Source of the DNA: Bacillaceae bacterium
GTDB lineage: Bacteria; Bacillota; Bacilli; JACDOE01
Length of the DNA stretch: 64,000 bases
NCBI GenBank assembly: GCA_017656255.1
Contig: JACDOE010000001.1
Span: 747,205-811,204 of the forward strand
Reading direction: 5' to 3'
A program made the translations under genes and the position numbers. Under the pieces are notes generated by a model that worked only from the letters and a program-made list of their open reading frames with translations, was not told where the DNA came from and ran no database searches. Position 1 is the first letter of the stretch. Each line of letters opens with the position of its first letter. Shown here piece after piece: positions 1 through 64,000 of the stretch.

Positions 1-58
1 AAAATCTTACTTATTATTAAATATTCATTCTCGCTTTGTCAAACTTCGGTTTCTTAAA

Positions 59-1162
59 TTATGTGATATTGACATAAAACGACCCGGGCAATTGCCTGAT
101 TTTACGTTTTACCTGAAGTGATATCAGGGCCTTGTGAACCTGTGCCGGATTAAGTCCGGAACACCGAATGATATCATCGATATGAATCTGAGTGTACTGG
201 ATGACTTCAAGTAACAGTCTTTCCTCATCTGTCACCCTATCATCCGAATCTCCAAGGTCATCCTGGTTATCATTATGTTCCACATGAACGCCCGGATATT
301 CCACAAATATATCATTCGCCTCTGCGATCAATTTGGCTCCCTGTTGAATCAACCGGTTGGGACCGGTACTTTTCGCAGATAAAACGGGGCCGGGAACGGC
401 AAAAACATCCCTGCCCTGTTCAAGGGCGGCATCCGCAGTGATCAGAGACCCGCTCCGTGCGGCTGCTTCAACCACCACGACACCACGTGAGAGCCCGCTA
501 ATGATTCGATTGCGTACGGGGAACAAACCTTTGCGTGGTTGCGTTCCGGGAGAAAATTCAGAAAGGACGAGCCCGGACTTTATTATCTCCTCATAAAGTT
601 TCCTGTTTCGACTCGGATAGACAATATCAACGCCGCCACCGAGTACTGCAACCGTCGCGTGTTTGTTTCGGGCCGCCAGGGCTCCCCGGTGAGCCTCTTC
701 ATCAATGCCTTCTGCCATCCCGGAGACCACGACCCATCCCTGTCGAACTATTTTTTGCGCCAGTTTGTTTGCGACTATTTTTCCGTAACTGGTAGGACGA
801 CGTGTTCCGACAATGCCGATCATCGGTAAATTCAGAAAGGAAAAATCGCCTTTTCCGTAAAGAATGGGAGGCGGGTCATCAATTTGAGACAACCACGCCG
901 GATATTCGGGATCGAGAAGGGTAACAGCTGATATCTTTTTGTCTTCCAGATTGTTTTGGATCCTGTGAACCATCCGCGGGTTTAATGATTCTGCGACTTT
1001 CTGCGCAACCTCAATCTTGATGTTCATTAATGCTTTGATCTTTTCCGGTCCGGAACCTTTTAACGTTTCTATGTCGGGCCGTCCATCGACAATCTTCCGG
1101 ATGATGCGCGAGCCGATGCCATCAACGTGATGGATGGCGATCAGATAATCTCTGGTTTGCAT
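59..1162 (-). CDS. dprA: DNA-processing protein DprA (Smf)
   Basis: DprA loads RecA on incoming single-stranded DNA during natural transformation and is cytosolic. The 367-residue protein has an N-terminal helix-hairpin-helix-like segment (about 1-70), a Rossmann-type DNA-binding core with GTRRPTSYG near 119-127 and SGMAEGIDEEAH near 147-158, and a C-terminal winged-helix segment (about 305-365). Length is usual for the family. It lies downstream of sucCD on the same strand, after a terminator, as in Bacillus, where topA follows; topA would lie left of position 1. The first 58 bases of the window hold nothing recognisable. A ComM/YifB homologue lies at 14930-16522. Confidence 0.96.
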   Translation of the reverse strand: MQTRDYLIAIHHVDGIGSRIIRKIVDGRPDIETLKGSGPEKIKALMNIKIEVAQKVAESLNPRMVHRIQNNLEDKKISAVTLLDPEYPAWLSQIDDPPPILYGKGDFSFLNLPMIGIVGTRRPTSYGKIVANKLAQKIVRQGWVVVSGMAEGIDEEAHRGALAARNKHATVAVLGGGVDIVYPSRNRKLYEEIIKSGLVLSEFSPGTQPRKGLFPVRNRIISGLSRGVVVVEAAARSGSLITADAALEQGRDVFAVPGPVLSAKSTGPNRLIQQGAKLIAEANDIFVEYPGVHVEHNDNQDDLGDSDDRVTDEERLLLEVIQYTQIHIDDIIRCSGLNPAQVHKALISLQVKRKIRQLPGSFYVNIT

Positions 1163-1261
1163 GTGACACCCTTCCTCTCAGCAAGTTACATGCTTTTTTC
1201 GACGAAAAAGCGTCTGACCCTGCCGAAGGAAAATTTTTGAGTGCGTAAAATATTTGCATAC

Positions 1262-1291
1262 AAAAAACCCGGCATTTAAGCCAGGTTTTTT
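1262..1291 (-). terminator. Rho-independent terminator after sucCD
   Basis: An inverted repeat pairs AAAAAACCCGGC with GCCAGGTTTTTT around a short loop, just past the sucD stop codon. On the minus strand the stem is followed by a T run. It separates sucCD from dprA. Confidence 0.8.
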
Positions 1292-1306
1292 GTGGTTATA
1301 ACCGGT

Positions 1307-2209
1307 TTATTTGATCAGGCATTTTTCGTAAAGGCCTTTTTCTTTCAACACTTCAATCAGGGTATCACCGATCACAGCAGGTGTTTTGGCCACGCGCACA
1401 CCACATTCTTCCAGTTTGGCGATTTTTTCCTTGGCTGTTCCCTTACCACCGGAAATGATGGCGCCGGCATGCCCCATGCGTTTTCCCGGAGGTGCCGTCT
1501 GACCGCCGATAAATCCGACAACCGGTTTTGTCATGTTGGCCTTGATCCATTCTGCTGCTTCTTCTTCTGCTGTTCCTCCGATTTCACCGATCATGATCAC
1601 AGCTTCAGTCTCGGGGTCTTCATTGAATTTCTCCAGAACGTCGATGAATTCCATACCCTTAACCGGGTCTCCTCCGATTCCGACAGCGGTCGATTGTCCG
1701 ATATTCTGGGTGGACAGCTGATGGACTGCCTCATAAGTCAGCGTTCCACTGCGGGATACGATTCCGATTTTACCGGGTTTGTGGATGTAGCCGGGCATAA
1801 TACCGATTTTGCATTCGCCGGGTGTAATGACACCGGGACAGTTCGGCCCGATCAACAGGCTCTTTTTCCCTTCCATGTATTTCTTGACTTTCACCATGTC
1901 CAGGACCGGAATCCCTTCCGTGATACATACGATCAACGGAATTTCCGCATCCACGGCTTCCATGATCGCGTCAGCGGCAAATGCCGGCGGTACGTAGATT
2001 ACGGTAGCATCGGCACCGGTTTTTTCAACAGCTTCCGCCACAGTATCAAATACCGGAATCCCTTCTACTTCGGTACCCCCTTTACCGGGAGTCACCCCGC
2101 CGACCATGTTGGTTCCGTATTCGACAGCCTGTTTTGTATGAAATAAACCGGTTGATCCGGTAATTCCCTGCGTAATAACTTTGGTATCTTTATTCACCAG
2201 GATACTCAT
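1307..2209 (-). CDS. sucD: Succinyl-CoA ligase (ADP-forming), alpha subunit
   Basis: The alpha subunit of succinyl-CoA synthetase catalyses succinyl-CoA + ADP + Pi to succinate + ATP + CoA in the TCA cycle. The 300-residue protein has the CoA-binding N-terminal domain (GITGSTG near 15-21) and the ligase domain with the phosphorylated histidine in GHAGA (His247). It starts 16 bases after sucC and ends before a clear terminator, so sucCD forms a two-gene operon. Position next to dprA and the ylq genes matches Bacillus. All expected active-site segments are intact. Confidence 0.97.
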
Positions 2210-2225
2210 AAAACAATACGCCCCC

Positions 2226-3386
2226 CTATTTTACTAGTGATACGATTTTTTCTGCTGCATCAGCCATGGATTCAGCAGCCACAATGTTTAATCCGGACTC
2301 ATTCAGAATCTTCTTACCGAGTTCCACGTTAGTACCTTCGAGGCGAACGACCAGCGGACGATCGATACCGACCTGTTTGGCCGCTTCCACAACACCGTTG
2401 GCGATGACGTCACACTTCATGATACCACCGAAAATGTTAACCAGAATGCCTTTTACATTATCATCATCAAGAATGATCTTGAAGGCTTCGGTTACTTTTT
2501 CTGTGGTAGCACCGCCGCCGACATCAAGGAAGTTTGCCGGCTCTCCACCGTAATGCTTGATGATATCCATGGTTGCCATGGCCAGTCCGGCCCCGTTAAC
2601 CATACAACCGATATTTCCATCAAGTGCGATATAACTCAGGTCATATTTGGAAGCTTCGATTTCTTTGGGGTCTTCTTCATCCAGATCGCGTAATTCCTGA
2701 ACCTCAGGATGACGGAACAGGGCATTGGAATCAAAATTTAATTTGGCATCCAGTGCCATGACTTCACCGTCTCCTGTTACAACGAGCGGATTGATTTCAG
2801 CGATGGAGCAATCTTTGCTCACAAAAGCCTGATAGAGGCCCATCATAAACTTGACGGCTTTATTTACCAGCTCTTTTGGGATATTAATGGCAAAAGCCAG
2901 TTTTCTTGCCTGGAACGGCATTAAACCAACTGCCGGATCAATCACTTCTTTAAAGATTTTTTCGGGAGTTTTGGCTGCCACTTCTTCGATCTCAGTACCT
3001 CCCTCTTCAGAAGCCATCATGACAACACGGTTGGTGCTTCTGTCTACGACGAGTCCGACATAATATTCTTTCTTGATGTCGCAACCTTCTTCAATCCATA
3101 ACCGTTTGACTTCTTTTCCTTCAGGTCCGGTCTGATGGGTTACCAGTACCTTTCCTAAAAGTTCTTCAGCATAGGAGCGAACTTCATCCAGGTTTTTGGC
3201 CACCTTCACTCCACCTGCTTTACCCCGTCCTCCTGCATGAATCTGTGCCTTGACGACGGTTACTCCGGTACCCAGAGACTTGGCTGCTTCTACGGCTTCA
3301 TCAACAGAAAAAGCCACTTTCCCTTCAGGTACCCGGACACAATACTGTTTCAGTATCTCTTTGCCCTGATACTCATGGATATTCAT
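2226..3386 (-). CDS. sucC: Succinyl-CoA ligase (ADP-forming), beta subunit
   Basis: The ATP-grasp beta subunit pairs with SucD. The 386 residues match the normal family length. The N-terminal [12 protein letters not shown] start, the glycine-rich [12 protein letters not shown] segment (nucleotide binding), INPLVV and the LDVGGGAT segment of the CoA-ligase domain are present. An AGGAGG-type ribosome binding site lies just upstream of the ATG. It is the first gene of the sucCD operon. The 136-base gap upstream contains an imperfect inverted repeat (CATGTACT/AAGACATG, 3434-3456) but no convincing promoter. Confidence 0.97.
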
Positions 3387-3522
3387 ACTCCATCCTCCTA
3401 TCTCTTTGTGAAAAAATTTACATAAATGCCTGACATGTACTGAAAATCAAGACATGCCGGCGATAGTCAACACACCAAGTATAGGATATTCGAGCCATTT
3501 TGCAAAATTCCTGCTCCAATGA

Positions 3523-4653
3523 TCAGTTTTTAAAATTTTCCATGACCCGATCGACAATCGCCTGCTGAATCCCTTCTCTTTCATAAGCCTGGTTTTTATA
3601 GATAAAACCATCGGGATAAACGGCAACCGGAATTATTGTATCATTAATTTTGAATTGGAGCATCATGGATGGGGAATTTTTATTTAAATTTATATCTGCC
3701 GGCTCCCCTGTGGAAAGAAGTCTGACGAAAAAATGGGTGATGGATCTCACTTCAAGGGGATCCGTTCCTTCTCCCCCCACCAAGATTTCCGCCTTCGGAA
3801 GCATCTCCGCCATATCAATCAATTTAATCTCACTGGATTTAAAGAGATATTTGATATGACCGGGCGAATAATCCATCAGGGGAATCTGTTTTTTTAAAGG
3901 GCCATATAAAGATTCTTTCAACTGGTAGTATGACCTTTTCTCTCCCAGATCAACCGATAAAAGTGTCGGGGAGATGAGTTCAACTTCTATTATTTGTTTT
4001 CCGCCAACATCCAGTTCCAGTACGTAATATGGATACAGGGGATCTTGAATGCGGGGGGGCTCCTGAATAAAACGCGCATTCTGGAGAGATTGTGTGATCA
4101 CACGGACATCTTCACCACTGAATTGTTTGGTCTGTCCCAGATCACGAGCTGATATCATAATACGGTCAATTTGAAGGTTATCAAAAAAATGATTACCGGC
4201 ATAATTTTCAACCAGGTCCATAAGCAAAGTAACAGTAGAGCCTGTATAATATGTATCTCCCAACTTGACTCCGTTTTCACCGACCTGCATTACAACCGGA
4301 TCATCCTGCTGATTCCAGAAAACAACGGTATAGTCAAAGGTGCTGAGTGTTTTATCAGATTTTTGCAGAGTAGGCAACAGGTCCTGAATGTCAGTGATAA
4401 ACGGATCCAGTTCCACGTTGATTTCAGAACCGTCCATTGATATAATTGTGATTTTCTTGACATCCTGAAGCAGACTGGCCATATCTCCTGACGAGGAAGA
4501 TGATTCCGTAACAGTCTCGATTTCGGCCGTCTCCTGAACCGTATTTTTAGACACATTCTGGTCATCTGCGGTGTCGTTACTGCATCCGGATACAAACAGG
4601 GCGATGCCGAACAGACTTAATACCAGTGCGTAACCCCTGGAGCCACGTCTCAA
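3523..4653 (-). CDS. Lipoprotein of unknown function
   Basis: Function not recognised. The protein is predicted to be 376 residues, starting at a TTG (4653) that has GGAGGAG seven bases upstream. This start gives a classic lipoprotein signal: MRRGSRG, a hydrophobic core, then lipobox VSGC with Cys24. An upstream in-frame ATG at 4716 would add 21 residues before the signal and is less likely. After Cys24 comes an acidic Ser/Thr-rich linker of about 45 residues, then a mixed alpha/beta region with several GENGV/GGEGTD turns and no catalytic motif that I can identify. No membrane segment follows. It is monocistronic, with the sda terminator just upstream. The lipoprotein call is firm; the function is open. 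Confidence 0.8.
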   Translation of the reverse strand: MRRGSRGYALVLSLFGIALFVSGCSNDTADDQNVSKNTVQETAEIETVTESSSSSGDMASLLQDVKKITIISMDGSEINVELDPFITDIQDLLPTLQKSDKTLSTFDYTVVFWNQQDDPVVMQVGENGVKLGDTYYTGSTVTLLMDLVENYAGNHFFDNLQIDRIMISARDLGQTKQFSGEDVRVITQSLQNARFIQEPPRIQDPLYPYYVLELDVGGKQIIEVELISPTLLSVDLGEKRSYYQLKESLYGPLKKQIPLMDYSPGHIKYLFKSSEIKLIDMAEMLPKAEILVGGEGTDPLEVRSITHFFVRLLSTGEPADINLNKNSPSMMLQFKINDTIIPVAVYPDGFIYKNQAYEREGIQQAIVDRVMENFKN

Positions 4654-4743
4654 AAAAATCTCCTCCCCCAGTGCATAAAATAAAAGACCTTTCATATCAT
4701 TCTTTAATAGGTTCATATCTTTTCCCCATTATCCAAATTATAA

Positions 4744-4777
4744 CGAAAAAAAACCGTTACTTCTATAAGTAACGGTT
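4744..4777 (-). terminator. Rho-independent terminator of sda
   Basis: A near-perfect stem AAACCGTTACTT / AAGTAACGGTTT with a four-base loop is followed on the minus strand by a run of eight T. It lies 30 bases past the sda stop codon. Confidence 0.9.
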
Positions 4778-4806
4778 TGAAATCTGGAAATTCTGCAGGA
4801 GAGAAG

Positions 4807-4965
4807 TTATACAACCTGCTTTTGCCCCATTTTTTCGTGCAGAACTCTGTCAAGTCCGCGGTGTTCAATCTCTTTTTTTAAGAGTTGAATAAAATCCTGT
4901 TCCAGATTCAGGTCCACCGCTTTCCAGTATGCCTGCAACAGAGCTTCGTCACTCAAAAGATACAT
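4807..4965 (-). CDS. sda: Sporulation histidine-kinase inhibitor Sda
   Basis: Sda is a small helical-hairpin protein that binds the dimerisation domain of sporulation kinases such as KinA and blocks entry into sporulation when replication is active or blocked. The core LSDEALLQAYWKAVDLNLEQ and DFIQLLKKEIEHRGL matches the family (LSDE..., N/D-L-N-x-DFI, EIxxRxL). The start at 4965 is chosen because GGGAGG lies eight bases upstream; it gives 52 residues, close to the 46-52 usual for Sda. A longer frame from 5010 would add 15 non-family residues. The gene is monocistronic, with its own promoter carrying DnaA-box-like sites (5011-5147) and its own terminator (4744-4777). Confidence 0.92.
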   Translation of the reverse strand: MYLLSDEALLQAYWKAVDLNLEQDFIQLLKKEIEHRGLDRVLHEKMGQKQVV

Positions 4966-5010
4966 CCGTGAAACCTCCCGTAACCTGTCCTTGTCTGTTT
5001 GTGTACCCAA

Positions 5011-5147
5011 ATTTTATCATCCGTCTCCCGGACGAACAAGTGTACGACTCATCCACAGCAACCTGTGGATATCATGTGTATGAATTGTGTATATCCCGTT
5101 TAAGGCCTGTCCCAACCATGTGGTTTTTGGGGACAAGTTTATCCACA
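5011..5147 (-). promoter_or_regulatory. sda promoter with three DnaA-box-like sites
   Basis: On the minus strand a SigA-type promoter reads TTGTTC (5034-5039), 17-base spacer, TAAAAT (5011-5016). Upstream of the -35 lie a perfect DnaA box TTATCCACA (5139-5147) and two one-mismatch boxes: TCATCCACA (5049-5057) and ATATCCACA read on the minus strand (5064-5072). In B. subtilis, DnaA activates sda through boxes in its promoter. The same arrangement here supports that regulation by inference. Confidence 0.75.
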
Positions 5148-5215
5148 TTTTGAGTTCAAATAAAGATTGTCGACAATTGATGAACGAAAATCGGAATATT
5201 ACAATCTTCTCTATT

Positions 5216-6853
5216 TTACTGAAAGCTTTGTAGAAATTTGACTCTTTCCCCCATGGGAGGAGGCTCATTTCCTTCTGTTACAATCTCCAGAACGGATGGT
5301 CCCGGCTGGGAAATCAGGTCGCTGACCATCGATTCCGTCAGTTCAACGGGAGATTGAACCTGCCTGCTGGCAATGCCCCACGCCGCTGTAACACTGGAAA
5401 TATTGACACGCCTCTGCGAAAACGCTTCCAGGCTTCTGTTATATTGTATTAAATGACCGTGATGCACCATCCCCAGCCGTGCATCATTCACGATGACAAA
5501 CAGGACAGGAAGTCCCAGTTCCCTGGCTGTCAATATTTCATTTCCATGCATATAAAAACAGCCGTCGCCTGTTATAGTAACAACGGTTCTTTGAGGATTA
5601 GCCAGTTTCCCTCCGATCGACGATGCAATTCCGGATCCCATTGATCCGAATTTCAGTTCAATATTAAAAGATTGATTCCGGGTCACTTTGAGGTCACGAA
5701 TAAAATAATTCATGAATCCCCCGATGTCCAGATGGTAAAACGTATCGTGCGGCAACAGTTCCTGTAATCGATGGACATATCGGGAAAGAGAATCGCTTGT
5801 TTGAAAAAGGGGTTCTACAGTGTCCCCGGGGTGGACCGTTTTTGTTTTTTCCATTTCAGCCACTGTTGGGTGATCTCCGTTTTCGATGAAGAACTGCAGA
5901 ACACGTTTGACATCATCTTGAATCGCAACATCTGCCTGATAGTTTTTATGAAACTCGGAAGGATCGATATCGACATGAATCAGGGTTCTTCCACGGGCTA
6001 ACGCCGGATTCCAGCCGGATGTAGCGGCTTCTCCCAGACTGGAACCTGCCACCAGCAGCACGTCAAAGGATCCTTTGTTGATCAAGCGGGTTGCCGCCGA
6101 ATTGGATGCCAGTCCATAGACCCCGTACGAAAGCGGATGATCCTCCGGAAAAGTCCCTTTCCCTGCTGGAGAGGTGACCACAGGCCAGCCCATTTGTTCG
6201 GCATAACCGATCAATTCAGCTTTCGCTTTTTTGGCCCCTTTTCCGACAAAAATACAGCCCGTTTTGCCGGTTATCATCTTCAGGGCAGAACGAGCTGTAT
6301 CTTTGTTGAACGAGGGTATTTTCCGTTGTGGGATGACAAAAGAAGTATCAGGCTTTATTTTTTTCATCTGAATATCAAGCGGAATCGCCATATGCACCGG
6401 ACCGGGAACCTCATCCAGTGCTCTTTTCATCAATTCCGGCAGAAGGGAAACGGCTTTGTCCGCGGAATCAATCAAAACACTTTCTCTGGTAATGGATTGA
6501 TAAATCGGGACAGCATCCAGTTCTTGTGCACCGCCTTTTCCCCGGGCAGCCGTGGGCACAGCTCCCGTAATAAAGATGACGGGCAATTTCTCCGCATGAC
6601 AATGAGCAGCAGCCGTTACTAGATTGGTGGCTCCGGGTCCGCTTGATCCCAGACAGACGGCAGGTTCACCGGATTCCCTGGCATATGCGGCAGCCATAAA
6701 TCCCGCCGCCGCTTCATGTTTGGCAATCACCGGCTGAATGTCCACCTCATGTATCGTATCGTAGATGGCATTGATGGAACCGGCCGGAATACCGAACACA
6801 TACCGAACCCCGCATTCTTGAAAATACTTCAGCACATAATCCGCTACACGCAT
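5216..6853 (-). CDS. Thiamine-pyrophosphate enzyme, acetolactate-synthase/pyruvate-oxidase-like
   Basis: A three-domain TPP-dependent enzyme of 545 residues. It has the pyrimidine-binding domain with the catalytic glutamate in KHEAAAG (Glu47), a central Rossmann-type domain (about 185-325), and the PP-binding domain with GDGCFYMHGNEI (from 429) ending at N-D near 456. This is the layout of acetolactate synthase large subunit, pyruvate oxidase and relatives; the substrate cannot be settled from sequence. No acetolactate synthase small subunit, valine or isoleucine gene is adjacent, so a biosynthetic ALS role is not supported by context. The start codon overlaps the upstream histidine-kinase gene by 10 bases, which suggests translational coupling. 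Probable last gene of an MFS-DCC-kinase-TPP operon. A 12-base palindrome (ATTGTCGACAAT) lies just beyond its stop. Confidence 0.85.
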   Translation of the reverse strand: MRVADYVLKYFQECGVRYVFGIPAGSINAIYDTIHEVDIQPVIAKHEAAAGFMAAAYARESGEPAVCLGSSGPGATNLVTAAAHCHAEKLPVIFITGAVPTAARGKGGAQELDAVPIYQSITRESVLIDSADKAVSLLPELMKRALDEVPGPVHMAIPLDIQMKKIKPDTSFVIPQRKIPSFNKDTARSALKMITGKTGCIFVGKGAKKAKAELIGYAEQMGWPVVTSPAGKGTFPEDHPLSYGVYGLASNSAATRLINKGSFDVLLVAGSSLGEAATSGWNPALARGRTLIHVDIDPSEFHKNYQADVAIQDDVKRVLQFFIENGDHPTVAEMEKTKTVHPGDTVEPLFQTSDSLSRYVHRLQELLPHDTFYHLDIGGFMNYFIRDLKVTRNQSFNIELKFGSMGSGIASSIGGKLANPQRTVVTITGDGCFYMHGNEILTARELGLPVLFVIVNDARLGMVHHGHLIQYNRSLEAFSQRRVNISSVTAAWGIASRQVQSPVELTESMVSDLISQPGPSVLEIVTEGNEPPPMGERVKFLQSFQ

Positions 6854-8634
6854 GTTAATCCCCCTTCGGTAGGAAGAGAATATGAAAAACGACTTCCCTT
6901 ACCTTCTTGTGAAGTCACCCATATTTCCCCGTTGTGAAGTTCGATGAATTCCTTTGAAATGGCAAGGCCAAGCCCCGATCCATCCTTCTGATAATGGGCC
7001 TGATAGAATTTTTCAAATATATTGGTCTGTTCTTGTTCCGATATGCCACTGCCGGTGTCGGCAACTTCTGTAATGACACTCGTCTGGTCCCGGTACACAT
7101 GGATGGAAATATGACCGGCCTCGGGAGTAAATTTATGGGCATTGGATAAAAGATTGAACAAGACCTGCTGGATGCGTTGCCTGTCCAGACATATTTGAGG
7201 GTTCTCAATATCCATTCGGACATTAACAGACTGGTTTTTTTTCTTAAATAGAGGCATAACCAGTTCCACGGTTTCTTCAACTAACGCCCGATAATCGGTT
7301 TTTCGGGGAACCAGCCTGATTTTTCCCTGCTCCAGTTTGGAAAAGTCGAGCAGTTCGTTGACCCGGGTCAATAATTTTTCTGTAGCCCGATCTGCCATGT
7401 CCAGCAATTGTCGTTGCTGAGGATTGACTGTGCCGACGATTTCCTTTTTTAAAATATCAATGGAGCCCATGATAGAGGTAATCGGGGTCCTTAATTCATG
7501 GGAAAGACTGGCGATCAGGTCGTCTTTGAACCGCACCAGGTCCTTTAATTCTTTCACCAGATTTTCCAGTTTCAGATTGGCCTCCTGCAATTCTACCGTT
7601 CTCTCTTTAACCAGAGAATCCAATTGTTCAGCATAAAGGGCATTGGACAGGGCTGTGGCCGTCACATCGGCTATGGTTTGAGCAAGACTGATTTCCGATT
7701 CACTGTAAGTACGGGGATGGTCGATGGACGGAAGTACAATCACTCCCATAACTTCCCCTTTCGCGATCATGGGCAGAGCCAGCAGGCTCTTAATGCCAAA
7801 AAATTGACAGACTTCGTGATTGAGACGCTTGTCCCGATCTACATCATCAATCGCTACAGGCTTACGGGTTTGAATGATTTCTTGAAACAGAGGATCTTCA
7901 TGCAACTCCTGATGCTTGTTTTGCCATTCTTCCTCACTGATGGAACTGGATTGTGCTATTCGGAAAGCCTGAAAACGGTTAATACCCGGGTCATACAGAT
8001 GAACGCCGATTTCACAGGCTGAGAGAGTCATATTCAGATATTTAAAAGCGGACTCCATAATTTGCCCGACTGACAACGACTGAGAAAGAGACCGGTTCAC
8101 GTCAAGAAGCAGTTTCTGCTGTTTCAAAAGCCTGCCGGTTTTTTCAAAAGCACGGGCATTGGTAATGGCAACCGTTGCCATGTTAACAAAACCTTCAATT
8201 GTTGTAATATCTTCCGGAGTCAAATTCATCGGTTTTCCGAAATCATGAACAAAAACCATCCCGAACACTTCATTTTCGACGATGACGGGGACGCCCAGGA
8301 TGGACTTGATCTGCATCAATTCCATTTTTGCAGGGTCCAGTCGCCCGTCCCGGGATGTGTTCGGAATGTAGACACTTTTTTGAGACTCAATGATTTTTCG
8401 TGCAAACCGGTCTTCCCGGGGGTCTATGACGAGTTGTTTAATATCGATTTGTTTGTTGTTTCCAGTGTGGCCGTAATAGATAGGGTTTTCTGGATGTTTC
8501 ATAAAAAAGCCGACCAGATCAGCGCGTGCAATCTCTTCCGCGATGGCATTCACCACATGTTGCAGGATTTGATCCAGATTTAGGTTGGCATTGATCTCTC
8601 TCGTAATATGGATGAACCTGTCCAGACTTTTCAT
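6844..8634 (-). CDS. Cytosolic GAF-domain sensor histidine kinase
   Basis: The 596-residue kinase has two GAF-like sensory domains (about 15-160 and 185-335), a coiled-coil linker (340-370), a HisKA dimerisation domain with the phospho-acceptor in SLSHELRTP (His379), and an HATPase domain with N box NLLSNAHKFTP, G1 DTGSGIS, F box FEKFYQ and G2 GSGLGLAISKEF. No transmembrane segment or signal peptide is present, so it should sense a cytosolic ligand or redox state. No response regulator is encoded nearby, so it is an orphan. It lies 19 bases after the DCC gene and overlaps the TPP-enzyme gene by 10 bases. Sda-sensitive sporulation kinases are also orphans, so a link to sporulation is possible but unproved. 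Confidence 0.92.
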   Translation of the reverse strand: MKSLDRFIHITREINANLNLDQILQHVVNAIAEEIARADLVGFFMKHPENPIYYGHTGNNKQIDIKQLVIDPREDRFARKIIESQKSVYIPNTSRDGRLDPAKMELMQIKSILGVPVIVENEVFGMVFVHDFGKPMNLTPEDITTIEGFVNMATVAITNARAFEKTGRLLKQQKLLLDVNRSLSQSLSVGQIMESAFKYLNMTLSACEIGVHLYDPGINRFQAFRIAQSSSISEEEWQNKHQELHEDPLFQEIIQTRKPVAIDDVDRDKRLNHEVCQFFGIKSLLALPMIAKGEVMGVIVLPSIDHPRTYSESEISLAQTIADVTATALSNALYAEQLDSLVKERTVELQEANLKLENLVKELKDLVRFKDDLIASLSHELRTPITSIMGSIDILKKEIVGTVNPQQRQLLDMADRATEKLLTRVNELLDFSKLEQGKIRLVPRKTDYRALVEETVELVMPLFKKKNQSVNVRMDIENPQICLDRQRIQQVLFNLLSNAHKFTPEAGHISIHVYRDQTSVITEVADTGSGISEQEQTNIFEKFYQAHYQKDGSGLGLAISKEFIELHNGEIWVTSQEGKGSRFSYSLPTEGGLTCV

Positions 8635-8653
8635 AATCTCTCAGCTCCGCTCC

Positions 8654-8974
8654 TTATTCCCAGTCAAAACGATAACGTCTCTTTGCAATAAAAAGATAGC
8701 ATTTCTGTCCGAGCCATGATACCCCTGGAATATATAACAGAGGGACCAGAAAATAAAAACGTGTCTGCCACAGAATAAGTCGGAGGGCATAAAATCCCTT
8801 ATAGATTTTACCCCTGTATTCAACATGAATCTGTTCAAAACATGATTCCGGATCGAGCCCGCACGCTTCAGCCGATTCCAGCGGAACCCATTGAACAGGC
8901 TTGCGCTCGATTGACTCAATCAAACGGCGAGATTTTCGGCATATGGGACACTGTTCATCATAGTACACAATCAT
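8654..8974 (-). CDS. DCC-family thiol-disulfide oxidoreductase-like protein (DUF393)
   Basis: A small thioredoxin-like protein with the diagnostic YYDEQCPICRK segment (DxxCxxC, Cys11 and Cys14 in the 106-residue product). The start at 8974 has GGGAG nine bases upstream; a longer frame from 9010 has no good ribosome binding site. The C-terminal half contains hydrophobic stretches (FYALRLILW, FYFLVPLLYIPGVSWLG) that fit a membrane-associated protein. The family is widespread but its substrate is not known. It lies between the MFS gene and the histidine-kinase gene on one strand, probably in one operon. Confidence 0.88.
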   Translation of the reverse strand: MIVYYDEQCPICRKSRRLIESIERKPVQWVPLESAEACGLDPESCFEQIHVEYRGKIYKGFYALRLILWQTRFYFLVPLLYIPGVSWLGQKCYLFIAKRRYRFDWE

Positions 8975-9061
8975 GATGGTCATCTCCCGTCTTTTTAACC
9001 ATCCGGGCACTGGATCGATGATGTTTTTCCTTATTGTAACATATCTGTTAAGTGATTGGAT

Positions 9062-10312
9062 TTAATATTCCATTTTGGCGAATTTTGTTCCAGATTCGGG
9101 TTGAGATATCACCAATTGTCGACTGTACCAGATTCCGAAAATGGCAAGTAAAATCATCAGGCCCAGAACAAGAATAAGGAAAGAGGCACCGGTATAGGGC
9201 ACTGCGATGGTAAACATCCCAATTAAGGTGACACGAAGGATTATGCCGATCACCTGAAAAAAACTGTTGACGCGTCCAATCAGATGTTTAGGGACGATTT
9301 CCATGATTAATGTGCTCCGGTTAATACGGGTTCCGGCATTTCCCCAGCCCAGCACGACCTTGAGGGCCAGAAAAACCGTTGCCGACGGAATCAGGGCGAT
9401 CAGAAACATGGCAATCATAAAGGTTGTTGCCGTTGTTAAAATGGTTTTAACGCTTCCCCACTTCCGGGTCAAGGTATGAATGGTCAATCCGGCCAGGATC
9501 GCCCCGATCGCATAGATCAATTCGGCCATGGCGAAGATCGACCCGTCCGCCTTCAACGTTCCCGCAATATAAACCGGAAACAGATAGTTGGTCACCATCA
9601 CGGCGATAAAAGGCATAAACGAAGACAGGAAAAAAATAATCATCAACGGTTTTTGACTGAGGTAGTGCCATCCAGCTTTGATGTCGGACCAGACCGACAA
9701 CCGTTCCGGTGCATTCCCCGCCTTTACCTGAAACGACGGCTGATAATCCAGCATACGATATAACATAAATGCGGCCAGGTATGTAGTGGCATCCAGAAGC
9801 AAAATGTGGGGAAGCCCCCATTTCATGATCAAGATACTGCCCAGAGCGCCGGAAAGCATCGCGGAAGATTGACTGACCACTTCCTTCACACTATTGATGG
9901 TCCGGTACTGATCACCTGAAAAAAGCTCCTGGTTTAAAGCCGTCAGAGTGGGAAAATGAAAATTGTAATAAAGAATCCCCGACATAAAGATCAAACTGAG
10001 CTGCCAATTGAAAAAATCGCCATACATCCATCCCCACCAACCGAACAGGCCCATCATGACAAATCCCGCCAGATTATATACCATTTGCAGCTTTTTTCTT
10101 GAAAAACGGTCAATCAGAATACCTGTATAAGGTGTCGTGAATAATAACAGAGCTGTCGATATGAATGTCGTGGTCCCCAGAATGGTTGCTCCTCCGCTCT
10201 GATTAACCATATACCAGGGAACGCCGATCATAGTGATGCCGGATCCGACATGGGACAGCAAATTGGCTGATATCATGAGCAGAAAATTACGACTGGCGAA
10301 TAACTTTTTCAT
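9062..10312 (-). CDS. MFS transporter
   Basis: A 416-residue major facilitator with about 12 hydrophobic segments. Motif A (GILIDRFSRKK, near 64-74) lies between segments 2 and 3, and the central loop near 185-210 is hydrophilic. It resembles the multidrug/siderophore-exporter branch of MFS, but the substrate cannot be read from sequence. GGGAGG lies seven bases upstream of the ATG. It is the first gene of a probable MFS-DCC-kinase-TPP operon; its promoter (10353-10381) is overlapped by an inverted repeat, which suggests control by a MarR- or TetR-sized regulator. Confidence 0.88.
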   Translation of the reverse strand: MKKLFASRNFLLMISANLLSHVGSGITMIGVPWYMVNQSGGATILGTTTFISTALLLFTTPYTGILIDRFSRKKLQMVYNLAGFVMMGLFGWWGWMYGDFFNWQLSLIFMSGILYYNFHFPTLTALNQELFSGDQYRTINSVKEVVSQSSAMLSGALGSILIMKWGLPHILLLDATTYLAAFMLYRMLDYQPSFQVKAGNAPERLSVWSDIKAGWHYLSQKPLMIIFFLSSFMPFIAVMVTNYLFPVYIAGTLKADGSIFAMAELIYAIGAILAGLTIHTLTRKWGSVKTILTTATTFMIAMFLIALIPSATVFLALKVVLGWGNAGTRINRSTLIMEIVPKHLIGRVNSFFQVIGIILRVTLIGMFTIAVPYTGASFLILVLGLMILLAIFGIWYSRQLVISQPESGTKFAKMEY

Positions 10313-10352
10313 AACCTGTTCCTCCCTGTTTGCCTCATCGTTATCTATTTAC

Positions 10353-10398
10353 ATCATACCTGATAAACGATACTTAGTAAACTATTTAATTTACAAAG
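10353..10398 (-). promoter_or_regulatory. Promoter of the MFS operon with an inverted repeat over the -35
   Basis: Minus strand: TTTACT (10376-10381), 17-base spacer, TATGAT (10353-10358), about 40 bases before the MFS start. CTTAGTAAA (10373-10381) and TTTACAAAG (10390-10398) form an inverted repeat with one mismatch that covers the -35 element, a usual operator position for a repressor. No regulator gene is adjacent. Confidence 0.6.
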
Positions 10399-10538
10399 TT
10401 TAAAAACGAAGTGCGAAACAGGGAAGTTCGGTTTGTAAAAGGATCGACTATACTTTATGAGACAGTTTCTTTATAATTTCCATATGAGGAACTTTTTTAG
10501 AAGTCGGTTGGAACCATCGACCTGCGGAGGTGACATGA

Positions 10539-11210
10539 TTGAGTAAATTTTTTCTTTTTGCTTTGTTATGGTGGATTATCGGCAATCCGATCATTGCCAT
10601 TCTGGTTCTCCTGATCATTCTTTATTTTGTGGACCGGCGCTATGTCGGCCTGTTTCCCAATCTGGCAAAACCGGTTAAAAGAAATCGTCGCATTGCCAGA
10701 TTAAAGCAGGAATTAAGCTTAAATCCTCACGATACTTCAAATAAACTGGAACTGGCCCGTCTTTATATTGAAAAAAATCATTATAAACAGGCGTTACCGT
10801 ATCTTCAGGATGCCCGTAAAAAAATGCCCGATTCGGATGAGGTCCTTTATGAGCTGGGTCTCTGTTATTTAAAACTGGGAGACATTGAAAAAGGAGAGCA
10901 GATGATACGCGAAGCCCTTGAGGATAATGAACGGTTAAAATACGGAGAACCTTACCTCAAACTGGGAGAAGCCTTTTTGCATACAGACAATGAAAAAGCC
11001 CTTCACTATCTTGAAACATTCAAGCAGATTCACGCTTCATCCAGCCAGGCCTATTACCTTCTGGGACAACTCTATGCCAGAATGGGAAAAGAGGCGGAGG
11101 CGAAAAAAGCTTTTGCCGAGGCGGTCGAAATTTACAAAGGACTTCCCAAATACAAAAAACGGACCGAACGACGCTGGGCTTTACTGGCACGTTTAAAAGG
11201 AGGGGCTTGA
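10539..11210 (+). CDS. Membrane-anchored TPR-repeat protein
   Basis: A 223-residue protein with an N-terminal hydrophobic region (residues about 3-33, two short segments around GNP) followed by a basic stretch and at least three tetratricopeptide repeats (NKLELARLYIEKNHYKQALPY, EVLYELGLCYLKLGDIEKG, QAYYLLGQLYARMGKEAEA). TPR domains are protein-interaction scaffolds; the partner is unknown. The start is TTG, five bases after GGAGGTGA; the ATG three bases upstream runs into a stop within four codons. It faces the MFS gene divergently and the cupredoxin gene convergently, with only 13 bases to the latter's stop and no separate terminator. Confidence 0.85.
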   Translation: MSKFFLFALLWWIIGNPIIAILVLLIILYFVDRRYVGLFPNLAKPVKRNRRIARLKQELSLNPHDTSNKLELARLYIEKNHYKQALPYLQDARKKMPDSDEVLYELGLCYLKLGDIEKGEQMIREALEDNERLKYGEPYLKLGEAFLHTDNEKALHYLETFKQIHASSSQAYYLLGQLYARMGKEAEAKKAFAEAVEIYKGLPKYKKRTERRWALLARLKGGA

Positions 11211-11223
11211 CATACTGGCGGTA

Positions 11224-12117
11224 TCAGCTGACCTTGATGACGCCATACATACCGGCTTCCCGATGTCCCGGTATGGTACATACAAATTCATATAACCCCG
11301 GTTTAAGAGGTGCCAGGGTAAACCGCTTCTCTGTCCCGGCAATCGTATAAAGTCCTTTGTCAATCACGGACCGGTCCTGTAAATCGTGAAATCTGGCATG
11401 CACGCCCATTATTTTAAAGTTGTGATCGAATCTTCCGCGATTCTGAACAATCAGTGTCACGGGTTGATGAGCATCAATGTTAATATGACCCGGCTGGATC
11501 ATAAATTCCCGGGCTGTAATTTCAACCTGACTGACTGCCTGGAACAACGGTGAATCTTGCTGCTGGACAGCCGTGAACGGGATCCTGTGAACAATCACGT
11601 TGTAACCAGTGAATAATATGAACATGAGAGTGACGGCAAAGATCGAATTCTCAAACCAGGATCCATGTTTTTTGTAAGGAGGTATCTGTTGTCTGAGCAT
11701 ATAGAACAGTATTAAAATATTCCCACTAAACAGGAGTACCATTAATTTGAAGATGAGAACATACCGATGAGGTGGTAACATCTCACCCAGCATCGCCCCC
11801 ATCATCCCCCCCATCAAACCGGACAACATCCCATCTATGACCGCCATCACCCCGATCCAGACACCTGACAAAAAACCTGCTGTCATCCCTGTTAACAGGC
11901 CCAGAACGGTTGAAACAAAAATATCTCCTTTAAAGATGACCCCGGCGGCGGTTCCTGCGATCAGCCCCACCATCATTCCCATTGTCATCGCCACCAGCAT
12001 CCCGGCCATTTGCGAAATATGTATCCGATTACGCAGGGTAAATCGCATAATCAAAAGTAAAAATATCAGGACCATGAAACCTGACATCATGATGGATGCT
12101 TTTACAATCTGGGACAA
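11224..12117 (-). CDS. Polytopic membrane protein with C-terminal cupredoxin domain
   Basis: The N-terminal part (about 1-175 of 297) holds five or six hydrophobic segments unusually rich in glycine and methionine (GMMVGLIAGTAAG, GLMGGMMGAMLGEM). The C-terminal 100 residues form a plastocyanin-like domain with a complete type 1 copper ligand set: His232 in DHNF, Cys280 in EFVC, His285 in PGH and Met290 in AGM. The domain should face outside and may carry electrons or bind copper. The start is TTG at 12117 with GGAGGAG six bases upstream; an ATG at 12150 would add 11 residues. No other electron-transfer gene is adjacent. The cupredoxin call is strong; the role is open. Confidence 0.87.
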   Translation of the reverse strand: MSQIVKASIMMSGFMVLIFLLLIMRFTLRNRIHISQMAGMLVAMTMGMMVGLIAGTAAGVIFKGDIFVSTVLGLLTGMTAGFLSGVWIGVMAVIDGMLSGLMGGMMGAMLGEMLPPHRYVLIFKLMVLLFSGNILILFYMLRQQIPPYKKHGSWFENSIFAVTLMFILFTGYNVIVHRIPFTAVQQQDSPLFQAVSQVEITAREFMIQPGHINIDAHQPVTLIVQNRGRFDHNFKIMGVHARFHDLQDRSVIDKGLYTIAGTEKRFTLAPLKPGLYEFVCTIPGHREAGMYGVIKVS

Positions 12118-12306
12118 TCCTTTCTCTCCTCCCCAACCGTTTTTAATCATTCTATGTGAACAGCCTTCCCTCTAGTCCAACGAGTTTGTTTAGAGTGCCT
12201 CTCCCGTTTCAAACGGTCAATTTTAACAGAAGCTAGTCAACTACCTATGAAAACTTTTGAATAAATAGTAAACTAGAAAAAAAGACGAATAAGGAGGAAA
12301 GAAACA

Positions 12307-13269
12307 TTGAACAGCAGACAACCGTTGGACCTGGGCAACCGCATCTATCTTATTGACGGTTATGATATGGGAATGCCCGGCAGAACAGGTACATATGTCA
12401 TTCTGGAAGATGAGTTAACGATTGTGGAGACAGGACCCAGTCTATCCGTTCCCAGAATCAAACAGGGATTTAAGGATCTGGGTTTAAATCTGTCAGATTT
12501 GAAATATATTATCGTCACCCATATTCATCTGGATCATGCCGGTGGGGCCGGACTGCTTTTACAGGATTGTCCCGAAGCAACTGTTGTCGTCCACCCTCGG
12601 GGGGCCCGTCATCTTGCCGATCCTTCCCGACTTATCGCCGGTGCCAGAGCCGTTTATGGTGAGCGCTTTGATCAGTGGTTCGATCCGATCATTCCCATCC
12701 CCGAAAACCGGCTGCTAATAAAAGAGGATGGCGATACCCTGTCCATCGGGGATTCCTGCACCCTGACCTTTTACGATTCGCCCGGGCATGCAGCTCATCA
12801 TTTCAGCATCTATGATCCGGTAAGCAACGGGATTTTCAGCGGTGATACAGCGGGGGTCCGTTATCATCAGACAGAGGAGCAGGGATTTGTCTTTTACCTT
12901 CCCTCTACGTCTCCGAATCAGTTTGATCCGGAAGCCATGCTTGATTCTATCGAAAAATACCGTCAATTAAAGCTGGATCGCATTTATTTCGGTCACTTCG
13001 GGATGAGTGAAGAGGTCGAGGAAGTCTATGAACAGATCAAATACTGGATTCCCATTTTTATGGAAGAAGGGCGAATGGCCTTTGAAAAAAGCGAAGGTAC
13101 CCGGGGTATATACAACAGACTGCTTGAGCGGGTCACCGACTATCTGCAGCAACATGATATTCCCGATGGTCATGAAGTCTATCAGATTCTGAAACTGGAC
13201 ATGGAAGTCTGCGCCATGGGGATCGATGATTATTTAAAAAAAGAAGAGAAGCGAAAGACATCGTCTTAA
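12307..13269 (+). CDS. Metallo-beta-lactamase-fold hydrolase
   Basis: A 320-residue MBL-fold protein with the metal-binding signature THIHLDHAGG (HxHxDH, about 77-86), a second-sphere Asp in FSGDTAG (about 179-185) and a later histidine in YFGHFG, consistent with a binuclear zinc or iron site. The substrate is unknown; hydrolases of this type act on thioesters, lactones or phosphodiesters. TTG start five bases after AAGGAGGAAAG. It is transcribed alone, away from the cupredoxin gene, and ends before a strong hairpin at 13357-13392. Confidence 0.88.
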   Translation: MNSRQPLDLGNRIYLIDGYDMGMPGRTGTYVILEDELTIVETGPSLSVPRIKQGFKDLGLNLSDLKYIIVTHIHLDHAGGAGLLLQDCPEATVVVHPRGARHLADPSRLIAGARAVYGERFDQWFDPIIPIPENRLLIKEDGDTLSIGDSCTLTFYDSPGHAAHHFSIYDPVSNGIFSGDTAGVRYHQTEEQGFVFYLPSTSPNQFDPEAMLDSIEKYRQLKLDRIYFGHFGMSEEVEEVYEQIKYWIPIFMEEGRMAFEKSEGTRGIYNRLLERVTDYLQQHDIPDGHEVYQILKLDMEVCAMGIDDYLKKEEKRKTSS

Positions 13270-13356
13270 ATATAAAGTCATCCATCCGGCCTAAGTCGTT
13301 CGGTTGTGAGTAGAAAACCCAAATTCTCGTGGGAAATAGCAGGGCTAATTCGCATA

Positions 13357-13392
13357 GAAAAACGCAGAGTTTTTACATCCTCTGCGTTTTTC
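13357..13392. terminator. Bidirectional terminator
   Basis: A perfect stem AAAAACGCAGAG / CTCTGCGTTTTT with a ten-base loop. It serves the MBL gene on the plus strand (T run after the stem) and the genes arriving on the minus strand. Confidence 0.85.
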
Positions 13393-13434
13393 GGTATTTT
13401 AATGACATGTTATTTAAACTAACGCCCGGGTTAA

Positions 13435-13673
13435 TTAAACAACCATAAATGTTAATCCCTTCTTTTGTGGTGGTTCAAGATTTTTTCTTTCCATGAGTTG
13501 GCCGACAATCAAACCTAATAAAATGTTTGTTACTAATATTGGTTCGAATGCATTCTCATTAGAAATAAACGTGAAAAATCCGCAATAATTGCAAATAACA
13601 AAGTATTAAATGACATGGCTACCCCTGTTAATAGTTGGTACGCGATTCCTTTCAAAAAAGAGCGTAAAACATC
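13435..13673 (-). pseudogene. Frameshifted small membrane-protein gene
   Basis: Two adjacent minus-strand frames together read as one small hydrophobic protein. The first gives LKGIAYQLLTGVAMSFNTLL and FAIIA (to about 13590). The second continues with GFFTFISNENAFEPILVTN, then ILLGLIVGQLMERKNLEPP and ends QKKGLTFMVV at a stop at 13435. A one-base deletion near 13580-13585 would explain the break. The region is more AT-rich than its neighbours and has no clear start codon or ribosome binding site, which fits a decayed or recently acquired gene. A sequencing error cannot be excluded. The rest of the 13270-13671 gap holds only the terminator. Confidence 0.5.
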
Positions 13674-14754
13674 ACGAGTCCACCTTCTCAAACGCTTCCG
13701 CCAGAAGCGTTTCAACTTCTGCAGGCGGAGTTTTACTGGCAACCGGCCGATTTTGTTCATCCATCACCGATAACACCACAGGATAATTCCTTCCCTCAAT
13801 ACTCTGAAACGGAGACAACTGTTCAGCGAGGATCCATTTTCCGTCTCCCGTTTCCAGTGACTGTAACCGGTCTCTGGCCCGCTCCAGCGGTTGATACCCG
13901 TAGTAATAGCCGTTGGTACTGCCTGAAAAATGAAACCCGGGTGCACGCCAGGAATCCGGTGTGTCCGCCCACATATAGCCGGGATACCACAGATCATAGA
14001 ACCAGCCGTTCTCTGTTTCCACTGTGATCAATTGAATTTTTTCCCTGTCATACCGGTTCCGTACCTGGGGATGAAGCAGGGTATCATCGTCGATCCATTG
14101 ATTGAAACCCGGGATGTTCAACGCCTTGTCCAGATTTGCTTCCGCCAATTCCGCTGGGACATGATAGCGGACAAAACGTTTATGGACGACATGACGTTCG
14201 ATATGTCCCCGTTCAATCAACTCCAGTGATTGATTCAGGATGTTAAGACTTCGCTTGATTTTTTCACTCTGTTGGCCATGCTCAACGACCTGGATGGTCG
14301 CATCAAAACAGGCCTGATAAATATCCTGAATGTCCGTCTCTTTTCGTTTCAACTGAATCATCAGATCGGTCAGTGCCAGAAACAATACCTTAGCCGGATC
14401 TTCTCCCCAGGCCCAGAAATCGCCAATCTCCGCTGCCTGTACAATGGTTTCACGGTGCCTGAGTGAAAATTCAGGATGGAGAAGCGTAAACACGGCCAGA
14501 ACACCATCCACATCCAGATGATTGTTAATAGCGAGATCCCATTCCTCCACCGGTTGATCCGCTACAAATTTCATGCAGATTTCGGTTGATGTATCCGCGC
14601 GGTATTTTTCCGGTGTTCGATTGGGGATCCAGTGACTCAGTTCCAGATCAATACCTTCTCTGAACGTATGATCCGGTTCACCATCTGTAAAAATGGTCTT
14701 TCGGCTGTCCGGCCTCTTTTTGTGGCTTCCCAGGATATAAAAACGGCGGGGCAT
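13672..14754 (-). CDS. Conserved protein with DHH-like NHxDxDG motif (DUF6687-like)
   Basis: Function unknown. The 360-residue protein has HWIPNRTP and ADTSTE segments near the N terminus, then NNHLDVDGVLAVFTLLHP (about 82-99). This resembles the metal-binding DHH motif of RecJ/NrnA-type phosphoesterases, but the other DHH motifs are not evident. I place it tentatively in the DUF6687 group from memory of that motif. No signal peptide or membrane segment is seen. GAGGAGG precedes the ATG and a near-consensus promoter lies at 14795-14823, so the gene is probably well expressed. The downstream small gene is frameshifted. Confidence 0.75.
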   Translation of the reverse strand: MPRRFYILGSHKKRPDSRKTIFTDGEPDHTFREGIDLELSHWIPNRTPEKYRADTSTEICMKFVADQPVEEWDLAINNHLDVDGVLAVFTLLHPEFSLRHRETIVQAAEIGDFWAWGEDPAKVLFLALTDLMIQLKRKETDIQDIYQACFDATIQVVEHGQQSEKIKRSLNILNQSLELIERGHIERHVVHKRFVRYHVPAELAEANLDKALNIPGFNQWIDDDTLLHPQVRNRYDREKIQLITVETENGWFYDLWYPGYMWADTPDSWRAPGFHFSGSTNGYYYGYQPLERARDRLQSLETGDGKWILAEQLSPFQSIEGRNYPVVLSVMDEQNRPVASKTPPAEVETLLAEAFEKVDS

Positions 14755-14794
14755 GTCGGTTCCTCCTCTATCACATTTTAATTATATTACACTT

Positions 14795-14823
14795 AATATA
14801 CTTTTTTGTTTATAAAGTGTCAA
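14795..14823 (-). promoter_or_regulatory. SigA promoter of the NHxDxDG gene
   Basis: Minus strand: consensus TTGACA (14818-14823), 17-base spacer, TATATT (14795-14800), about 40 bases before the ATG at 14754. The flanks are AT-rich. Confidence 0.75.
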
Positions 14824-14929
14824 TTGTTAATTTGTAAAAAGTCCTACACTTGCCTATTCCTCAGGGTCACAGATCCCTTTTTTAATTCCGGTTAATGTCC
14901 TTATCACAATTATATGGGTTACCTGTAAT

Positions 14930-16522
14930 TCAATTCTCTCCATGTCCCGATTTTCCTCTGTCCATATACCGGTATTGAAGCGCCTCGGCAATATGAACCG
15001 TATCGATAATATCCTGTTCATCCAAATCTGCTATTGTACGTGCCAGTCTCACCAGGCGATCATGGGATCGGGCACTGAACCCCAGTTGATTCATGGCAGT
15101 ATTTAACATAAGTTTAGCTTCTGAGGAAAGGGGACAGCACTTACGTATCATATCCGCAGACATTTGGGCATTGTATCGGACGATTTCGCCTGTACTAGCC
15201 CTTTCCCCTTTATACCTGTTCAGTTGAATCGTCCGAGCCCGGCTGATTCTTCTGTAAATATCTGTGGAACTTTCTTCGGGTGCGGACGAGTGAAACCAGG
15301 AGGATTCCAGACGGGGTACTTCAAGCTGGAGGTCGATGCGATCCATCACCGGACCGGAAATTCGCGCACGATAACGTTTGATTTGATGGGGCGTACAGCG
15401 GCAATATGTATCCTCATGATCATAACCATGATATCCGCAGGGACAGGGATTCATCGCTGCCACCAGCATGAAACTGGCAGGAAAAACACGCGTCCCCCGG
15501 GCTCTGTTTAAGTGAATCGTCCCGTTTTCCAGTGGCTGACGAAGTGCTTCCAGGACCGGACGGGAAAATTCGGGGACTTCATCCAGAAATAATACACCAT
15601 GATGGGCCAGGCTTGCTTCACCCGGTTTGACGAGATTCCCCCCGCCTACCATTCCGGATGTGGTTATGGTATGATGAGGAGAACGAAACGGACGCGTCCC
15701 GATCAAACCGGTTCCGTCTGACATTTTTCCGATGGCACTGTAGATTTGCGTGACACGGAGAGACTCTTCCTCTGACATTTCCGGTAAAATAGCAGGAAGT
15801 CGCCGGGCCAGCATCGTTTTACCGGATCCCGGCGGACCGACCATCAAGACATGATGCAGGCCGGCTGCAGCCACTTCCAGAGCACGTTTGACATGGATCT
15901 GTCCTTTTACATCGGCAAAATCCAGTTGTTCGTCCATGGATTCAGGACATGGAATTTGTGGAATCGATGAGGGGGAACACCGAGGTTTCCATTTTCCCTT
16001 CACATAATGGATCAGCTGGGAAAGATTTTTGATCGGAATGGTTTCCAGTCCGGTCAACCGGGCCTCCTCCTCATTTTCCTCGGGCAGGACAACCCATCGG
16101 ATGCCATGTCTTTTGGCTTCCATTGCCATGGAAAGGGTCCCGTGTACCGGCCGTAACCCCCCCATCAACGTCAACTCTCCCAGGAAAAGAATCTGGTCCA
16201 GCCGGGGCAGTTGAGTCGCCACTTTTTCATCGAAAGACAGTTGTCCGCTGGCTTTGAGGATCCCGGCAGCAATTGCCAGGTCGAAAGAAGACCCTTCCTT
16301 GCGAACATCTGCCGGAGCCAGGTTGGTCGTAATTCGCCGGGCCGGAAAGTGCAGTCCGCTGTTCCTGACAGCAGATCTGACGCGATCCCGAGCTTCTCTG
16401 ACGGAAGCATCTCCCAGTCCGATAATATCAAATGCCGGGAGACCCGTAGACATATCAACTTCAACTTCTACCATCACCCCATCGATTCCCTGTAAACTGG
16501 CACTATACAATCTGGCGTACAC
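14930..16522 (-). CDS. YifB/ComM-family Mg-chelatase-like AAA+ ATPase
   Basis: The 530-residue protein starts with the ChlI-like domain (DMSTGLPAFDIIGLGDASVRE, about 23-43), followed by a AAA+ domain with Walker A GPPGSGKT (229-236) and Walker B GVLFLDEVPE, and ends with the C-terminal Mg_chelatase domain. Homologue ComM is a helicase that promotes branch migration in natural transformation of Gram-negative bacteria; the role in Bacillota is less clear. In many clostridial genomes it lies next to dprA and yraN, as it roughly does here. It is transcribed away from the GGDEF/EAL gene. Confidence 0.93.
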   Translation of the reverse strand: MYARLYSASLQGIDGVMVEVEVDMSTGLPAFDIIGLGDASVREARDRVRSAVRNSGLHFPARRITTNLAPADVRKEGSSFDLAIAAGILKASGQLSFDEKVATQLPRLDQILFLGELTLMGGLRPVHGTLSMAMEAKRHGIRWVVLPEENEEEARLTGLETIPIKNLSQLIHYVKGKWKPRCSPSSIPQIPCPESMDEQLDFADVKGQIHVKRALEVAAAGLHHVLMVGPPGSGKTMLARRLPAILPEMSEEESLRVTQIYSAIGKMSDGTGLIGTRPFRSPHHTITTSGMVGGGNLVKPGEASLAHHGVLFLDEVPEFSRPVLEALRQPLENGTIHLNRARGTRVFPASFMLVAAMNPCPCGYHGYDHEDTYCRCTPHQIKRYRARISGPVMDRIDLQLEVPRLESSWFHSSAPEESSTDIYRRISRARTIQLNRYKGERASTGEIVRYNAQMSADMIRKCCPLSSEAKLMLNTAMNQLGFSARSHDRLVRLARTIADLDEQDIIDTVHIAEALQYRYMDRGKSGHGEN

Positions 16523-16622
16523 TTTCTCACCTCTCCCTGATTATGTCTCTTCATTATAGGTGAAAAAGGTACCGGACATGTGTTCAAATTTTTGTACAAT
16601 CGTCTATACTCTTTTGATATAA

Positions 16623-16638
16623 TGTGACAAATGTCACA
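16623..16638. promoter_or_regulatory. Perfect CRP/FNR-type palindrome upstream of the c-di-GMP gene
   Basis: TGTGACAAATGTCACA is a perfect TGTGA-N6-TCACA palindrome, the consensus of the CRP/FNR family. A TATACT -10 element without a matching -35 follows at 16665-16670, so the site would be centred about 46 bases before a start near 16677. Another -10-like TATAAT lies at 16618-16623, abutting the palindrome. Activation or repression therefore both remain possible. Confidence 0.6.
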
Positions 16639-16691
16639 GTTTAAATGTTTCCCGTCCTGTTACATATACTGTTGGGTCGAGGTGAAATGCC

Positions 16692-18806
16692 GTGGATAAT
16701 GAGTTTGAAAAGTACCATCATTTGTTTAACCATAATCACAAAAATGATCCCGCATCCGGTAATGATCCCAGCCGGATCGCGATGAGAATTATTGAGAATA
16801 TGGACGAAGGGATTATGGTCACCAATCCCGAAGGTACCATTTTATCCGTCAATCCATCCTTTACCAGAACAACAGGTTACGAGTTTAACGAAGTGGTCGG
16901 AAAAACACCGCGCATCCTGCAATCCGGCAAACATGGCCTGTCCTTCTATCGAAAAATGTGGAAATCACTGAATCAAGAAGGATCCTGGGAGGGCGAGATC
17001 TGGAATAAACGTAAAAATGGTGAAATCTACCTTCAGTGGCTGCACATCAACTCCATTAAAGGAGAAGACGGGAACACCCTGTATTATGTTGCTTTCTTTT
17101 CTGATTTAACCAGTCAGCGCAACCAGGAGACGGAGCTCCTCCTTGCCACAAAAATTATTGAAAATACCATTGAAGGAGTGATGGTCACTGACCGTCACGG
17201 TCGGATTCTGTTCGTTAATCCCGCTTTTACCACGGTAACCGGATATTTACCGGATGAAGTGATCGGGCGTAACCCGCGCCTGTTACAATCGGGCAGACAC
17301 GATATCCGTTTTTATAAAGAAATGTGGCATCAAATCTTGCATCAGGGAAAATGGGAAGGTGAGATCTGGAATAAACGTAAAAACGGCGATGTCTATCCGG
17401 AATGGTTGAACATCAGTGCCGTGCATAACCCTGATGGGGAAGTCACTCACTATGTCGCTATTTTCAATGACATCACCGTGCGAAAACAGGCCGACCACCA
17501 ATTGCAAAGTTTAAAATACTATGATGCATTGACCGGATTGCCCAACCGTACCTATTTTGAAAAGATGCTCAACCGGGCTGCTGAAGAGACCATCAAACAT
17601 CAAAAACACCTGGCGGTTTTCTATATTGATCTGGATCGTTTCAAAAAGATTAATGACGCGTTCGGCCACACATTCGGAGACCGTTTGCTTCGCTCGGTTG
17701 CCGGAAGATTACAGGCATGTCTGACTGAACAGCATATGATGGCCCGGCTGGGTGGAGACGAATTTACAGCCATCCTGACCGATCTGGATTATCAATCAGA
17801 GGCTTTTAAAATCGCAGATAAAATGATCAGTGCCTTAACCCGTCCGTTCTTTATTGACCAGCAGGAATTATTTATATCGCCCAGTATCGGCATCTCTTTC
17901 TATTCCGGAGAATCTGACGATCTGGAACGTATACTTGAACATGCCGATACGGCCATGTCCCGAGCCAAACAACAGGGGGGCAACCAATATAGGGTGTATC
18001 AACAAGACATGGACACCACCAGTTACCATGATGTCAATCTGGAAACTGAATTTAGAAAATCCCTGAAACAGAATCACTTTTATGTCTACTACCAGCCGAA
18101 AATAGACTTATTAACGGGTGTGCTGATCGGTGCGGAAGCGCTGGTTCGCTGGAATCACCCGATTCACGGGCCGGTCTCTCCGCAGAATTTTATCGGTATC
18201 GCAGAAAGAAACGGTTTAATCGGACGTCTTGATGAATGGGTACTCGAATCCGCCTGCCGTCAGGCCCGAAAATGGCTGGATGCCGGCTTCCCGCCCATTT
18301 CCGTTTCCGTGAATCTGTCCGCCATAAAGTTAGAACAACACAATATAGTAGAAACCATTACGGATGTGCTGCACAGGACCGGACTACCACCGGAATATCT
18401 CGACCTTGAAATCACGGAGAGTTCCATCATTCAGAATATGGAATCTGCCACGGTGACACTGGAAAAATTGAAAAGCCTGAACATTAAGCTTTCGCTCGAT
18501 GATTTCGGTACCGGTTACTCTTCGTTAAGTTACTTGAGCCGACTGCCCATCGACATATTAAAAATAGACCAATCCTTTGTGAAAACACTGGATACCAATC
18601 AGAACAACGCCGCTATTGTAAAAGCGATCATTTCAATGGCACACAGTCTGGAATTGAAAGTGACAGCGGAAGGTGTGGAGAACGAGAAACAGCTGGCTTA
18701 TCTGAGAGAGTACCATTGTGATATCGGTCAGGGGTATTATTTTGACAGACCTTCCGAAAGCATTGAATTTGAAAAAACATGGCTCTCAAGGGGAAAATGG
18801 GCCTAA
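16692..18806 (+). CDS. PAS-PAS-GGDEF-EAL c-di-GMP turnover protein
   Basis: A 704-residue cytosolic protein with two PAS domains plus PAC motifs (about 28-140 and 152-262), a GGDEF domain with intact GGDEF (354-358) and an EAL domain with EAL (482-484), LEITES, DDFGTGYSSL and KIDQSFV all present. Cyclase and phosphodiesterase halves both look catalytically competent. The RxxD inhibitory I-site before GGDEF is absent. The two PAS units share ILQSG/LLQSG, FYKEMW-like and GEIWNKRKNG segments, including 23 identical bases, so they arose by recent internal duplication. GTG start seven bases after GAGGTG. A CRP/FNR-type site lies upstream. Confidence 0.95.
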   Translation: MDNEFEKYHHLFNHNHKNDPASGNDPSRIAMRIIENMDEGIMVTNPEGTILSVNPSFTRTTGYEFNEVVGKTPRILQSGKHGLSFYRKMWKSLNQEGSWEGEIWNKRKNGEIYLQWLHINSIKGEDGNTLYYVAFFSDLTSQRNQETELLLATKIIENTIEGVMVTDRHGRILFVNPAFTTVTGYLPDEVIGRNPRLLQSGRHDIRFYKEMWHQILHQGKWEGEIWNKRKNGDVYPEWLNISAVHNPDGEVTHYVAIFNDITVRKQADHQLQSLKYYDALTGLPNRTYFEKMLNRAAEETIKHQKHLAVFYIDLDRFKKINDAFGHTFGDRLLRSVAGRLQACLTEQHMMARLGGDEFTAILTDLDYQSEAFKIADKMISALTRPFFIDQQELFISPSIGISFYSGESDDLERILEHADTAMSRAKQQGGNQYRVYQQDMDTTSYHDVNLETEFRKSLKQNHFYVYYQPKIDLLTGVLIGAEALVRWNHPIHGPVSPQNFIGIAERNGLIGRLDEWVLESACRQARKWLDAGFPPISVSVNLSAIKLEQHNIVETITDVLHRTGLPPEYLDLEITESSIIQNMESATVTLEKLKSLNIKLSLDDFGTGYSSLSYLSRLPIDILKIDQSFVKTLDTNQNNAAIVKAIISMAHSLELKVTAEGVENEKQLAYLREYHCDIGQGYYFDRPSESIEFEKTWLSRGKWA

Positions 18807-18871
18807 AGACACCAGGTGTATGATCGGGTATGACAGGCGAAAATGCATGAAACTAATCGGAGGGATCAAAA

Positions 18872-19285
18872 GTGGAATACCCGGACTTATATGTGCGTTT
18901 TATCTATTATTTTAATGTCGACCGTGATTATTATGAATGTCATGAAGTGATGGAAGAACTCTGGCTTGAGGAAGGACGCAACCCGCTGTATCAGGGATTA
19001 TTGCAGGTTGCCGTGGGCCTCTATCATTTCCAGAATCAGAATGTTTCCGGCGCCATCAAACTGATGGAAGCCGCTCTTGAAAAACTGGAGGATTTCCCCG
19101 ATGAGGCGATGGGAATTGATCTTGGACGTTTAACCCGTGAAACGGCTGCCTATCTCTCAAAATTACATCATTACGAACAATCCCCTTTCCCCTTTTATGA
19201 TCTTGACATTCTAATTAAGGACCCGCATCTTCAGGCGAAGGTGGAAGAATGTAAAAACAAACACCGGGACTCATACAACTCCTGA
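18872..19285 (+). CDS. DUF309-family protein
   Basis: The 137-residue all-helical protein carries the DUF309 signature YYECHEVMEELWLEEG (about 20-35) and the GLLQVAVGLYHFQNQN segment that follows. The histidine and acidic residues suggest a metal-linked helical bundle, but no activity is known. GTG start with GGAGGG seven bases upstream. It follows the GGDEF/EAL gene by 65 bases on the same strand, so the two may be cotranscribed, and it ends just before a long hairpin at 19295-19319. Confidence 0.9.
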   Translation: MEYPDLYVRFIYYFNVDRDYYECHEVMEELWLEEGRNPLYQGLLQVAVGLYHFQNQNVSGAIKLMEAALEKLEDFPDEAMGIDLGRLTRETAAYLSKLHHYEQSPFPFYDLDILIKDPHLQAKVEECKNKHRDSYNS

Positions 19286-19294
19286 ACAGAAAAT

Positions 19295-19319
19295 CCCCTG
19301 CCTCATCTTGAGGCAGGGG
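19295..19319. terminator. Hairpin between convergent DUF309 and yraN genes
   Basis: CCCCTGCCTCA / TGAGGCAGGGG forms an 11-base perfect stem with a three-base loop. The T run is weak on both strands (ATTTTCTG on the minus strand), so termination efficiency is uncertain. The stretch 19320-19426 holds nothing else recognisable. Confidence 0.6.
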
Positions 19320-19426
19320 CAATGAAGGAGGAGTCTTAACGTCGAGTACATCATTATCATACGTGTATGAGTCTCGTTTAGATGTAGGACAGATACCCTT
19401 TTTGTAGCCCAAATTCCGGCGGCAGA

Positions 19427-19780
19427 TCAGAAGGCTGCCACAATATGTTCAAGTCTTATGGTTGACCCGATGAAGACCGATATCACATCAAACCGAACGG
19501 GGTGCTGGTACAGATGCTTCCGGTACAGATAATAACGGGCAACCTGCCTGATTTTATTCTGTTTGCGAAAGCCCACCGATTCGGCTCCTGTTCCTCCGTA
19601 TTTCGTGGTTCGGGTTCGTACCTCAACGAACACAATGGTTGCGTTTAGACTGGCCACAATATCAATTTCACCGAAACGCGTCCGGTAATTTTGTTCGATG
19701 ATCTGATATCCTTTTTGCTGTAAAAAACGGACTGCCAGATTCTCTCCTTTTCGTCCCGTCTGAAGCCGTTCCTGACTCAC
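19427..19780 (-). CDS. YraN/UPF0102-family endonuclease-like protein
   Basis: The 117-residue protein has the restriction-endonuclease-like core: RTRFGEIDIVA followed by IVFVEVRTR (E-x-D...ExR pattern), near residues 33-58. YraN is found across bacteria, often near rnhB, dprA and comM homologues, and its role is undetermined. The start overlaps the stop of the preceding FlhB-like gene by four bases, indicating translational coupling in a ylqG-flhB2-yraN unit. Confidence 0.92.
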   Translation of the reverse strand: MSQERLQTGRKGENLAVRFLQQKGYQIIEQNYRTRFGEIDIVASLNATIVFVEVRTRTTKYGGTGAESVGFRKQNKIRQVARYYLYRKHLYQHPVRFDVISVFIGSTIRLEHIVAAF

Positions 19781-20064
19781 TTTCCGTAATCCTTTGCTTT
19801 CTGGTCGGCACGGTAAATGAAAGCCATCACTTCCGCCACTACCTGGTAGAGTTCCGGTGGAATCTGCCGGTTTAAATCTATCTGTGACAGGACTTCAACC
19901 AGAGAAGGGTCTTCCTGGACCGGAATATTATGTTCCTCAGCCAGGTGTAAAATTTTTTGCGCCACATGCCCTTTTCCTTTCCCGACCACGACAGGAGCCT
20001 CATCCTCCCCCGGGTTATAACGCATGGCAACAGCCCTTTTTATATCTGCTCGCTGATCTGTCAT
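19777..20064 (-). CDS. FlhB C-terminal-domain homologue (YlqH type)
   Basis: A 95-residue stand-alone version of the cytoplasmic domain of FlhB/YscU, with AVAMRYNPGEDEAPVVVGKG and VAQKILHLAEEHNIPV in family order. The autocleavage NPTH loop of true FlhB is replaced by NPGE, so self-cleavage is not expected. No membrane domain is present. It overlaps both neighbours by four bases and pairs with a FliK-like partner (ylqG), as in Bacillus. The role of this pair outside the main flagellar operon is unknown. Confidence 0.9.
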   Translation of the reverse strand: MTDQRADIKRAVAMRYNPGEDEAPVVVGKGKGHVAQKILHLAEEHNIPVQEDPSLVEVLSQIDLNRQIPPELYQVVAEVMAFIYRADQKAKDYGK

Positions 20065-21908
20065 ATGCGGATGTCCACCCCCTGATAACTGGAAAAGCTG
20101 TAAGGATTCGAACCTTGAGCGATATGCGTTGCCTGCTCCGGATCCCTGAATTTATGTTGAATGGATACCAGTTGATACCCCTCTTTTTTTAGATTTTCTT
20201 CCAGAGCTTTCTGTTCGTCACGAATCAGATTTTCTATCCTTGAAGCCTGCTCCTGATCATGTTCCGTATAGATCTTCATCGTCACTTGTTTGTTGACGAT
20301 CTGGACATCCATTACCGTCTCACCGAGATGTTCCATATCTAGATGAAATAACATCCGGCAGTTTTCCGGATCCACCCCGCCATTTTTTGTCTGTCTGGAT
20401 TCCATCTGGACGGTTGCCTGATTGCCGTCTCCAAAGAAAAAGGGGATCTGCAGAAGCAGTTGTATGATCGCCTGATCCTGTGACTGATGCATCATAAGCT
20501 GCTGGCCGGTAATATGATTTAACAGGTTCTGTGAACTTTCCCTGAGAGAGACGGGAATATCGGCATCGGACTGAACCAGTTTCAGTAACAGATGCTTCAC
20601 ATTTTCCTTCATATGCGGGTCAGTCTGAAGTTGCATCCTGCCAGTTTCCCCTGTCGGTTCACCCATTTGCAGCATCGACATCCGCAACAGATTTTTTTCA
20701 TGTTCCATTCCCAGTTCCTGATAAAAAGATTTAATCACGGGTTCTTTCCCTGAATGGGAGGCTACTTTCGCACCCTCAATTGGCGATAAGGCAGGGGTGG
20801 GATTTTCCGTTCTCCTCCCTTCACTGACGAAAGGATCCGGGTCCCGATGGTAACCTGACAAGAGTTGAAATAACCGCCCCACCCATTCGACAGGGCGCGT
20901 CCCGGAACCCGTCACGGCGGGAGCATGATCACTCGTTTGCCCAATCCTATTTGTCTGCGTGTTGTCGCTGGTCCCCGGTACAATCGGCGGGAGAGATCCC
21001 ATCTGGTATGCGGATTTTTCAGCCTGTCCCGTCGTGTGATGGTTCGGGCCGCTTACTCCCTGTTTGCCTGTCTGTTCATGTACCTGTCCGTAGACAACAA
21101 CGGGTTGTGTCGGTTCGCCACGTCCTGCCGTTGACGAAAGACGTGCATAAGTGGAGGGAGCAGATTGACCCTCAGGCTGTTTCATCACGCCCCGTTCAGC
21201 TGACATGACCTGTTCCCCCGGGTGATGGGTGACGGTCGACACCTGACCGGCTGCGGGTGGACGAGATTCTGGCTGAAAAAGTCCGCTCTCCTCACCCCTT
21301 TGCCCGGAAAGCACGCCACTTGACGTCAAAAAGGATCGGGCTTCTTTCAGCCAGTGATCGACCTGTTGCTGAAACCCTCCCCCATGCAAAAAAGTGTGAA
21401 GCGCCTGCATTGTACCACCGGTTAAAGGAAGCTCCCTCTGTAATGCCATTAAAAGGGTCTGTTTCGTTTGTAGCGAAATTCCCTGATCCCGAAAAACGGT
21501 GGCAATCTGCTGAATCCGTTCTTTCGTAACCGGAATCTGTTCCTGAATCATAAAATCCAGAACCGTCCTGTTCAATTTATTATCGGGAAGGGAAAAAACT
21601 TTCAGCAGACCCTCGGTCGTAGGTTCCGGTAACTTGTGATGCGTAGTATTTCGTCCTGGATGCTCAACCACGCGTAACGTAACCGGTGTCGTCCCCGGCT
21701 GAACCTGCATCCAGGCCTGCTGGCCCACCTGTAGCGGAGCCTGCAGAACAGCATGTATCGTTAAACCGCCGATTCGGACCTGAGCGGTATTCTGTGGCAG
21801 TAATTTAAGTACAGTACCTTTAAATATCTGTCCGGGAATCAGTCTGATTTTCCCTTCAGAAGATTGCAAGTGTTGAAGTAGTCCGGTCAAAACGGAAGAT
21901 GAAAACAT
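20061..21908 (-). CDS. FliK-like hook-length-control-related protein (YlqG type)
   Basis: A 615-residue protein. The N-terminal part (about 25-85) contains a beta-rich GQIFKGTVLKLLPQNTAQVR segment. A long low-complexity linker rich in Gln, Gly, Pro, Thr and Ser (about 195-400) follows. The last 110 residues resemble a FliK/Flg_hook C-terminal domain (MLFHLDMEHLGETVMDVQIV, then QVTMKIYTEHD). This layout resembles hook-length regulators, and the next gene encodes an FlhB C-domain homologue, the known partner of FliK. No signal peptide. A weak SigD-like sequence (TAAA, 17 bases, GCCGAAAA) lies upstream near 21950-21980. Confidence 0.75.
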   Translation of the reverse strand: MFSSSVLTGLLQHLQSSEGKIRLIPGQIFKGTVLKLLPQNTAQVRIGGLTIHAVLQAPLQVGQQAWMQVQPGTTPVTLRVVEHPGRNTTHHKLPEPTTEGLLKVFSLPDNKLNRTVLDFMIQEQIPVTKERIQQIATVFRDQGISLQTKQTLLMALQRELPLTGGTMQALHTFLHGGGFQQQVDHWLKEARSFLTSSGVLSGQRGEESGLFQPESRPPAAGQVSTVTHHPGEQVMSAERGVMKQPEGQSAPSTYARLSSTAGRGEPTQPVVVYGQVHEQTGKQGVSGPNHHTTGQAEKSAYQMGSLPPIVPGTSDNTQTNRIGQTSDHAPAVTGSGTRPVEWVGRLFQLLSGYHRDPDPFVSEGRRTENPTPALSPIEGAKVASHSGKEPVIKSFYQELGMEHEKNLLRMSMLQMGEPTGETGRMQLQTDPHMKENVKHLLLKLVQSDADIPVSLRESSQNLLNHITGQQLMMHQSQDQAIIQLLLQIPFFFGDGNQATVQMESRQTKNGGVDPENCRMLFHLDMEHLGETVMDVQIVNKQVTMKIYTEHDQEQASRIENLIRDEQKALEENLKKEGYQLVSIQHKFRDPEQATHIAQGSNPYSFSSYQGVDIRI

Positions 21909-22011
21909 GCGGACACACCCCTTTATCTATGATCAGGTGCCTTTAATACTATTTTCGGCAGGATCCCCCCTAATCCTTTATCAATTTCTTGCAATACAGA
22001 CCAGGACAAAT

Positions 22012-22045
22012 AAAAAACCCGTGCCTGTTTGATGGCAGGCCGGGG
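22012..22045 (-). terminator. Rho-independent terminator after rnhB
   Basis: On the minus strand, CCCCGGCCTGCC pairs with GGCACGGG-type bases around a short loop and is followed by TTTTTTAT. It sits 22 bases past the rnhB stop. Confidence 0.8.
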
Positions 22046-22066
22046 TGATCCAATCGCTGAACCCGG

Positions 22067-22849
22067 TCAGATCATATCGGAAACCGGTTTGAAACTGCGC
22101 CGGTGAATAGGGGTCGGACCATATTTCTTTAAGGCTTCATAATGATTCGGGGTGCCATATCCCACATTTTGATCAAAACCATACTCCGGATACTGCTTTG
22201 CATATTCCGCCATCATTCGGTCCCGGGTAACTTTGGCCACAATTGAAGCCGCTGCGATGGAGACACTTTTTCCATCTCCGCCGATGACCGGTACCTGATC
22301 AAGTTGAAGGTCCGGAATGGTCACAGCATCATTTAACGTGATCTCAGGCTGTGGATCCAGGGCGAGCACGGCTTCTTTCATCGCGCGCAGGCTGGCCTGA
22401 TAAATGTTAATCTCATCGATCACTGCCACACTGGAAACACCGGTGGCGACAGCTACCGCTTTATCCATAATCTCCACATAATAAGCATCACGAAGGGATG
22501 GGGGAACCTGTTTCGAATCATTTAAACCGGGCAAATAGAAATCCCGGGGAAGAATGACCGCAGCTGCCACAACAGGTCCGGCGATGGGGCCTCTCCCTAC
22601 CTCATCGACACCGGCGATTCTTTGATAGTTCTGGGAATATAAATTTTGTTCGAGACGTGTCATCCGATCCCATTGATCCCTCAATTTTTGCTGGCGTTCC
22701 TGCTGCTTTTTTACCTTCTCTGCCAGTCGCCGGATACCGGCCCGGCTGTCCTGTTCCAGTTGCTCAAGCAAGTCCTCTGTAAGTTCTTCCGATTGGTCCT
22801 TCAACCAGTTTTCAACTTCCTGAATCGTCATCTTATGTAAATCCATCAA
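22067..22849 (-). CDS. rnhB: Ribonuclease HII
   Basis: RNase HII removes ribonucleotides and RNA primers from RNA-DNA hybrids. The 260-residue protein has the metal-binding IAGVDEVGRGPIAG (Asp82, Glu83), LNDSKQ and the later NDAVTIPD and AAASIVAKVTRD segments. The 75-residue N-terminal extension, helical and acidic, is normal for Bacillus RnhB. It follows rbgA by 22 bases on the same strand and ends before a terminator. Confidence 0.96.
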   Translation of the reverse strand: MMDLHKMTIQEVENWLKDQSEELTEDLLEQLEQDSRAGIRRLAEKVKKQQERQQKLRDQWDRMTRLEQNLYSQNYQRIAGVDEVGRGPIAGPVVAAAVILPRDFYLPGLNDSKQVPPSLRDAYYVEIMDKAVAVATGVSSVAVIDEINIYQASLRAMKEAVLALDPQPEITLNDAVTIPDLQLDQVPVIGGDGKSVSIAAASIVAKVTRDRMMAEYAKQYPEYGFDQNVGYGTPNHYEALKKYGPTPIHRRSFKPVSDMI

Positions 22850-22871
22850 ACTCTCCTCTCCCGGCTAACGT

Positions 22872-23774
22872 TTAACGGGGTGGTTCGGGTGTTTCAGGAG
22901 CAAAATCTTCATAATGAAAAGGGTCATCCGGCCGCTCCAGGGAAATCGCCCCGATCTTGCCGGATCGGAATTCCCTCAACAGGATTTCGGCGGTTTTTTC
23001 ATAATCGATGACACCACCACTTCGCAAACACCCTCTTTTTGTGCCGATCAATTCCAGTAATTCAACAGGGCTGTCCGGGATTTCGTCAATTTTAAAACGC
23101 TGTTTAACCGCATCCGCATAGTGAAACTTCAAATATGCCGCCAGGTATAAGGCAACTTCTTCAAGATCGATAATCTCATCTTTAATGGCACCACTGGCAG
23201 CCAGACGCAATCCGACCATTTTGTCTTCAAATTTTGGCCATAAAATGCCCGGTGTATCCAGCAGTTCCAGCTGTTTGCCGATTTTCACCCACTGTTGATG
23301 ACGGGTGACGGCCGGCCGATCTCCGGTTCGGGCCACTTTTCTCCCTGCCATCCGGTTGATCAGAGATGATTTGCCGACGTTGGGTATCCCCAGAATCATC
23401 GTCCGAACCGCTCTTCCGGCGATCCCTTTTTTCTTTCGCCTGTCCATTTTGTCCTGTACAGCTTCCTGTGTCAGCCGGGCAAGCTGTGAGATCCCCTTTC
23501 CATTCAGGGCATCCACGGGAACCGCCTGCCGGTCTTCACTTTGAAAGCGGTCCACCCAGGCCCGGGTAATCCCGGGATCGGCCAGATCACTTTTATTCAG
23601 AACAATCACGCGGGGCTTGTCCTGAACCACCTCATCAATGACCGGATTTCGGCTGGACATGGGCAACCTGGCATCCAGAAGTTCAATCACCACATCCACC
23701 AGTTTCAATTTCTCCTGTATTTGTCTGCGAGCCTTCGCCATATGTCCCGGAAACCACTGGATACTCATCGACAC
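22872..23774 (-). CDS. rbgA: Ribosome biogenesis GTPase RbgA (YlqF)
   Basis: RbgA is a circularly permuted GTPase that drives late assembly of the 50S subunit. The 300-residue protein opens with QWFPGHMAKA, has G4 NKSD (60-63) before G1 GIPNVGKSSLIN (about 128-139) and G3 DTPG, which proves the permuted order, and ends with the C-terminal RNA-binding domain. The PGH segment supplies the catalytic His. It lies 17 bases after lepB and 22 before rnhB, as in Bacillus. Confidence 0.96.
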   Translation of the reverse strand: MSMSIQWFPGHMAKARRQIQEKLKLVDVVIELLDARLPMSSRNPVIDEVVQDKPRVIVLNKSDLADPGITRAWVDRFQSEDRQAVPVDALNGKGISQLARLTQEAVQDKMDRRKKKGIAGRAVRTMILGIPNVGKSSLINRMAGRKVARTGDRPAVTRHQQWVKIGKQLELLDTPGILWPKFEDKMVGLRLAASGAIKDEIIDLEEVALYLAAYLKFHYADAVKQRFKIDEIPDSPVELLELIGTKRGCLRSGGVIDYEKTAEILLREFRSGKIGAISLERPDDPFHYEDFAPETPEPPR

Positions 23775-23791
23775 TCACCCACCTGTTCATT

Positions 23792-24358
23792 TTAATGCAG
23801 CATTCGAATAGACGAAAACGGCCAGAAAACCAGATCAGCACGCCCGACAACCCGGTCCATTTCAATGGTTCCAATATCCCGGCTGTCGTCACTGACCGGA
23901 CGATTATCTCCCATCACAAACAGCTTGTCTTGCGGAACTTTGACCGGACCGAAATCTTCCGTCCAGCTCATCCCCTGTCTCTGATACTGATCCTTCTCCG
24001 TTATTATGTATGGTTCTTTCACAATTTTTCCGTTAATATACAACGTATCGTCCCGAACTTCAACCGTCTCACCCGGTAGTCCGATGACGCGTTTGATGTA
24101 ATCTTTGTCATGGGCATAATGAAAGACAATAATATCTCCACGCTCAGGCTCGCCAAACCAGTAGGCGACCTGATTGACGATCAGTTTTTCTCCGTGCTTC
24201 AGGTTGGGAAGCATCGACACCCCGTCGACAACAAAAGGAGCAAACAAAAACGATCGTATAAAAAGAGCCAGAGCCAGGGCGATCACAAGTGATTTACCCC
24301 ATTCCAGCCACTCATTTTTACGCGTGATTTTCTGCGAATCAGACCCCATATCAGTCAT
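23792..24358 (-). CDS. lepB: Signal peptidase I
   Basis: Type I signal peptidase cleaves signal peptides outside the membrane. The 188-residue product has a single N-terminal transmembrane segment (about 22-40), catalytic Ser48 in DGVSMLP and Lys89 in DYIKRVIGLPGE, followed by GDNRPVSDDSR. The ATG at 24358 is preferred because GGAGAG lies eight bases upstream; a GTG nine bases earlier is too close to that site. It sits between rplS and rbgA, as in Bacillales. Confidence 0.95.
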   Translation of the reverse strand: MTDMGSDSQKITRKNEWLEWGKSLVIALALALFIRSFLFAPFVVDGVSMLPNLKHGEKLIVNQVAYWFGEPERGDIIVFHYAHDKDYIKRVIGLPGETVEVRDDTLYINGKIVKEPYIITEKDQYQRQGMSWTEDFGPVKVPQDKLFVMGDNRPVSDDSRDIGTIEMDRVVGRADLVFWPFSSIRMLH

Positions 24359-24399
24359 GATGCACACTCTCCTTACAGGCAGTAACTCAGTAAACCGCC

Positions 24400-24437
24400 C
24401 CTAAAATCAAGAAAAGGGACTTGATAACCAAGCCCCT
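24400..24437 (-). terminator. Terminator after rplS
   Basis: Minus strand: AGGGGCTTG / CAAGTCCCT hairpin (one G-U pair) followed by TTTTCTTGATTTT, just past the rplS stop. Confidence 0.65.
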
Positions 24438-24449
24438 CCCTGCCTGAAT

Positions 24450-24797
24450 TTAACGGCGTGCTTCGCGGATTCTCGCAGCTTTACCGACACGGTCGCGAAT
24501 ATAATACAATTTGGACCGGCGTACGCGCCCTTTACGTACCACTTCAATTTTATCCACTTTGGGTGAATGAAGCGGAAAAGTACGCTCAACCCCTACACCG
24601 GAAGACATTTTGCGTACGGTGTAAGTTTCGCTGATTCCGGAACCACGGCGCTTAATCACAACACCTTCAAATACCTGAATACGTTCCCGCTGACCTTCGA
24701 TAACTTTAACATGAACACGAACCGTGTCCCCCGGACGAAAATCGGGAATATCCTTCTTCAGGTAATCCTGCTGGATGTTACGGATAATTTCGTTCAA
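24450..24797 (-). CDS. rplS: 50S ribosomal protein L19
   Basis: L19 lies at the 30S-50S interface. The 115-residue product contains the family core [24 protein letters not shown] and [17 protein letters not shown]. The start is TTG at 24797, eight bases after GGAGGG; this gives the standard L19 length, while a longer frame from 24845 would add non-family residues. It has its own promoter and a leader that resembles the L19 leader of other Bacillota. Confidence 0.97.
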
Positions 24798-24952
24798 CGA
24801 AATTCCCTCCTTCCTTACCAAACGTTCATGCCCTATTTGAAGCACCTGACCCGATCAAACAGCCATCGCTTCACCATAAGCAGCGGAACGTTGTAATCAA
24901 AACGGCATCACGCCACAACGAACATTTTAGCATAACTGCTGGATAAATACAA
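24798..24952 (-). promoter_or_regulatory. rplS promoter and leader (L19-leader candidate)
   Basis: Minus strand: TTGTAT (24947-24952), 17-base spacer, TAAAAT (24924-24929) gives a good SigA promoter between trmD and rplS. The resulting untranslated leader of about 115 bases contains complementary segments (CGTTCC..., ATGAACG) before the ribosome binding site. Bacillota rplS genes commonly carry a structured L19 leader used for autoregulation. Family membership here is inferred from position and length, not from a model match. Confidence 0.55.
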
Positions 24953-24959
24953 CAAAATT

Positions 24960-25706
24960 TCAGTTTTGCTTTTCTTCCTTTTTGACTTCTTCAAGCAGTT
25001 TCTGCATGGGTTCGGTCAGTTCCATTTCCTTAAGCAAATCAGGGCGGCGAAGATAAGTCCGTCGAAGGGATTCTTTCAGTCGCCAGGTCTCGATATTTTC
25101 ATGGTGTCCCGATAAAAGTACATCGGGAACCTGCCATCCCCTGAACTCGGCGGGACGGGTATAATGGGGGTGTTCGAGCAACCCGTTTTGAAAGGAGTCA
25201 GTCCGGGCTGACTGTTCATTCCCCAGGGCTCCCGGAAGTAGCCTGACCACACTGTCGATTACGACCAGCGCCGGCAGTTCCCCACCCGTTAGCACATAAT
25301 CTCCGATGGAAATTTCATCAGTGACGAGATGTTCCCTGATACGCTCATCATAACCTTCATAATGACCGCAGATGAAAATCAGATGCTCTTCTTCGGCCAG
25401 CCTTTCCGCCTTAGACTGGTTATACGGATCCCCCTGTGGTGTCATCAAGATGATCCGGGGTGAGCGAGACCCGGTACCATCAACGATGTGTTCCACGGCT
25501 GAGAAAATAGGTTCCGGTTTCAGAACCATCCCTCCGCCACCGCCATACGGGGTATCATCCACCTGACCGTGCTTGTTTCCGCTGAAATCCCGAAAGTTGG
25601 TCAAATGGTATTCAACAATTCCTTTCTCCCGGGCTTTTCCAAGAATACTGGATTGAAGAACGGCATCAACCATTTCCGGGAACAGAGTCAAAACATCAAT
25701 TCTCAT
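24960..25706 (-). CDS. trmD: tRNA (guanine-N1)-methyltransferase
   Basis: TrmD methylates G37 of tRNAs to prevent frameshifting. The 248-residue SPOUT protein has the start [24 protein letters not shown], and the knot region [14 protein letters not shown] and [20 protein letters not shown]. It lies 11 bases after rimM on the same strand. The usual rimM-trmD-rplS order is kept, although rplS also has its own promoter. Confidence 0.97.
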
Positions 25707-25717
25707 GGCAGTCCCTC

Positions 25718-26239
25718 CTAAACCAGCCCTTCCAGAAGATGTACCGTAACCGTCTTTCTCTCAATATCAATCTCCCTGATACAGTCTTCGATATAAGGCA
25801 GGAGGATTTCTTTTTTGCCGCGTTCGGGTTGCACAACCCAGACATCATTGGCACCTGTCTGAAGAATATCTTTTATGGTTCCCAGCTTTTCTCCTTCAGT
25901 CGTATAGACATCACTGCCTATAATCTGGTAAAAATAGTATTCTCCCTCTTCAAGCGTCTCATCTTCATCGACCTGCACCTTCAGCATGCCGCCTTTAAAA
26001 ACTTCCACATCATTGATGTCATCATAACCTTCAAATTTAAGCAAATAAAACTTTTTGTGCGTCCGAACATGCTCAATGAATAATTCCAGGGGATCCGGCC
26101 GGTCGGGATGGTAAAGATATAACAAATTTCCCTTCTGATATCTCTGTTCCGGAGAGTCCGTCAGTGAGATCACTTTTACTTCTCCTTTAATGCCGTGGGT
26201 ATTTACGATTTTTCCGACATTGAGATAACGATCCGCCAC
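25718..26239 (-). CDS. rimM: Ribosome maturation factor RimM
   Basis: RimM assists 30S head assembly by binding S19. The 173-residue protein has the N-terminal RimM domain ([21 protein letters not shown]) and the PRC-barrel domain ([39 protein letters not shown]). The start overlaps the last base of the ylqD stop, so the genes are tightly coupled. Confidence 0.96.
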
Positions 26240-26664
26240 TATGATTCCTCCATTTCCGCCGGGTTCCGGATTGATTCTACGATTCCGTCCCGAATCACAA
26301 TTTCCGTCCGGGCCATGATGTCATCCCAGTTATCCCCTTCTCGAACTGTCACTGAGCTTTCCACCGTTCCTTTTACAATTTCACTGCCGAGAGGGAGCCT
26401 GTCTACCTGCTGAAGCTGCAGTTCAATCTGTTCGATTTTTTGCTTGCGCATCTGTTCTTCCTTCTCGATCCGCTCTTCCACGATTTTACGCGCTTCATTT
26501 CCTTTCTTGAGCGCATCGCTCAGCAGTTTCTTCTTTTGAAAATGAAGTTGTTCCAGTTCCATTTTTAACCGGTGGATCGAATCTTGAAACTCATCCTTTA
26601 GTTCTTCCCTGCTTTTTTCGGTTAAAATCATTTTAACGGTTACCGGACGGATTATTTTAATCAT
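26239..26664 (-). CDS. YlqD-family protein
   Basis: A 141-residue protein of the Bacillales YlqD family: N-terminal VTVKMILTEKSREEL, then a long charged coiled coil (about 20-90, with QDSIHRLKMELEQLHFQKK), then a small beta-rich end (EGDNWDDIMARTEIVIRDG). Function unknown. It lies between khpA and rimM in the conserved ribosome-maturation cluster, which suggests a role in RNA or ribosome metabolism by context only. Confidence 0.9.
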   Translation of the reverse strand: MIKIIRPVTVKMILTEKSREELKDEFQDSIHRLKMELEQLHFQKKKLLSDALKKGNEARKIVEERIEKEEQMRKQKIEQIELQLQQVDRLPLGSEIVKGTVESSVTVREGDNWDDIMARTEIVIRDGIVESIRNPAEMEES

Positions 26665-26703
26665 GACACCACCTCAAAGGTTTCGGCATGGCATATCAAA
26701 TGC

Positions 26704-26732
26704 TTAAAAAGCTGGGGGCTTCCCAGCTTTTC
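26704..26732 (-). terminator. Terminator or attenuator between khpA and ylqD
   Basis: Minus strand: AAAAGCTGGG / CCCAGCTTTTT around a short loop, ending in a T run. It sits downstream of khpA and before ylqD, so it may reduce rather than stop readthrough into ylqD-rimM-trmD. Confidence 0.65.
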
Positions 26733-26781
26733 ATGTTCAATCGATGTATAAGTATCAGACATCCAAAAGGTTGTCCGTACT

Positions 26782-27009
26782 CTAAATAATTTCGACCATC
26801 ACTTTCTTTTTCTGTTTAACAGCTGCTGCATTGACGACCACACGCAGTGCTCTGGCGATCCGGCCCTGTTTGCCGATGATTTTACCCATGTCGTCCGGGT
26901 GAACGGACAATTCGTAGACAATGGTTCGTTCACCGGCATTTTCACTCACACGGACGTCTTCAGGATGATCGACCAGCGCTCTGGCGATGGTCTCAATTAA
27001 ATCTTTCAT
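26782..27009 (-). CDS. khpA: RNA-binding KH protein KhpA (YlqC)
   Basis: The 75-residue single KH-domain protein has the GKQGR-type loop (MGKIIGKQGRIARALRVVV, about 42-60). KhpA pairs with KhpB/Jag in many Bacillota and binds RNA, affecting cell-envelope growth. AGGAGG precedes the ATG. It follows rpsP by 24 bases and is probably cotranscribed with it. Confidence 0.95.
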   Translation of the reverse strand: MKDLIETIARALVDHPEDVRVSENAGERTIVYELSVHPDDMGKIIGKQGRIARALRVVVNAAAVKQKKKVMVEII

Positions 27010-27033
27010 GATTTCCTCCTAATCGTCAGGCGA

Positions 27034-27303
27034 TTACTTCTGCCTGGCTTCATGGACTTTGGTCATAATTCCAGCTTTGCTGAACAGATTGCGAACAGTG
27101 TCGGTCGGTTGTGCACCGTCAAGCAGCCATTTCAGTGCTTTTTCCTCATCAATTTTAACCTGGGCGGGTTCTGCCACCGGGTTATAGTAACCGATTTCCT
27201 CGATAAAACGGCCATCACGAGGAGAACGGGAGTCCGCTACCACAACGCGGTAGAACGGATTTTTCTTCGCACCCATACGCTTCAGGCGAATTTTTACTGC
27301 CAT
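27034..27303 (-). CDS. rpsP: 30S ribosomal protein S16
   Basis: The 89-residue protein begins [19 protein letters not shown] and continues [20 protein letters not shown], both diagnostic of S16. The ATG at 27303 is placed by AAAGGAGGTGA six bases upstream; three extra codons in front are unlikely. It lies between ffh and khpA, as in B. subtilis. A hairpin (GAAGGGAT/ATCCCTTC, 27405-27438) without a T run occupies the 145-base gap to ffh. Confidence 0.97.
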
Positions 27304-27448
27304 TGATGTCACCTCCTTTAAATATGTATTGGTCTGGTTTCTGTTCAGCTGTCTTATTCAGGCTGACAAAAAGCAGAACAATACATACTCTGTTTAATAG
27401 CGGAGAAGGGATCGGCCCTGGTGTCCGGTCATCCCTTCCCCGTGGGAT

Positions 27449-28795
27449 TTAAAAAGGAAATTTAAAACCGCCCAGCCGTTTTTTCTTTTTGCCCTGCATA
27501 TTGCCGAATTGTTTCATCATCTTCTTCATGTCATTGAATTGCTTGAGAAGCCGGTTGACTTCCTGTAGCGATGTACCGCTCCCTTTCGCAATCCGTTTTC
27601 TGCGGCTCGCGTTGATGATACCGGGATTTCGCTTTTCCTCGGTAGTCATCGATTTGATGATGGCTTCCACCCGGGCCAGGGCTTTCTCATCGACATTCAG
27701 GTTCTTCATGCCCTTCATTTTGTTCATCCCGGGGATCATCCCAATCAGGTCTTCGAGAGGTCCCATGTTTTTAACCTGTTCCATTTGTTCCAGAAAATCT
27801 TCAAAGGTAAACTCGGCTTTGCGCAGTTTCCGTTCCATCTCTTTTGCCTTTTCTTCATCCACGTTGGCCTGCGCTTTCTCGATCAGGGACAAGACGTCAC
27901 CCATGCCGAGAATCCGGGAAGCCATGCGATCGGGATGGAAAGGTTCAAGGGCGTCCATCTTTTCACCCATCCCGGCAAATTTGATGGGACAACCGGTTAC
28001 AGCTTTGACGGAAAGGGCCGCCCCACCGCGGGTATCCCCGTCCAGCTTGGTCAGGACAACTCCGGTCAATTCAAGCTGGGAATTGAAACTTTCCGCCACG
28101 TTCACCGCATCCTGACCGGTCATGGCATCCACCACCAGCAGAATTTCATGCGGCCCTACAGTAGAACGGATGTCCTTCAATTCATTCATCAGCTCTTCAT
28201 CAATATGAAGACGTCCCGCTGTATCCAGCAACACATAATCCAGATGTTGTTCCTTTGCGTATTCAACCGCTTCCCTGGCAATTTCCACCGGGCTGACCTT
28301 GTCTCCTTTAGAGAAAACAGGAATGTCCAGTTGTTCTCCCAGTACCTCAAGCTGTTTAATCGCCGCCGGGCGGTAGATGTCACAGGCCACCAAAAGAGGT
28401 TTGCGGTTCTGACTGGTTTTCAGATAACGGGCCAGTTTACCGGTGGTCGTGGTTTTACCGGCCCCCTGCAACCCCACCATCATCACGATGGTCGGTGCTT
28501 TGGGAGCCACGGCAATCTTAACCTGTTCTCCCCCCATCAAATCGGTCAATTCATCGTGAACGACTTTGATGACCTGTTGTCCGGGAGTCAGACTCTTCAA
28601 CACTTCCTGGCCAACGGCCCGCTCTTTTACCTTTTTGATAAAATTCTTGACAACTTTAAAGTTAACGTCCGCTTCAAGCAGTGCAAGGCGGACTTCACGC
28701 ATTGCATCATTGACGTCGTTCTCAGACACTTTCCCTTTTCCGCGAAGTTTTGAGAATGTTTCCTGCAGTCGGTTGGCTAAACCTTCAAATGCCAT
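27449..28795 (-). CDS. ffh: Signal recognition particle protein Ffh
   Basis: Ffh binds SRP RNA and signal sequences and, with FtsY, targets membrane proteins. The 448-residue protein has the N domain (MAFEGLANRLQETFSKLRGKG), the GTPase G domain with GLQGAGKTTTTGKLARYL, DTAGRLH and TKLDGDTRGG, and the methionine-rich M domain with a GMNKMKGMKN loop, KRIAKGSGT and the Met-rich C terminus. The start at ATG 28795 matches the family; a frame extending to 28894 adds unrelated residues. It lies 17 bases after ylxM. Confidence 0.97.
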   Translation of the reverse strand: MAFEGLANRLQETFSKLRGKGKVSENDVNDAMREVRLALLEADVNFKVVKNFIKKVKERAVGQEVLKSLTPGQQVIKVVHDELTDLMGGEQVKIAVAPKAPTIVMMVGLQGAGKTTTTGKLARYLKTSQNRKPLLVACDIYRPAAIKQLEVLGEQLDIPVFSKGDKVSPVEIAREAVEYAKEQHLDYVLLDTAGRLHIDEELMNELKDIRSTVGPHEILLVVDAMTGQDAVNVAESFNSQLELTGVVLTKLDGDTRGGAALSVKAVTGCPIKFAGMGEKMDALEPFHPDRMASRILGMGDVLSLIEKAQANVDEEKAKEMERKLRKAEFTFEDFLEQMEQVKNMGPLEDLIGMIPGMNKMKGMKNLNVDEKALARVEAIIKSMTTEEKRNPGIINASRRKRIAKGSGTSLQEVNRLLKQFNDMKKMMKQFGNMQGKKKKRLGGFKFPF

Positions 28796-28812
28796 ACCCG
28801 TTTTCCGCCTCC

Positions 28813-29166
28813 TTAAGAATCGATGGCCTTTAAATCCTGAATGGTGTTCCTGATCTTCTGATAAACATCCGGCAGGGAAGGATCCCGGTTCCATATGTCA
28901 ATATAGGTTTCCAGTTCTTGGAGTAACGCCTGCCGTTTTTGATCTCTGGCCAGTAGATGCAACTTCTCTTCCAGTTCAAAAAGGGTTTTTTCCGCTCGTT
29001 TCAGCTGGTCATAGACCGCCTGGCGGGATTTATTCTGAAGTTCGGCAATTTCGCCGAGTGACAAATCATCGTGATAATACATTTCCAGTACCTGTTTTTG
29101 CTGATCTTTTAACAGGATGTGATAATAATCAAATAACAGATTAACGGTTGTCGTTTTATCCAGCAT
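28813..29166 (-). CDS. ylxM: YlxM-family helix-turn-helix protein
   Basis: The 117-residue protein begins MLDKTTTVNLLFDYYHILL and has the sigma-70-region-4-like HTH YYHDDLSLGEIAELQNKSRQ (about 29-48) followed by a coiled coil. YlxM is conserved just upstream of ffh in Bacillota and acts as an accessory SRP component in streptococci. The ATG at 29166 fits the family length; 18 codons further upstream are open but not family-like. Confidence 0.92.
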   Translation of the reverse strand: MLDKTTTVNLLFDYYHILLKDQQKQVLEMYYHDDLSLGEIAELQNKSRQAVYDQLKRAEKTLFELEEKLHLLARDQKRQALLQELETYIDIWNRDPSLPDVYQKIRNTIQDLKAIDS

Positions 29167-29286
29167 GGGCGTTTTCGTCACGTCCCTTTGCCCGGCCGAA
29201 AAGCCCGGCTCAAATATCACTCCGCCTTATTTTAACGTTTTTACAATCAGGGTGTCAAGTTTTTTTCCTTTACACCGATTTATCAC

Positions 29287-29328
29287 TGAAAAAATGCGTA
29301 ACGGCTTAAATCGCTACGCATTTTTTTC
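29287..29328 (-). terminator. Terminator overlapping the ftsY stop codon
   Basis: AAAAAATGCGTA / TACGCATTTTTT forms a long symmetric stem with T runs on both strands. The ftsY stop codon lies inside it. It separates ftsY-smc from ylxM-ffh. Confidence 0.85.
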
Positions 29329-30315
29329 TTCCTGTTCTTCTTCCATCACATCCGCAAACAGGGCGTGTACAAATTGTTCCGCATCAAACGGCTGCAGATC
29401 ATCCATCTTTTCGCCCAGTCCCACATATTTAACCGGAATATTCAATTCATTGCGGATGGCAATCACAATGCCCCCTTTGGCCGTGCCATCCAGTTTGGTC
29501 AGTACAATTCCGCTGACACTGGCCGCCTCACTGAACTGACGCGCCTGGTTCAATGCATTCTGACCAGTGGTGGCATCGAGAACCAGCAATACCTCATGGG
29601 GAGCATCCGGCACTTCCCTTTGAATGACACGAACCACCTTGTTCAGCTCATTCATCAGATTAACCTTGTTCTGCAGGCGTCCGGCTGTATCACAGAGGAC
29701 AATATCCGCATCACGGGAACGGGCGGACTGGATCGCATCATAGATGACCGCGGCCGGATCGGATCCCGCCTGATGTTTGATCACATCCACACCGACACGT
29801 TCTCCCCAGACTTCCAGCTGTTCAATGGCACCGGCACGGAAAGTATCACCGGCAGCCAGCACCACTTTTTTGCCCTGTTGTTTAAACATATGGGCCATCT
29901 TGCCGATGGTCGTGGTCTTGCCGACGCCATTGACGCCGACAAACAAAATGATGTTCAGTCGTCCGTCTTCAACATTGAGACCGGTTTGTTGGGTTTCATC
30001 GTTTTTCAGAAGCCCCACCAGTTTTTCAGATAGGATGGGTTGCAGATCAGCGGTATTTTCAATCGCATGCTTTTTCGCTTCGTCACGAACATCATCCACC
30101 AGCTCCATCACCGTTGCCACACCGACATCAGATGCGATCAGGATTTCTTCCAGTTCTTCAAAAAATTCTTCATCTACTTTCTTGTACTGGCGGACCAGTT
30201 GTTCCACTTTTCCCACGAGGGAATCGCGCGTTTTGGAAAGACCGTCTTTAAATTTTGACGTGACTTCTTCGGTTTTGTTCGATATCTTTTCTTTTAATTT
30301 CTTAAAAAAACTCAT
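29314..30315 (-). CDS. ftsY: Signal recognition particle receptor FtsY
   Basis: FtsY is the membrane-associated SRP receptor GTPase. The 333-residue protein has a short charged A region (MSFFKKLKEKISNKTEEVTS), the N domain, and the G domain with FVGVNGVGKTTTIGKMAH (about 115-132), DTAGRLQNKVNLMNEL and TKLDGTAKGG. The length is typical of Gram-positive FtsY with its reduced A domain. It lies 14 bases after smc, as in Bacillus. Confidence 0.97.
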   Translation of the reverse strand: MSFFKKLKEKISNKTEEVTSKFKDGLSKTRDSLVGKVEQLVRQYKKVDEEFFEELEEILIASDVGVATVMELVDDVRDEAKKHAIENTADLQPILSEKLVGLLKNDETQQTGLNVEDGRLNIILFVGVNGVGKTTTIGKMAHMFKQQGKKVVLAAGDTFRAGAIEQLEVWGERVGVDVIKHQAGSDPAAVIYDAIQSARSRDADIVLCDTAGRLQNKVNLMNELNKVVRVIQREVPDAPHEVLLVLDATTGQNALNQARQFSEAASVSGIVLTKLDGTAKGGIVIAIRNELNIPVKYVGLGEKMDDLQPFDAEQFVHALFADVMEEEQEEKNA

Positions 30316-30329
30316 CGCGTCGGGCCTCC

Positions 30330-33300
30330 TTATGCAGACTCATTCAACAGCTTTTCCTGGTCTTCCAGGCGTACGCTCACCAGCCTGGATACGCCGGATT
30401 CCTGCATGGTGATACCGTACAGGACATCCGATTCTTCCATAGTTCCTTTACGGTGAGTGACAACGATAAACTGGGTCTGTTCACAAAATTCTCTTAAATA
30501 ACGGGCAAAACGTGTAACATTGGCTTCGTCCAGGGCCGCTTCCACCTCATCCAGTACACAGAACGGTACAGGCTTGACTCTCAGGATGGAAAACAAAAGG
30601 GCGATGGCCGTCAATGCCTTTTCGCCCCCGGACAGAAGGGCGAGATGCTGCAGTTTTTTACCGGGGGGTTGCGCGACGATATCAATTCCGGTCTGCAACA
30701 GATTGTCCGGTTCAGACAATTGCAGATCAGCGCGTCCACCCCCGAACAATTGATTAAATACATCATTGAAATGAGAGCGAATCTCTTCGAAAGTTTGCTC
30801 AAAGCGACGCGACATTTCTTCGTTCATTTCCTGAATCACCTGGTACAGGGTATCCATCGCTTTCAGTAGATCTTCTCTCTGTCCGGTCAGGAAATTAAAA
30901 CGTTCTGAGAGCCGTTCATGTTCCTCAATCGCCCCCAGATTAACCGTGCCCAGCATCACAATTTTCTGTTTGATGCTCTGTACCCGGCTTCGCACTTCCT
31001 CAATGTTCTCCGGTGGCGGATACTCCTCTTTCGCCCGTTCATAGGTCAGTTCATAGTCTTCACTTAATTTATTCAACAAGTTGTCCAGTTCCACATCAAA
31101 CCGATTGACTCTGACTTCTTCCTGATGCAGGCGATTTTCCGTTTCATTGAGCTGTTTGCGGAATTCGCGGTTTTCAAGTTCAAGATGCTCCAGATCCTTC
31201 TGCATGCTCTGTCTTTTTTCACGGAGCGTCTGAATGGTATAAGCCAGCTTTTCTTTTTCGCCGCGCTTCTCTTCGATTTCCTGTTCGGTTCTTTCTTCTT
31301 CATCGCCGCTGTTTTCCATCTGATGTTCCAGTTGTTCCAACTCGTTCAGGGCCTGTTCATGCTCCAGGCGGATCTCCTGATATTCCTGTTCGAGCCGGCT
31401 GTAATTCTGTACACGGGACTCATACTTCTGTCTGATTTCAGCCACCCGAACCTTCAGATCGGTGATGCGGGAACTCATTTCTTCCCGGGACGTTTCTTTT
31501 TCACGCTGAAGTTTTTCTGCCCGGGCGATATCTTCTTTCTTCTGGCCGGCAGCCTGTTCCGCTGCCTTCAATTCGTCCTGAAGTTTGTGGATCTGATTTC
31601 TTGCCTGTTCAATCTCTTTATCATAGCCCGCTTTTTCACGGTCATAATGGGTCAGGCGTTCATCGACATTCTTTTTCTCAACGGCTGCCTGATCCAGTTG
31701 TCCCTTTAACTCCTGTTCGCGTACCCGCAATTGTTCACCTTCAGAACGCAGTTCTTCCTGCTTCTGCTCCAGGGTTGAGATGGACGTATCGGTTTCTGTG
31801 ATCCGTTTCTCCACATCTTCAATCTGGCTGCGTACCTGAACCAGCTCATCTTCGAGTTGTTCAACCTGCCTCTGTCTTCCCAGAAGACTGGTATTCTTCT
31901 GCCTGGATGTTCCTCCCGTCATGGAACCTCCCGGATTGACCACATCCCCGTCCAGGGTCACAAGCCTGTATTTATAATGTAACAGACGGGCAACCCGGTT
32001 TGCATCCTCCAGCGTTCTGGTAATCAAAACCGTTCCCAGCAGATTTTCTACGATCTTCTGATAAGTCGGGGCAAATTTGACCAGCCGGGAAGCGATTCCA
32101 ACAATGCCCGGATCGCCGGCAATCTTTTGTTCATCCTGTTGATTTAAAAAGCGGGAGCGGATGACATCCAGCGGCAAAAACGTCGCACGTCCCAGGTTTC
32201 GTTTTTTGAGGAAGGCGATCGCGTCACGCCCTGCTTTTTCGTCTTCAACGACCACATGTTGCAGCGCACTTCCCAGAGCGGTTTCGAGAGCGATTTCATA
32301 ATCCTTCGGTACCTCGATCAGTTCGGCCACCGCCCCGTGAATTCCCTGCAGGTGGGTATCCCGGTTTTTAAGTATTTCTTTAACACCCTGAAAGAAACCG
32401 GAATAATCGGACTGCATCTCTTTTAACAGTTCCAGACGGGAGGAAAGGGTATCCTGTTTCTGTTGCCACTGTCTGAGTTCCTTGTGTAATTGATCCCTTC
32501 TGGCCACGGATTCTTTCAGCTGAGAAACCGTTTGCTTATACGTTTCGACCCGTTCGGAAAGTTCGGTCTCGGCCATCTGCAACTGTTGTGTCAATGATTT
32601 GTGACGCTGTTCCACCTGTTTTCGAATTTCCAGGATACGGTGGTTTTCCTGTTCGAGGCTGGTTCGTTTTTTCTCGTTATGCTCCGCCGATTCTGAGTAG
32701 TGCCGAATATCATTGCGGATGGTGGAGATGCGGTTGAGGATCTCGTTATATTCTTCTTTTAACTTGTCTACATTGTTTTCAAGAGATTGCGAGATCCCTT
32801 CCAGTTCTTCCAGTTCAAGTTGAAGATTTTGTTCTGCTTCCTGCAGGTGTTCATAAGTTTCATCCCGCTTGGCTTTTTCCTCATCCATCTGTTTCTGAAT
32901 CGTATCCAGCCTGTTTTTTAACTTCTCAATTGTCTCCGTGAGGGACGTTTTATTCTGTGAATAGTTCCGTTTACGTTCTTTAAGGACTTCCCGATGCCCC
33001 TCTTTCTTCTCTACCTCTTCACTGACGATCAGCAGATTCTTCTGGGATTCGTCAAGCTGCTTGTCCAGTTCATTCACATTCCAGCGTAGTTCTTCCATAC
33101 AGGCATCCCGGCTGCTCACTTCTGAAGAAAGTTCGGCGTGCCGATCTTTCAGATCTGATAGTTTTTGTTTCGATTCATTCCATTTTCTATGTAAGTCTTC
33201 AATTTGATAAACATACAGGCTGACTTCATTCTGTTTCAATTCTTTTTTATAATCCAGGTATTTTCTGGCTTTATCCGCCTGCTGTTCCAGCGGCTCAATC

Positions 33301-33902
33301 TGTTCTTCGATCTCCGCAATGATATCCTGTATGCGATCCAGGTTCTGCCTGGTATCCTCCAGTTTTTTCTCGGCTTCTTTTTTGCGGGTTTTATATTTTA
33401 CAATCCCGGCGGCTTCTTCAAAAATAGCTCGCCGGTCTTCCGATTTACTGCTGAGAATTTCTTCGATTCGCCCCTGTCCGATGATGGAATAAGCTTCTTT
33501 TCCCACACCGGTATCCATAAAAAGTTCCACAATGTCTTTCATGCGACAATGCTGCTTGTTGATAAAATACTCACTGTCACCGGATCGATAGACTCGCCGT
33601 GTGATGGTCACTTCCGCATAGTCGATGTCGAGTGATCCGTCCGTATTGTCAAGAGTCAGCGATACCTCACAGAAATTGACCGGCTTGCGTGAATCACTTC
33701 CGGAGAAAATAATATCTTCCATTTTGGCGCCACGCAGGGATTTGGCACTCTGCTCCCCCAGTACCCAGCGAATGGCATCGGAAATATTACTCTTGCCGCT
33801 TCCATTGGGACCCACTACTGCTGTAATACCCGGAACGAATTCGAGTTCAGTTCGATCCGCAAAGGATTTGAACCCGGTCAATTCCAGACGTTTCAAACGC
33901 AT
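30330..33902 (-). CDS. smc: Chromosome segregation ATPase SMC
   Basis: The 1190-residue SMC condensin has an N-terminal ATPase half with Walker A GPNGSGKSNISDAI (about 32-45), a long coiled coil (about 165-500), the hinge (about 515-665) containing a GGSMTGG-type turn, a second coiled coil (about 675-1010), and the C-terminal half with signature LSGGEKALTAIALLF and Walker B FCVLDEVEAALDEAN. The ATG at 33902 has GGGAGG upstream and yields the standard MRLKRLELTGFKSFAD start. It compacts the chromosome and aids segregation with ScpA/ScpB, which are not in this window. Confidence 0.98.
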   Translation of the reverse strand: MRLKRLELTGFKSFADRTELEFVPGITAVVGPNGSGKSNISDAIRWVLGEQSAKSLRGAKMEDIIFSGSDSRKPVNFCEVSLTLDNTDGSLDIDYAEVTITRRVYRSGDSEYFINKQHCRMKDIVELFMDTGVGKEAYSIIGQGRIEEILSSKSEDRRAIFEEAAGIVKYKTRKKEAEKKLEDTRQNLDRIQDIIAEIEEQIEPLEQQADKARKYLDYKKELKQNEVSLYVYQIEDLHRKWNESKQKLSDLKDRHAELSSEVSSRDACMEELRWNVNELDKQLDESQKNLLIVSEEVEKKEGHREVLKERKRNYSQNKTSLTETIEKLKNRLDTIQKQMDEEKAKRDETYEHLQEAEQNLQLELEELEGISQSLENNVDKLKEEYNEILNRISTIRNDIRHYSESAEHNEKKRTSLEQENHRILEIRKQVEQRHKSLTQQLQMAETELSERVETYKQTVSQLKESVARRDQLHKELRQWQQKQDTLSSRLELLKEMQSDYSGFFQGVKEILKNRDTHLQGIHGAVAELIEVPKDYEIALETALGSALQHVVVEDEKAGRDAIAFLKKRNLGRATFLPLDVIRSRFLNQQDEQKIAGDPGIVGIASRLVKFAPTYQKIVENLLGTVLITRTLEDANRVARLLHYKYRLVTLDGDVVNPGGSMTGGTSRQKNTSLLGRQRQVEQLEDELVQVRSQIEDVEKRITETDTSISTLEQKQEELRSEGEQLRVREQELKGQLDQAAVEKKNVDERLTHYDREKAGYDKEIEQARNQIHKLQDELKAAEQAAGQKKEDIARAEKLQREKETSREEMSSRITDLKVRVAEIRQKYESRVQNYSRLEQEYQEIRLEHEQALNELEQLEHQMENSGDEEERTEQEIEEKRGEKEKLAYTIQTLREKRQSMQKDLEHLELENREFRKQLNETENRLHQEEVRVNRFDVELDNLLNKLSEDYELTYERAKEEYPPPENIEEVRSRVQSIKQKIVMLGTVNLGAIEEHERLSERFNFLTGQREDLLKAMDTLYQVIQEMNEEMSRRFEQTFEEIRSHFNDVFNQLFGGGRADLQLSEPDNLLQTGIDIVAQPPGKKLQHLALLSGGEKALTAIALLFSILRVKPVPFCVLDEVEAALDEANVTRFARYLREFCEQTQFIVVTHRKGTMEESDVLYGITMQESGVSRLVSVRLEDQEKLLNESA

Positions 33903-34022
33903 ATCTCTTCCTCCCAACCTGCTATTAACTGTATTATTGTATCATATTCTACCGGTAAATCATAACCATTTCCCTATATATCGTCATATTTGCGGCAACG
34001 TATAAATCCTGACGATATAAAG

Positions 34023-34053
34023 AAAAAGGCCCCCGTCACCGAAGGCCTTTTTT
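34023..34053. terminator. Bidirectional terminator downstream of the microprotein pair
   Basis: AAAAAGGCC / GGCCTTTTTT stem with a loop of about 12 bases. On the minus strand it ends the transcript of the two YjcZ-like genes before smc. Confidence 0.85.
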
Positions 34054-34061
34054 CCTGAGAT

Positions 34062-34151
34062 TTAGTCCTCTCCTGCACCTATAATGACCAGCAGAATAAA
34101 CAGGACGAGGATGATCAAAAATTCTTCTTCATCTAATCCAAGCAAACCCAT
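34062..34151 (-). CDS. YjcZ-like sporulation microprotein, copy 1
   Basis: A 29-residue hydrophobic peptide: MGLLGLDEEE, then FLIILVLFILLVIIGAGED. The core resembles the YjcZ family of small sporulation-associated membrane peptides in Bacillales. GAAAGGGG lies upstream at a workable distance. The gene lies 25 bases after a near-identical second copy (34177-34269) on the same strand, and a terminator follows. Twin copies with conserved coding and separate ribosome binding sites make this a real gene despite its size. Confidence 0.8.
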   Translation of the reverse strand: MGLLGLDEEEFLIILVLFILLVIIGAGED

Positions 34152-34176
34152 TTTGCGTCAACCCCTTTCAATGAAT

Positions 34177-34269
34177 TTAGTCTTCACCTGCCCCGACTAT
34201 CACAAGCAGGATGAACAGGACGAGGATGATCAAAAACATTTCATCATCGCCGAAAAAACTGCTGCTCAT
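34177..34269 (-). CDS. YjcZ-like sporulation microprotein, copy 2
   Basis: A 30-residue peptide: MSSSFFGDDEM, then FLIILVLFILLVIVGAGED. The hydrophobic half and the acidic GED end match copy 1 almost exactly, including a 23-base stretch of identical DNA, so the pair is a tandem duplication. AAAGGGGG precedes the ATG. Upstream on the minus strand is CATAGTTTA (near 34297-34305), a match to the CATAnnnTA -10 of SigE/SigK mother-cell promoters, but no convincing -35 was found. Confidence 0.8.
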   Translation of the reverse strand: MSSSFFGDDEMFLIILVLFILLVIVGAGED

Positions 34270-34420
34270 GCTGGGTTCCCCCTTTCATCCTTTTCACTGA
34301 TAAACTATGTAAACGAATGTACGGTTGTATGTTTATCTGCCTATCTGCTGTAAAGTTGGGCGGTTACATTCGGACAAGCCCAGACCTGCCACTACCCATC
34401 TTACAAAACTTTATTCGGAT

Positions 34421-34446
34421 AAAAAAAACCCGGATTCATGCCGGGT
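34421..34446 (-). terminator. Terminator downstream of rnc (distal)
   Basis: Minus strand: CCCGG-catgaat-CCGGG followed by eight T. It is the stronger of two tandem terminators after rnc. The rest of the 34270-34420 gap holds only the possible microprotein promoter. Confidence 0.85.
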
Positions 34447-34480
34447 ATCTGAAAACGACAGATTCAATTTTTTCAAAAAT

Positions 34481-34508
34481 AAAAACCGATGTGGCTCACC
34501 GGTTTTTT
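34481..34508 (-). terminator. Terminator downstream of rnc (proximal)
   Basis: Minus strand: AAAAACCG / CGGTTTTT with a loop of about 11 bases and a further ATTTTTG run, directly at the rnc stop codon. Confidence 0.75.
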
Positions 34509-35209
34509 CAAGACTTGATATTCTGTTCGTTGTTCAGCTTCTGAAGCGCCTTTTTGGCCGCTCTCTGCTCCGCTTCTTTTTTGGATCGTCCTTTCCCCCT
34601 TCCGAGGGTTTCATGGTTCAGCATCACTTCTGAGATGAATTCCCGGTTATGGGCCGGACCCGTTTCTCTCACAATTCGATATTCCAGTTCTCCCCTGTTC
34701 TCATTTTGCACCTTTTCCTGAAGCTGGCTTTTATAATCCGTCAGGTGCGCAAACTCTCCTTTTCCCACACGGGGGAATACAAATTTATTAAGAAAGTCGT
34801 CGACGGCATCAAAACCCTGATCCAGATAGAAAGCGCCGATAAACGCCTCAAAGACATCAGCGAGAAGGGCCGGCCGTTTGCGGCCTCCGGTCATTTCTTC
34901 CCCTTTTCCCAGTAACACAAGATCGCCGAACTGAAACTGTTCGGCGAACTTTACCAGAGAAGGCTCGCAGACGATGGCCGCTCGCATTTTGGTCATGTCT
35001 CCTTCACTCATCTCGGGATACGTGTTGTACAAGTAGCGGGACACAGCCAGTTCAAGGACAGCATCCCCGAGAAATTCAAGCCGTTCATTGTCTTTGTATG
35101 GTGATTTTTTGTGTTCATTCACATAAGAAGAATGCGTAAATGCCTGCCGGATCAATTTTCGATTGTTAAAAGTTACGCCGATTTTTTTCTGTAATTCGTC
35201 CAGATTCAA
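34508..35209 (-). CDS. rnc: Ribonuclease III
   Basis: RNase III processes rRNA precursors and cuts double-stranded RNA. The 233-residue protein has the catalytic [20 protein letters not shown] (about 41-60), a second acidic cluster [17 protein letters not shown], and a C-terminal double-stranded-RNA-binding domain ([10 protein letters not shown] to KKALQKLN). TTG start after a GGTGGTGA site. It lies 24 bases after fabF with no terminator, so it can be transcribed with the fab operon, and two terminators follow. Confidence 0.97.
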
Positions 35210-35233
35210 ATCCTGTCACCACCAGGTAGACTG

Positions 35234-36475
35234 TTATTCCTCATATTTCTTCAACACAATCGTGGCGTTGTGACCGCCAAATCCAAGGGAATTGGACATC
35301 GCCGCCCTGATTTCACTTTTGCGGGACTGATTGGGAACATAATCCAGATCACAATCAGGGTCCGGTGTTTCATAATTGGTCGTGGGAGGAATGATCTGAT
35401 CCCTGATGGACAGTGCCGTCGCAATCGCCTCTACACCGCCTGCAGCACCCAGCAGGTGTCCGGTCATCGACTTGGTTGAGCTGACCGCGAGCTTGTAAGC
35501 ATGATCACCAAACGTTGTTTTGATGGCCATGGTTTCGAATTTATCATTAAATTCAGTAGATGTGCCGTGGGCATTGATATAATCAATGTCTTCCGGGGCG
35601 AGTCCTGCGTCAGTGACGGCTTCCTTCATCGCACGGGCCGCTCCTTCTCCCTCCGGAGCAGGCTGGGTCAGGTGATAGGCATCGCCACTCATGCCGTATC
35701 CCGCTACTTCAGCGATGATATCGGCACCGCGTTCCAGGGCATGATCAAGGGATTCCAGGATCAGGATGCCAGCCCCTTCACCCATGACAAACCCATCGCG
35801 ATCTTTATCAAAAGGCCGGCTGGCTTTCTGCGGTTCATCATTACGGGTGGACAGCGCCCTTGCTGCACAGAATCCGGCCAGGGCCATCGGTGTTATGGTC
35901 GCTTCCGTCCCCCCGGCAATCATCACATCGGCCTGTCCCCGCTGGATGATCTTAAAGGCATCCCCGACAGAATGTGTTCCGGTTGCACAGGCTGAGATAG
36001 CTGAACTGTTCGGGCCTCTGGCGCCGGTAGAAATGGAAATTTGCCCCGATGCCATGTTGGCAATCATCATCGGGATAAAAAACGGGCTGACACGACGCGG
36101 TCCCTTTTCAAGCAGCGTCTTGTGCTGCTGTTCCCAGGTGGTCAGTCCTCCGATACCGGAACCGACATATACCCCGACCCGTTCCGTATTGACTTTGTCC
36201 ATATCAATACCCGCATGCTCCAAAGCCATCCGGGCTGCAGCCACACCGAACTGAACGAACCGGTCCGTTCGTTTCAGTTCTTTGCGTTCCATAAAATCTT
36301 CAGGACGAAAATCCTTCACTTCTGCCGCAATCCGGGTGGGATATTCACTGGCATCAAAGGATGTGATATGGTCAACACCGGATTTGCCATTAAGTAAATT
36401 GTCCCAGAATGTCTTGATATCATTACCAACGGGAGAAACCACTCCCACACCTGTTATGACTACCCTACGGTTCAT
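35234..36475 (-). CDS. fabF: Beta-ketoacyl-ACP synthase II (FabF)
   Basis: FabF elongates acyl-ACP by condensation with malonyl-ACP. The 413-residue thiolase-fold enzyme has the catalytic Cys163 in SACATGTHS, and the two histidines in [11 protein letters not shown] and [13 protein letters not shown]. In B. subtilis fabF is elsewhere with fabHA; here it directly follows acpP in the fapR operon, the order known from E. coli and many clostridia. Confidence 0.97.
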
Positions 36476-36603
36476 CTCTATTCACCTCAATTTAGAAGAC
36501 AGTTTGTGGACATGTCTTAAGCGAACCGCTTGCTTTTAAATGATCAGTGATAATGCATCTATTTCAATAAATCCCTTAAGGATCATGGTATAAACATGAA
36601 GGA

Positions 36604-36619
36604 AGCCCCGTTCGGGGCT
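36604..36619. other. Short GC-rich hairpin between acpP and fabF
   Basis: AGCCCCG-TT-CGGGGCT, seven perfect pairs, 33 bases past the acpP stop. The downstream T content on the minus strand is low, so it is more likely a stabilising or partly terminating hairpin that lets ACP be made in excess of FabF. Confidence 0.55.
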
Positions 36620-36651
36620 ACCGAAAAGGGTGAAAGAATCTTCTTGTTCCT

Positions 36652-36885
36652 TTAACTGTGGGAATTTATGTATTCGATAACTTCACCCACAGTGGAGATC
36701 TTCTCAGCATCTTCATCAGAGATTTCCATGTCAAACTCATCTTCCAGTTCCATAACCAGTTCCACAATATCCAGGGAGTCTGCTCCGAGGTCATCTTTGA
36801 AAGATGCTTCCATAGTCACGTCAGATTCTTCCACTCCAAGGCGATCTACAATAATCTTTTTCACTCTTTCAAAAGTGTCTGCCAT
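36652..36885 (-). CDS. acpP: Acyl carrier protein
   Basis: The 77-residue acidic protein has the phosphopantetheine attachment serine in [20 protein letters not shown] (Ser37). It carries growing acyl chains for FabD/F/G/H and donates acyl groups to PlsX. A strong GGGGGTGAAGG site lies before the ATG. A TATAAT -10 element (minus strand, 36908-36913) just upstream suggests an additional promoter of its own, although its -35 is poor. Confidence 0.97.
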
Positions 36886-36962
36886 TTACCTTCACCCCCT
36901 CTCACGTATTATACGAAAAGATTGTACAAAAAACCAGAAAAACCCGAGAAAAAATGTTTGAA

Positions 36963-37703
36963 TTACATATACATGCCGCCATCAACATGAAGGGTCTGCC
37001 CGGTCATATAGGACGACGCATCCGATGCCAGAAAAGCAATGACATGGGCGACATCACGCGGTGTACCGAGACGGTTCAGCGGAATTTGCGCCATCAATTG
37101 ATCTTTTGCTTCTTCCTGCAATTTCTCGGTCATATCCGTTTCGATAAATCCGGGTGCAACGGCATTGACGGTAATCCCACGGGAAGCCAGTTCACGGGCA
37201 ACCGATTTTGTCAGGCCGATCACCCCGGCTTTGGCGGCAACGTAATTCGCCTGACCCGCATTCCCCATGACACCCACAACAGAAGAGACGTTGATAATCC
37301 GTCCGCTTCGCTGTTTCATCATCGGGCGCGTCACAGCCTTGATGCAGTTGTAAACACCTTTCAGGTTGGTATTGATGACGTCATCCCACTCTTCCTCTTT
37401 CATTCTCATTAACAAATTATCCCGTGTGATACCGGCATTATTAACGAGAATGTCGATTTTTCCAAATTGATCGAGAGCCTGTTTGATTAACTGTCCCGCC
37501 TCTTCTGAAGAAGAAACGTCCGCTTTGACCGTAATCGCTTTCCTGCCTCTTTTTTTGACTTCCTCAGCCACTTCAAGCGCCGCCTGTTCATTGCCGGCAT
37601 AATTGATCACCACATCGGCTCCCGCCTCTGCCAGTTCCAGCACCGTTTCTCTGCCGATTCCCCGGGAACCGCCCGTTACGACTGCCACTTTGTTTTCTAA
37701 CAT
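36963..37703 (-). CDS. fabG: 3-oxoacyl-ACP reductase FabG
   Basis: The 246-residue short-chain dehydrogenase has the NADPH-binding [12 protein letters not shown] (about 10-21), NNAGIT, the catalytic Ser-Tyr-Lys set (INVSSVVG and YVAAKAG), and the C-terminal LHVDGGMYM typical of FabG. It lies 24 bases after fabD and precedes acpP in the fatty-acid operon. Confidence 0.97.
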
Positions 37704-37727
37704 AGCGTCCTCCTTCTCAATGTTTAT

Positions 37728-38681
37728 TTAATGATCCTTCTCATGCCATACTTTTATAAATTGATCAAGCGAGTCAAGGTCCTGGATGTTGTGGGTCTCA
37801 ACCCGCCGGTTTACCTTTTTGACCAGACCGGTCAACACATTACCCGGTCCAATTTCCACAAAGGTATTCACCCCTTGATCCAGCATATAGCGTACGGAAT
37901 CTTCCCATAAAACGGGAGACGACACTTGCTCGACCAGATATTGAAAAATGTCCGCTTTCTCCTGGACAGGTTCGGCGGTGACATTACTGATGACGGGAAT
38001 TTTCGCATCCTCGACCGGCACCTGTTCCAGTTTTTCTTTAAGCCGATCCGCTGCCGGTTTCATTAACGCGGAGTGAAACGGTCCACTCACGTTGAGGGGG
38101 ATGATGCGCCGAGCCCCTTTTTCCTTTAATTCGATACCCGCTTTTTCCACCCCCTGCGCACTTCCGGAGATGACGATTTGTCCGGGGGAATTCAGGTTGG
38201 CCAGTTGAACCGGGAATCCCTGATCCGTGATATGCGAGCAAACAACGTCGATCTCTTCTTTGCCCATTCCCATGACAGCCGCCATTGCTCCCTGCCCTGC
38301 CGGAACAGCTTCTTCCATGAACTGACCGCGATCCCTTACAATCTGAACCGCATCAAGAAAAGAAAGAGATTTTGCCGCCACCAGGGCTGAATATTCTCCC
38401 AGGCTGTGGCCAGCGACATAATCAGGCGTAATGTCGAGCCTGTTTAAGAGTACTTGTAAAAGAGCGGTACTGGTTGTCAGGATAGCAGGCTGTGTGTGGA
38501 CGGTCAACTTTAATTCCTCTTCGGGACCTTCAAAACAGAGGCGGGACAGTGAAAATCCCAGTGCCTCATCCGCCTGCTCAAATACCTGCCGACCTTCATC
38601 CGTCTGCTCATACAGATCCTTTCCCATCCCGACATATTGAGAACCCTGCCCGGGAAATATAAATGCCAGTTTGTCGCTCAT
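37728..38681 (-). CDS. fabD: Malonyl-CoA:ACP transacylase FabD
   Basis: FabD moves malonyl from CoA to ACP. The 317-residue protein has FPGQGSQYVGMG at the N terminus, the nucleophile serine in GHSLGEYSAL (about 89-98) and the catalytic His in GPFHSALM. The ATG at 38681 has GGGAGGG seven bases upstream; six upstream in-frame codons are open but not needed. It lies 19 bases after fabH. Confidence 0.97.
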   Translation of the reverse strand: MSDKLAFIFPGQGSQYVGMGKDLYEQTDEGRQVFEQADEALGFSLSRLCFEGPEEELKLTVHTQPAILTTSTALLQVLLNRLDITPDYVAGHSLGEYSALVAAKSLSFLDAVQIVRDRGQFMEEAVPAGQGAMAAVMGMGKEEIDVVCSHITDQGFPVQLANLNSPGQIVISGSAQGVEKAGIELKEKGARRIIPLNVSGPFHSALMKPAADRLKEKLEQVPVEDAKIPVISNVTAEPVQEKADIFQYLVEQVSSPVLWEDSVRYMLDQGVNTFVEIGPGNVLTGLVKKVNRRVETHNIQDLDSLDQFIKVWHEKDH

Positions 38682-38700
38682 ATTATCCCTCCCTGTCATC

Positions 38701-39720
38701 TTATTTCTTTTCCTTCGTGCTCCATTTCATGGCACCGGCACCCCAGGTCAGACCGGCACCGAAACCGACCAGGACCAGAATGTCACCGTCCTGAATACGG
38801 CCGTCTCGAACCGCTTCATCCAGGGCGACCGGAATAGAAGCCGATGACATGTTCCCGTATTTATTCACATTGACCACCACTTTGTCATAGGAAAGTCCCA
38901 GCCGGTTGACGGCGGAATCAATAATCCGAATATTAGCTTGATGCGGTACAAGGAAATCCACATCCTCTTTGGTCAGGCCCGCCTTCTCCAGAACATTTTC
39001 CGACGCGTTCCCCATGACACGTACGGCAAATTTAAACACTTCCCGTCCATTCATATAAATACAGTGGCTCTTATCTTCCAGTACTTTCTCATCAATCGGC
39101 CTGCGTGATCCTCCCGCTGCCTGTTTCAACAGGTCACCGCCGGACCCGTCAGAACCCAGTTCAAAGGAGAGGAATCCATAGCCGTCTTCCACCGGCCCGA
39201 GTATTGCCGCACCGGCACCATCTCCGAACAAGACGCAGGTATTGCGATCTTCCCAGTTCACAATCCGGGACAATACTTCAACACCAACAACCAGAACATA
39301 ACGGTACATGCCATTCTGAATAAACTGGGTCCCGGTGGTCAAGCCGTATAAAAATCCGGAACAGGCAGCCGACAGGTCAAATGCAGCCGCTTTTTTCGCT
39401 CCCAGTCGATCCTGCAATAAATTGGAGGTCGAGGGAAAAGACATGTCTTCCGTCACCGTCGCCACAATGATCAGGTCCAGATCTTCCGCAGCCACGCCGG
39501 AAGCATCCAGCGCCTTAAGTGCCGCTTCATAGGCCAGATCAGAAGCCGCCTGATCATCGGCAGCAATGCGTCTTTCCTTGATGCCTGTTCGACTGACAAT
39601 CCATTCGTCATTCGTATCTACCATTTTTTCTAGATCCTGATTGGTTAATACTTTCTCGGGCACATAGGAACCGGTACCGAGAATGCCTACTGATTGCCCC
39701 CCATTAGTTTTCATCATCAT
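38701..39720 (-). CDS. fabH: Beta-ketoacyl-ACP synthase III (FabH)
   Basis: FabH starts fatty-acid synthesis by condensing acyl-CoA with malonyl-ACP; in Gram-positive bacteria it often prefers branched primers. The 339-residue enzyme has the catalytic Cys120 in [10 protein letters not shown], His in VPHQANIRI and Asn in [10 protein letters not shown]. The start is ambiguous among GTG 39723 and three successive ATGs; ATG 39720 has GGAA seven bases upstream. It overlaps the end of plsX by 17 bases, so translation is coupled. Confidence 0.96.
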
Positions 39721-40720
39721 CACTCACTTCCTTAATCTCAGTTGAAATCTGCTGAATAACCTGCTGTTCAAAAAACTTTTTCGTCTGATACACGGCATTT
39801 TTGATCGCCCTCGCATCAGATGAGCCATGGGCCTTGATGCAGATATGTCTCAAGCCCATCAAAGGTGCACCGCCATGCTCGGCGTAGTCCATTTTTTTCT
39901 TCATCCGCTTGAGGCCGGGTTTTAAAACGGCCGCTGCCAGCTTGCTGATCGTGTTACGGGTAAATTCCTGCTTCAAAACATCAAAGATGCTGTTGGCTGT
40001 TCCTTCCATGGTTTTCAACAGGATGTTGCCTGTAAACCCGTCACAAACCATGACATCACATACGCCGTAAGGAAGATCCCGGGCTTCCACATTACCGACG
40101 AAATGAATCGGGGCGGATTGAAGCCGGGCGAAAGCCTGTTTGCTTAAATCATTTCCTTTTTTCTCTTCTACCCCGACATTTAACAGGCCAACACGGGGTT
40201 TTTCAACTCCCATCACTTTTTGGGCGTAAATACTTCCCATAATGGCATACTGCACGAGATGTTGCGGCCTGGTTTCCATATTCGCTCCCACATCCAGCAC
40301 CAGTGTCCCTTTTCCGTCAATGGTAGGAATAATCGGGGCCAGACCCGGACGGTCGATCCCTTTAATACGCCCCAGATGCAGGAGTCCCGCCGTCATGAAA
40401 GCGCCGGTGTTTCCTGCTGAAATGACGGCATCCGCCTGTCCTTCCTTTACCATATGTACAGCCTGCACCAGTGAGGAATCTTTCTTTTTGCGGACCGCCC
40501 GCACAGGCTCCTCATCGGTCTGGATGACCTCCGGCGTATGAAAGATATCGATATTGGATGCAAGGGATATCCTTTTCTGATCCAGGACTTTCTTGATACG
40601 CGATTCGTCTCCCGTCAGGATAAAATGAATATCGGATAATTCCCGGGCTGCCTGGTTAATACCATCTACGGTTGCGTCGGGAGCAAGGTCTCCTCCCATC
40701 GCGTCAACTGCAATTCTCAA
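39704..40720 (-). CDS. plsX: Phosphate acyltransferase PlsX
   Basis: PlsX turns acyl-ACP into acyl-phosphate for PlsY, the first step of phospholipid synthesis in Gram-positive bacteria, and acts at the membrane surface. The 338-residue protein has [18 protein letters not shown] at the start, [15 protein letters not shown], and [19 protein letters not shown] start seven bases after GGAGGGG. It is the second gene of the fapR operon. The FakA/FakB pair at 57634-60274 also makes acyl-phosphate, so both entries to this pool lie in the window. Confidence 0.97.
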
Positions 40721-40767
40721 GATGTCCCCTCCTACAATGATTGGATTTGATCTCGATGGACCCTAAA

Positions 40768-41334
40768 CTATGAGACCCGAAAAACACGAAACGTACCGGT
40801 GAAAACAAGTTCATCTTTCACTCTGGTCTCGACTCTGACTTTACTTTCATTTCCTGAGGTGGATCGGACAAATGCTTTACAGATCAATTTTTCACCCAGT
40901 TTTACCGGCCTGATATAACGGATTCGGGCTGCAGCTGTCAACACGACGTCATAATTGATCACCGCCACAGCCAGCGAATTGGCCTGGGCAAAAATATGGT
41001 GTCCCCGGGCGATTTTGGTCCGGGAAAAGACGTGTTCTTCCCGAATTTCGAAGAGTGAAATGGCGGAGTGATCCAGTTGCAGATCGAGAATTTCACCGAT
41101 CACTTCCCCTTCCGTCAGGGAGCGAACTTCATCCAGGCTTGATTGCGCCATATGTTTCATCCGCTCTCTTAATTCAGGGATACCCAGTTCCAGCCGATCG
41201 AGGCGAATGGTCTGGATACTGACGGAAAATTTCCGGGCCAGATCTTCATCAGTTAAAAACGGATTATCGTTCAGTTCCTGTATCAGTCGGTCGTGTCTTT
41301 CCTGTTTTGACAGACGGGTTATGGTTACCACCAC
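40768..41334 (-). CDS. fapR: Fatty-acid and phospholipid regulator FapR
   Basis: FapR represses the fap regulon and is released by malonyl-CoA. The 188-residue protein has an N-terminal DeoR-type HTH (FLTDEDLARKFSVSIQTIRL, about 26-45) and a C-terminal hot-dog domain that binds the ligand (SLAVAVINYDVVLTAAARIR, VKLGEKLICKAFV). GTG start with a weak ribosome binding site. It leads the operon fapR-plsX-fabH-fabD-fabG-acpP-fabF and has a FapR operator at its promoter, so it is autoregulated. Confidence 0.95.
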   Translation of the reverse strand: MVVTITRLSKQERHDRLIQELNDNPFLTDEDLARKFSVSIQTIRLDRLELGIPELRERMKHMAQSSLDEVRSLTEGEVIGEILDLQLDHSAISLFEIREEHVFSRTKIARGHHIFAQANSLAVAVINYDVVLTAAARIRYIRPVKLGEKLICKAFVRSTSGNESKVRVETRVKDELVFTGTFRVFRVS

Positions 41335-41350
41335 CGTTTATGATCAACTT

Positions 41351-41400
41351 TTGGTACCAGGTACTAAAATGAGTATATAAAAATTGAGCCGGCTTTACAA
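41351..41400 (-). promoter_or_regulatory. fapR promoter with FapR operator
   Basis: Minus strand: TTGTAA (41395-41400), 17-base spacer, TATACT (41372-41377). Just downstream, over the expected transcription start, lies the palindrome TTAGTACCTGGTACCAA (41351-41367), which differs from the published FapR consensus by one or two bases. Binding there would block transcription of the whole fatty-acid operon. Confidence 0.88.
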
Positions 41401-41530
41401 GTGTAACCAAACGACATACAGATGATTTAATAGCCGGGCGTTGCTTCTTGCCGCCGATGCAAGATCATCCTCCATTTCTCTCAGGTATACAGTTTATCAC
41501 GAAACCATCGTCTTATTTTAACGCAAAAAG

Positions 41531-41560
41531 AAAACGCATGTGTCATTTCACATGCGTTTT
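41531..41560. terminator. Bidirectional terminator after the copper-amine-oxidase-domain cassette
   Basis: AAAACGCATGTG / CACATGCGTTTT with a six-base loop, followed on the minus strand by CTTTTTG. It insulates the cassette from fapR. The rest of 41401-41530 shows no gene. Confidence 0.88.
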
Positions 41561-41588
41561 CACGTTTATTCAATCAAATTTTTGACGG

Positions 41589-43136
41589 TTACTGTACCAG
41601 ATCTTCCAGATACGTCAGATCTCTTTCAAATGTGCCGGAACCCGGTTTCTTTTCCAGTCGGACGCCTACCTCACCGTTTTGATCCACATAATAGATAACG
41701 GTTCTGTCCGACGCTTCCAGGTTACGGGTTGATTCTTTAATATAATACGAACTCTCAGGCACACTATATACAAATTCAATGTAAAAAGGGGCTTCCTCTT
41801 CACCGTATTCTTCCTGATATTTTTCATAAATCTCCGCAAATCCATCTTCTTTCGAAGCATACTCCTCTTCAAACGCGATCAGTTTCGTAAAATCTACGAT
41901 CCCGTCCGGTTTTCCATTACGGGTCGGATATTCCCCTGTCATAAAATGATAGGTCAGTACCGCATTGCGGACGCGGCCCAGACTATAGGAAAGATATTCT
42001 TTGAATCGATCGTAAATGTCACCTTCTGACGGGATCTGAATCGGTTCTGCTTGATTGAAATTTGAATAGGTAAAATGGAAGGTGCTTTTCACTTCCATCA
42101 TTTCCCCATATCCGCTGTTATCATAATCAAAGGTTACGATTATCGCATGATCCTCGACGTGTCCATCATGGTCGACCAGAAGTTGAACGTGAATGTTCAG
42201 GGTTTCAAACAGTTTTTTGTATTCAGGATAGGATTGCACCATTTCTTCCAGCTCGGCACGGGCCTGTTCCTGATCTTCTTCCGGAACAAAATTTTGCACG
42301 ATAAATTCAATCAATTGGTCTTTATTAATATCAAATGATATCTTCTTGCCCGCTTCCCCGGCACTATCCTGATAAGGTTCCATTTTAACATTCTCGATCA
42401 GGGCCTTTAGCGTCTCCATGTTTTGCACCGGCTGACTGACCAGCGGTATCTCTTCTGTCAGAGGCTCCACACGGTATTTTTCTTCATCGCCGGTCCGATA
42501 ATAAATGTTTTCATCCGTCAGAATCCAGTCTCCCTTGATAAAAGCAGAACGAAAATGAACGGAAAGAGTCTGATTGTTCTGGTACGTTCCAAAAATAGAA
42601 CCTTTAAAAAACATGCCGCCGGATTCCAGTGAAAAACTGCTGGTATAATCGACAGATTCTATATCCATCATTTTTTTGCCGGTTTCCAAAATAAAGGCAG
42701 GTGCATTTCGGTATTCTTCACTTTCCACCGTGATGGTCTGGCCTGATGCGTCTTTTGTGACGGTGGCGTTCAGCCCACTAGCCAGTTCATTAAGCGGAAC
42801 ATAGAGGGTACCGTTTCGTATCACCGGAGCCGTACTTAACGTCACGCTGTCTCCATTGATCACAGCTACCGACTGTCCGACGGTAAAAGACAGTTCTGCC
42901 TCCTCTTTACTTACCACAACCGTTTTCGTTTCCCCGTTCCATGCCAGTGTCGCATACAATGATTCAGAGACCGCCCGGACCGGGACCAGCCATACTCCGT
43001 TTTCCATCACCGGTGACGTTTCACCGGCATAGATGTTGCCGTCCACTTTCAGTTGGACCTGCTCCTGGGCTGACACCATCGGCAGGGATGAAAACATCAT
43101 CATCAAAACCAGTAACCATACAGTCAATCGTTTCAC
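41589..43136 (-). CDS. Secreted protein with copper-amine-oxidase N-terminal-type domain (third cassette gene)
   Basis: A 515-residue exported protein. The start is GTG at 43136 with GGGAGGG upstream, giving a Sec signal peptide (KR, long hydrophobic core) cleaved after VSA near residue 24. Residues about 30-145 form one copper_amine_oxidN1-type domain pair (NGVWLVPVRAVSESL, NGTLYVPLNELASGL). The remaining 370 residues, acidic and rich in beta-strand patterns, contain YTSSFSLESG and repeated FDYDNSGYG-like segments and match no family I recognise. There is no lipobox or sortase motif. It is the last gene of a three-gene cassette. Confidence 0.82.
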   Translation of the reverse strand: MKRLTVWLLVLMMMFSSLPMVSAQEQVQLKVDGNIYAGETSPVMENGVWLVPVRAVSESLYATLAWNGETKTVVVSKEEAELSFTVGQSVAVINGDSVTLSTAPVIRNGTLYVPLNELASGLNATVTKDASGQTITVESEEYRNAPAFILETGKKMMDIESVDYTSSFSLESGGMFFKGSIFGTYQNNQTLSVHFRSAFIKGDWILTDENIYYRTGDEEKYRVEPLTEEIPLVSQPVQNMETLKALIENVKMEPYQDSAGEAGKKISFDINKDQLIEFIVQNFVPEEDQEQARAELEEMVQSYPEYKKLFETLNIHVQLLVDHDGHVEDHAIIVTFDYDNSGYGEMMEVKSTFHFTYSNFNQAEPIQIPSEGDIYDRFKEYLSYSLGRVRNAVLTYHFMTGEYPTRNGKPDGIVDFTKLIAFEEEYASKEDGFAEIYEKYQEEYGEEEAPFYIEFVYSVPESSYYIKESTRNLEASDRTVIYYVDQNGEVGVRLEKKPGSGTFERDLTYLEDLVQ

Positions 43137-43153
43137 AAAAAGCCCTCCCATTT

Positions 43154-44743
43154 CTAATTTGAATATTTTGTATCAGATATGTCCCGAATGTGATAGAAAT
43201 CGGGCCACTCTGTTTTTTGAACGTATGTCTTCGAGTGGTCATGCTCCATTTGCACCTGGATACCGGCATAATAAACATGGCCGAATCCGTATTTGATCAA
43301 CGAGACGACATGTTCAATGACTTTCCCATCAAGGATTTTGATATTATCCGGGTGGAATGAAAGATAGAGTTCACCTGTTTTTCCCTGAAGTTTAATGTTT
43401 TTCAGTACCCGGTCATTCTTTATGAGTACCGCCTTCCGGTTTTCCGGATCGACGTCGAGTTGATAGGTCCCGGCCTCAAGCCTGCCGAATGAGGTGTGTT
43501 GCGGGTCCTCGCCTTCCAGTTCAAAATCCGTCAGCTGAACCTTCCCTGAAAAATCCGGGTCGACTGAAAATTTAATCGTAAAGGGAGCGGTAGGCTCTTC
43601 CTCTTCCCTCGCGAGCCGTTCCTCCACAAACCGTTGAAACTGGGCCGGATCCATTTTGAATACCCGGGTAAAAGCCGTTTTATAATCCACATCCTGTTTG
43701 AGCTGGACCAGATACGATACAATCTGGTCAAACCCGTACACTTTTTCCAGTTCGCGGATCGCCCACTCGTAATGGTCATAGGACCGGTACTGAATCAGGC
43801 CTTCCTGATGATCGATCAGGGAGAAATCGAGGGGGGCAAGTTCACCGTTTGCCGCTGCGTGGATCACGGAAATCACGTCAAATCTGGCGTTGCCGGGTAC
43901 GTCACGACTGTCCACGTTCAGATCATGCCGGATCCGTTCAGCCAGTCCTTCTTCATACCAGAGGGGGATGTTTCCCCGTATGCCCAGGTGGCTGATGGCA
44001 ACATGAACCATTTCATGGGCCATCACTTCCCTTAACATATGATCGGTGTTGATGGCATAATTGGCCACCAGAATCGTCGTCATCCGGGTGGCGGCCAGGG
44101 TATTGTCCGCATAGTAATCACCCATGTACCCAAAGTTTTCAGCATAATTGTCCCTGGATGCATACAGTTTGATCGTATAGGTTTTGGAAAAAGTGACGGG
44201 AAGCAGTTGCTCGATGTATGGGACAATTTCGTTCTCCAGCATACTTTTGACATGGGTTATTGTTTCTTCGGAAATACCATCGTCTCCAGTCACGACAAAT
44301 TTAGCTAAAGAACGGAGATAAACGGTACGGGTAGCCGCGTCCCATTCCACTTTTAATCCCAGTGTTTCCGCAACAAACCGCAACGGAACCAGCGTCCGTC
44401 CGTCGACAACCTGTGGAGCCGCATCCAGGACAACGGGATCGCCATTGACGACAGCGTTCTGCTGACCGATGGTCAGCACCACTTCGCGGTCACCTTTGAC
44501 CGCGCTGACCGTTCGGGTATCCGGATTCCAGTCCACCTCTGCTTCCAGAGCCTCAAAGATGCCTCGTAGCGGAACCATAGTACGTCCGTTGATGATCCGG
44601 GGACTGACATCAAACTGCATCTCCTGTTGATTCAACACAACCTGTATGCTGTCAGTTTCTTCTGCCTGTACAGGGACCATCACAGACAAAAACGAGACAA
44701 TTAAGACCAGTACAATAAAACGATAAGTGACTATTCTCGACAA
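43154..44743 (-). CDS. Secreted gluzincin-type metallopeptidase with copper-amine-oxidase N-terminal-type domain
   Basis: A 529-residue exported protein with a signal peptide cleaved near VQA (residue 27). Residues about 32-145 contain two copies of the motif G-R-T-x-VPLR (54-60 and 116-122), each followed by an E-x-x-x-W-[ND]-x-x-T-R-T-V unit, typical of the copper_amine_oxidN1 family. A peptidase-MA-like domain follows, with HEMVH (243-247) and downstream glutamates in WYEEGLAER (262-270), an intact gluzincin zinc site. A beta-rich C-terminal region (about 395-500) may bind wall or substrate. TTG start after GAGGAGG. It lies between the other two cassette genes with gaps of 34 and 17 bases. 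Confidence 0.86.
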   Translation of the reverse strand: MSRIVTYRFIVLVLIVSFLSVMVPVQAEETDSIQVVLNQQEMQFDVSPRIINGRTMVPLRGIFEALEAEVDWNPDTRTVSAVKGDREVVLTIGQQNAVVNGDPVVLDAAPQVVDGRTLVPLRFVAETLGLKVEWDAATRTVYLRSLAKFVVTGDDGISEETITHVKSMLENEIVPYIEQLLPVTFSKTYTIKLYASRDNYAENFGYMGDYYADNTLAATRMTTILVANYAINTDHMLREVMAHEMVHVAISHLGIRGNIPLWYEEGLAERIRHDLNVDSRDVPGNARFDVISVIHAAANGELAPLDFSLIDHQEGLIQYRSYDHYEWAIRELEKVYGFDQIVSYLVQLKQDVDYKTAFTRVFKMDPAQFQRFVEERLAREEEEPTAPFTIKFSVDPDFSGKVQLTDFELEGEDPQHTSFGRLEAGTYQLDVDPENRKAVLIKNDRVLKNIKLQGKTGELYLSFHPDNIKILDGKVIEHVVSLIKYGFGHVYYAGIQVQMEHDHSKTYVQKTEWPDFYHIRDISDTKYSN

Positions 44744-44777
44744 CCTGTTTCCTCCTCAATACCCGATTTGCCTTTGC

Positions 44778-46916
44778 CTATTCATCATCTACCTTATAGG
44801 CGCGGCTCAGATCAACGGTGTTCACACTGAACGGATATCTGATCCCTTTCACATTTTTTTGTTTCAGCAGATGTAAATCTCTTGTGTATAACGGGATATT
44901 GACCGTTTGGTCAATCAGATGCTGTTCCAGTGAATGTATTATTTTGATACGTTCGCTCATATCTATCTCTTCATACGCTTTCTGGAGCAGTTGATCATAC
45001 GACCTGTTTGTATAATGCGACCAGCCCATGGATGCCCCGGATTGGAACAATTCCAGATAGTTGAGCGGGTTATCATAATCGAACCCCCAGCCGGTAAGTC
45101 CCATATCAAAATTTCCTTCACGATACTGATTGTATAACTCCCTATTGGATACCGGGATCAAATCAACGGTAAAACCTCCCTGTTCAAGCCCGTTGATGAC
45201 GTGATCGACGATAATATTTGCATTCCCCACCAGAGAAGACTCACTGACCACCAGTTGTACATGGGGAAGTTCAGTGACACCCAGTTCCCTTTTGGCTTCG
45301 CTGATCAGTTTTCTGGCCTGTTCCACATCATAGTCCAGAAGCTTCGGCGGATTTTCCAGATGGTACGCTGTTTTTTCACCTTTCACTCCGAAAGGGATAT
45401 GTCCTTTCAACGGAACCGTCCCAAGTTTTTCCGCCAGTTCCGTCTGATTCATCAAATGCGCCACGGCACGGCGAAGTTTAGCATTGGAAAACAGGGTCGA
45501 TTCATGATTCAACAGGGTGTAAAACATGACAGGGCGGTTCACTTTCATATAATCCGAATGCTGGCGCAATGCCTGTTCATCATCCGGGTACAGGAAACCG
45601 GCCAGATCATACTGTTTCCGATCAAACGCCTGCAAGAACTCCTCCGTATTAACACCCAATTTAAGGGAAATGGTTTCCAGATAGACTTGCTCATGATTCC
45701 AGTAATGTTCATTTTTCTTTAGGTACACGGCTTCATGACCCATATAGTCAATGACGAAGGGACCGTTTTGTAACAGATCCTCCGGTGCAACCCAGTAGTT
45801 CTCTTCTTCCTCATCCACTTTTTGTTTTTCAGGATAAAAGGCAGGGTTGGTCACAAGAGAAAGGAATCCGGGATCCGGATGAGCCAGCGTTACCTTCAGC
45901 GTTTTTTCATCCGGTGTATCAATGCCGATATCATTCATAGAACCTTCACCGGATATATATTCATCCACACCTTCAATCATCTCGAAAAGATAACTGATAC
46001 CGGGATCATTGATCCCCTCAATCCAGCCGTACTTGAAATCACTTGCGGTCACAGGACTGCCATCGTTCCAGGCTGCATCTCTGAGATGGAAGGTATAAAC
46101 CCGGCCATTCTCTGAGACCTCAACTTTATTCGCCATTCCCGGTTCCGGCTGCCTGTCCTCTCCCAGCCTCATCAATCCTTCCATAATATGAAGCACCATA
46201 AATTCGCGGTAAGCATCATAAGCCTGCCGGGGGCCGATCGGAACATTTCGAAGACTGTAAATATACGATGGCCGTTCCATCCACATGGTCAGATTCCGGT
46301 CATCGGAAACATGTGAGTCCAGAAGGATATCCGAAATGGAGATGGTTCGGGTCTGCGGATCCCAGGAGACCTTTTTATCCAGGGATTCCGCCATGTAACG
46401 CATTGGTACATAAGTCGTATTTTGATAAAAAATCGAGAGCGGTACATCGGATGTTCCGTTGTTATACCTGCCTTCATGCTCTCCCGCATTATAGCGGACA
46501 CCATTGAAGACAAACCTGTAATTGACGGTCAGATTTGGAATGACCATCTTTTCCCCCGGCGCAAGATTCGGTAAAGATCCATCTCCCCGGAGAACAACAG
46601 GCTGATTTTCCGTATCCGTGATAAAAATGGTCCGGATGGCCGGATCCCAGTGTACTGCTTTTCCCAGAGATTCACTGACAAAGCGAAGTGGCACATAGGT
46701 GGTTCCTTTATGTATCAAAGCAAGAGGTACATATTTTTTACCATTGAAGTAAAACCCGTTTTCGCCACTGGTAACCTTGCCGTTGAGATTAAATGTCACA
46801 GGATGAAAGGTTACCTCAAGTCCGTTCTCGTCAGCTGATACAGCTGACAGCTGGACCGCGGAGAAAAACAGGGCCAGCGTCAATAAAAGCGCGATACTTT
46901 TTTTAAACATAGCCAA
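44778..46916 (-). CDS. Secreted fusion: two copper-amine-oxidase N-terminal-type domains plus peptide-binding (SBP_bac_5) domain
   Basis: A 712-residue protein. The start TTG at 46916 lies seven bases after AAGGAG. The signal peptide ends near SAVSA (about residue 27) with an AxA-type cleavage site and no lipobox cysteine. Two copper_amine_oxidN1-type domains follow: one with TTYVPLRFVSESLGKAVHWD, one with TTYVPMRYMAESLDKKVSWD. Residues about 215-710 form an OppA/DppA-type solute-binding domain (VSENGRVYTFHLRDAAWNDG, FDMGLTGWGFDYDNPLNYL). No ABC permease or ATPase gene is near. A peptide-binding protein not tethered as a lipoprotein is unusual in a Gram-positive cell. First gene of the cassette. 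Confidence 0.86.
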   Translation of the reverse strand: MAMFKKSIALLLTLALFFSAVQLSAVSADENGLEVTFHPVTFNLNGKVTSGENGFYFNGKKYVPLALIHKGTTYVPLRFVSESLGKAVHWDPAIRTIFITDTENQPVVLRGDGSLPNLAPGEKMVIPNLTVNYRFVFNGVRYNAGEHEGRYNNGTSDVPLSIFYQNTTYVPMRYMAESLDKKVSWDPQTRTISISDILLDSHVSDDRNLTMWMERPSYIYSLRNVPIGPRQAYDAYREFMVLHIMEGLMRLGEDRQPEPGMANKVEVSENGRVYTFHLRDAAWNDGSPVTASDFKYGWIEGINDPGISYLFEMIEGVDEYISGEGSMNDIGIDTPDEKTLKVTLAHPDPGFLSLVTNPAFYPEKQKVDEEEENYWVAPEDLLQNGPFVIDYMGHEAVYLKKNEHYWNHEQVYLETISLKLGVNTEEFLQAFDRKQYDLAGFLYPDDEQALRQHSDYMKVNRPVMFYTLLNHESTLFSNAKLRRAVAHLMNQTELAEKLGTVPLKGHIPFGVKGEKTAYHLENPPKLLDYDVEQARKLISEAKRELGVTELPHVQLVVSESSLVGNANIIVDHVINGLEQGGFTVDLIPVSNRELYNQYREGNFDMGLTGWGFDYDNPLNYLELFQSGASMGWSHYTNRSYDQLLQKAYEEIDMSERIKIIHSLEQHLIDQTVNIPLYTRDLHLLKQKNVKGIRYPFSVNTVDLSRAYKVDDE

Positions 46917-47022
46917 ATCGAAACTCCTTCCCTTAAACATAAAAACGCCACAGGAAAAAATCGCCTGTTGTTAATTTTCGACAAAGATTGTCAATCTCCT
47001 TTTACTTTTTTGTAAAATAAAG

Positions 47023-47058
47023 AAAACGGGAACCTTTTATTGTAAAAGGCTCCCGTTT
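47023..47058 (-). terminator. Terminator after rpmF
   Basis: A stem pairs AAACGGGA-CCTTTTA with TAAAAGG-TCCCGTTT, followed on the minus strand by a TTTTCTTTATTTT run, 17 bases past the rpmF stop. It separates rpmF from the secreted cassette. Confidence 0.88.
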
Positions 47059-47074
47059 CGGTCCTGCCACATTT

Positions 47075-47248
47075 TTATTTTTCAACGACTTCTTCACCTT
47101 TATAGTAACCACACTCTTTACATACGCGATGTGCCAGTTTCATTTCTCCGCAGTTGGGGCACTTGATCATACCCGGCACCTGCAGTTTAAAATGAGTACG
47201 TCTTTTTCTCTTTCTTGTTTTGGATGTTCTCCGAAAAGGTACTGCCAT
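47075..47248 (-). CDS. rpmF: 50S ribosomal protein L32 (zinc-binding form)
   Basis: The 57-residue protein begins [20 protein letters not shown] and has a four-cysteine zinc ribbon ([17 protein letters not shown]). The C+ form with all four cysteines indicates a zinc-requiring paralogue. ATG at 47248 after AAAGGGGGTGG; three further upstream codons are not part of L32. It follows yceD, the usual pair. Confidence 0.97.
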
Positions 47249-47287
47249 TCCTTCCACCCCCTTTAAGGAAAAATCATTTCTCCCGAT

Positions 47288-47815
47288 TTATGACGACTGT
47301 CCATCCTCGTCTTTTTCAAAAAACTTGGCGAGGTCGGCCAGACGGGGATCAATTGTTTCAACCTTACACTCACAGCTTGATTCATTCAGATCCGTTCCAC
47401 AGTTCGGGCACAGCCCTTTGCAATCCCGATCACAGAGAGGCACCGGATCCAGATTTAATAAAACTTCCTCGACCACGTAAGGAAGCAGATCGATTTCTTC
47501 TCCCACTTCATACACGTCGCTTTCATCTTCCAATTCGATGTCCGTCTGTTCTTCCACAAAAGCGGCCTGAAACGGCAGCGAAATCGGATGCGAGAATTTC
47601 TTCAGGCAGCGGGAACATGACAGGGTCAACTCTCCTGTAATTTGGCCCTCTACCATGATCAGCCCGGCAAGCGTATAGGCTTTACCCGAAAATGTCAGAG
47701 GAGAAGATTCGGCGACATCGGGATGTTTTTTAAAAGCATCCCCGACATCGAGCGTTTCCTCAACCGGAAGATTCTCATCCGGTTGCTGCTTCAATTCTTT
47801 AATTGAGATTGGCAT
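47288..47815 (-). CDS. YceD family (DUF177) rRNA-accumulation protein
   Basis: The 175-residue protein belongs to DUF177: a CxxC pair in LSCSRCLKKF (about 75-84), and a C-terminal cysteine cluster CDRDCKGLCPNCGTDLN plus CEC. YceD supports 23S rRNA accumulation in E. coli and plants. It precedes rpmF by 39 bases and starts from a strong promoter whose -35 overlaps that of the divergent ylbM gene. Confidence 0.93.
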   Translation of the reverse strand: MPISIKELKQQPDENLPVEETLDVGDAFKKHPDVAESSPLTFSGKAYTLAGLIMVEGQITGELTLSCSRCLKKFSHPISLPFQAAFVEEQTDIELEDESDVYEVGEEIDLLPYVVEEVLLNLDPVPLCDRDCKGLCPNCGTDLNESSCECKVETIDPRLADLAKFFEKDEDGQSS

Positions 47816-47844
47816 GTGAGATTCACCTCAAAACAACAAGTGTA

Positions 47845-47896
47845 ATTATAAGCTTTCATACCAGCGTTTGTCAACAATTCTACGGATTGTTATAAT
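47845..47896. promoter_or_regulatory. Divergent promoters with overlapping -35 boxes (yceD and ylbM)
   Basis: Plus strand: TTGTCA (47868-47873), 17-base spacer, TATAAT (47891-47896) for ylbM. Minus strand: TTGACA (47869-47874), 18-base spacer, TATAAT (47845-47850) for yceD-rpmF. The two -35 hexamers share five bases, so RNA polymerase should not occupy both at once. Confidence 0.85.
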
Positions 47897-47923
47897 AACT
47901 TCACGTGTAAAGGAGTGTTTCAA

Positions 47924-49147
47924 TTGGGAACTGTCGGTTTAATCGTCGAATATAACCCGCTTCATAATGGACATCACTATCACTTTGAACAGGCCAAAAA
48001 AGTGACCGGAGCCGATACCGCTGTCGCCGTGATGAGCGGCCATTTTTTGCAGCGGGGGGAACCGGCCCTTGTCAACAAATGGGCGCGGGCCGAAATGGCG
48101 CTCAGCATGGGAATTGACCTGGTGGTGGAACTCCCCTTTGCCTATGCGACCCAGAACGCCGAAATGTTTGCCTTCGGCGCAGTATCCATTCTCGATGAAC
48201 TGGGGATTGTGGATTCCCTCTGCTTCGGAAGTGAAAGCGGTAACCTGGAATGGATGATGACACTTGCCTCTCTGCTGGAAGAGGAACCGGCCCCGTTTAC
48301 ACAGGAGATCCAAAAGCAACTGCGTCAGGGACTGCCGTATCCCCGAGCCTATGCCGATGCCGCACAAGTGCTGATGCGTGAGCACGGTTTTGAAGATATT
48401 CCCGTTAATCAACCCAACAACATTCTCGGACTTAATTATCTGCTTTCATTAAAAAGGCGAAATAGCACGATTCAGCCCTATACCATCGAACGCAAAAAAG
48501 CGGGTTACCACCAGCGCGACATAACCGATGCCCGAATCGCCAGTGCCACAGCCATCCGATCACGCTTAATGGAGAAGCAGGACCTGGCTGCGATCAGAGA
48601 CTATGTCCCCCCTGCTACCTATGATATTTTACAGAGAGAGATAAAAGAAAAAAGAGGACCGGTTCACTGGGACAACTTTTATCGCCTGATCCTCTCGCGC
48701 ATCATCCAATCTCAGGTTGATGATCTGAAAAACCTGCACGAAATGACGGAAGGACTGGAATACCGGTTTAAGCAATTTGTGTTAACATCCGAATCGGTCG
48801 ATGAACTGCTGAACAGGGTAAAAAGCAAGCGTTATACCTGGAACCGGCTGCAGCGGATCCTGATTTCCGTACTTTTTCAGCTTGAGAAACAGGACTATCA
48901 GCAGTTACAGGTCAAACAGGGTCCGCCCTATGTCCGGGTTCTCGGATTTAATGAGAAGGGACAGGCTCTGCTTAAAAAGGTACGAAAAACCTGCCGGCTG
49001 CCCATTATCACCAACATCTCAAGGGAGCAACCCCCGATGCTGGAACTGGACGTTAAAGCCGGTGCCATGTACGCTCTGGGATATCCCGGTCCCGTCAGGC
49101 AGGAAGAATTGCGCAGAGAATATGTACAGACGCCGGTACGAATATAA
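47924..49147 (+). CDS. tmcAL: tRNA(Met) cytidine acetate ligase (TmcAL, YlbM)
   Basis: TmcAL forms N4-acetylcytidine at the wobble position of elongator tRNA-Met from acetate and ATP. The 407-residue protein has the nucleotidyltransferase signature GLIVEYNPLHNGHHYH (HxGH type, about 4-19), GHFLQRGEPALVNKWARAEMAL and SATAIRSRL. The start is TTG at 47924, eight bases after AAAGGAG; an in-frame GTG at 47915 overlaps that site. It converges with ylbL, leaving two bases between stop codons. Confidence 0.94.
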   Translation: MGTVGLIVEYNPLHNGHHYHFEQAKKVTGADTAVAVMSGHFLQRGEPALVNKWARAEMALSMGIDLVVELPFAYATQNAEMFAFGAVSILDELGIVDSLCFGSESGNLEWMMTLASLLEEEPAPFTQEIQKQLRQGLPYPRAYADAAQVLMREHGFEDIPVNQPNNILGLNYLLSLKRRNSTIQPYTIERKKAGYHQRDITDARIASATAIRSRLMEKQDLAAIRDYVPPATYDILQREIKEKRGPVHWDNFYRLILSRIIQSQVDDLKNLHEMTEGLEYRFKQFVLTSESVDELLNRVKSKRYTWNRLQRILISVLFQLEKQDYQQLQVKQGPPYVRVLGFNEKGQALLKKVRKTCRLPIITNISREQPPMLELDVKAGAMYALGYPGPVRQEELRREYVQTPVRI

Positions 49148-49149
49148 AT

Positions 49150-50229
49150 CTATTTTTCCTCAAGTCGCTTTAAATAATGAATGGCGTCATCGATGGTTTT
49201 GACCGGTACGATTTTCATATCAGTTTTAATATCTTCAGCGGTTTCAACGGCCAGTTCATAATTTGATTTTTCGCCAAAATGACTCACATCGGGCGCGAGG
49301 AAAATTTCTGCTCCTTCCCGATGGGCTGCTACAATTTTGTGTTCAATGCCGCCGATCGGCCCAACAGAACCATCTTCCTGAATCGTACCGGTTCCGGCGA
49401 TCTGATAACCCCGGGTCAGGTCATCCCGGGTCAACTGGTTCAGAATCTCAAGCGTAAACATCATACCTGCCGACGGACCACCGATCTGACGGGTATCGAT
49501 CTCCACGTCCCTCGGCAGATTGACAATCCGATCGGTTACCGGATAAATGCCGATTCCGGCACGGGGCGGGTCTGTTGGTACCATGTCACCTTCTTCGTTC
49601 ATTTCTTTTAAATGAGCCAGTCGAATTTGCTCGCTCATCTTCTGGCCGTCTCTGATAAAGGTAAGCGTCATGTCATCGCCGACTTTTTTGTCGGACGTAT
49701 AATCCAGCAGATCCTCACTCGTTTTAATCTCATGACCATCCACAGCGATGATCACATCCCCGATCTGAAGCTTTTCCGCACCCGGCATTCCGGGGACCAC
49801 CATCATCACCTGTGCCCCCCTGTTTTCTACGTGAACGTTATACCCTGCTTTTCGAAATGCGACCAGCATCGCCGTCTCCTGTGATGAACTCATCACCTCG
49901 AGTTGTCTTCTGGAATACTGCTCATCCGTTTCATGCGGACTATGTATGCGGGTTTTGGGAACAACCTCCACATAGGGCATTACTGCCGCATACAGATAAG
50001 AACCCAGATTCCCGGGACCCAGCCGGATGGTCGTCAGCATAAAATTTCCCTTTTCCGTGCGGTATCCGTCTTCCACTTCTATGATCGGCTCCAGGGTTAC
50101 GGCTGAACCCGGAGAGGTAATGTAAAAGGGAAGTGGAAAAAACAGGGATAGTGAAACAAGCGCAGTAAACACCAGTAAAAACCACTGTCTTCTCGTAGGG
50201 AATTTGAGTCGATGATTACGGTTACGCAT
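49150..50229 (-). CDS. PDZ/Lon-like secreted serine protease (YlbL)
   Basis: A 359-residue membrane-anchored protein: N-terminal transmembrane segment (about 14-34), PDZ domain (about 125-205, GAEKLQIGDVIIAVDG), and a Lon-S16 proteolytic domain with catalytic serine in GGPSAGMMFTLE and lysine in GIEHKIVAAHREGA. The start at ATG 50229 has AAAGGAG seven bases upstream; a frame extending 41 codons further lies inside the patatin gene. It overlaps that gene by eight bases. In B. subtilis YlbL is linked to DNA-damage checkpoint recovery. Confidence 0.94.
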   Translation of the reverse strand: MRNRNHRLKFPTRRQWFLLVFTALVSLSLFFPLPFYITSPGSAVTLEPIIEVEDGYRTEKGNFMLTTIRLGPGNLGSYLYAAVMPYVEVVPKTRIHSPHETDEQYSRRQLEVMSSSQETAMLVAFRKAGYNVHVENRGAQVMMVVPGMPGAEKLQIGDVIIAVDGHEIKTSEDLLDYTSDKKVGDDMTLTFIRDGQKMSEQIRLAHLKEMNEEGDMVPTDPPRAGIGIYPVTDRIVNLPRDVEIDTRQIGGPSAGMMFTLEILNQLTRDDLTRGYQIAGTGTIQEDGSVGPIGGIEHKIVAAHREGAEIFLAPDVSHFGEKSNYELAVETAEDIKTDMKIVPVKTIDDAIHYLKRLEEK

Positions 50230-51025
50230 TCCTGTCTCCTTTCTCAGCCTGTTCAAATTGACGGATATGTTCCTTGATCTGGTCGATGACGCTTTCAGCG
50301 GCACGTTCTCCCTCATCGATGATTTTGTCCAGGTTGGTATAAGAGGTCGCACTGTAGTTACCGACGTCCGGTCGAATCATCACATCAGCATCAGCAACGC
50401 GGTGCCGAAAAATTTCCTGTTCCATCACGTCGATGGTCTGGGCAATCACATCAAAAATGGTGGATATTTTAAAGGTGGCCGTATTCATGGCGACATCAAC
50501 CGCCAGTACAATATCAGCACCCATATCCTTGACCACAGAAATCGGCACACGGTCGATCACACCGCCGTCCACCAGAAGCCTGCCGTCTATCCGTTCCGGT
50601 ACAAATATCCCTGGAATGGAGATGCTTGCCCTGACGGCATCCGCGATCGGTCCCCTTCGAAATACGACCCGTTCCCGTGACTCGATATCCGTCGCCACCA
50701 CGGCAAACGGAATGTCCAGATCTTCTATATTTTTTCCCCGAGTCAGCATGCGAATCATGTCCTTTATTTTGTTTCCGTTTATAAATCCCATTCCCGGCAC
50801 GGTGACGTCCATCCAGTGTTTCCGCTTAAGATTCAGCGCCAGTTTTTCCAGCATATCAGGATCCAGGCCGCAAGCATAAAAAGCTCCGATCAGACTTCCC
50901 ATGCTGCTTCCCGCCATCATATGAACCGGTATCTGATGTCTCTCCAGTACTTTTAATACACCGATATGTGCCAGCCCTCTCGCTCCTCCTGATCCAAGGG
51001 CGAGTCCGACTCTGGGTCCGGTCAT
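50222..51025 (-). CDS. Patatin-like phospholipase (YlbK/RssA type)
   Basis: The 267-residue protein has the oxyanion-hole GSGGARGLAHIGVL near the N terminus, nucleophile serine in GSSMGS (about 40-45), and the dyad aspartate in DGGVIDRVP (about 163-171), the full Ser-Asp set of patatin lipases. No signal peptide. The ATG at 51025 has GGAG eight bases upstream. It is coupled to ylbL by an overlap and faces ylbJ divergently. Confidence 0.93.
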   Translation of the reverse strand: MTGPRVGLALGSGGARGLAHIGVLKVLERHQIPVHMMAGSSMGSLIGAFYACGLDPDMLEKLALNLKRKHWMDVTVPGMGFINGNKIKDMIRMLTRGKNIEDLDIPFAVVATDIESRERVVFRRGPIADAVRASISIPGIFVPERIDGRLLVDGGVIDRVPISVVKDMGADIVLAVDVAMNTATFKISTIFDVIAQTIDVMEQEIFRHRVADADVMIRPDVGNYSATSYTNLDKIIDEGERAAESVIDQIKEHIRQFEQAEKGDRNA

Positions 51026-51185
51026 GTTCCTCACTCCTTACCCGGTCAGTTACCTGTATGTGTTTTATATATTTATCGACACGGCTGCTCATGCCTGTTC
51101 GTACACTTTTTTCAGACAGCCTGGTCTAAATCGGGACAACACCACGTATGATGATAGAGATACGAGCAGATCTGGAGGTTTTTCC

Positions 51186-52411
51186 ATGTCACAAAAGTCT
51201 TATCTGTTAACTTTATTTCTGGGTAGTTTATCCTTATTTCTTGTCATCACCATCGTTATTTTTCCGGAAGAAGCTTTTGATTCGGCCCTCCGCGGACTTA
51301 AAATATGGTGGGATGTTGTATTTCCTGCCCTGCTTCCTTTTTTCATTACGTCTGAAATCCTGTTGGGGTTCGGTGTGGTGCATTTTCTGGGCGTGCTTCT
51401 CGAACCTTTTATGCGTCCCGTGTTCAATGTCCCGGGATCCGGCGCTTTTGTGATGGCCATGGGCCTTGCCTCCGGATACCCGATCGGAGCCAAATTGACG
51501 GCTCGCCTGCGTGAACAGGAACTCATTTCCCGATCGGAAGGGGAACGGCTGGTATCCTTCACCAATACAGCAGATCCCCTTTTTATGTTCGGGGCCGTCG
51601 CCGTCGGTTTTTTTCACAATGTATCCCTGGGGGTGACCTTCGCCATCGCCCATTATACATCCAGTTTTACGGTCGGGCTTGTGATGCGGTTTCACGAAAG
51701 GCAGGGAAAAAAGACGCAGATGAACACACACCATCAGCGTCTTCCACTCCTGGTTCGCGCCTTTCATGCCATGCACCGCGCACGGTTGAAAGACGGCCGT
51801 TCCTTTGGACAATTAATCGGAGATGCTGTGATGTCATCGGTTAATACGCTTTTAATGGTCGGTGGTTTCATCATTATTTTCTCAGTGATTATTAATGTGT
51901 TAAATATTGTCGGGATTACGGCATTTCTGGCCTCCGCCATCTCGATTATTTTCATACCTTTTGCCATCCCGGCAGAACTTGCCCAGTCCGTGATCTCAGG
52001 TTTTTTTGAAATTACACTGGGTGCGCGGGATGCCAGTGAGACAGCCGCTTCCATCCCGATGGTGCACAAAATAGCGGTTACCAGCGCGATCATCGCCTGG
52101 AGCGGGATGTCCGTCCACGCCCAGGTCGCCAGTATACTGAGCAGCACGGATATCCGTTATAAACCTTACCTGTTCGCCCGTGTCCTCCATGCCGTCCTGG
52201 CCGGATTCATCACGTATCTCATCTGGGAACCGGTTCACAAATATCTGGTCTCCCATGACATCGATGTGTTTTATCAACAGGTTCCCTCTTTCGGGATGAT
52301 TGAGATGTGGGACCGTTTCAGCTTCCTCGGCCTCCGTGCGCTGTTACTGTTATTATTTATCGGCGTTTGTTCTATTTTAATCTACGGTGCTGGAAGATTG
52401 GCCAGAAAGAT

Positions 52412-52427
<16 letters not shown>
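51186..52427 (+). CDS. ylbJ: Sporulation integral membrane protein YlbJ
   Basis: The 413-residue protein has about eight to ten hydrophobic segments, with VVFPALLPFFITSEILLGFG near the N terminus and GLASGYPIGAKLTARLREQE, features of the YlbJ/nucleoside-recognition-gate family. YlbJ is a SigE-controlled protein needed for spore cortex formation in Bacillus. The start at ATG 51186 follows GGAGG; 54 further codons are open upstream but overlap the patatin promoter region and are not family-like. It converges with coaD. Confidence 0.93.
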
Positions 52428-52923
<496 letters not shown>

Positions 52924-52957
52924 CTATTTTTCATGAATGAAAAGAATATCTGTATAT

Positions 52958-53512
52958 CTATTCAGATAGAATATAAAAACTGATACTGGTATAACGGTAA
53001 TTTAATGTTTTATGCTTTTCCAGATTTCCGACTCTGTCCGGCAATGTGACAGCGGCATCATGTTCGGCAATCACAGTACCGTCTTCCTTCAGAAGACCGT
53101 GATCCGATATGAAATTCAGCTGTGCTTCAATCTTTTGTTCGGCATAAGGCGGATCCAGAAAAATAAGATCGAAGGCCAGTTCCCTTTTACGTAATGCACG
53201 CAGGGCACGGTCGGCATCATTAACATAAACTTCAGATTTATCCATCAAGCCGGTGGCCTTCAAATTTTTCTTCACAATATCGGCCGCTTTTCGATCTGCG
53301 TCAACAAATAAGGCATGGTCCATGCCCCGGCTGAGGGCTTCAATTCCCAGACTTCCCGTTCCGGCATACAGATCCAGCACGCGTCCGCCCTCAAAAAAGG
53401 GGCCGATCACGTTAAAAACGGCTTCCTTCACTTTATCAGAAGTAGGCCTGGTCGACATGCCTGGAACAGAATCCAGGCGCATCCCTTTTTTGTCACCTGC
53501 TATAATTCGCAC
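52958..53512 (-). CDS. rsmD: 16S rRNA (guanine966-N2)-methyltransferase RsmD
   Basis: The 184-residue Rossmann methyltransferase has RIIAGDKKGMRL at the N terminus, SAM-binding LDLYAGTGSLGIEALSRG (about 45-62) and the catalytic DPPY motif (IFLDPPYAEQ). GTG start after AAGGTGA. Equivalent to ylbH of B. subtilis. The region upstream holds a plus-strand RNA unit. Confidence 0.96.
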   Translation of the reverse strand: MRIIAGDKKGMRLDSVPGMSTRPTSDKVKEAVFNVIGPFFEGGRVLDLYAGTGSLGIEALSRGMDHALFVDADRKAADIVKKNLKATGLMDKSEVYVNDADRALRALRKRELAFDLIFLDPPYAEQKIEAQLNFISDHGLLKEDGTVIAEHDAAVTLPDRVGNLEKHKTLNYRYTSISFYILSE

Positions 53513-53578
53513 AGAGGATCACCTTGTGAAAATATTTTGAATATCCAAGCCTATTACATAGTAACACAAACGAAGGGG

Positions 53579-53653
53579 ATGGTAAACTTGCGCAAAAAAC
53601 GAAAAAAATTAATTGAAAGATGTATATTTTGTGATGGGACGGGACATGAATAA
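53579..53653 (+). CDS. 24-residue CxxC microprotein (candidate)
   Basis: A short plus-strand ORF at the 5' part of the sRNA locus: MVNLRKKRKKLIERC then IFCDGTGHE. The basic N-terminal half and the CxxCxGTG motif, like one DnaJ zinc-knuckle repeat, do not look random. The start may be ATG 53579, with GGGG directly before it, or TTG 53588, nine bases after GGGG. It could be a small zinc-binding peptide or simply chance coding in an RNA gene. Confidence 0.35.
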   Translation: MVNLRKKRKKLIERCIFCDGTGHE

Positions 53654-53774
53654 TAGTAGCAGCACCCCATAAGGTGCTGTGGACAACCGCGGAGAAGACT
53701 TACGTTTCCCCATAAGCTCTTCCTCCGGTTTCTCCTCTCCCATTTTTGTGTGAGTCTGTTTCGACAGGCTCACG

Positions 53775-53803
53775 CCGCAGGGAAAAAACCCTGCGGTTTT
53801 TTT
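53775..53803 (+). terminator. Terminator of the rsmD-recG intergenic RNA
   Basis: CCGCAGGG-AAAAAA-CCCTGCGG followed by seven T on the plus strand. On the minus strand the stem has no T run after it, so it serves only the plus-strand transcript. Confidence 0.9.
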
Positions 53804-53846
53804 ATGTTTTTTGTCGGTTTCTGCGATAACCCGGGAAATAGTCACG

Positions 53847-55907
53847 TTAATCCAGTATCTTATTTTCAAAAATACCACGTGATTTAAGGTAATTGTTCAG
53901 GGGCAGATACTCCGGATCGGTCCAGAAATCCGGCGCCTGGACCAGCTCTGAAGCTTCCTGCCTGGCAACCTCCAGGGCTTTGTAATCCCTGGTAATATCA
54001 GCGATTTTAAAATCGGGAAGCCCGCTCTGTTTGGTGCCGAAGAAATCACCTGGACCCCGCAGTTGCAGGTCTCTTCGGGATACTTCAAAGCCGTCCGTGG
54101 TTTCCGTCATGACTCTCATCCGTTCTTTCCCTTCTTCCGTGGATGGATCAGCGATCAGAATACAATAAGCCTGATCCTGTCCTCTGCCCACTCGACCTCT
54201 CAACTGATGAAGTTGAGCCAGACCGAACCGTTCCGCATCATAGATCACCATCACCGTGGCATTGGGGACGTTGACCCCAACTTCGACCACCGTGGTGGAT
54301 ACGAGAATTTTAACCCGATTGGCGGCGAAGGCTTCCATGACCTGTTCCTTGTCGGATTGGTTCAACCTGCCGTGCAGGAGGCCCACCTGGTGTTGCGGAA
54401 AAAATTCCGTTAGCCGGGCATGGATATCGATAGCATTCTGGACATCCAGCTTGTCCGATTCTTCGATCAGCGGACAGATGACATATGCCTGCCTGCCCTT
54501 GTTTACCTCTTTTTCAATAAACGCCACTACACGATCAAACATATCCGGGCGAACCCAGTAGGTTTCAACCGGCTTTCGACCTTCCGGCATCTGATCGATG
54601 GTGGAAACGTCCATATCTCCGAAAGCGGTGATGGCAAGGGTCCTGGGAATGGGAGTCGCTGTCATAAAAAGCACATCCGGGTGAAGCCCCTTTTCCCGTA
54701 AAATACGACGCTGTTCTACGCCGAAACGATGCTGTTCATCCGTAATAACCAGCCCCAGATTATGAAAATAGACATCCTTCTGGATTAAAGCATGGGTCCC
54801 CACGATGACATCGATAAAGCCCATCTGCAGTTGACCCAGTATATCCTGACGCTGCCGGGCCGTCAGGCGCCCGGATAAAAGAGCGACTTCAATACCGTGG
54901 GGAGTCAGCAGTTCTTTCAACGATTGCACATGCTGCTCGGCCAGTATTTCTGTGGGCACCATCAAGGCTCCCTGATAACCGGCTTTAACCGAGGCATAAA
55001 GAGCAATGGCGGCGACCACAGTTTTGCCGGATCCCACATCTCCCTGTAGCAGTCGATTCATCGCGGACGGCGCTTTCAGATCATCCAGGATTTCTTTGAC
55101 CACCCTTTTCTGTGCCTCTGTCAGGGAAAAAGGCAGTTCTGAGACAAATCGGCGGACCGCATCCATCGGGATCGGTTGTGCGGCGCCTTTCGTTTCTTTC
55201 TTGGTGATGTAACGATAGGACTGCATTTTCAGTTGAAACAAAAACAGTTCTTCAAAGGCCAGCCGTCTTCTCGCCTGTTTTCCCCTGGCAGTGTCAGTCG
55301 GAAAGTGAATTTCCCGGATGGCTTCTTTTCGCGGCATGAGTTTGTATTTTTGCATGAGTGAAGTGGGCAGAATTTCCTCGATAGCCTGTCCATACTGGTC
55401 AAAAGCCCGGGTAATCCAGTTACGGATCTGCCGGGAAGAGATGGAGCCGGTTGATGAATAAACCGGCTGTATCGTTTCTTCCAGTTCACTTTTCGCTTTG
55501 TCGCCAATATGATGTTCGGTAACCGTCAGATGCATCCGTCTCCGGTCCCATTTTCCGGTCAACAGGATTTCTCTGCCGGTTTGCAGTTGTTTTTTTAAAA
55601 AGTGACGATTAAACCAGACAGCCGTAAAGACGATGCCGTCAGCCATCACTCTGACGGCGAGACGGGACTTCTTTTTCCCGTAAAAACGGATACTGGGTTG
55701 CGAATGGATCACGCCCTTAACGGTGATTTTCTCGCCGTCAGCTGCCTGGTGAAGGTCCTTGATCCGGTAATCGTCATACCGGTAAGGATAATACTCGAGC
55801 AGTTCGCCGATGGTTTCAATCCCCATTGTTTTCAAATGCTCAGCCTGTTTCTCCCCCACTCCCTTAATCGCAGTGACAGACTGATTCAATGTATGTTCCA
55901 CCTTCAT
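53847..55907 (-). CDS. recG: ATP-dependent DNA helicase RecG
   Basis: RecG regresses stalled forks and processes branched DNA. The 686-residue protein has the N-terminal wedge/OB domain (about 1-230) and a superfamily 2 helicase core with Walker A LQGDVGSGKTVVAAIAL (about 288-304), DEQH box (VITDEQHRFGV), TATPIPRT, and QLRGRVGRGQ, followed by the RecG signature GPGDFFGTKQSGLPDFKIAD. It starts two bases after the sdaAA stop, so it is coupled with that gene. No convincing ribosome binding site precedes the ATG. Confidence 0.97.
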   Translation of the reverse strand: MKVEHTLNQSVTAIKGVGEKQAEHLKTMGIETIGELLEYYPYRYDDYRIKDLHQAADGEKITVKGVIHSQPSIRFYGKKKSRLAVRVMADGIVFTAVWFNRHFLKKQLQTGREILLTGKWDRRRMHLTVTEHHIGDKAKSELEETIQPVYSSTGSISSRQIRNWITRAFDQYGQAIEEILPTSLMQKYKLMPRKEAIREIHFPTDTARGKQARRRLAFEELFLFQLKMQSYRYITKKETKGAAQPIPMDAVRRFVSELPFSLTEAQKRVVKEILDDLKAPSAMNRLLQGDVGSGKTVVAAIALYASVKAGYQGALMVPTEILAEQHVQSLKELLTPHGIEVALLSGRLTARQRQDILGQLQMGFIDVIVGTHALIQKDVYFHNLGLVITDEQHRFGVEQRRILREKGLHPDVLFMTATPIPRTLAITAFGDMDVSTIDQMPEGRKPVETYWVRPDMFDRVVAFIEKEVNKGRQAYVICPLIEESDKLDVQNAIDIHARLTEFFPQHQVGLLHGRLNQSDKEQVMEAFAANRVKILVSTTVVEVGVNVPNATVMVIYDAERFGLAQLHQLRGRVGRGQDQAYCILIADPSTEEGKERMRVMTETTDGFEVSRRDLQLRGPGDFFGTKQSGLPDFKIADITRDYKALEVARQEASELVQAPDFWTDPEYLPLNNYLKSRGIFENKILD

Positions 55908-55909
55908 CG

Positions 55910-56797
55910 TCAGGCATCTGGTGATTTACCAAAAATTTTTTCTTTCAACGCCTGGCCGGTGGGGGTAGCGGCCAGTCCTCCGAGTGCTGTTTCTTTCAGG
56001 GCGTTGGGCATCATGTTTCCCACACGATACATGGCCTCGATCACTTCATCAACGGGGACCACGCTTTCGATCCCGGCCAGGGCCATATCCGCCGATACCA
56101 TCGCCGTGGACGCCCCCAATGCATTCCGTTTGACACAGGGGACTTCCACCAGACCGGCGACAGGATCACAAACGAGGCCCAGCAAATTCTTCAGGGAAAT
56201 GGCAACCGCTTCGCCGGACTGGCGGGGTGTCCCACCGGCCATTTCGACGATTGCTGCCGCCGCCATGGCCGTCGCTGAACCGATCTCAGCCTGGCACCCC
56301 CCTGTCGCCCCGGCTATAAAGGAGTTGTTGGCGATCACATACCCGACTGCCCCTGCTGTGAACAGAAACCGGATCATTTCTTCCCTGGAGGCGTTCCGTT
56401 TTGCGGATACAGCGAACAGACATCCCGGTACGACCCCGGCTGATCCGGCAGTCGGAGTGGCACATATCGTTCCCATCGCCGCATTCACTTCGTTGGTGGC
56501 CATGGCCTGACTCACCGCATACAACAGTGTTTCTCCAGACAAAAAGTCATGTTGACGGATGTATTCCCGCAGTTTTCTGGCGTCTCCTCCAGTGAGGCCG
56601 CTGTGAGATTTAACCTCTTCATTCAGCCCCCTGTGAATGGCCTGCTCCATCACTTCCAGATTCCGGCTCATTTCTTCCATTACGTCGTCCCGGGTACGTT
56701 CCGACTGGGCCATTTCATCCTCAATCATGATTTCGGAAATGGGCTTATTTTCCTTTTCCGCCAGGTCAACCAGTTCTTTAATGGATTGAAATCTCAA
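55910..56797 (-). CDS. sdaAA: L-serine dehydratase, alpha subunit
   Basis: The 4Fe-4S alpha chain converts L-serine to pyruvate and ammonia. The 295-residue protein has the iron-sulfur cysteines in TICATPTAGSAG, LVCDPVAGLVEVPC (about 140 and 215-228) and the AIEINGATGGCQ-like segment IAGATGGCQAEIGSATAMAAA. TTG start after AAGGGTGG. It lies 24 bases after sdaAB and just before recG, as in Bacillus. Confidence 0.96.
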   Translation of the reverse strand: MRFQSIKELVDLAEKENKPISEIMIEDEMAQSERTRDDVMEEMSRNLEVMEQAIHRGLNEEVKSHSGLTGGDARKLREYIRQHDFLSGETLLYAVSQAMATNEVNAAMGTICATPTAGSAGVVPGCLFAVSAKRNASREEMIRFLFTAGAVGYVIANNSFIAGATGGCQAEIGSATAMAAAAIVEMAGGTPRQSGEAVAISLKNLLGLVCDPVAGLVEVPCVKRNALGASTAMVSADMALAGIESVVPVDEVIEAMYRVGNMMPNALKETALGGLAATPTGQALKEKIFGKSPDA

Positions 56798-56821
56798 TGT
56801 GATTCCACCCTTCCCTTCTGT

Positions 56822-57484
56822 TTACGGAAATATGACAAACACATGATGGACATGAGGTAAATTAGAAATCTGATCCATAATCTGATCAGAAACCTTCTGG
56901 TCGGTTTCGATAATCATCAGGGCATCGTGTCCTCTGGATTTACGGGACATTTCCATTTTTCCGATATTGATCCGGTTATCGGCAAGTATACGAGCTACGG
57001 AGGCAATCATGCCAAACCGGTCCTCATGAAACACGATTAAGGCGGGAGAATTTCCGGACAGACTGATATCAAAACCGTTGATGTTAGTGATTTCGATTTT
57101 TCCACCGCCGATGGAAGAACCGGTCAGTTCAATCTCTCCCTCATCATCCATCAGCTTTATTGTTGCCGTATTGGGGTGATGCTGATTCTCCTCTAGGGGA
57201 ATGATTGTAATTTCGATTCCGGCTTCTTCGGCAATTTTGAGAGAATCGACGATCCGTCTGTCATGCGGATCAAAATCAAGGATACCACCGACAATAGCGA
57301 CGTCGGTCCCGTGTCCCTGATACGTTTTTGCAAAGGAACCATATAAATAGATTTCCGCTTTTTTGGGCTGTCGGTTGAACAGTTTCCGCGCAGCCCTGCC
57401 GATACGGGCGGCACCCGCTGTATGTGAACTGGACGGCCCGATCATCACTGGCCCGATGATATCAAACACGGAACGGTATTTCAT
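56822..57484 (-). CDS. sdaAB: L-serine dehydratase, beta subunit
   Basis: The 220-residue beta chain has SVFDIIGPVMIGPSSSHTAG at the N terminus and a C-terminal ACT domain (LIVFHEDRFGMIASVARILAD). It forms the active enzyme with SdaAA. Start ATG after AAGGGGG. A terminator lies upstream at 57505-57540, so the sda genes are transcribed apart from degV, unlike the continuous order in B. subtilis. Confidence 0.96.
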   Translation of the reverse strand: MKYRSVFDIIGPVMIGPSSSHTAGAARIGRAARKLFNRQPKKAEIYLYGSFAKTYQGHGTDVAIVGGILDFDPHDRRIVDSLKIAEEAGIEITIIPLEENQHHPNTATIKLMDDEGEIELTGSSIGGGKIEITNINGFDISLSGNSPALIVFHEDRFGMIASVARILADNRINIGKMEMSRKSRGHDALMIIETDQKVSDQIMDQISNLPHVHHVFVIFP

Positions 57485-57504
57485 GAACGTATGTTCCCCC
57501 TTAT

Positions 57505-57540
57505 AAAAAACATCCCTATCGATCAGACAGGAATGTTTTT
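57505..57540 (-). terminator. Terminator between degV and sdaAB
   Basis: AAAAACATCCCT / AGGAATGTTTTT form an imperfect stem with a loop of about 11 bases; on the minus strand it ends in TTTTTTATA. It lies between the degV stop and the sdaAB start. Confidence 0.75.
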
Positions 57541-57633
57541 ACTTCTTACCCTATTCATATTATCATAAACCGGAATAAGTTCACCAGATGTGGACACATC
57601 AGGTATTTTGTCTATAAAACCAGGAAACCGGTC

Positions 57634-58497
57634 TTAATGTTTCTGATCCATCAATACCGCCAGCACACCGGGACCGATATGCGCCCCGATCACCGGGCCC
57701 AGTTCGGACACGATGATTTCCTCATCTTCCCCGATCAACGCCTGCAGCTGCTGGCGGAACTGTTCCGCTTTCTCATGATTGTCAGAATGTAAGATAGCTA
57801 ACTCGACAGAGCCGTTCTCTTTCACATAGTGTTCACACAGCTCCAGAATACGTCTGACGGCCCGCTTGCTTCCCCTCACTTTGTCGAAAGCGTAAATTTC
57901 GCCGTCCAGATCCAGCGAGAGGATGGGTTTGACGTTTAAAAGGGTACCCAGCAGGGCGGACGCCTTTCCGATCCGGCCCCCTTTTTGCAAATATTCCAGG
58001 GTATCCACGATGAAATAAACTTGCTGGCTGACAATCATCTTTTCCACGAGTTCAACACATTCGTCACGACTTTTTCCCTGTTTGACCGCCTGGTCCAGTT
58101 TGACGATGATGTGGCCCAGCGCATAAGAAGCCTTTTTTGAATCCATAACAGTGATATCCATATCTTCCAGCATGGAACTGGCCAGATTGGCGGACTGGTA
58201 GGTTCCGCTCATCGCTGCCGACAGATGGACGGAAATGATTTGAACATCCGGTCCATGCTGTTCCGCCAGTTTCTTGTAGGCATCCACAAAATCCATCGGG
58301 GATGGCTGTGAGGTACTGGGAAGTTGCGCTTCCTGCGGCAGACGTTTATAAAACTCGGATGTGGTGATGGTTTGTCCATCCAGATAAGTATCTTCACCCA
58401 TATGAACTTTTAACGGAACAATGGTGACGTCCAGCTTTTCCAGAATGTGAGGAGGGATGTCAGCGGTACTGTCCGTCACAATACATACTTTCGACAT
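57634..58497 (-). CDS. DegV-family fatty-acid-binding protein (FakB-like)
   Basis: The 287-residue DegV protein binds a fatty acid that FakA phosphorylates to acyl-phosphate. It has the N-terminal VCIVTDSTADIP and STSQPSPMDF (substrate loop, about 60-69), and HLSAAMSGTYQSA (about 95-107) and GPVIGAHIGPG in the C-terminal part, all typical of FakB. It lies 43 bases after fakA, a natural kinase/carrier pair. A B. subtilis-like degV at this spot is not universal, so it may be a local addition. Confidence 0.9.
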   Translation of the reverse strand: MSKVCIVTDSTADIPPHILEKLDVTIVPLKVHMGEDTYLDGQTITTSEFYKRLPQEAQLPSTSQPSPMDFVDAYKKLAEQHGPDVQIISVHLSAAMSGTYQSANLASSMLEDMDITVMDSKKASYALGHIIVKLDQAVKQGKSRDECVELVEKMIVSQQVYFIVDTLEYLQKGGRIGKASALLGTLLNVKPILSLDLDGEIYAFDKVRGSKRAVRRILELCEHYVKENGSVELAILHSDNHEKAEQFRQQLQALIGEDEEIIVSELGPVIGAHIGPGVLAVLMDQKH

Positions 58498-58540
58498 ATC
58501 GATTTCACCTCATTTGATTATTCGATCCTACATCATGTTT

Positions 58541-60274
58541 CTATTCAATGGAAAAGATGAACGGATAGAGCGGCTGTCCACCGAAGCGGGATTCAACCTC
58601 CAGATAGGGATACTCCGTTTCCAGCCATTCCGTCAACTCGGAAACCATGCCTTCTTCCGCGTCATCACCCGTGATGATGGTCAGGATTTCATCTTCTTCC
58701 TCAATCATTTTAGAAAGCAACTGACGGGCCGTTTCCGTAATCTCGGCAGAAGTGGACAGAATCTGGCCATCGGCGATGCCGATATAATCCCCTTCTTTGA
58801 TGTCGAGGTCATCGATGGTTGTATCCCGAACGGCGTGGGTAATCTGCCCCGTTTTGACCAGGGACATGGCGTCTTCCATCGCTGCCTGGTTCGCCTCCGG
58901 ATCAAGATCGGATTTAAAAGCGAGCATTGCGGAGATCCCCTGCGGTACCGTTTTGGAGGGAATGACCACAGCGGGGACATCCAGTAAATCGGCCGCCTGT
59001 TCTGCCGCCATTACAATATTGTTGTTATTGGGCAAAATGATAATGTTTTCCGCGTTCAATTCCCGTGCTACGGCCACGATATCTTCCGTACTGGGGTTCA
59101 TCGTCTGTCCGCCTTCAACAATCTTGTCCACACCGAGGCTCTGAAAAATTTCGGCGATTCCCTTTCCGGCTACAACGGCAATGATTCCATATGGGACTGT
59201 CTTGACCGGAACCGGGTTTTCATCCTGAGCCGATTCCGGTTTTGTTGCCGGTGTCTGAGGTTGCTTTTTCTGCTCTCGGTCCACAATGGTCTCATACTGT
59301 TCTCTCATATTTTCGATTTTAATTTTCTGCAGACTGCCATATTGCTGTGCCAGATTGAGAGCCTCTCCAGGATGTTCAGCATGAATATGTATTTTGACCA
59401 GTTCATCATCGGAAACAACCAGCAATGAATCGCCAATTCGGCTCAATTCTTCACGAAACTTATGTTCATCAAATTCGACGTATTCACCGGGTCCGTATCC
59501 CAGATGTATCATAAATTCGGTACAGTAACCGTATTCAATGTCCCCGGCATCCATATCCAGCATTGTCTGGGCATGAACTTGCTCCACCATGTCCGCCAGG
59601 GGGTCGTCCTGCTCAGACGGGGATTTCATATCCGTAAGCGTATCCCAGTCTGTTTCTTCGCCTTTGAGACAGGCGAGAAAACCCTCATAAATGTAAACCA
59701 GGCCCTGTCCGCCGGAATCAACCACACCGACTTCCCTGAGTACTGGCAATAATTCCGGTGTTTTTTGCAGTGACTTTTGCGCTTCCTCCAGAGTCTTTTC
59801 CATGACCAGCACCAGGTCGTCACTTTTACTGACAAATGCCCTCGCCGCTTCAGCCGATTCCCTTGCTACCGTGAGGATGGTTCCTTCAACCGGTTTCATC
59901 ACCGCTTTGTAGGCGGTTTCAACCCCTTCCTGCAACGCTTCGGCAAATTGGCGGGCCGAAATCTCCTTCTGTTCTTTGACGGCTCGGCTAAAACCTCTGA
60001 ACAACTGAGACAAAATAACCCCGGAATTGCCCCGTGCGCCCATCAGGATCCCCCTGGACAGGGCTTTGGCTGCCTCACCGACGTGTCCGGTCGTTGTCTT
60101 TTTAAGTTCTTCAACACCGGAAGCAAACGACAGGTTCATATTGGTACCGGTATCCCCGTCAGGAACCGGAAATACATTCAGTGCATCTACTTTCTCTACA
60201 TTCTGATGAAGCCTTGCCGCTCCGGCATAGATCATCTGTCTAAATAAATCCGCGTTGATATGCTTATGTTCCAC
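58541..60274 (-). CDS. fakA: Fatty acid kinase subunit FakA (YloV, DAK-like)
   Basis: FakA phosphorylates fatty acids bound to FakB. The 577-residue protein has an N-terminal DhaL nucleotide-binding domain with FPVPDGDTGTNMNLSF (about 34-49) and GARGNSGVILSQLFRG (about 78-93), a middle domain, and a C-terminal DegV-like domain (LPNNNNIVMAAEQAADLL). GTG start after GGAGG. It follows yloU by 26 bases and precedes degV; together with plsX it feeds acyl-phosphate to phospholipid synthesis. Confidence 0.95.
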   Translation of the reverse strand: MEHKHINADLFRQMIYAGAARLHQNVEKVDALNVFPVPDGDTGTNMNLSFASGVEELKKTTTGHVGEAAKALSRGILMGARGNSGVILSQLFRGFSRAVKEQKEISARQFAEALQEGVETAYKAVMKPVEGTILTVARESAEAARAFVSKSDDLVLVMEKTLEEAQKSLQKTPELLPVLREVGVVDSGGQGLVYIYEGFLACLKGEETDWDTLTDMKSPSEQDDPLADMVEQVHAQTMLDMDAGDIEYGYCTEFMIHLGYGPGEYVEFDEHKFREELSRIGDSLLVVSDDELVKIHIHAEHPGEALNLAQQYGSLQKIKIENMREQYETIVDREQKKQPQTPATKPESAQDENPVPVKTVPYGIIAVVAGKGIAEIFQSLGVDKIVEGGQTMNPSTEDIVAVARELNAENIIILPNNNNIVMAAEQAADLLDVPAVVIPSKTVPQGISAMLAFKSDLDPEANQAAMEDAMSLVKTGQITHAVRDTTIDDLDIKEGDYIGIADGQILSTSAEITETARQLLSKMIEEEDEILTIITGDDAEEGMVSELTEWLETEYPYLEVESRFGGQPLYPFIFSIE

Positions 60275-60300
60275 AACAATCCTCCTATCTAAGCGGACCT

Positions 60301-60657
60301 TTAAATGTTACGTACGCCCTGTACGTAAACATTGACCTGGTCCACGTCCAGCCCAAGTGTTTTCTCAAGTGTATATTTTACTTTGTCCTGAACATTGTGA
60401 GCAACTTCGGAAATACGTGTCCCGTAACTGACAATGATATAAAGGTCGATGATGGTTTGTCCATCCTGTTCGCGCACTTCGACCCCTTTACTCATATTTT
60501 CTCTTCCAAGAAGCTCGGTGATTCCGTCTTTTAATGATTTCCGAGATGCCATACCCACAAGGCCATAACAGTCCATGGCTGCTCCACCTGCAAGGGTGGC
60601 GATGACTTCCGGGGAGATATCGATACGTCCCAGCGAATTTGTAATTTCAACGGTCAA
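60301..60657 (-). CDS. Asp23/Gls24-family envelope stress protein (YloU)
   Basis: A 118-residue Asp23/Gls24 protein: GRIDISPEVIATLAGGAAMD (about 10-29), CYGLVGMASRKS and VQDKVKYTLEKTLGLDVDQV. The start TTG at 60657 lies nine bases after GGAGG and aligns with YloU of B. subtilis; a TTG three codons upstream touches the ribosome binding site. The family is linked to envelope homeostasis. It leads the yloU-fakA-degV group, divergent from rpmB. Confidence 0.93.
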   Translation of the reverse strand: MTVEITNSLGRIDISPEVIATLAGGAAMDCYGLVGMASRKSLKDGITELLGRENMSKGVEVREQDGQTIIDLYIIVSYGTRISEVAHNVQDKVKYTLEKTLGLDVDQVNVYVQGVRNI

Positions 60658-60744
60658 ATTTGACAACCTCCTGCATCAGCAATGTCATTGTTATTCTTTC
60701 CAATTTTACTATAAACGGATTTATTTTAAAAGCTGTGCATGCCC

Positions 60745-60773
60745 TTGCTTTTTTGAGCACCCTGTGCTATGAT
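60745..60773 (+). promoter_or_regulatory. rpmB promoter
   Basis: Plus strand: TTGCTT (60745-60750), 17-base spacer, TATGAT (60768-60773), about 45 bases before the rpmB ATG, with GGAGGTG as the ribosome binding site. Confidence 0.65.
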
Positions 60774-60818
60774 ATGAAAAGTTTGTTAACGACACTGTCA
60801 ACACGGAGGTGTTAAAGA

Positions 60819-61007
60819 ATGGCTCGCAAATGCTTTGTTACCGGAAAAGGACCTTCTACGGGTAATAAAAGAAGTCACTCCAACCGTGCCAGCAAACGCC
60901 GCTGGGGAGCGAACGTGCAAAAAGTCCGGATTCTCGTTGACGGTAAGCCGAAACGTGTTTATGTCAGTGCCAAGGCACTTAAATCCGGAAAAGTTGAACG
61001 TGTATAA
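60819..61007 (+). CDS. rpmB: 50S ribosomal protein L28
   Basis: The 62-residue basic protein begins [20 protein letters not shown] and continues [18 protein letters not shown], the L28 signature. Only one cysteine is present in the N-terminal motif, so it is the C-minus, zinc-free form, in contrast to the zinc-binding L32 at 47075. It is one of the few plus-strand genes here. Its 3' untranslated region (61008-61150) has a tight hairpin ACTTGCC-CTTC-GGCAAGT (61059-61076) before the terminator. Confidence 0.97.
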
Positions 61008-61152
61008 GTAAAGCCTGGTGATCACTGAACTTGCCTGTGAAACGGCAGTATAAAGAAAACTTGCCCTTCGGCAAGTACGGTGTCCAGGATTTCACGGTAT
61101 ATGCACAGATGTGGGTATGTTGAAATTATTCAAATACGGTATCCACAGACAA

Positions 61153-61187
61153 AAAAGCACCATGACGGGTGCTTTTCTTTTTTTCAT
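61153..61187. terminator. Bidirectional terminator between rpmB and spoVM
   Basis: AAAAAAGCACC / GGTGCTTTT with a six-base loop and T runs on both strands. The last bases overlap the spoVM stop codon. Confidence 0.88.
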
Positions 61188-61267
61188 TTATTTTTGCGAA
61201 ACATCCCCATGATTCCCTGAATAATCCCCCCGATAAATCTGGGAAGTTTGATGGTATAAAATCGCAT
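61184..61267 (-). CDS. spoVM: Stage V sporulation protein SpoVM
   Basis: A 27-residue amphipathic peptide, MRFYTIKLPRFIGGII then QGIMGMFRKNK, which matches SpoVM of B. subtilis (26 residues) nearly position by position: the FYTIKLP start, helix-breaking Pro9, the GG pair and the basic end. SpoVM recognises the convex forespore membrane and anchors SpoIVA during coat assembly. AAGGAGGG lies nine bases before the ATG. Its place beside rpmB is conserved in Bacillus. Confidence 0.95.
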   Translation of the reverse strand: MRFYTIKLPRFIGGIIQGIMGMFRKNK

Positions 61268-61280
61268 GAACACACCCTCC

Positions 61281-61466
61281 TTACCTCCAGAAATTCTGGG
61301 ATATAAACAAATACCAGCCGATAATCGTCATCGCCGCCCCGATCATCGCATACCAGAACCAGGTCGGCAACGTTTTAACCAGTATGGTGATCCCGATCGA
61401 AGCTGATATTACCCCGACGCCCCTGCGTAACCAGTTTCCTCTTCTTCGGTTTGTTCGAAACGCCAC
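61281..61466 (-). CDS. Small membrane protein of unknown function
   Basis: A 61-residue protein with a very basic N terminus (FRTNRRRGNWLRRG) and two hydrophobic stretches, ISASIGITILVKTL and FWYAMIGAAMTIIGWYLF, so one or two membrane segments. GTG start eight bases after GGGGG. It lies 13 bases upstream of spoVM on the same strand and may be cotranscribed. Thiamine pyrophosphokinase (thiN), which occupies the rpe-spoVM interval in B. subtilis, is absent; this gene sits in its place. Confidence 0.65.
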   Translation of the reverse strand: MAFRTNRRRGNWLRRGVGVISASIGITILVKTLPTWFWYAMIGAAMTIIGWYLFISQNFWR

Positions 61467-61550
61467 AGACAGGCACCCCCTGACCGGGCCAGTTTTACAA
61501 CACGAGTTATTAAATTATATTCATCATCTCGTAGATATGTGCCTATAAAT

Positions 61551-61582
61551 AAAAAAATCCGGTTTACCTGAATGTAAACCGG
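61551..61582 (-). terminator. Terminator after rpe
   Basis: Minus strand: CCGGTTTAC / GTAAACCGG with a six-base loop, then ATTTTTTT. It separates rpe from the small membrane-protein gene. Confidence 0.9.
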
Positions 61583-61593
61583 CCAGATTGGGA

Positions 61594-62241
61594 TTATCCC
61601 CGAATGGCGGCAATGGCATTTTCTCGGTCTTCCTGGTTGAAAACAGCAGAACCTGCCACCAGAATTTCAGCTCCCGCCTCCACGACCCGGGGAGCTGTTT
61701 CAGGATTGATGCCACCGTCTACTTCAATTTTGACATGGGATAGTCCCCTTTGCTCAAGGACTTGTTTCAACCGTTTGATTTTCGGTACCATGCCGGAAAT
61801 AAACTTTTGACCCCCGAATCCGGGATTGACGGTCATGATCAACACCATGTCGATGTCTTCGAGAACGTCTTCAATGGTGGTGATCGAGGTGGAAGGATTT
61901 AAAGCGACCCCGGCCCTGACCCCCTGATCTTTAATATGATGAATGGTACGATGCAGATGAGGACAGGCTTCCTGATGGACCGTGATGATATCGGCACCCT
62001 GTTTAGCAAATTCTGGAATGTACAGATCCGGATTTTCAATCATCAGATGCACGTCCAGAGGAAGCTCCGTCAGGGGTCTCACAGCCCCGACCACCAGAGG
62101 GCCGATGGTAATGTTGGGGACAAAATGACCGTCCATCACATCCACATGGATCCAGTCGGCTCCCCCTTTTTCAACATCCTGTATGTCTTCACCCAGTCTG
62201 GAAAAATCAGCTGATAAAATAGATGGTGCTATTTTAATCAA
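61594..62241 (-). CDS. rpe: Ribulose-phosphate 3-epimerase
   Basis: A TIM-barrel enzyme of the pentose phosphate pathway that interconverts ribulose-5-P and xylulose-5-P. The 215-residue protein has IAPSILSADFSRLGED, the metal-binding HVDVMDGHFVPN (about 33-44), HLMIENP, VNPGFGGQKF and EVDGGINPETA. TTG start after GGAGG. It begins two bases after the rsgA stop, so the two genes are coupled. Confidence 0.97.
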   Translation of the reverse strand: MIKIAPSILSADFSRLGEDIQDVEKGGADWIHVDVMDGHFVPNITIGPLVVGAVRPLTELPLDVHLMIENPDLYIPEFAKQGADIITVHQEACPHLHRTIHHIKDQGVRAGVALNPSTSITTIEDVLEDIDMVLIMTVNPGFGGQKFISGMVPKIKRLKQVLEQRGLSHVKIEVDGGINPETAPRVVEAGAEILVAGSAVFNQEDRENAIAAIRG

Positions 62242-62243
62242 GA

Positions 62244-63134
62244 TCAGTACCTCCGCTTCTTCTCATTCATTTCCTGTAAAAACTGCACATAATGTTCGTA
62301 TCTTTCCGGATGTATTCCGCCGTTTTCCAGAGCTTCCTGGACCGCACAATCGGGTTCGCTCACATGCAGGCAGCCCCGGAATTTACATTGCGGGGAATAA
62401 GCTCTCAGATCGATAAAACAATCGCTTAACTCCTCTTTTTCCATATGCCTGAAATCCAGCTGGCTGAATCCAGGCGTATCGGCCACGGCGCCTCCTTCTT
62501 TAAACGGAAGCAACTCGACGTGACGCGTGGTATGGCGTCCCCGTTTTAATTTGGTGCTTACCTGGCCGGTTTCCAGATCACGACCGGGAAAGATTCGGCT
62601 TAACAATGACGATTTTCCCACGCCGGAAGGGCCGGCGAATACTGAAATTTTGCCGGCCAGGTGTTTTTTAAGCTGTTCGATTTCTTCATTTTCTTTTGCA
62701 CTGGTGGTTATAACGGGATACCCGATGGATTGATAAAGTTGAATCATCGCGTCGATGTCTTCCTGTTTACCTTTTTTGCGTTCCAGATCCATTTTATTGA
62801 TGCAGATGAGTGATTGTATCCCGGCATATTCGGTATGCACCAGAATCTTGTCCAGTAAATAAGGATTGAAGGGCGGCTCATCGAATGAAACAACCACGAC
62901 AGCCAGATCGATATTGGCAACCGGGGGGCGGATCAATTCGTTTTTCCTCGGAAGCACATTTTGCACATACCCTTCCTTCTCGCCAGTCGGGTCGAATTCT
63001 ACCTGATCACCGACCAGGGGCGTGATGCCCTTTTTTTTAAACAATCCCCTCGCCCGACATTGCCAGACGACGTTGTTTTCATCTGACACATAATAATAAC
63101 CGCTCAGTGCTTTGATGATTCGCCCCTTCGCCAT
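62244..63134 (-). CDS. rsgA: Small-ribosomal-subunit biogenesis GTPase RsgA (YloQ/CpgA)
   Basis: A circularly permuted GTPase that checks late 30S assembly. The 296-residue protein has an N-terminal OB fold (1-65), G4 ICINKMDL (about 115-122) before G1 FAGPSGVGKSSLLSRIFPG, G3 DTPGFSQLD, and a zinc-binding C-terminal motif with CKFRGCLHVSEPDC. It lies between prkC and rpe as in B. subtilis. AAGGAGG precedes the ATG. Confidence 0.97.
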   Translation of the reverse strand: MAKGRIIKALSGYYYVSDENNVVWQCRARGLFKKKGITPLVGDQVEFDPTGEKEGYVQNVLPRKNELIRPPVANIDLAVVVVSFDEPPFNPYLLDKILVHTEYAGIQSLICINKMDLERKKGKQEDIDAMIQLYQSIGYPVITTSAKENEEIEQLKKHLAGKISVFAGPSGVGKSSLLSRIFPGRDLETGQVSTKLKRGRHTTRHVELLPFKEGGAVADTPGFSQLDFRHMEKEELSDCFIDLRAYSPQCKFRGCLHVSEPDCAVQEALENGGIHPERYEHYVQFLQEMNEKKRRY

Positions 63135-63179
63135 ATATCTACCTCCTTCCTCTTTATCTTATGATGGATGGGTCGCCTT

Positions 63180-64000
63180 CTAATCCCGATAGCTAACCAT
63201 TTTCTTCTCCAGCAGGCTTCCGTCCTGATACACCTTGATATAACCATTTTGTCCCGGTGCCAGCACCAGATGGACGCGGAACACCCGGGTCTTCGAAACA
63301 GTCTCGTGAATCTGGGTCAGGTCTTCGCCCCGGGCGTCCGTCACCATGATGGTTACATCCACCTGCTGGTCCCGTTCCACTTCAACTTTGATTGGGTAAT
63401 AAAGCTCTTTGGCATCATCCGGATATCCCTTGCTGATTTTAATGGCTACTTCCGATCCCGGAGATACTTCATCACCGGGCTTGTAGGGAAATTGCCAGTA
63501 CACTTTTCCGGGAGGCTGGTAGCTTTCGCCGTACTGGATGTCTTCAGCCAGTTCCAGTCCATATTTCAGCAAAGTCGCTCTGGCTTCTTCCTCAGTCTTT
63601 CCGATAAGATTCGGCATTTCGATGGTATCTACTCCCTTACTGACCGTAAGGACCACTGTCGTTTCACCGGGGATAACCATTTCACCGGGTGCCGGTTCCT
63701 GACTGATGATTTTCCCGGCGTCAACGGTTTCACTGGATTCCTTCTCCACTTTGATTTCTGCAAATTGATTGGCCAGTTCGGCCTGAACTTTGCGGTAAGG
63801 AAGACCGCGGAAGTCATCCATTTCTACCTTCTTTTTACCCTTGCTGACATAGAGCAGCACCTGCGTATTCTGCTTGACCACCATGCCGGGAGCCGGTTGC
63901 TGTCTGACGACAAATCCTTCCTTGGTCACATCGTGATATATTTCTTTAATGTCAGCCTGAAGTCCGTTCTGTTTTAATTTCTCCACCGCTGCCTCTTGAG
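63180..64000 (-). CDS. prkC: Serine/threonine kinase PrkC, C-terminal PASTA part (5' end outside the window)
   Basis: The reading frame runs off the right edge with no start inside the window. The visible 273 residues hold three PASTA repeats (extracellular muropeptide- or beta-lactam-binding modules), each ending in a PAPG/KPGD turn plus VSKG or ISKG, e.g. EPAPGEMVIPGETTVVLTVS, and a final beta-rich domain of about 85 residues. The kinase and transmembrane domains would lie to the right. Position before rsgA and PASTA content identify PrkC, the germination and wall-signalling kinase. Confidence 0.9.
   Translation of the reverse strand, partial: QEAAVEKLKQNGLQADIKEIYHDVTKEGFVVRQQPAPGMVVKQNTQVLLYVSKGKKKVEMDDFRGLPYRKVQAELANQFAEIKVEKESSETVDAGKIISQEPAPGEMVIPGETTVVLTVSKGVDTIEMPNLIGKTEEEARATLLKYGLELAEDIQYGESYQPPGKVYWQFPYKPGDEVSPGSEVAIKISKGYPDDAKELYYPIKVEVERDQQVDVTIMVTDARGEDLTQIHETVSKTRVFRVHLVLAPGQNGYIKVYQDGSLLEKKMVSYRD

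Follow-up and report, generated by a model that had tools for sequence, protein, structure and literature searches.

What does the DNA between rsmD and recG encode, from which strand is it read, and what would its product do? The original prediction placed a CsfG-like small RNA on the plus strand at this point of the window (the whole stretch of 64,000 nt that was analysed), on the strength of a plus-strand terminator, three hairpins and two C-rich segments, all of which are indeed present where predicted, between the minus-strand rsmD and recG genes. As a whole, we read the locus as a forespore small RNA gene with a core that masks Shine-Dalgarno sequences, an explanation to which we give a probability of roughly 0.7. 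The main interest of the locus lies in its spread: dozens of families of spore-formers share a 25-nt core with hardly a changed letter, and the core goes together with sigma-G and with rsmD. Bacterial small RNAs are not usually so well conserved.

Position and parts of the locus

The features of the locus, in window coordinates, are the following.
52958–53512, minus strand: rsmD (ylbH), the divergent neighbour of csfG (PF03602, E 6e-57)
53622–53626, plus strand: −35-like box GTATA of sigma-F/sigma-G type (GYATA equally spaced in 140 of 149 relatives)
53645–53652, plus strand: −10-like element CATGAATA, 18 nt past the −35 box (relatives carry CATAATA/CATACTA-type boxes at 17–18 nt)
53659–53804, plus strand: csfG, predicted RNA of about 145 nt (from the reverse-strand match to RF00516, the promoter and terminator positions and the rsmD synteny)
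53659–53680, plus strand: hairpin 1 (GCAGCACC / GGTGCTGT), whose stem varies among relatives with compensatory changes
53687–53728, plus strand: hairpin 2, with C-rich motif 1 in its loop (from the fold and the RF00516 match region)
53705–53711, plus strand: C-rich motif 1, TTTCCCC, which hardly varies in the class alignment A1 and is variable outside the class
53717–53741, plus strand: 25-nt core CTCTTCCTCCGGTTTCTCCTCTCCC (= CUCUUCCUCCGGUUUCUCCUCUCCC), conserved phylum-wide and containing C-rich motif 2
53729–53741, plus strand: C-rich motif 2, TTTCTCCTCTCCC (CRR2), the 3′ half of the core
53750–53773, plus strand: hairpin 3 (GTGAGTCTGT / ACAGGCTCAC), from the fold of the predicted RNA
53774–53804, plus strand: intrinsic terminator, with a hairpin at 53774–53797 and a T-run to 53804 (terminator prediction; relatives)
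53847–55907, minus strand: recG, the convergent neighbour of csfG (RecG domains in Pfam)

The −35-like and −10-like boxes at 53622–53626 and 53645–53652 lead us to expect the 5′ end of the RNA near 53659, so that the start first proposed, at 53570, lies about 90 nt too far upstream. The −35 box is an exact GTATA at the conserved spot, whereas the −10 box, one base off the CATAMTA of relatives, scored only 4/7; the boxes of the relatives are clear. The genome that contains the window has one copy of csfG and a sigma-G gene (513 bits).

A small plus-strand open reading frame, MVNLRKKRKKLIERCIFCDGTGHE (53582–53653), has a CxxCxGxG-like end (..ERCIFCDGTGHE) after a AAGGGGATGG stretch. Overlapping the boxes of the csfG promoter, it was treated as spurious.

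Identity and strand

When all of Rfam was searched against the window, the sole match was RF00516, named 'ylbH leader', on the minus strand at 53687–53805; with 77.2 bits (E 2e-14) it clears the cut-off of 50, and the covariance check proposed for the locus was thus positive. Computation finds the family on the strand opposite to the proposed RNA, and the question is which strand the family belongs to. A B. subtilis study (PMC3574147) reports that northern blots failed to detect the 'ylbH leader', the RNA being made from the reverse strand instead, as the small RNA CsfG. With only the CsfG strand detected there, and with promoter, terminator and G-U asymmetry in agreement, RF00516 is CsfG read backwards. 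In other words, csfG has been filed on the wrong strand in the database. The RF00516 match, the synteny with rsmD and the strand signals in relatives all agree with the identity that was first proposed, and the window locus is almost certainly csfG, the gene of a small RNA known from spore-forming Bacillus. Taken alone, the window element is an ordinary, deep-branching member of the CsfG family.

The strand signals were read from 149 oriented copies, obtained by a pattern scan and a family search. The GYATA box lies 70–110 nt upstream of C-rich motif 1 in the 140 copies counted above, compared with 5.9% of control windows, and is mostly followed after 17–18 nt by a CATAATA-like box. A plus-strand terminator was found in 136 of 142 relatives, versus 5 at the mirrored position on the other strand. 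The plus-strand stems contain 82 G-U and 15 A-C cells, an excess that indicates a plus-strand RNA, since an RNA from the reverse strand would show the opposite. These three signals in relatives support transcription of csfG from the plus strand. The conservation of structure that the original prediction called for was also observed: in an alignment of 47 sequences, which takes in one locus without the 5′ part (L097), 8 of 17 consensus pairs have changed on both sides without loss of pairing, and the C-rich motifs vary little or not at all. The expected synteny likewise holds, with a divergent rsmD adjoining csfG in the window and in relatives.

An alternative is that the element acts in cis as a minus-strand leader of rsmD (ylbH), perhaps as a riboswitch or as a leader peptide (GGAGG-N8-ATGGGGAAACGT...). 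RF00516 is annotated as such a leader and matches the minus strand, which has an SD-like GGAGG ahead of an ATG and folds as well as the plus strand. However, the folding energies of the stretch relative to dinucleotide shuffles (z −4.4 for the plus strand, −4.8 for the minus strand) show both strands folding far better than shuffles, so energy alone cannot pick the strand, and the promoter, terminator and G-U signals, which all point to the plus strand, argue against a 5′ leader on the rsmD strand. In addition, several non-class families have lost the minus-strand ATG (e.g., CCCCAAACTC, CCCCTTTAACTCC). Together with the northern blots, the strand signals led us to reject a minus-strand leader or leader peptide, to which we leave a very slim chance.

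Spread of the core across the phylum

The distribution of csfG was examined in 398 genomes drawn evenly from the phylum. The core CTCTTCCTCCGGTTTCTCCTCTCCC, with at most 3 mismatches and mostly exact, occurs in 167 of them (reversed-pattern control: 3 genomes), and the pattern CCCC-N8-26-TTTCTCCTCTCCC in 157 (reversed pattern: 3 genomes). Only 12 of the 167 carriers belong to the class of the window; the other 155 lie outside it, in about 50 families as counted by eye. One core match (G242) was judged to be due to chance, having 3 mismatches and no rsmD found beside it, and two copies in another genome (G169), each at the end of a contig, are probably a single locus.

To characterize the copies outside the class, 101 loci from 33 families plus the class of L097 were fetched. 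A sigma-F/G-like promoter was found at 84 of these (control windows: 3.6%) and a terminator at 87, versus 23 mirrored, and rsmD was found at 88 loci. In 84 of these it lies upstream in divergent orientation without reaching the core; the remaining four include reading frames extending past the core. The part of the core left unspecified by the first pattern, CTCTTCCTCCGG, is exact in 75 of the 101 loci, and rsmD adjoins the core at 17 of 20 further places. RF00516 scores nine of ten tested non-class loci exactly at the core, at 28–48 bits and hence below the cut-off of 50, and gave no match up to E 0.1 at the tenth; used at its cut-off, it had no match among 20 tested loci. Most sampled copies outside the class are thus found by RF00516 only below the cut-off.

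Several copies stand in unusual surroundings. In one genome of family f59 (G226), the csfG copy next to rsmD (L362) is accompanied by a second one (L363), which has promoter-like boxes of its own and lacks an adjoining rsmD. csfG is also present in an 806-kb Bacillus velezensis record (NZ_CP083716.1:383239-383309) that is listed as a plasmid and may for this reason be a piece of chromosome. In two IMG/VR viral contigs, the csfG core (L314:5939-5962, minus strand; L315:1466-1489, plus strand) lies about 100 nt past the stop codon of a tyrosine integrase (PF00589) and adjoins repeated GCGCACAAAA boxes; csfG is probably a phage attachment site, as tRNA genes are.

In the excerpts of the literature searched, no description was found of the phylum-wide spread with an invariant core, of the short form presented below or of the database cut-off problem. 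The title of the original CsfG paper (Marchais et al. 2011, PMC3218505) contains the words 'highly conserved in endospore formers', so that part of the distribution may be known already.

Link with sporulation

Within the class, 50 of 61 genomes were taken as sigma-G-positive by a match of at least 325 bits. csfG was detected in 46 of these 50 (45 by RF00516, one more by the plus-strand model R1) and in none of the 11 sigma-G-negative genomes (no RF00516 match), giving a Fisher probability of 3e-9 when the relatedness of the genomes is ignored. Neither RF00516 nor R1 detected csfG in four sigma-G-positive genomes of the class, i.e., G015 and three members of family f3 (G025, G044, G059), where a natural loss is possible. 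In the phylum sample, the 25-mer core occurs in 164 of 335 genomes with sigma-G versus 3 of 63 without (Fisher 2e-12, relatedness again ignored), and the three sigma-G-negative carriers are genomes of 61–93% completeness. At this stringency, roughly every second sigma-G-positive genome of the phylum is without the core; csfG is thus widespread in the phylum but not universal, or has diverged in the rest.

A short form and other structural variants

The locus L097 (MAG 'Bacillota bacterium', WSXW01000001.1), where csfG adjoins rsmD-coaD-ylbJ, has the promoter, the C-rich core and the terminator, and is without hairpin 1 and the normal 5′ arm of hairpin 2. It belongs to a separate class of the phylum, in which short forms were found in 7 of 15 genomes, all 7 with sigma-G. 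Throughout the short form (L097, L200–L206), the 5′ arm of hairpin 2 is different or missing and the predicted RNA is about 77 nt long, which makes it a natural minimal version that shows which parts of csfG are dispensable. The stems differ by group, from a plain hairpin in the class of the window to a longer branched stem in families f45 and f78 and almost none in the short form. C-rich motif 2 is on average 75–84% unpaired in the predicted RNAs of three groups, and its middle is predicted to be partly paired in the window RNA. Both in the short form and in family f59, the core is kept while the surrounding stems change.

In family f59 (L221–L226), C-rich motif 1 (CCCTCCCCCATGA) has its complement upstream, in TCATGGGGAGGG, and would pair there with GGGGAGG. 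Motif 1 should thus be hidden in a long-range stem in this family, with motif 2 alone free.

Proposed mechanism and alternatives

From these observations, we infer that csfG is transcribed in the forespore of this organism and represses translation by pairing with Shine-Dalgarno sequences. RNA polymerase with sigma-F or sigma-G would start near 53659 and terminate at about 53804, giving an RNA in which variable hairpins frame an invariant C/U-rich core, the 3′ half of which is predicted to be mostly unpaired. Acting in trans, the core would base-pair with the purine-rich Shine-Dalgarno regions of chosen forespore mRNAs and thereby block their translation. The simplest reading of the core, by analogy with RoxS (PMC4409812), is that it would act as antisense to Shine-Dalgarno sites, and we consider repression by such pairing somewhat probable. 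A translated core (ATGAGCTCTTCCTCC... in some families) was also considered and rejected: conservation of the sequence extends to every third position, and an ATG is missing in the class, so the core is not coding.

Allowing up to 2 mismatches, the complement of the 13-nt CRR2 occurs at 177 sites in the own genome, compared with 150 for the reversed pattern, which is no clear enrichment. Sites near start codons include those of lutA-like (L154), ilvA-like (L158), UDP-sugar dehydrogenase-like (L153) and aminotransferase-like (L166) genes, named by eye from sequence, with minus-strand sites left aside, and to be taken as leads only. To our knowledge, no CsfG target is known in B. subtilis. Disruption of csfG in that organism caused no obvious sporulation defect, as stated in PMC9147052.

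A further point against the proposed mechanism is that the near-exact conservation of 25 nt exceeds what pairing with degenerate Shine-Dalgarno sequences needs. Conservation of this kind would be accounted for by a single, nearly invariant partner, and the core could be antisense to 16S rRNA (AAACCGGAGGAAG, h40 region), acting on forespore ribosomes or rRNA. Indeed, in 7 of the 8 genomes read, CTTCCTCCGGTTT of the core (window 53719–53731) can pair with 13 nt of 16S rRNA without a single mismatch, a length reached by only 11 of 2000 dinucleotide shuffles. However, this match was noticed after the fact, and its complement contains an SD-like GGAGG, which makes a chance similarity more likely. 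The 16S rRNA of one genome (G432) reads CTGG while its core stays CCGG, leaving only a wobble; cores of Paenibacillus type have a fixed mismatch (CTTCGTCC versus the same 16S); and another genome (G010) is without CTCCGG altogether. The h40-region site also lies within a folded part of the ribosome. Covariation between 16S rRNA and core was not seen among the 8 of 30 chosen genomes with a readable 16S site, a weak test, as none of the 8 has a CCAG or CCAA core. Overall, we regard an antisense to 16S rRNA as highly unlikely. A broader proposal, which we judge distinctly unlikely, makes CsfG a phylum-ancestral sporulation RNA with a core that would pair with a universal target (16S rRNA or SD sites at large), quieting translation generally as the forespore enters dormancy.

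Alternatively, the core may be mainly a binding site for a protein, either Hfq or another forespore RNA-binding protein, which CsfG would titrate. A core that is near-exact while the stems vary would fit such a site, and PMC3574147 reports that CsfG co-purifies with Hfq in B. subtilis. The same study, however, describes only a modest effect of an hfq deletion on the level of CsfG, and the analogous C-rich anti-SD motifs of RoxS act via base pairing according to PMC4409812. Protein titration is considered unlikely, and Shine-Dalgarno pairing remains the preferred reading. Whichever partner the core has, its conservation gives a comparative handle on the old question of what CsfG does and names the residues to mutate.

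Comparison with known systems

The closest known system is CsfG of B. subtilis, which resembles the window RNA in being divergent from rsmD/ylbH, in its strand, in hairpins framing two C-rich motifs, in the terminator and the sigma-F/G-type −35 box, and in its occurrence in spore-formers. In contrast, the other neighbour of the predicted window RNA is recG, that in B. subtilis is ylbG, and the −10 box of the window is degenerate. The 'ylbH leader' of RF00516 is the same sequence element with most of the same helices (77 bits), whereas in Rfam it is a leader acting in cis, placed on the other strand and given a 50-bit cut-off that omits the ten tested non-class relatives. RoxS (RsaE) and FsrA are likewise Gram-positive small RNAs whose C-rich regions are predicted to be single-stranded, and RoxS pairs with mRNAs through such regions, as PMC4409812 and PMC8216469 state. 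In the window RNA, too, C-rich regions are predicted to be unpaired and could bind Shine-Dalgarno sequences; it would work like RoxS and FsrA, with no claim of descent, and would differ from them in regulation, their regulators being ResDE and Fur.
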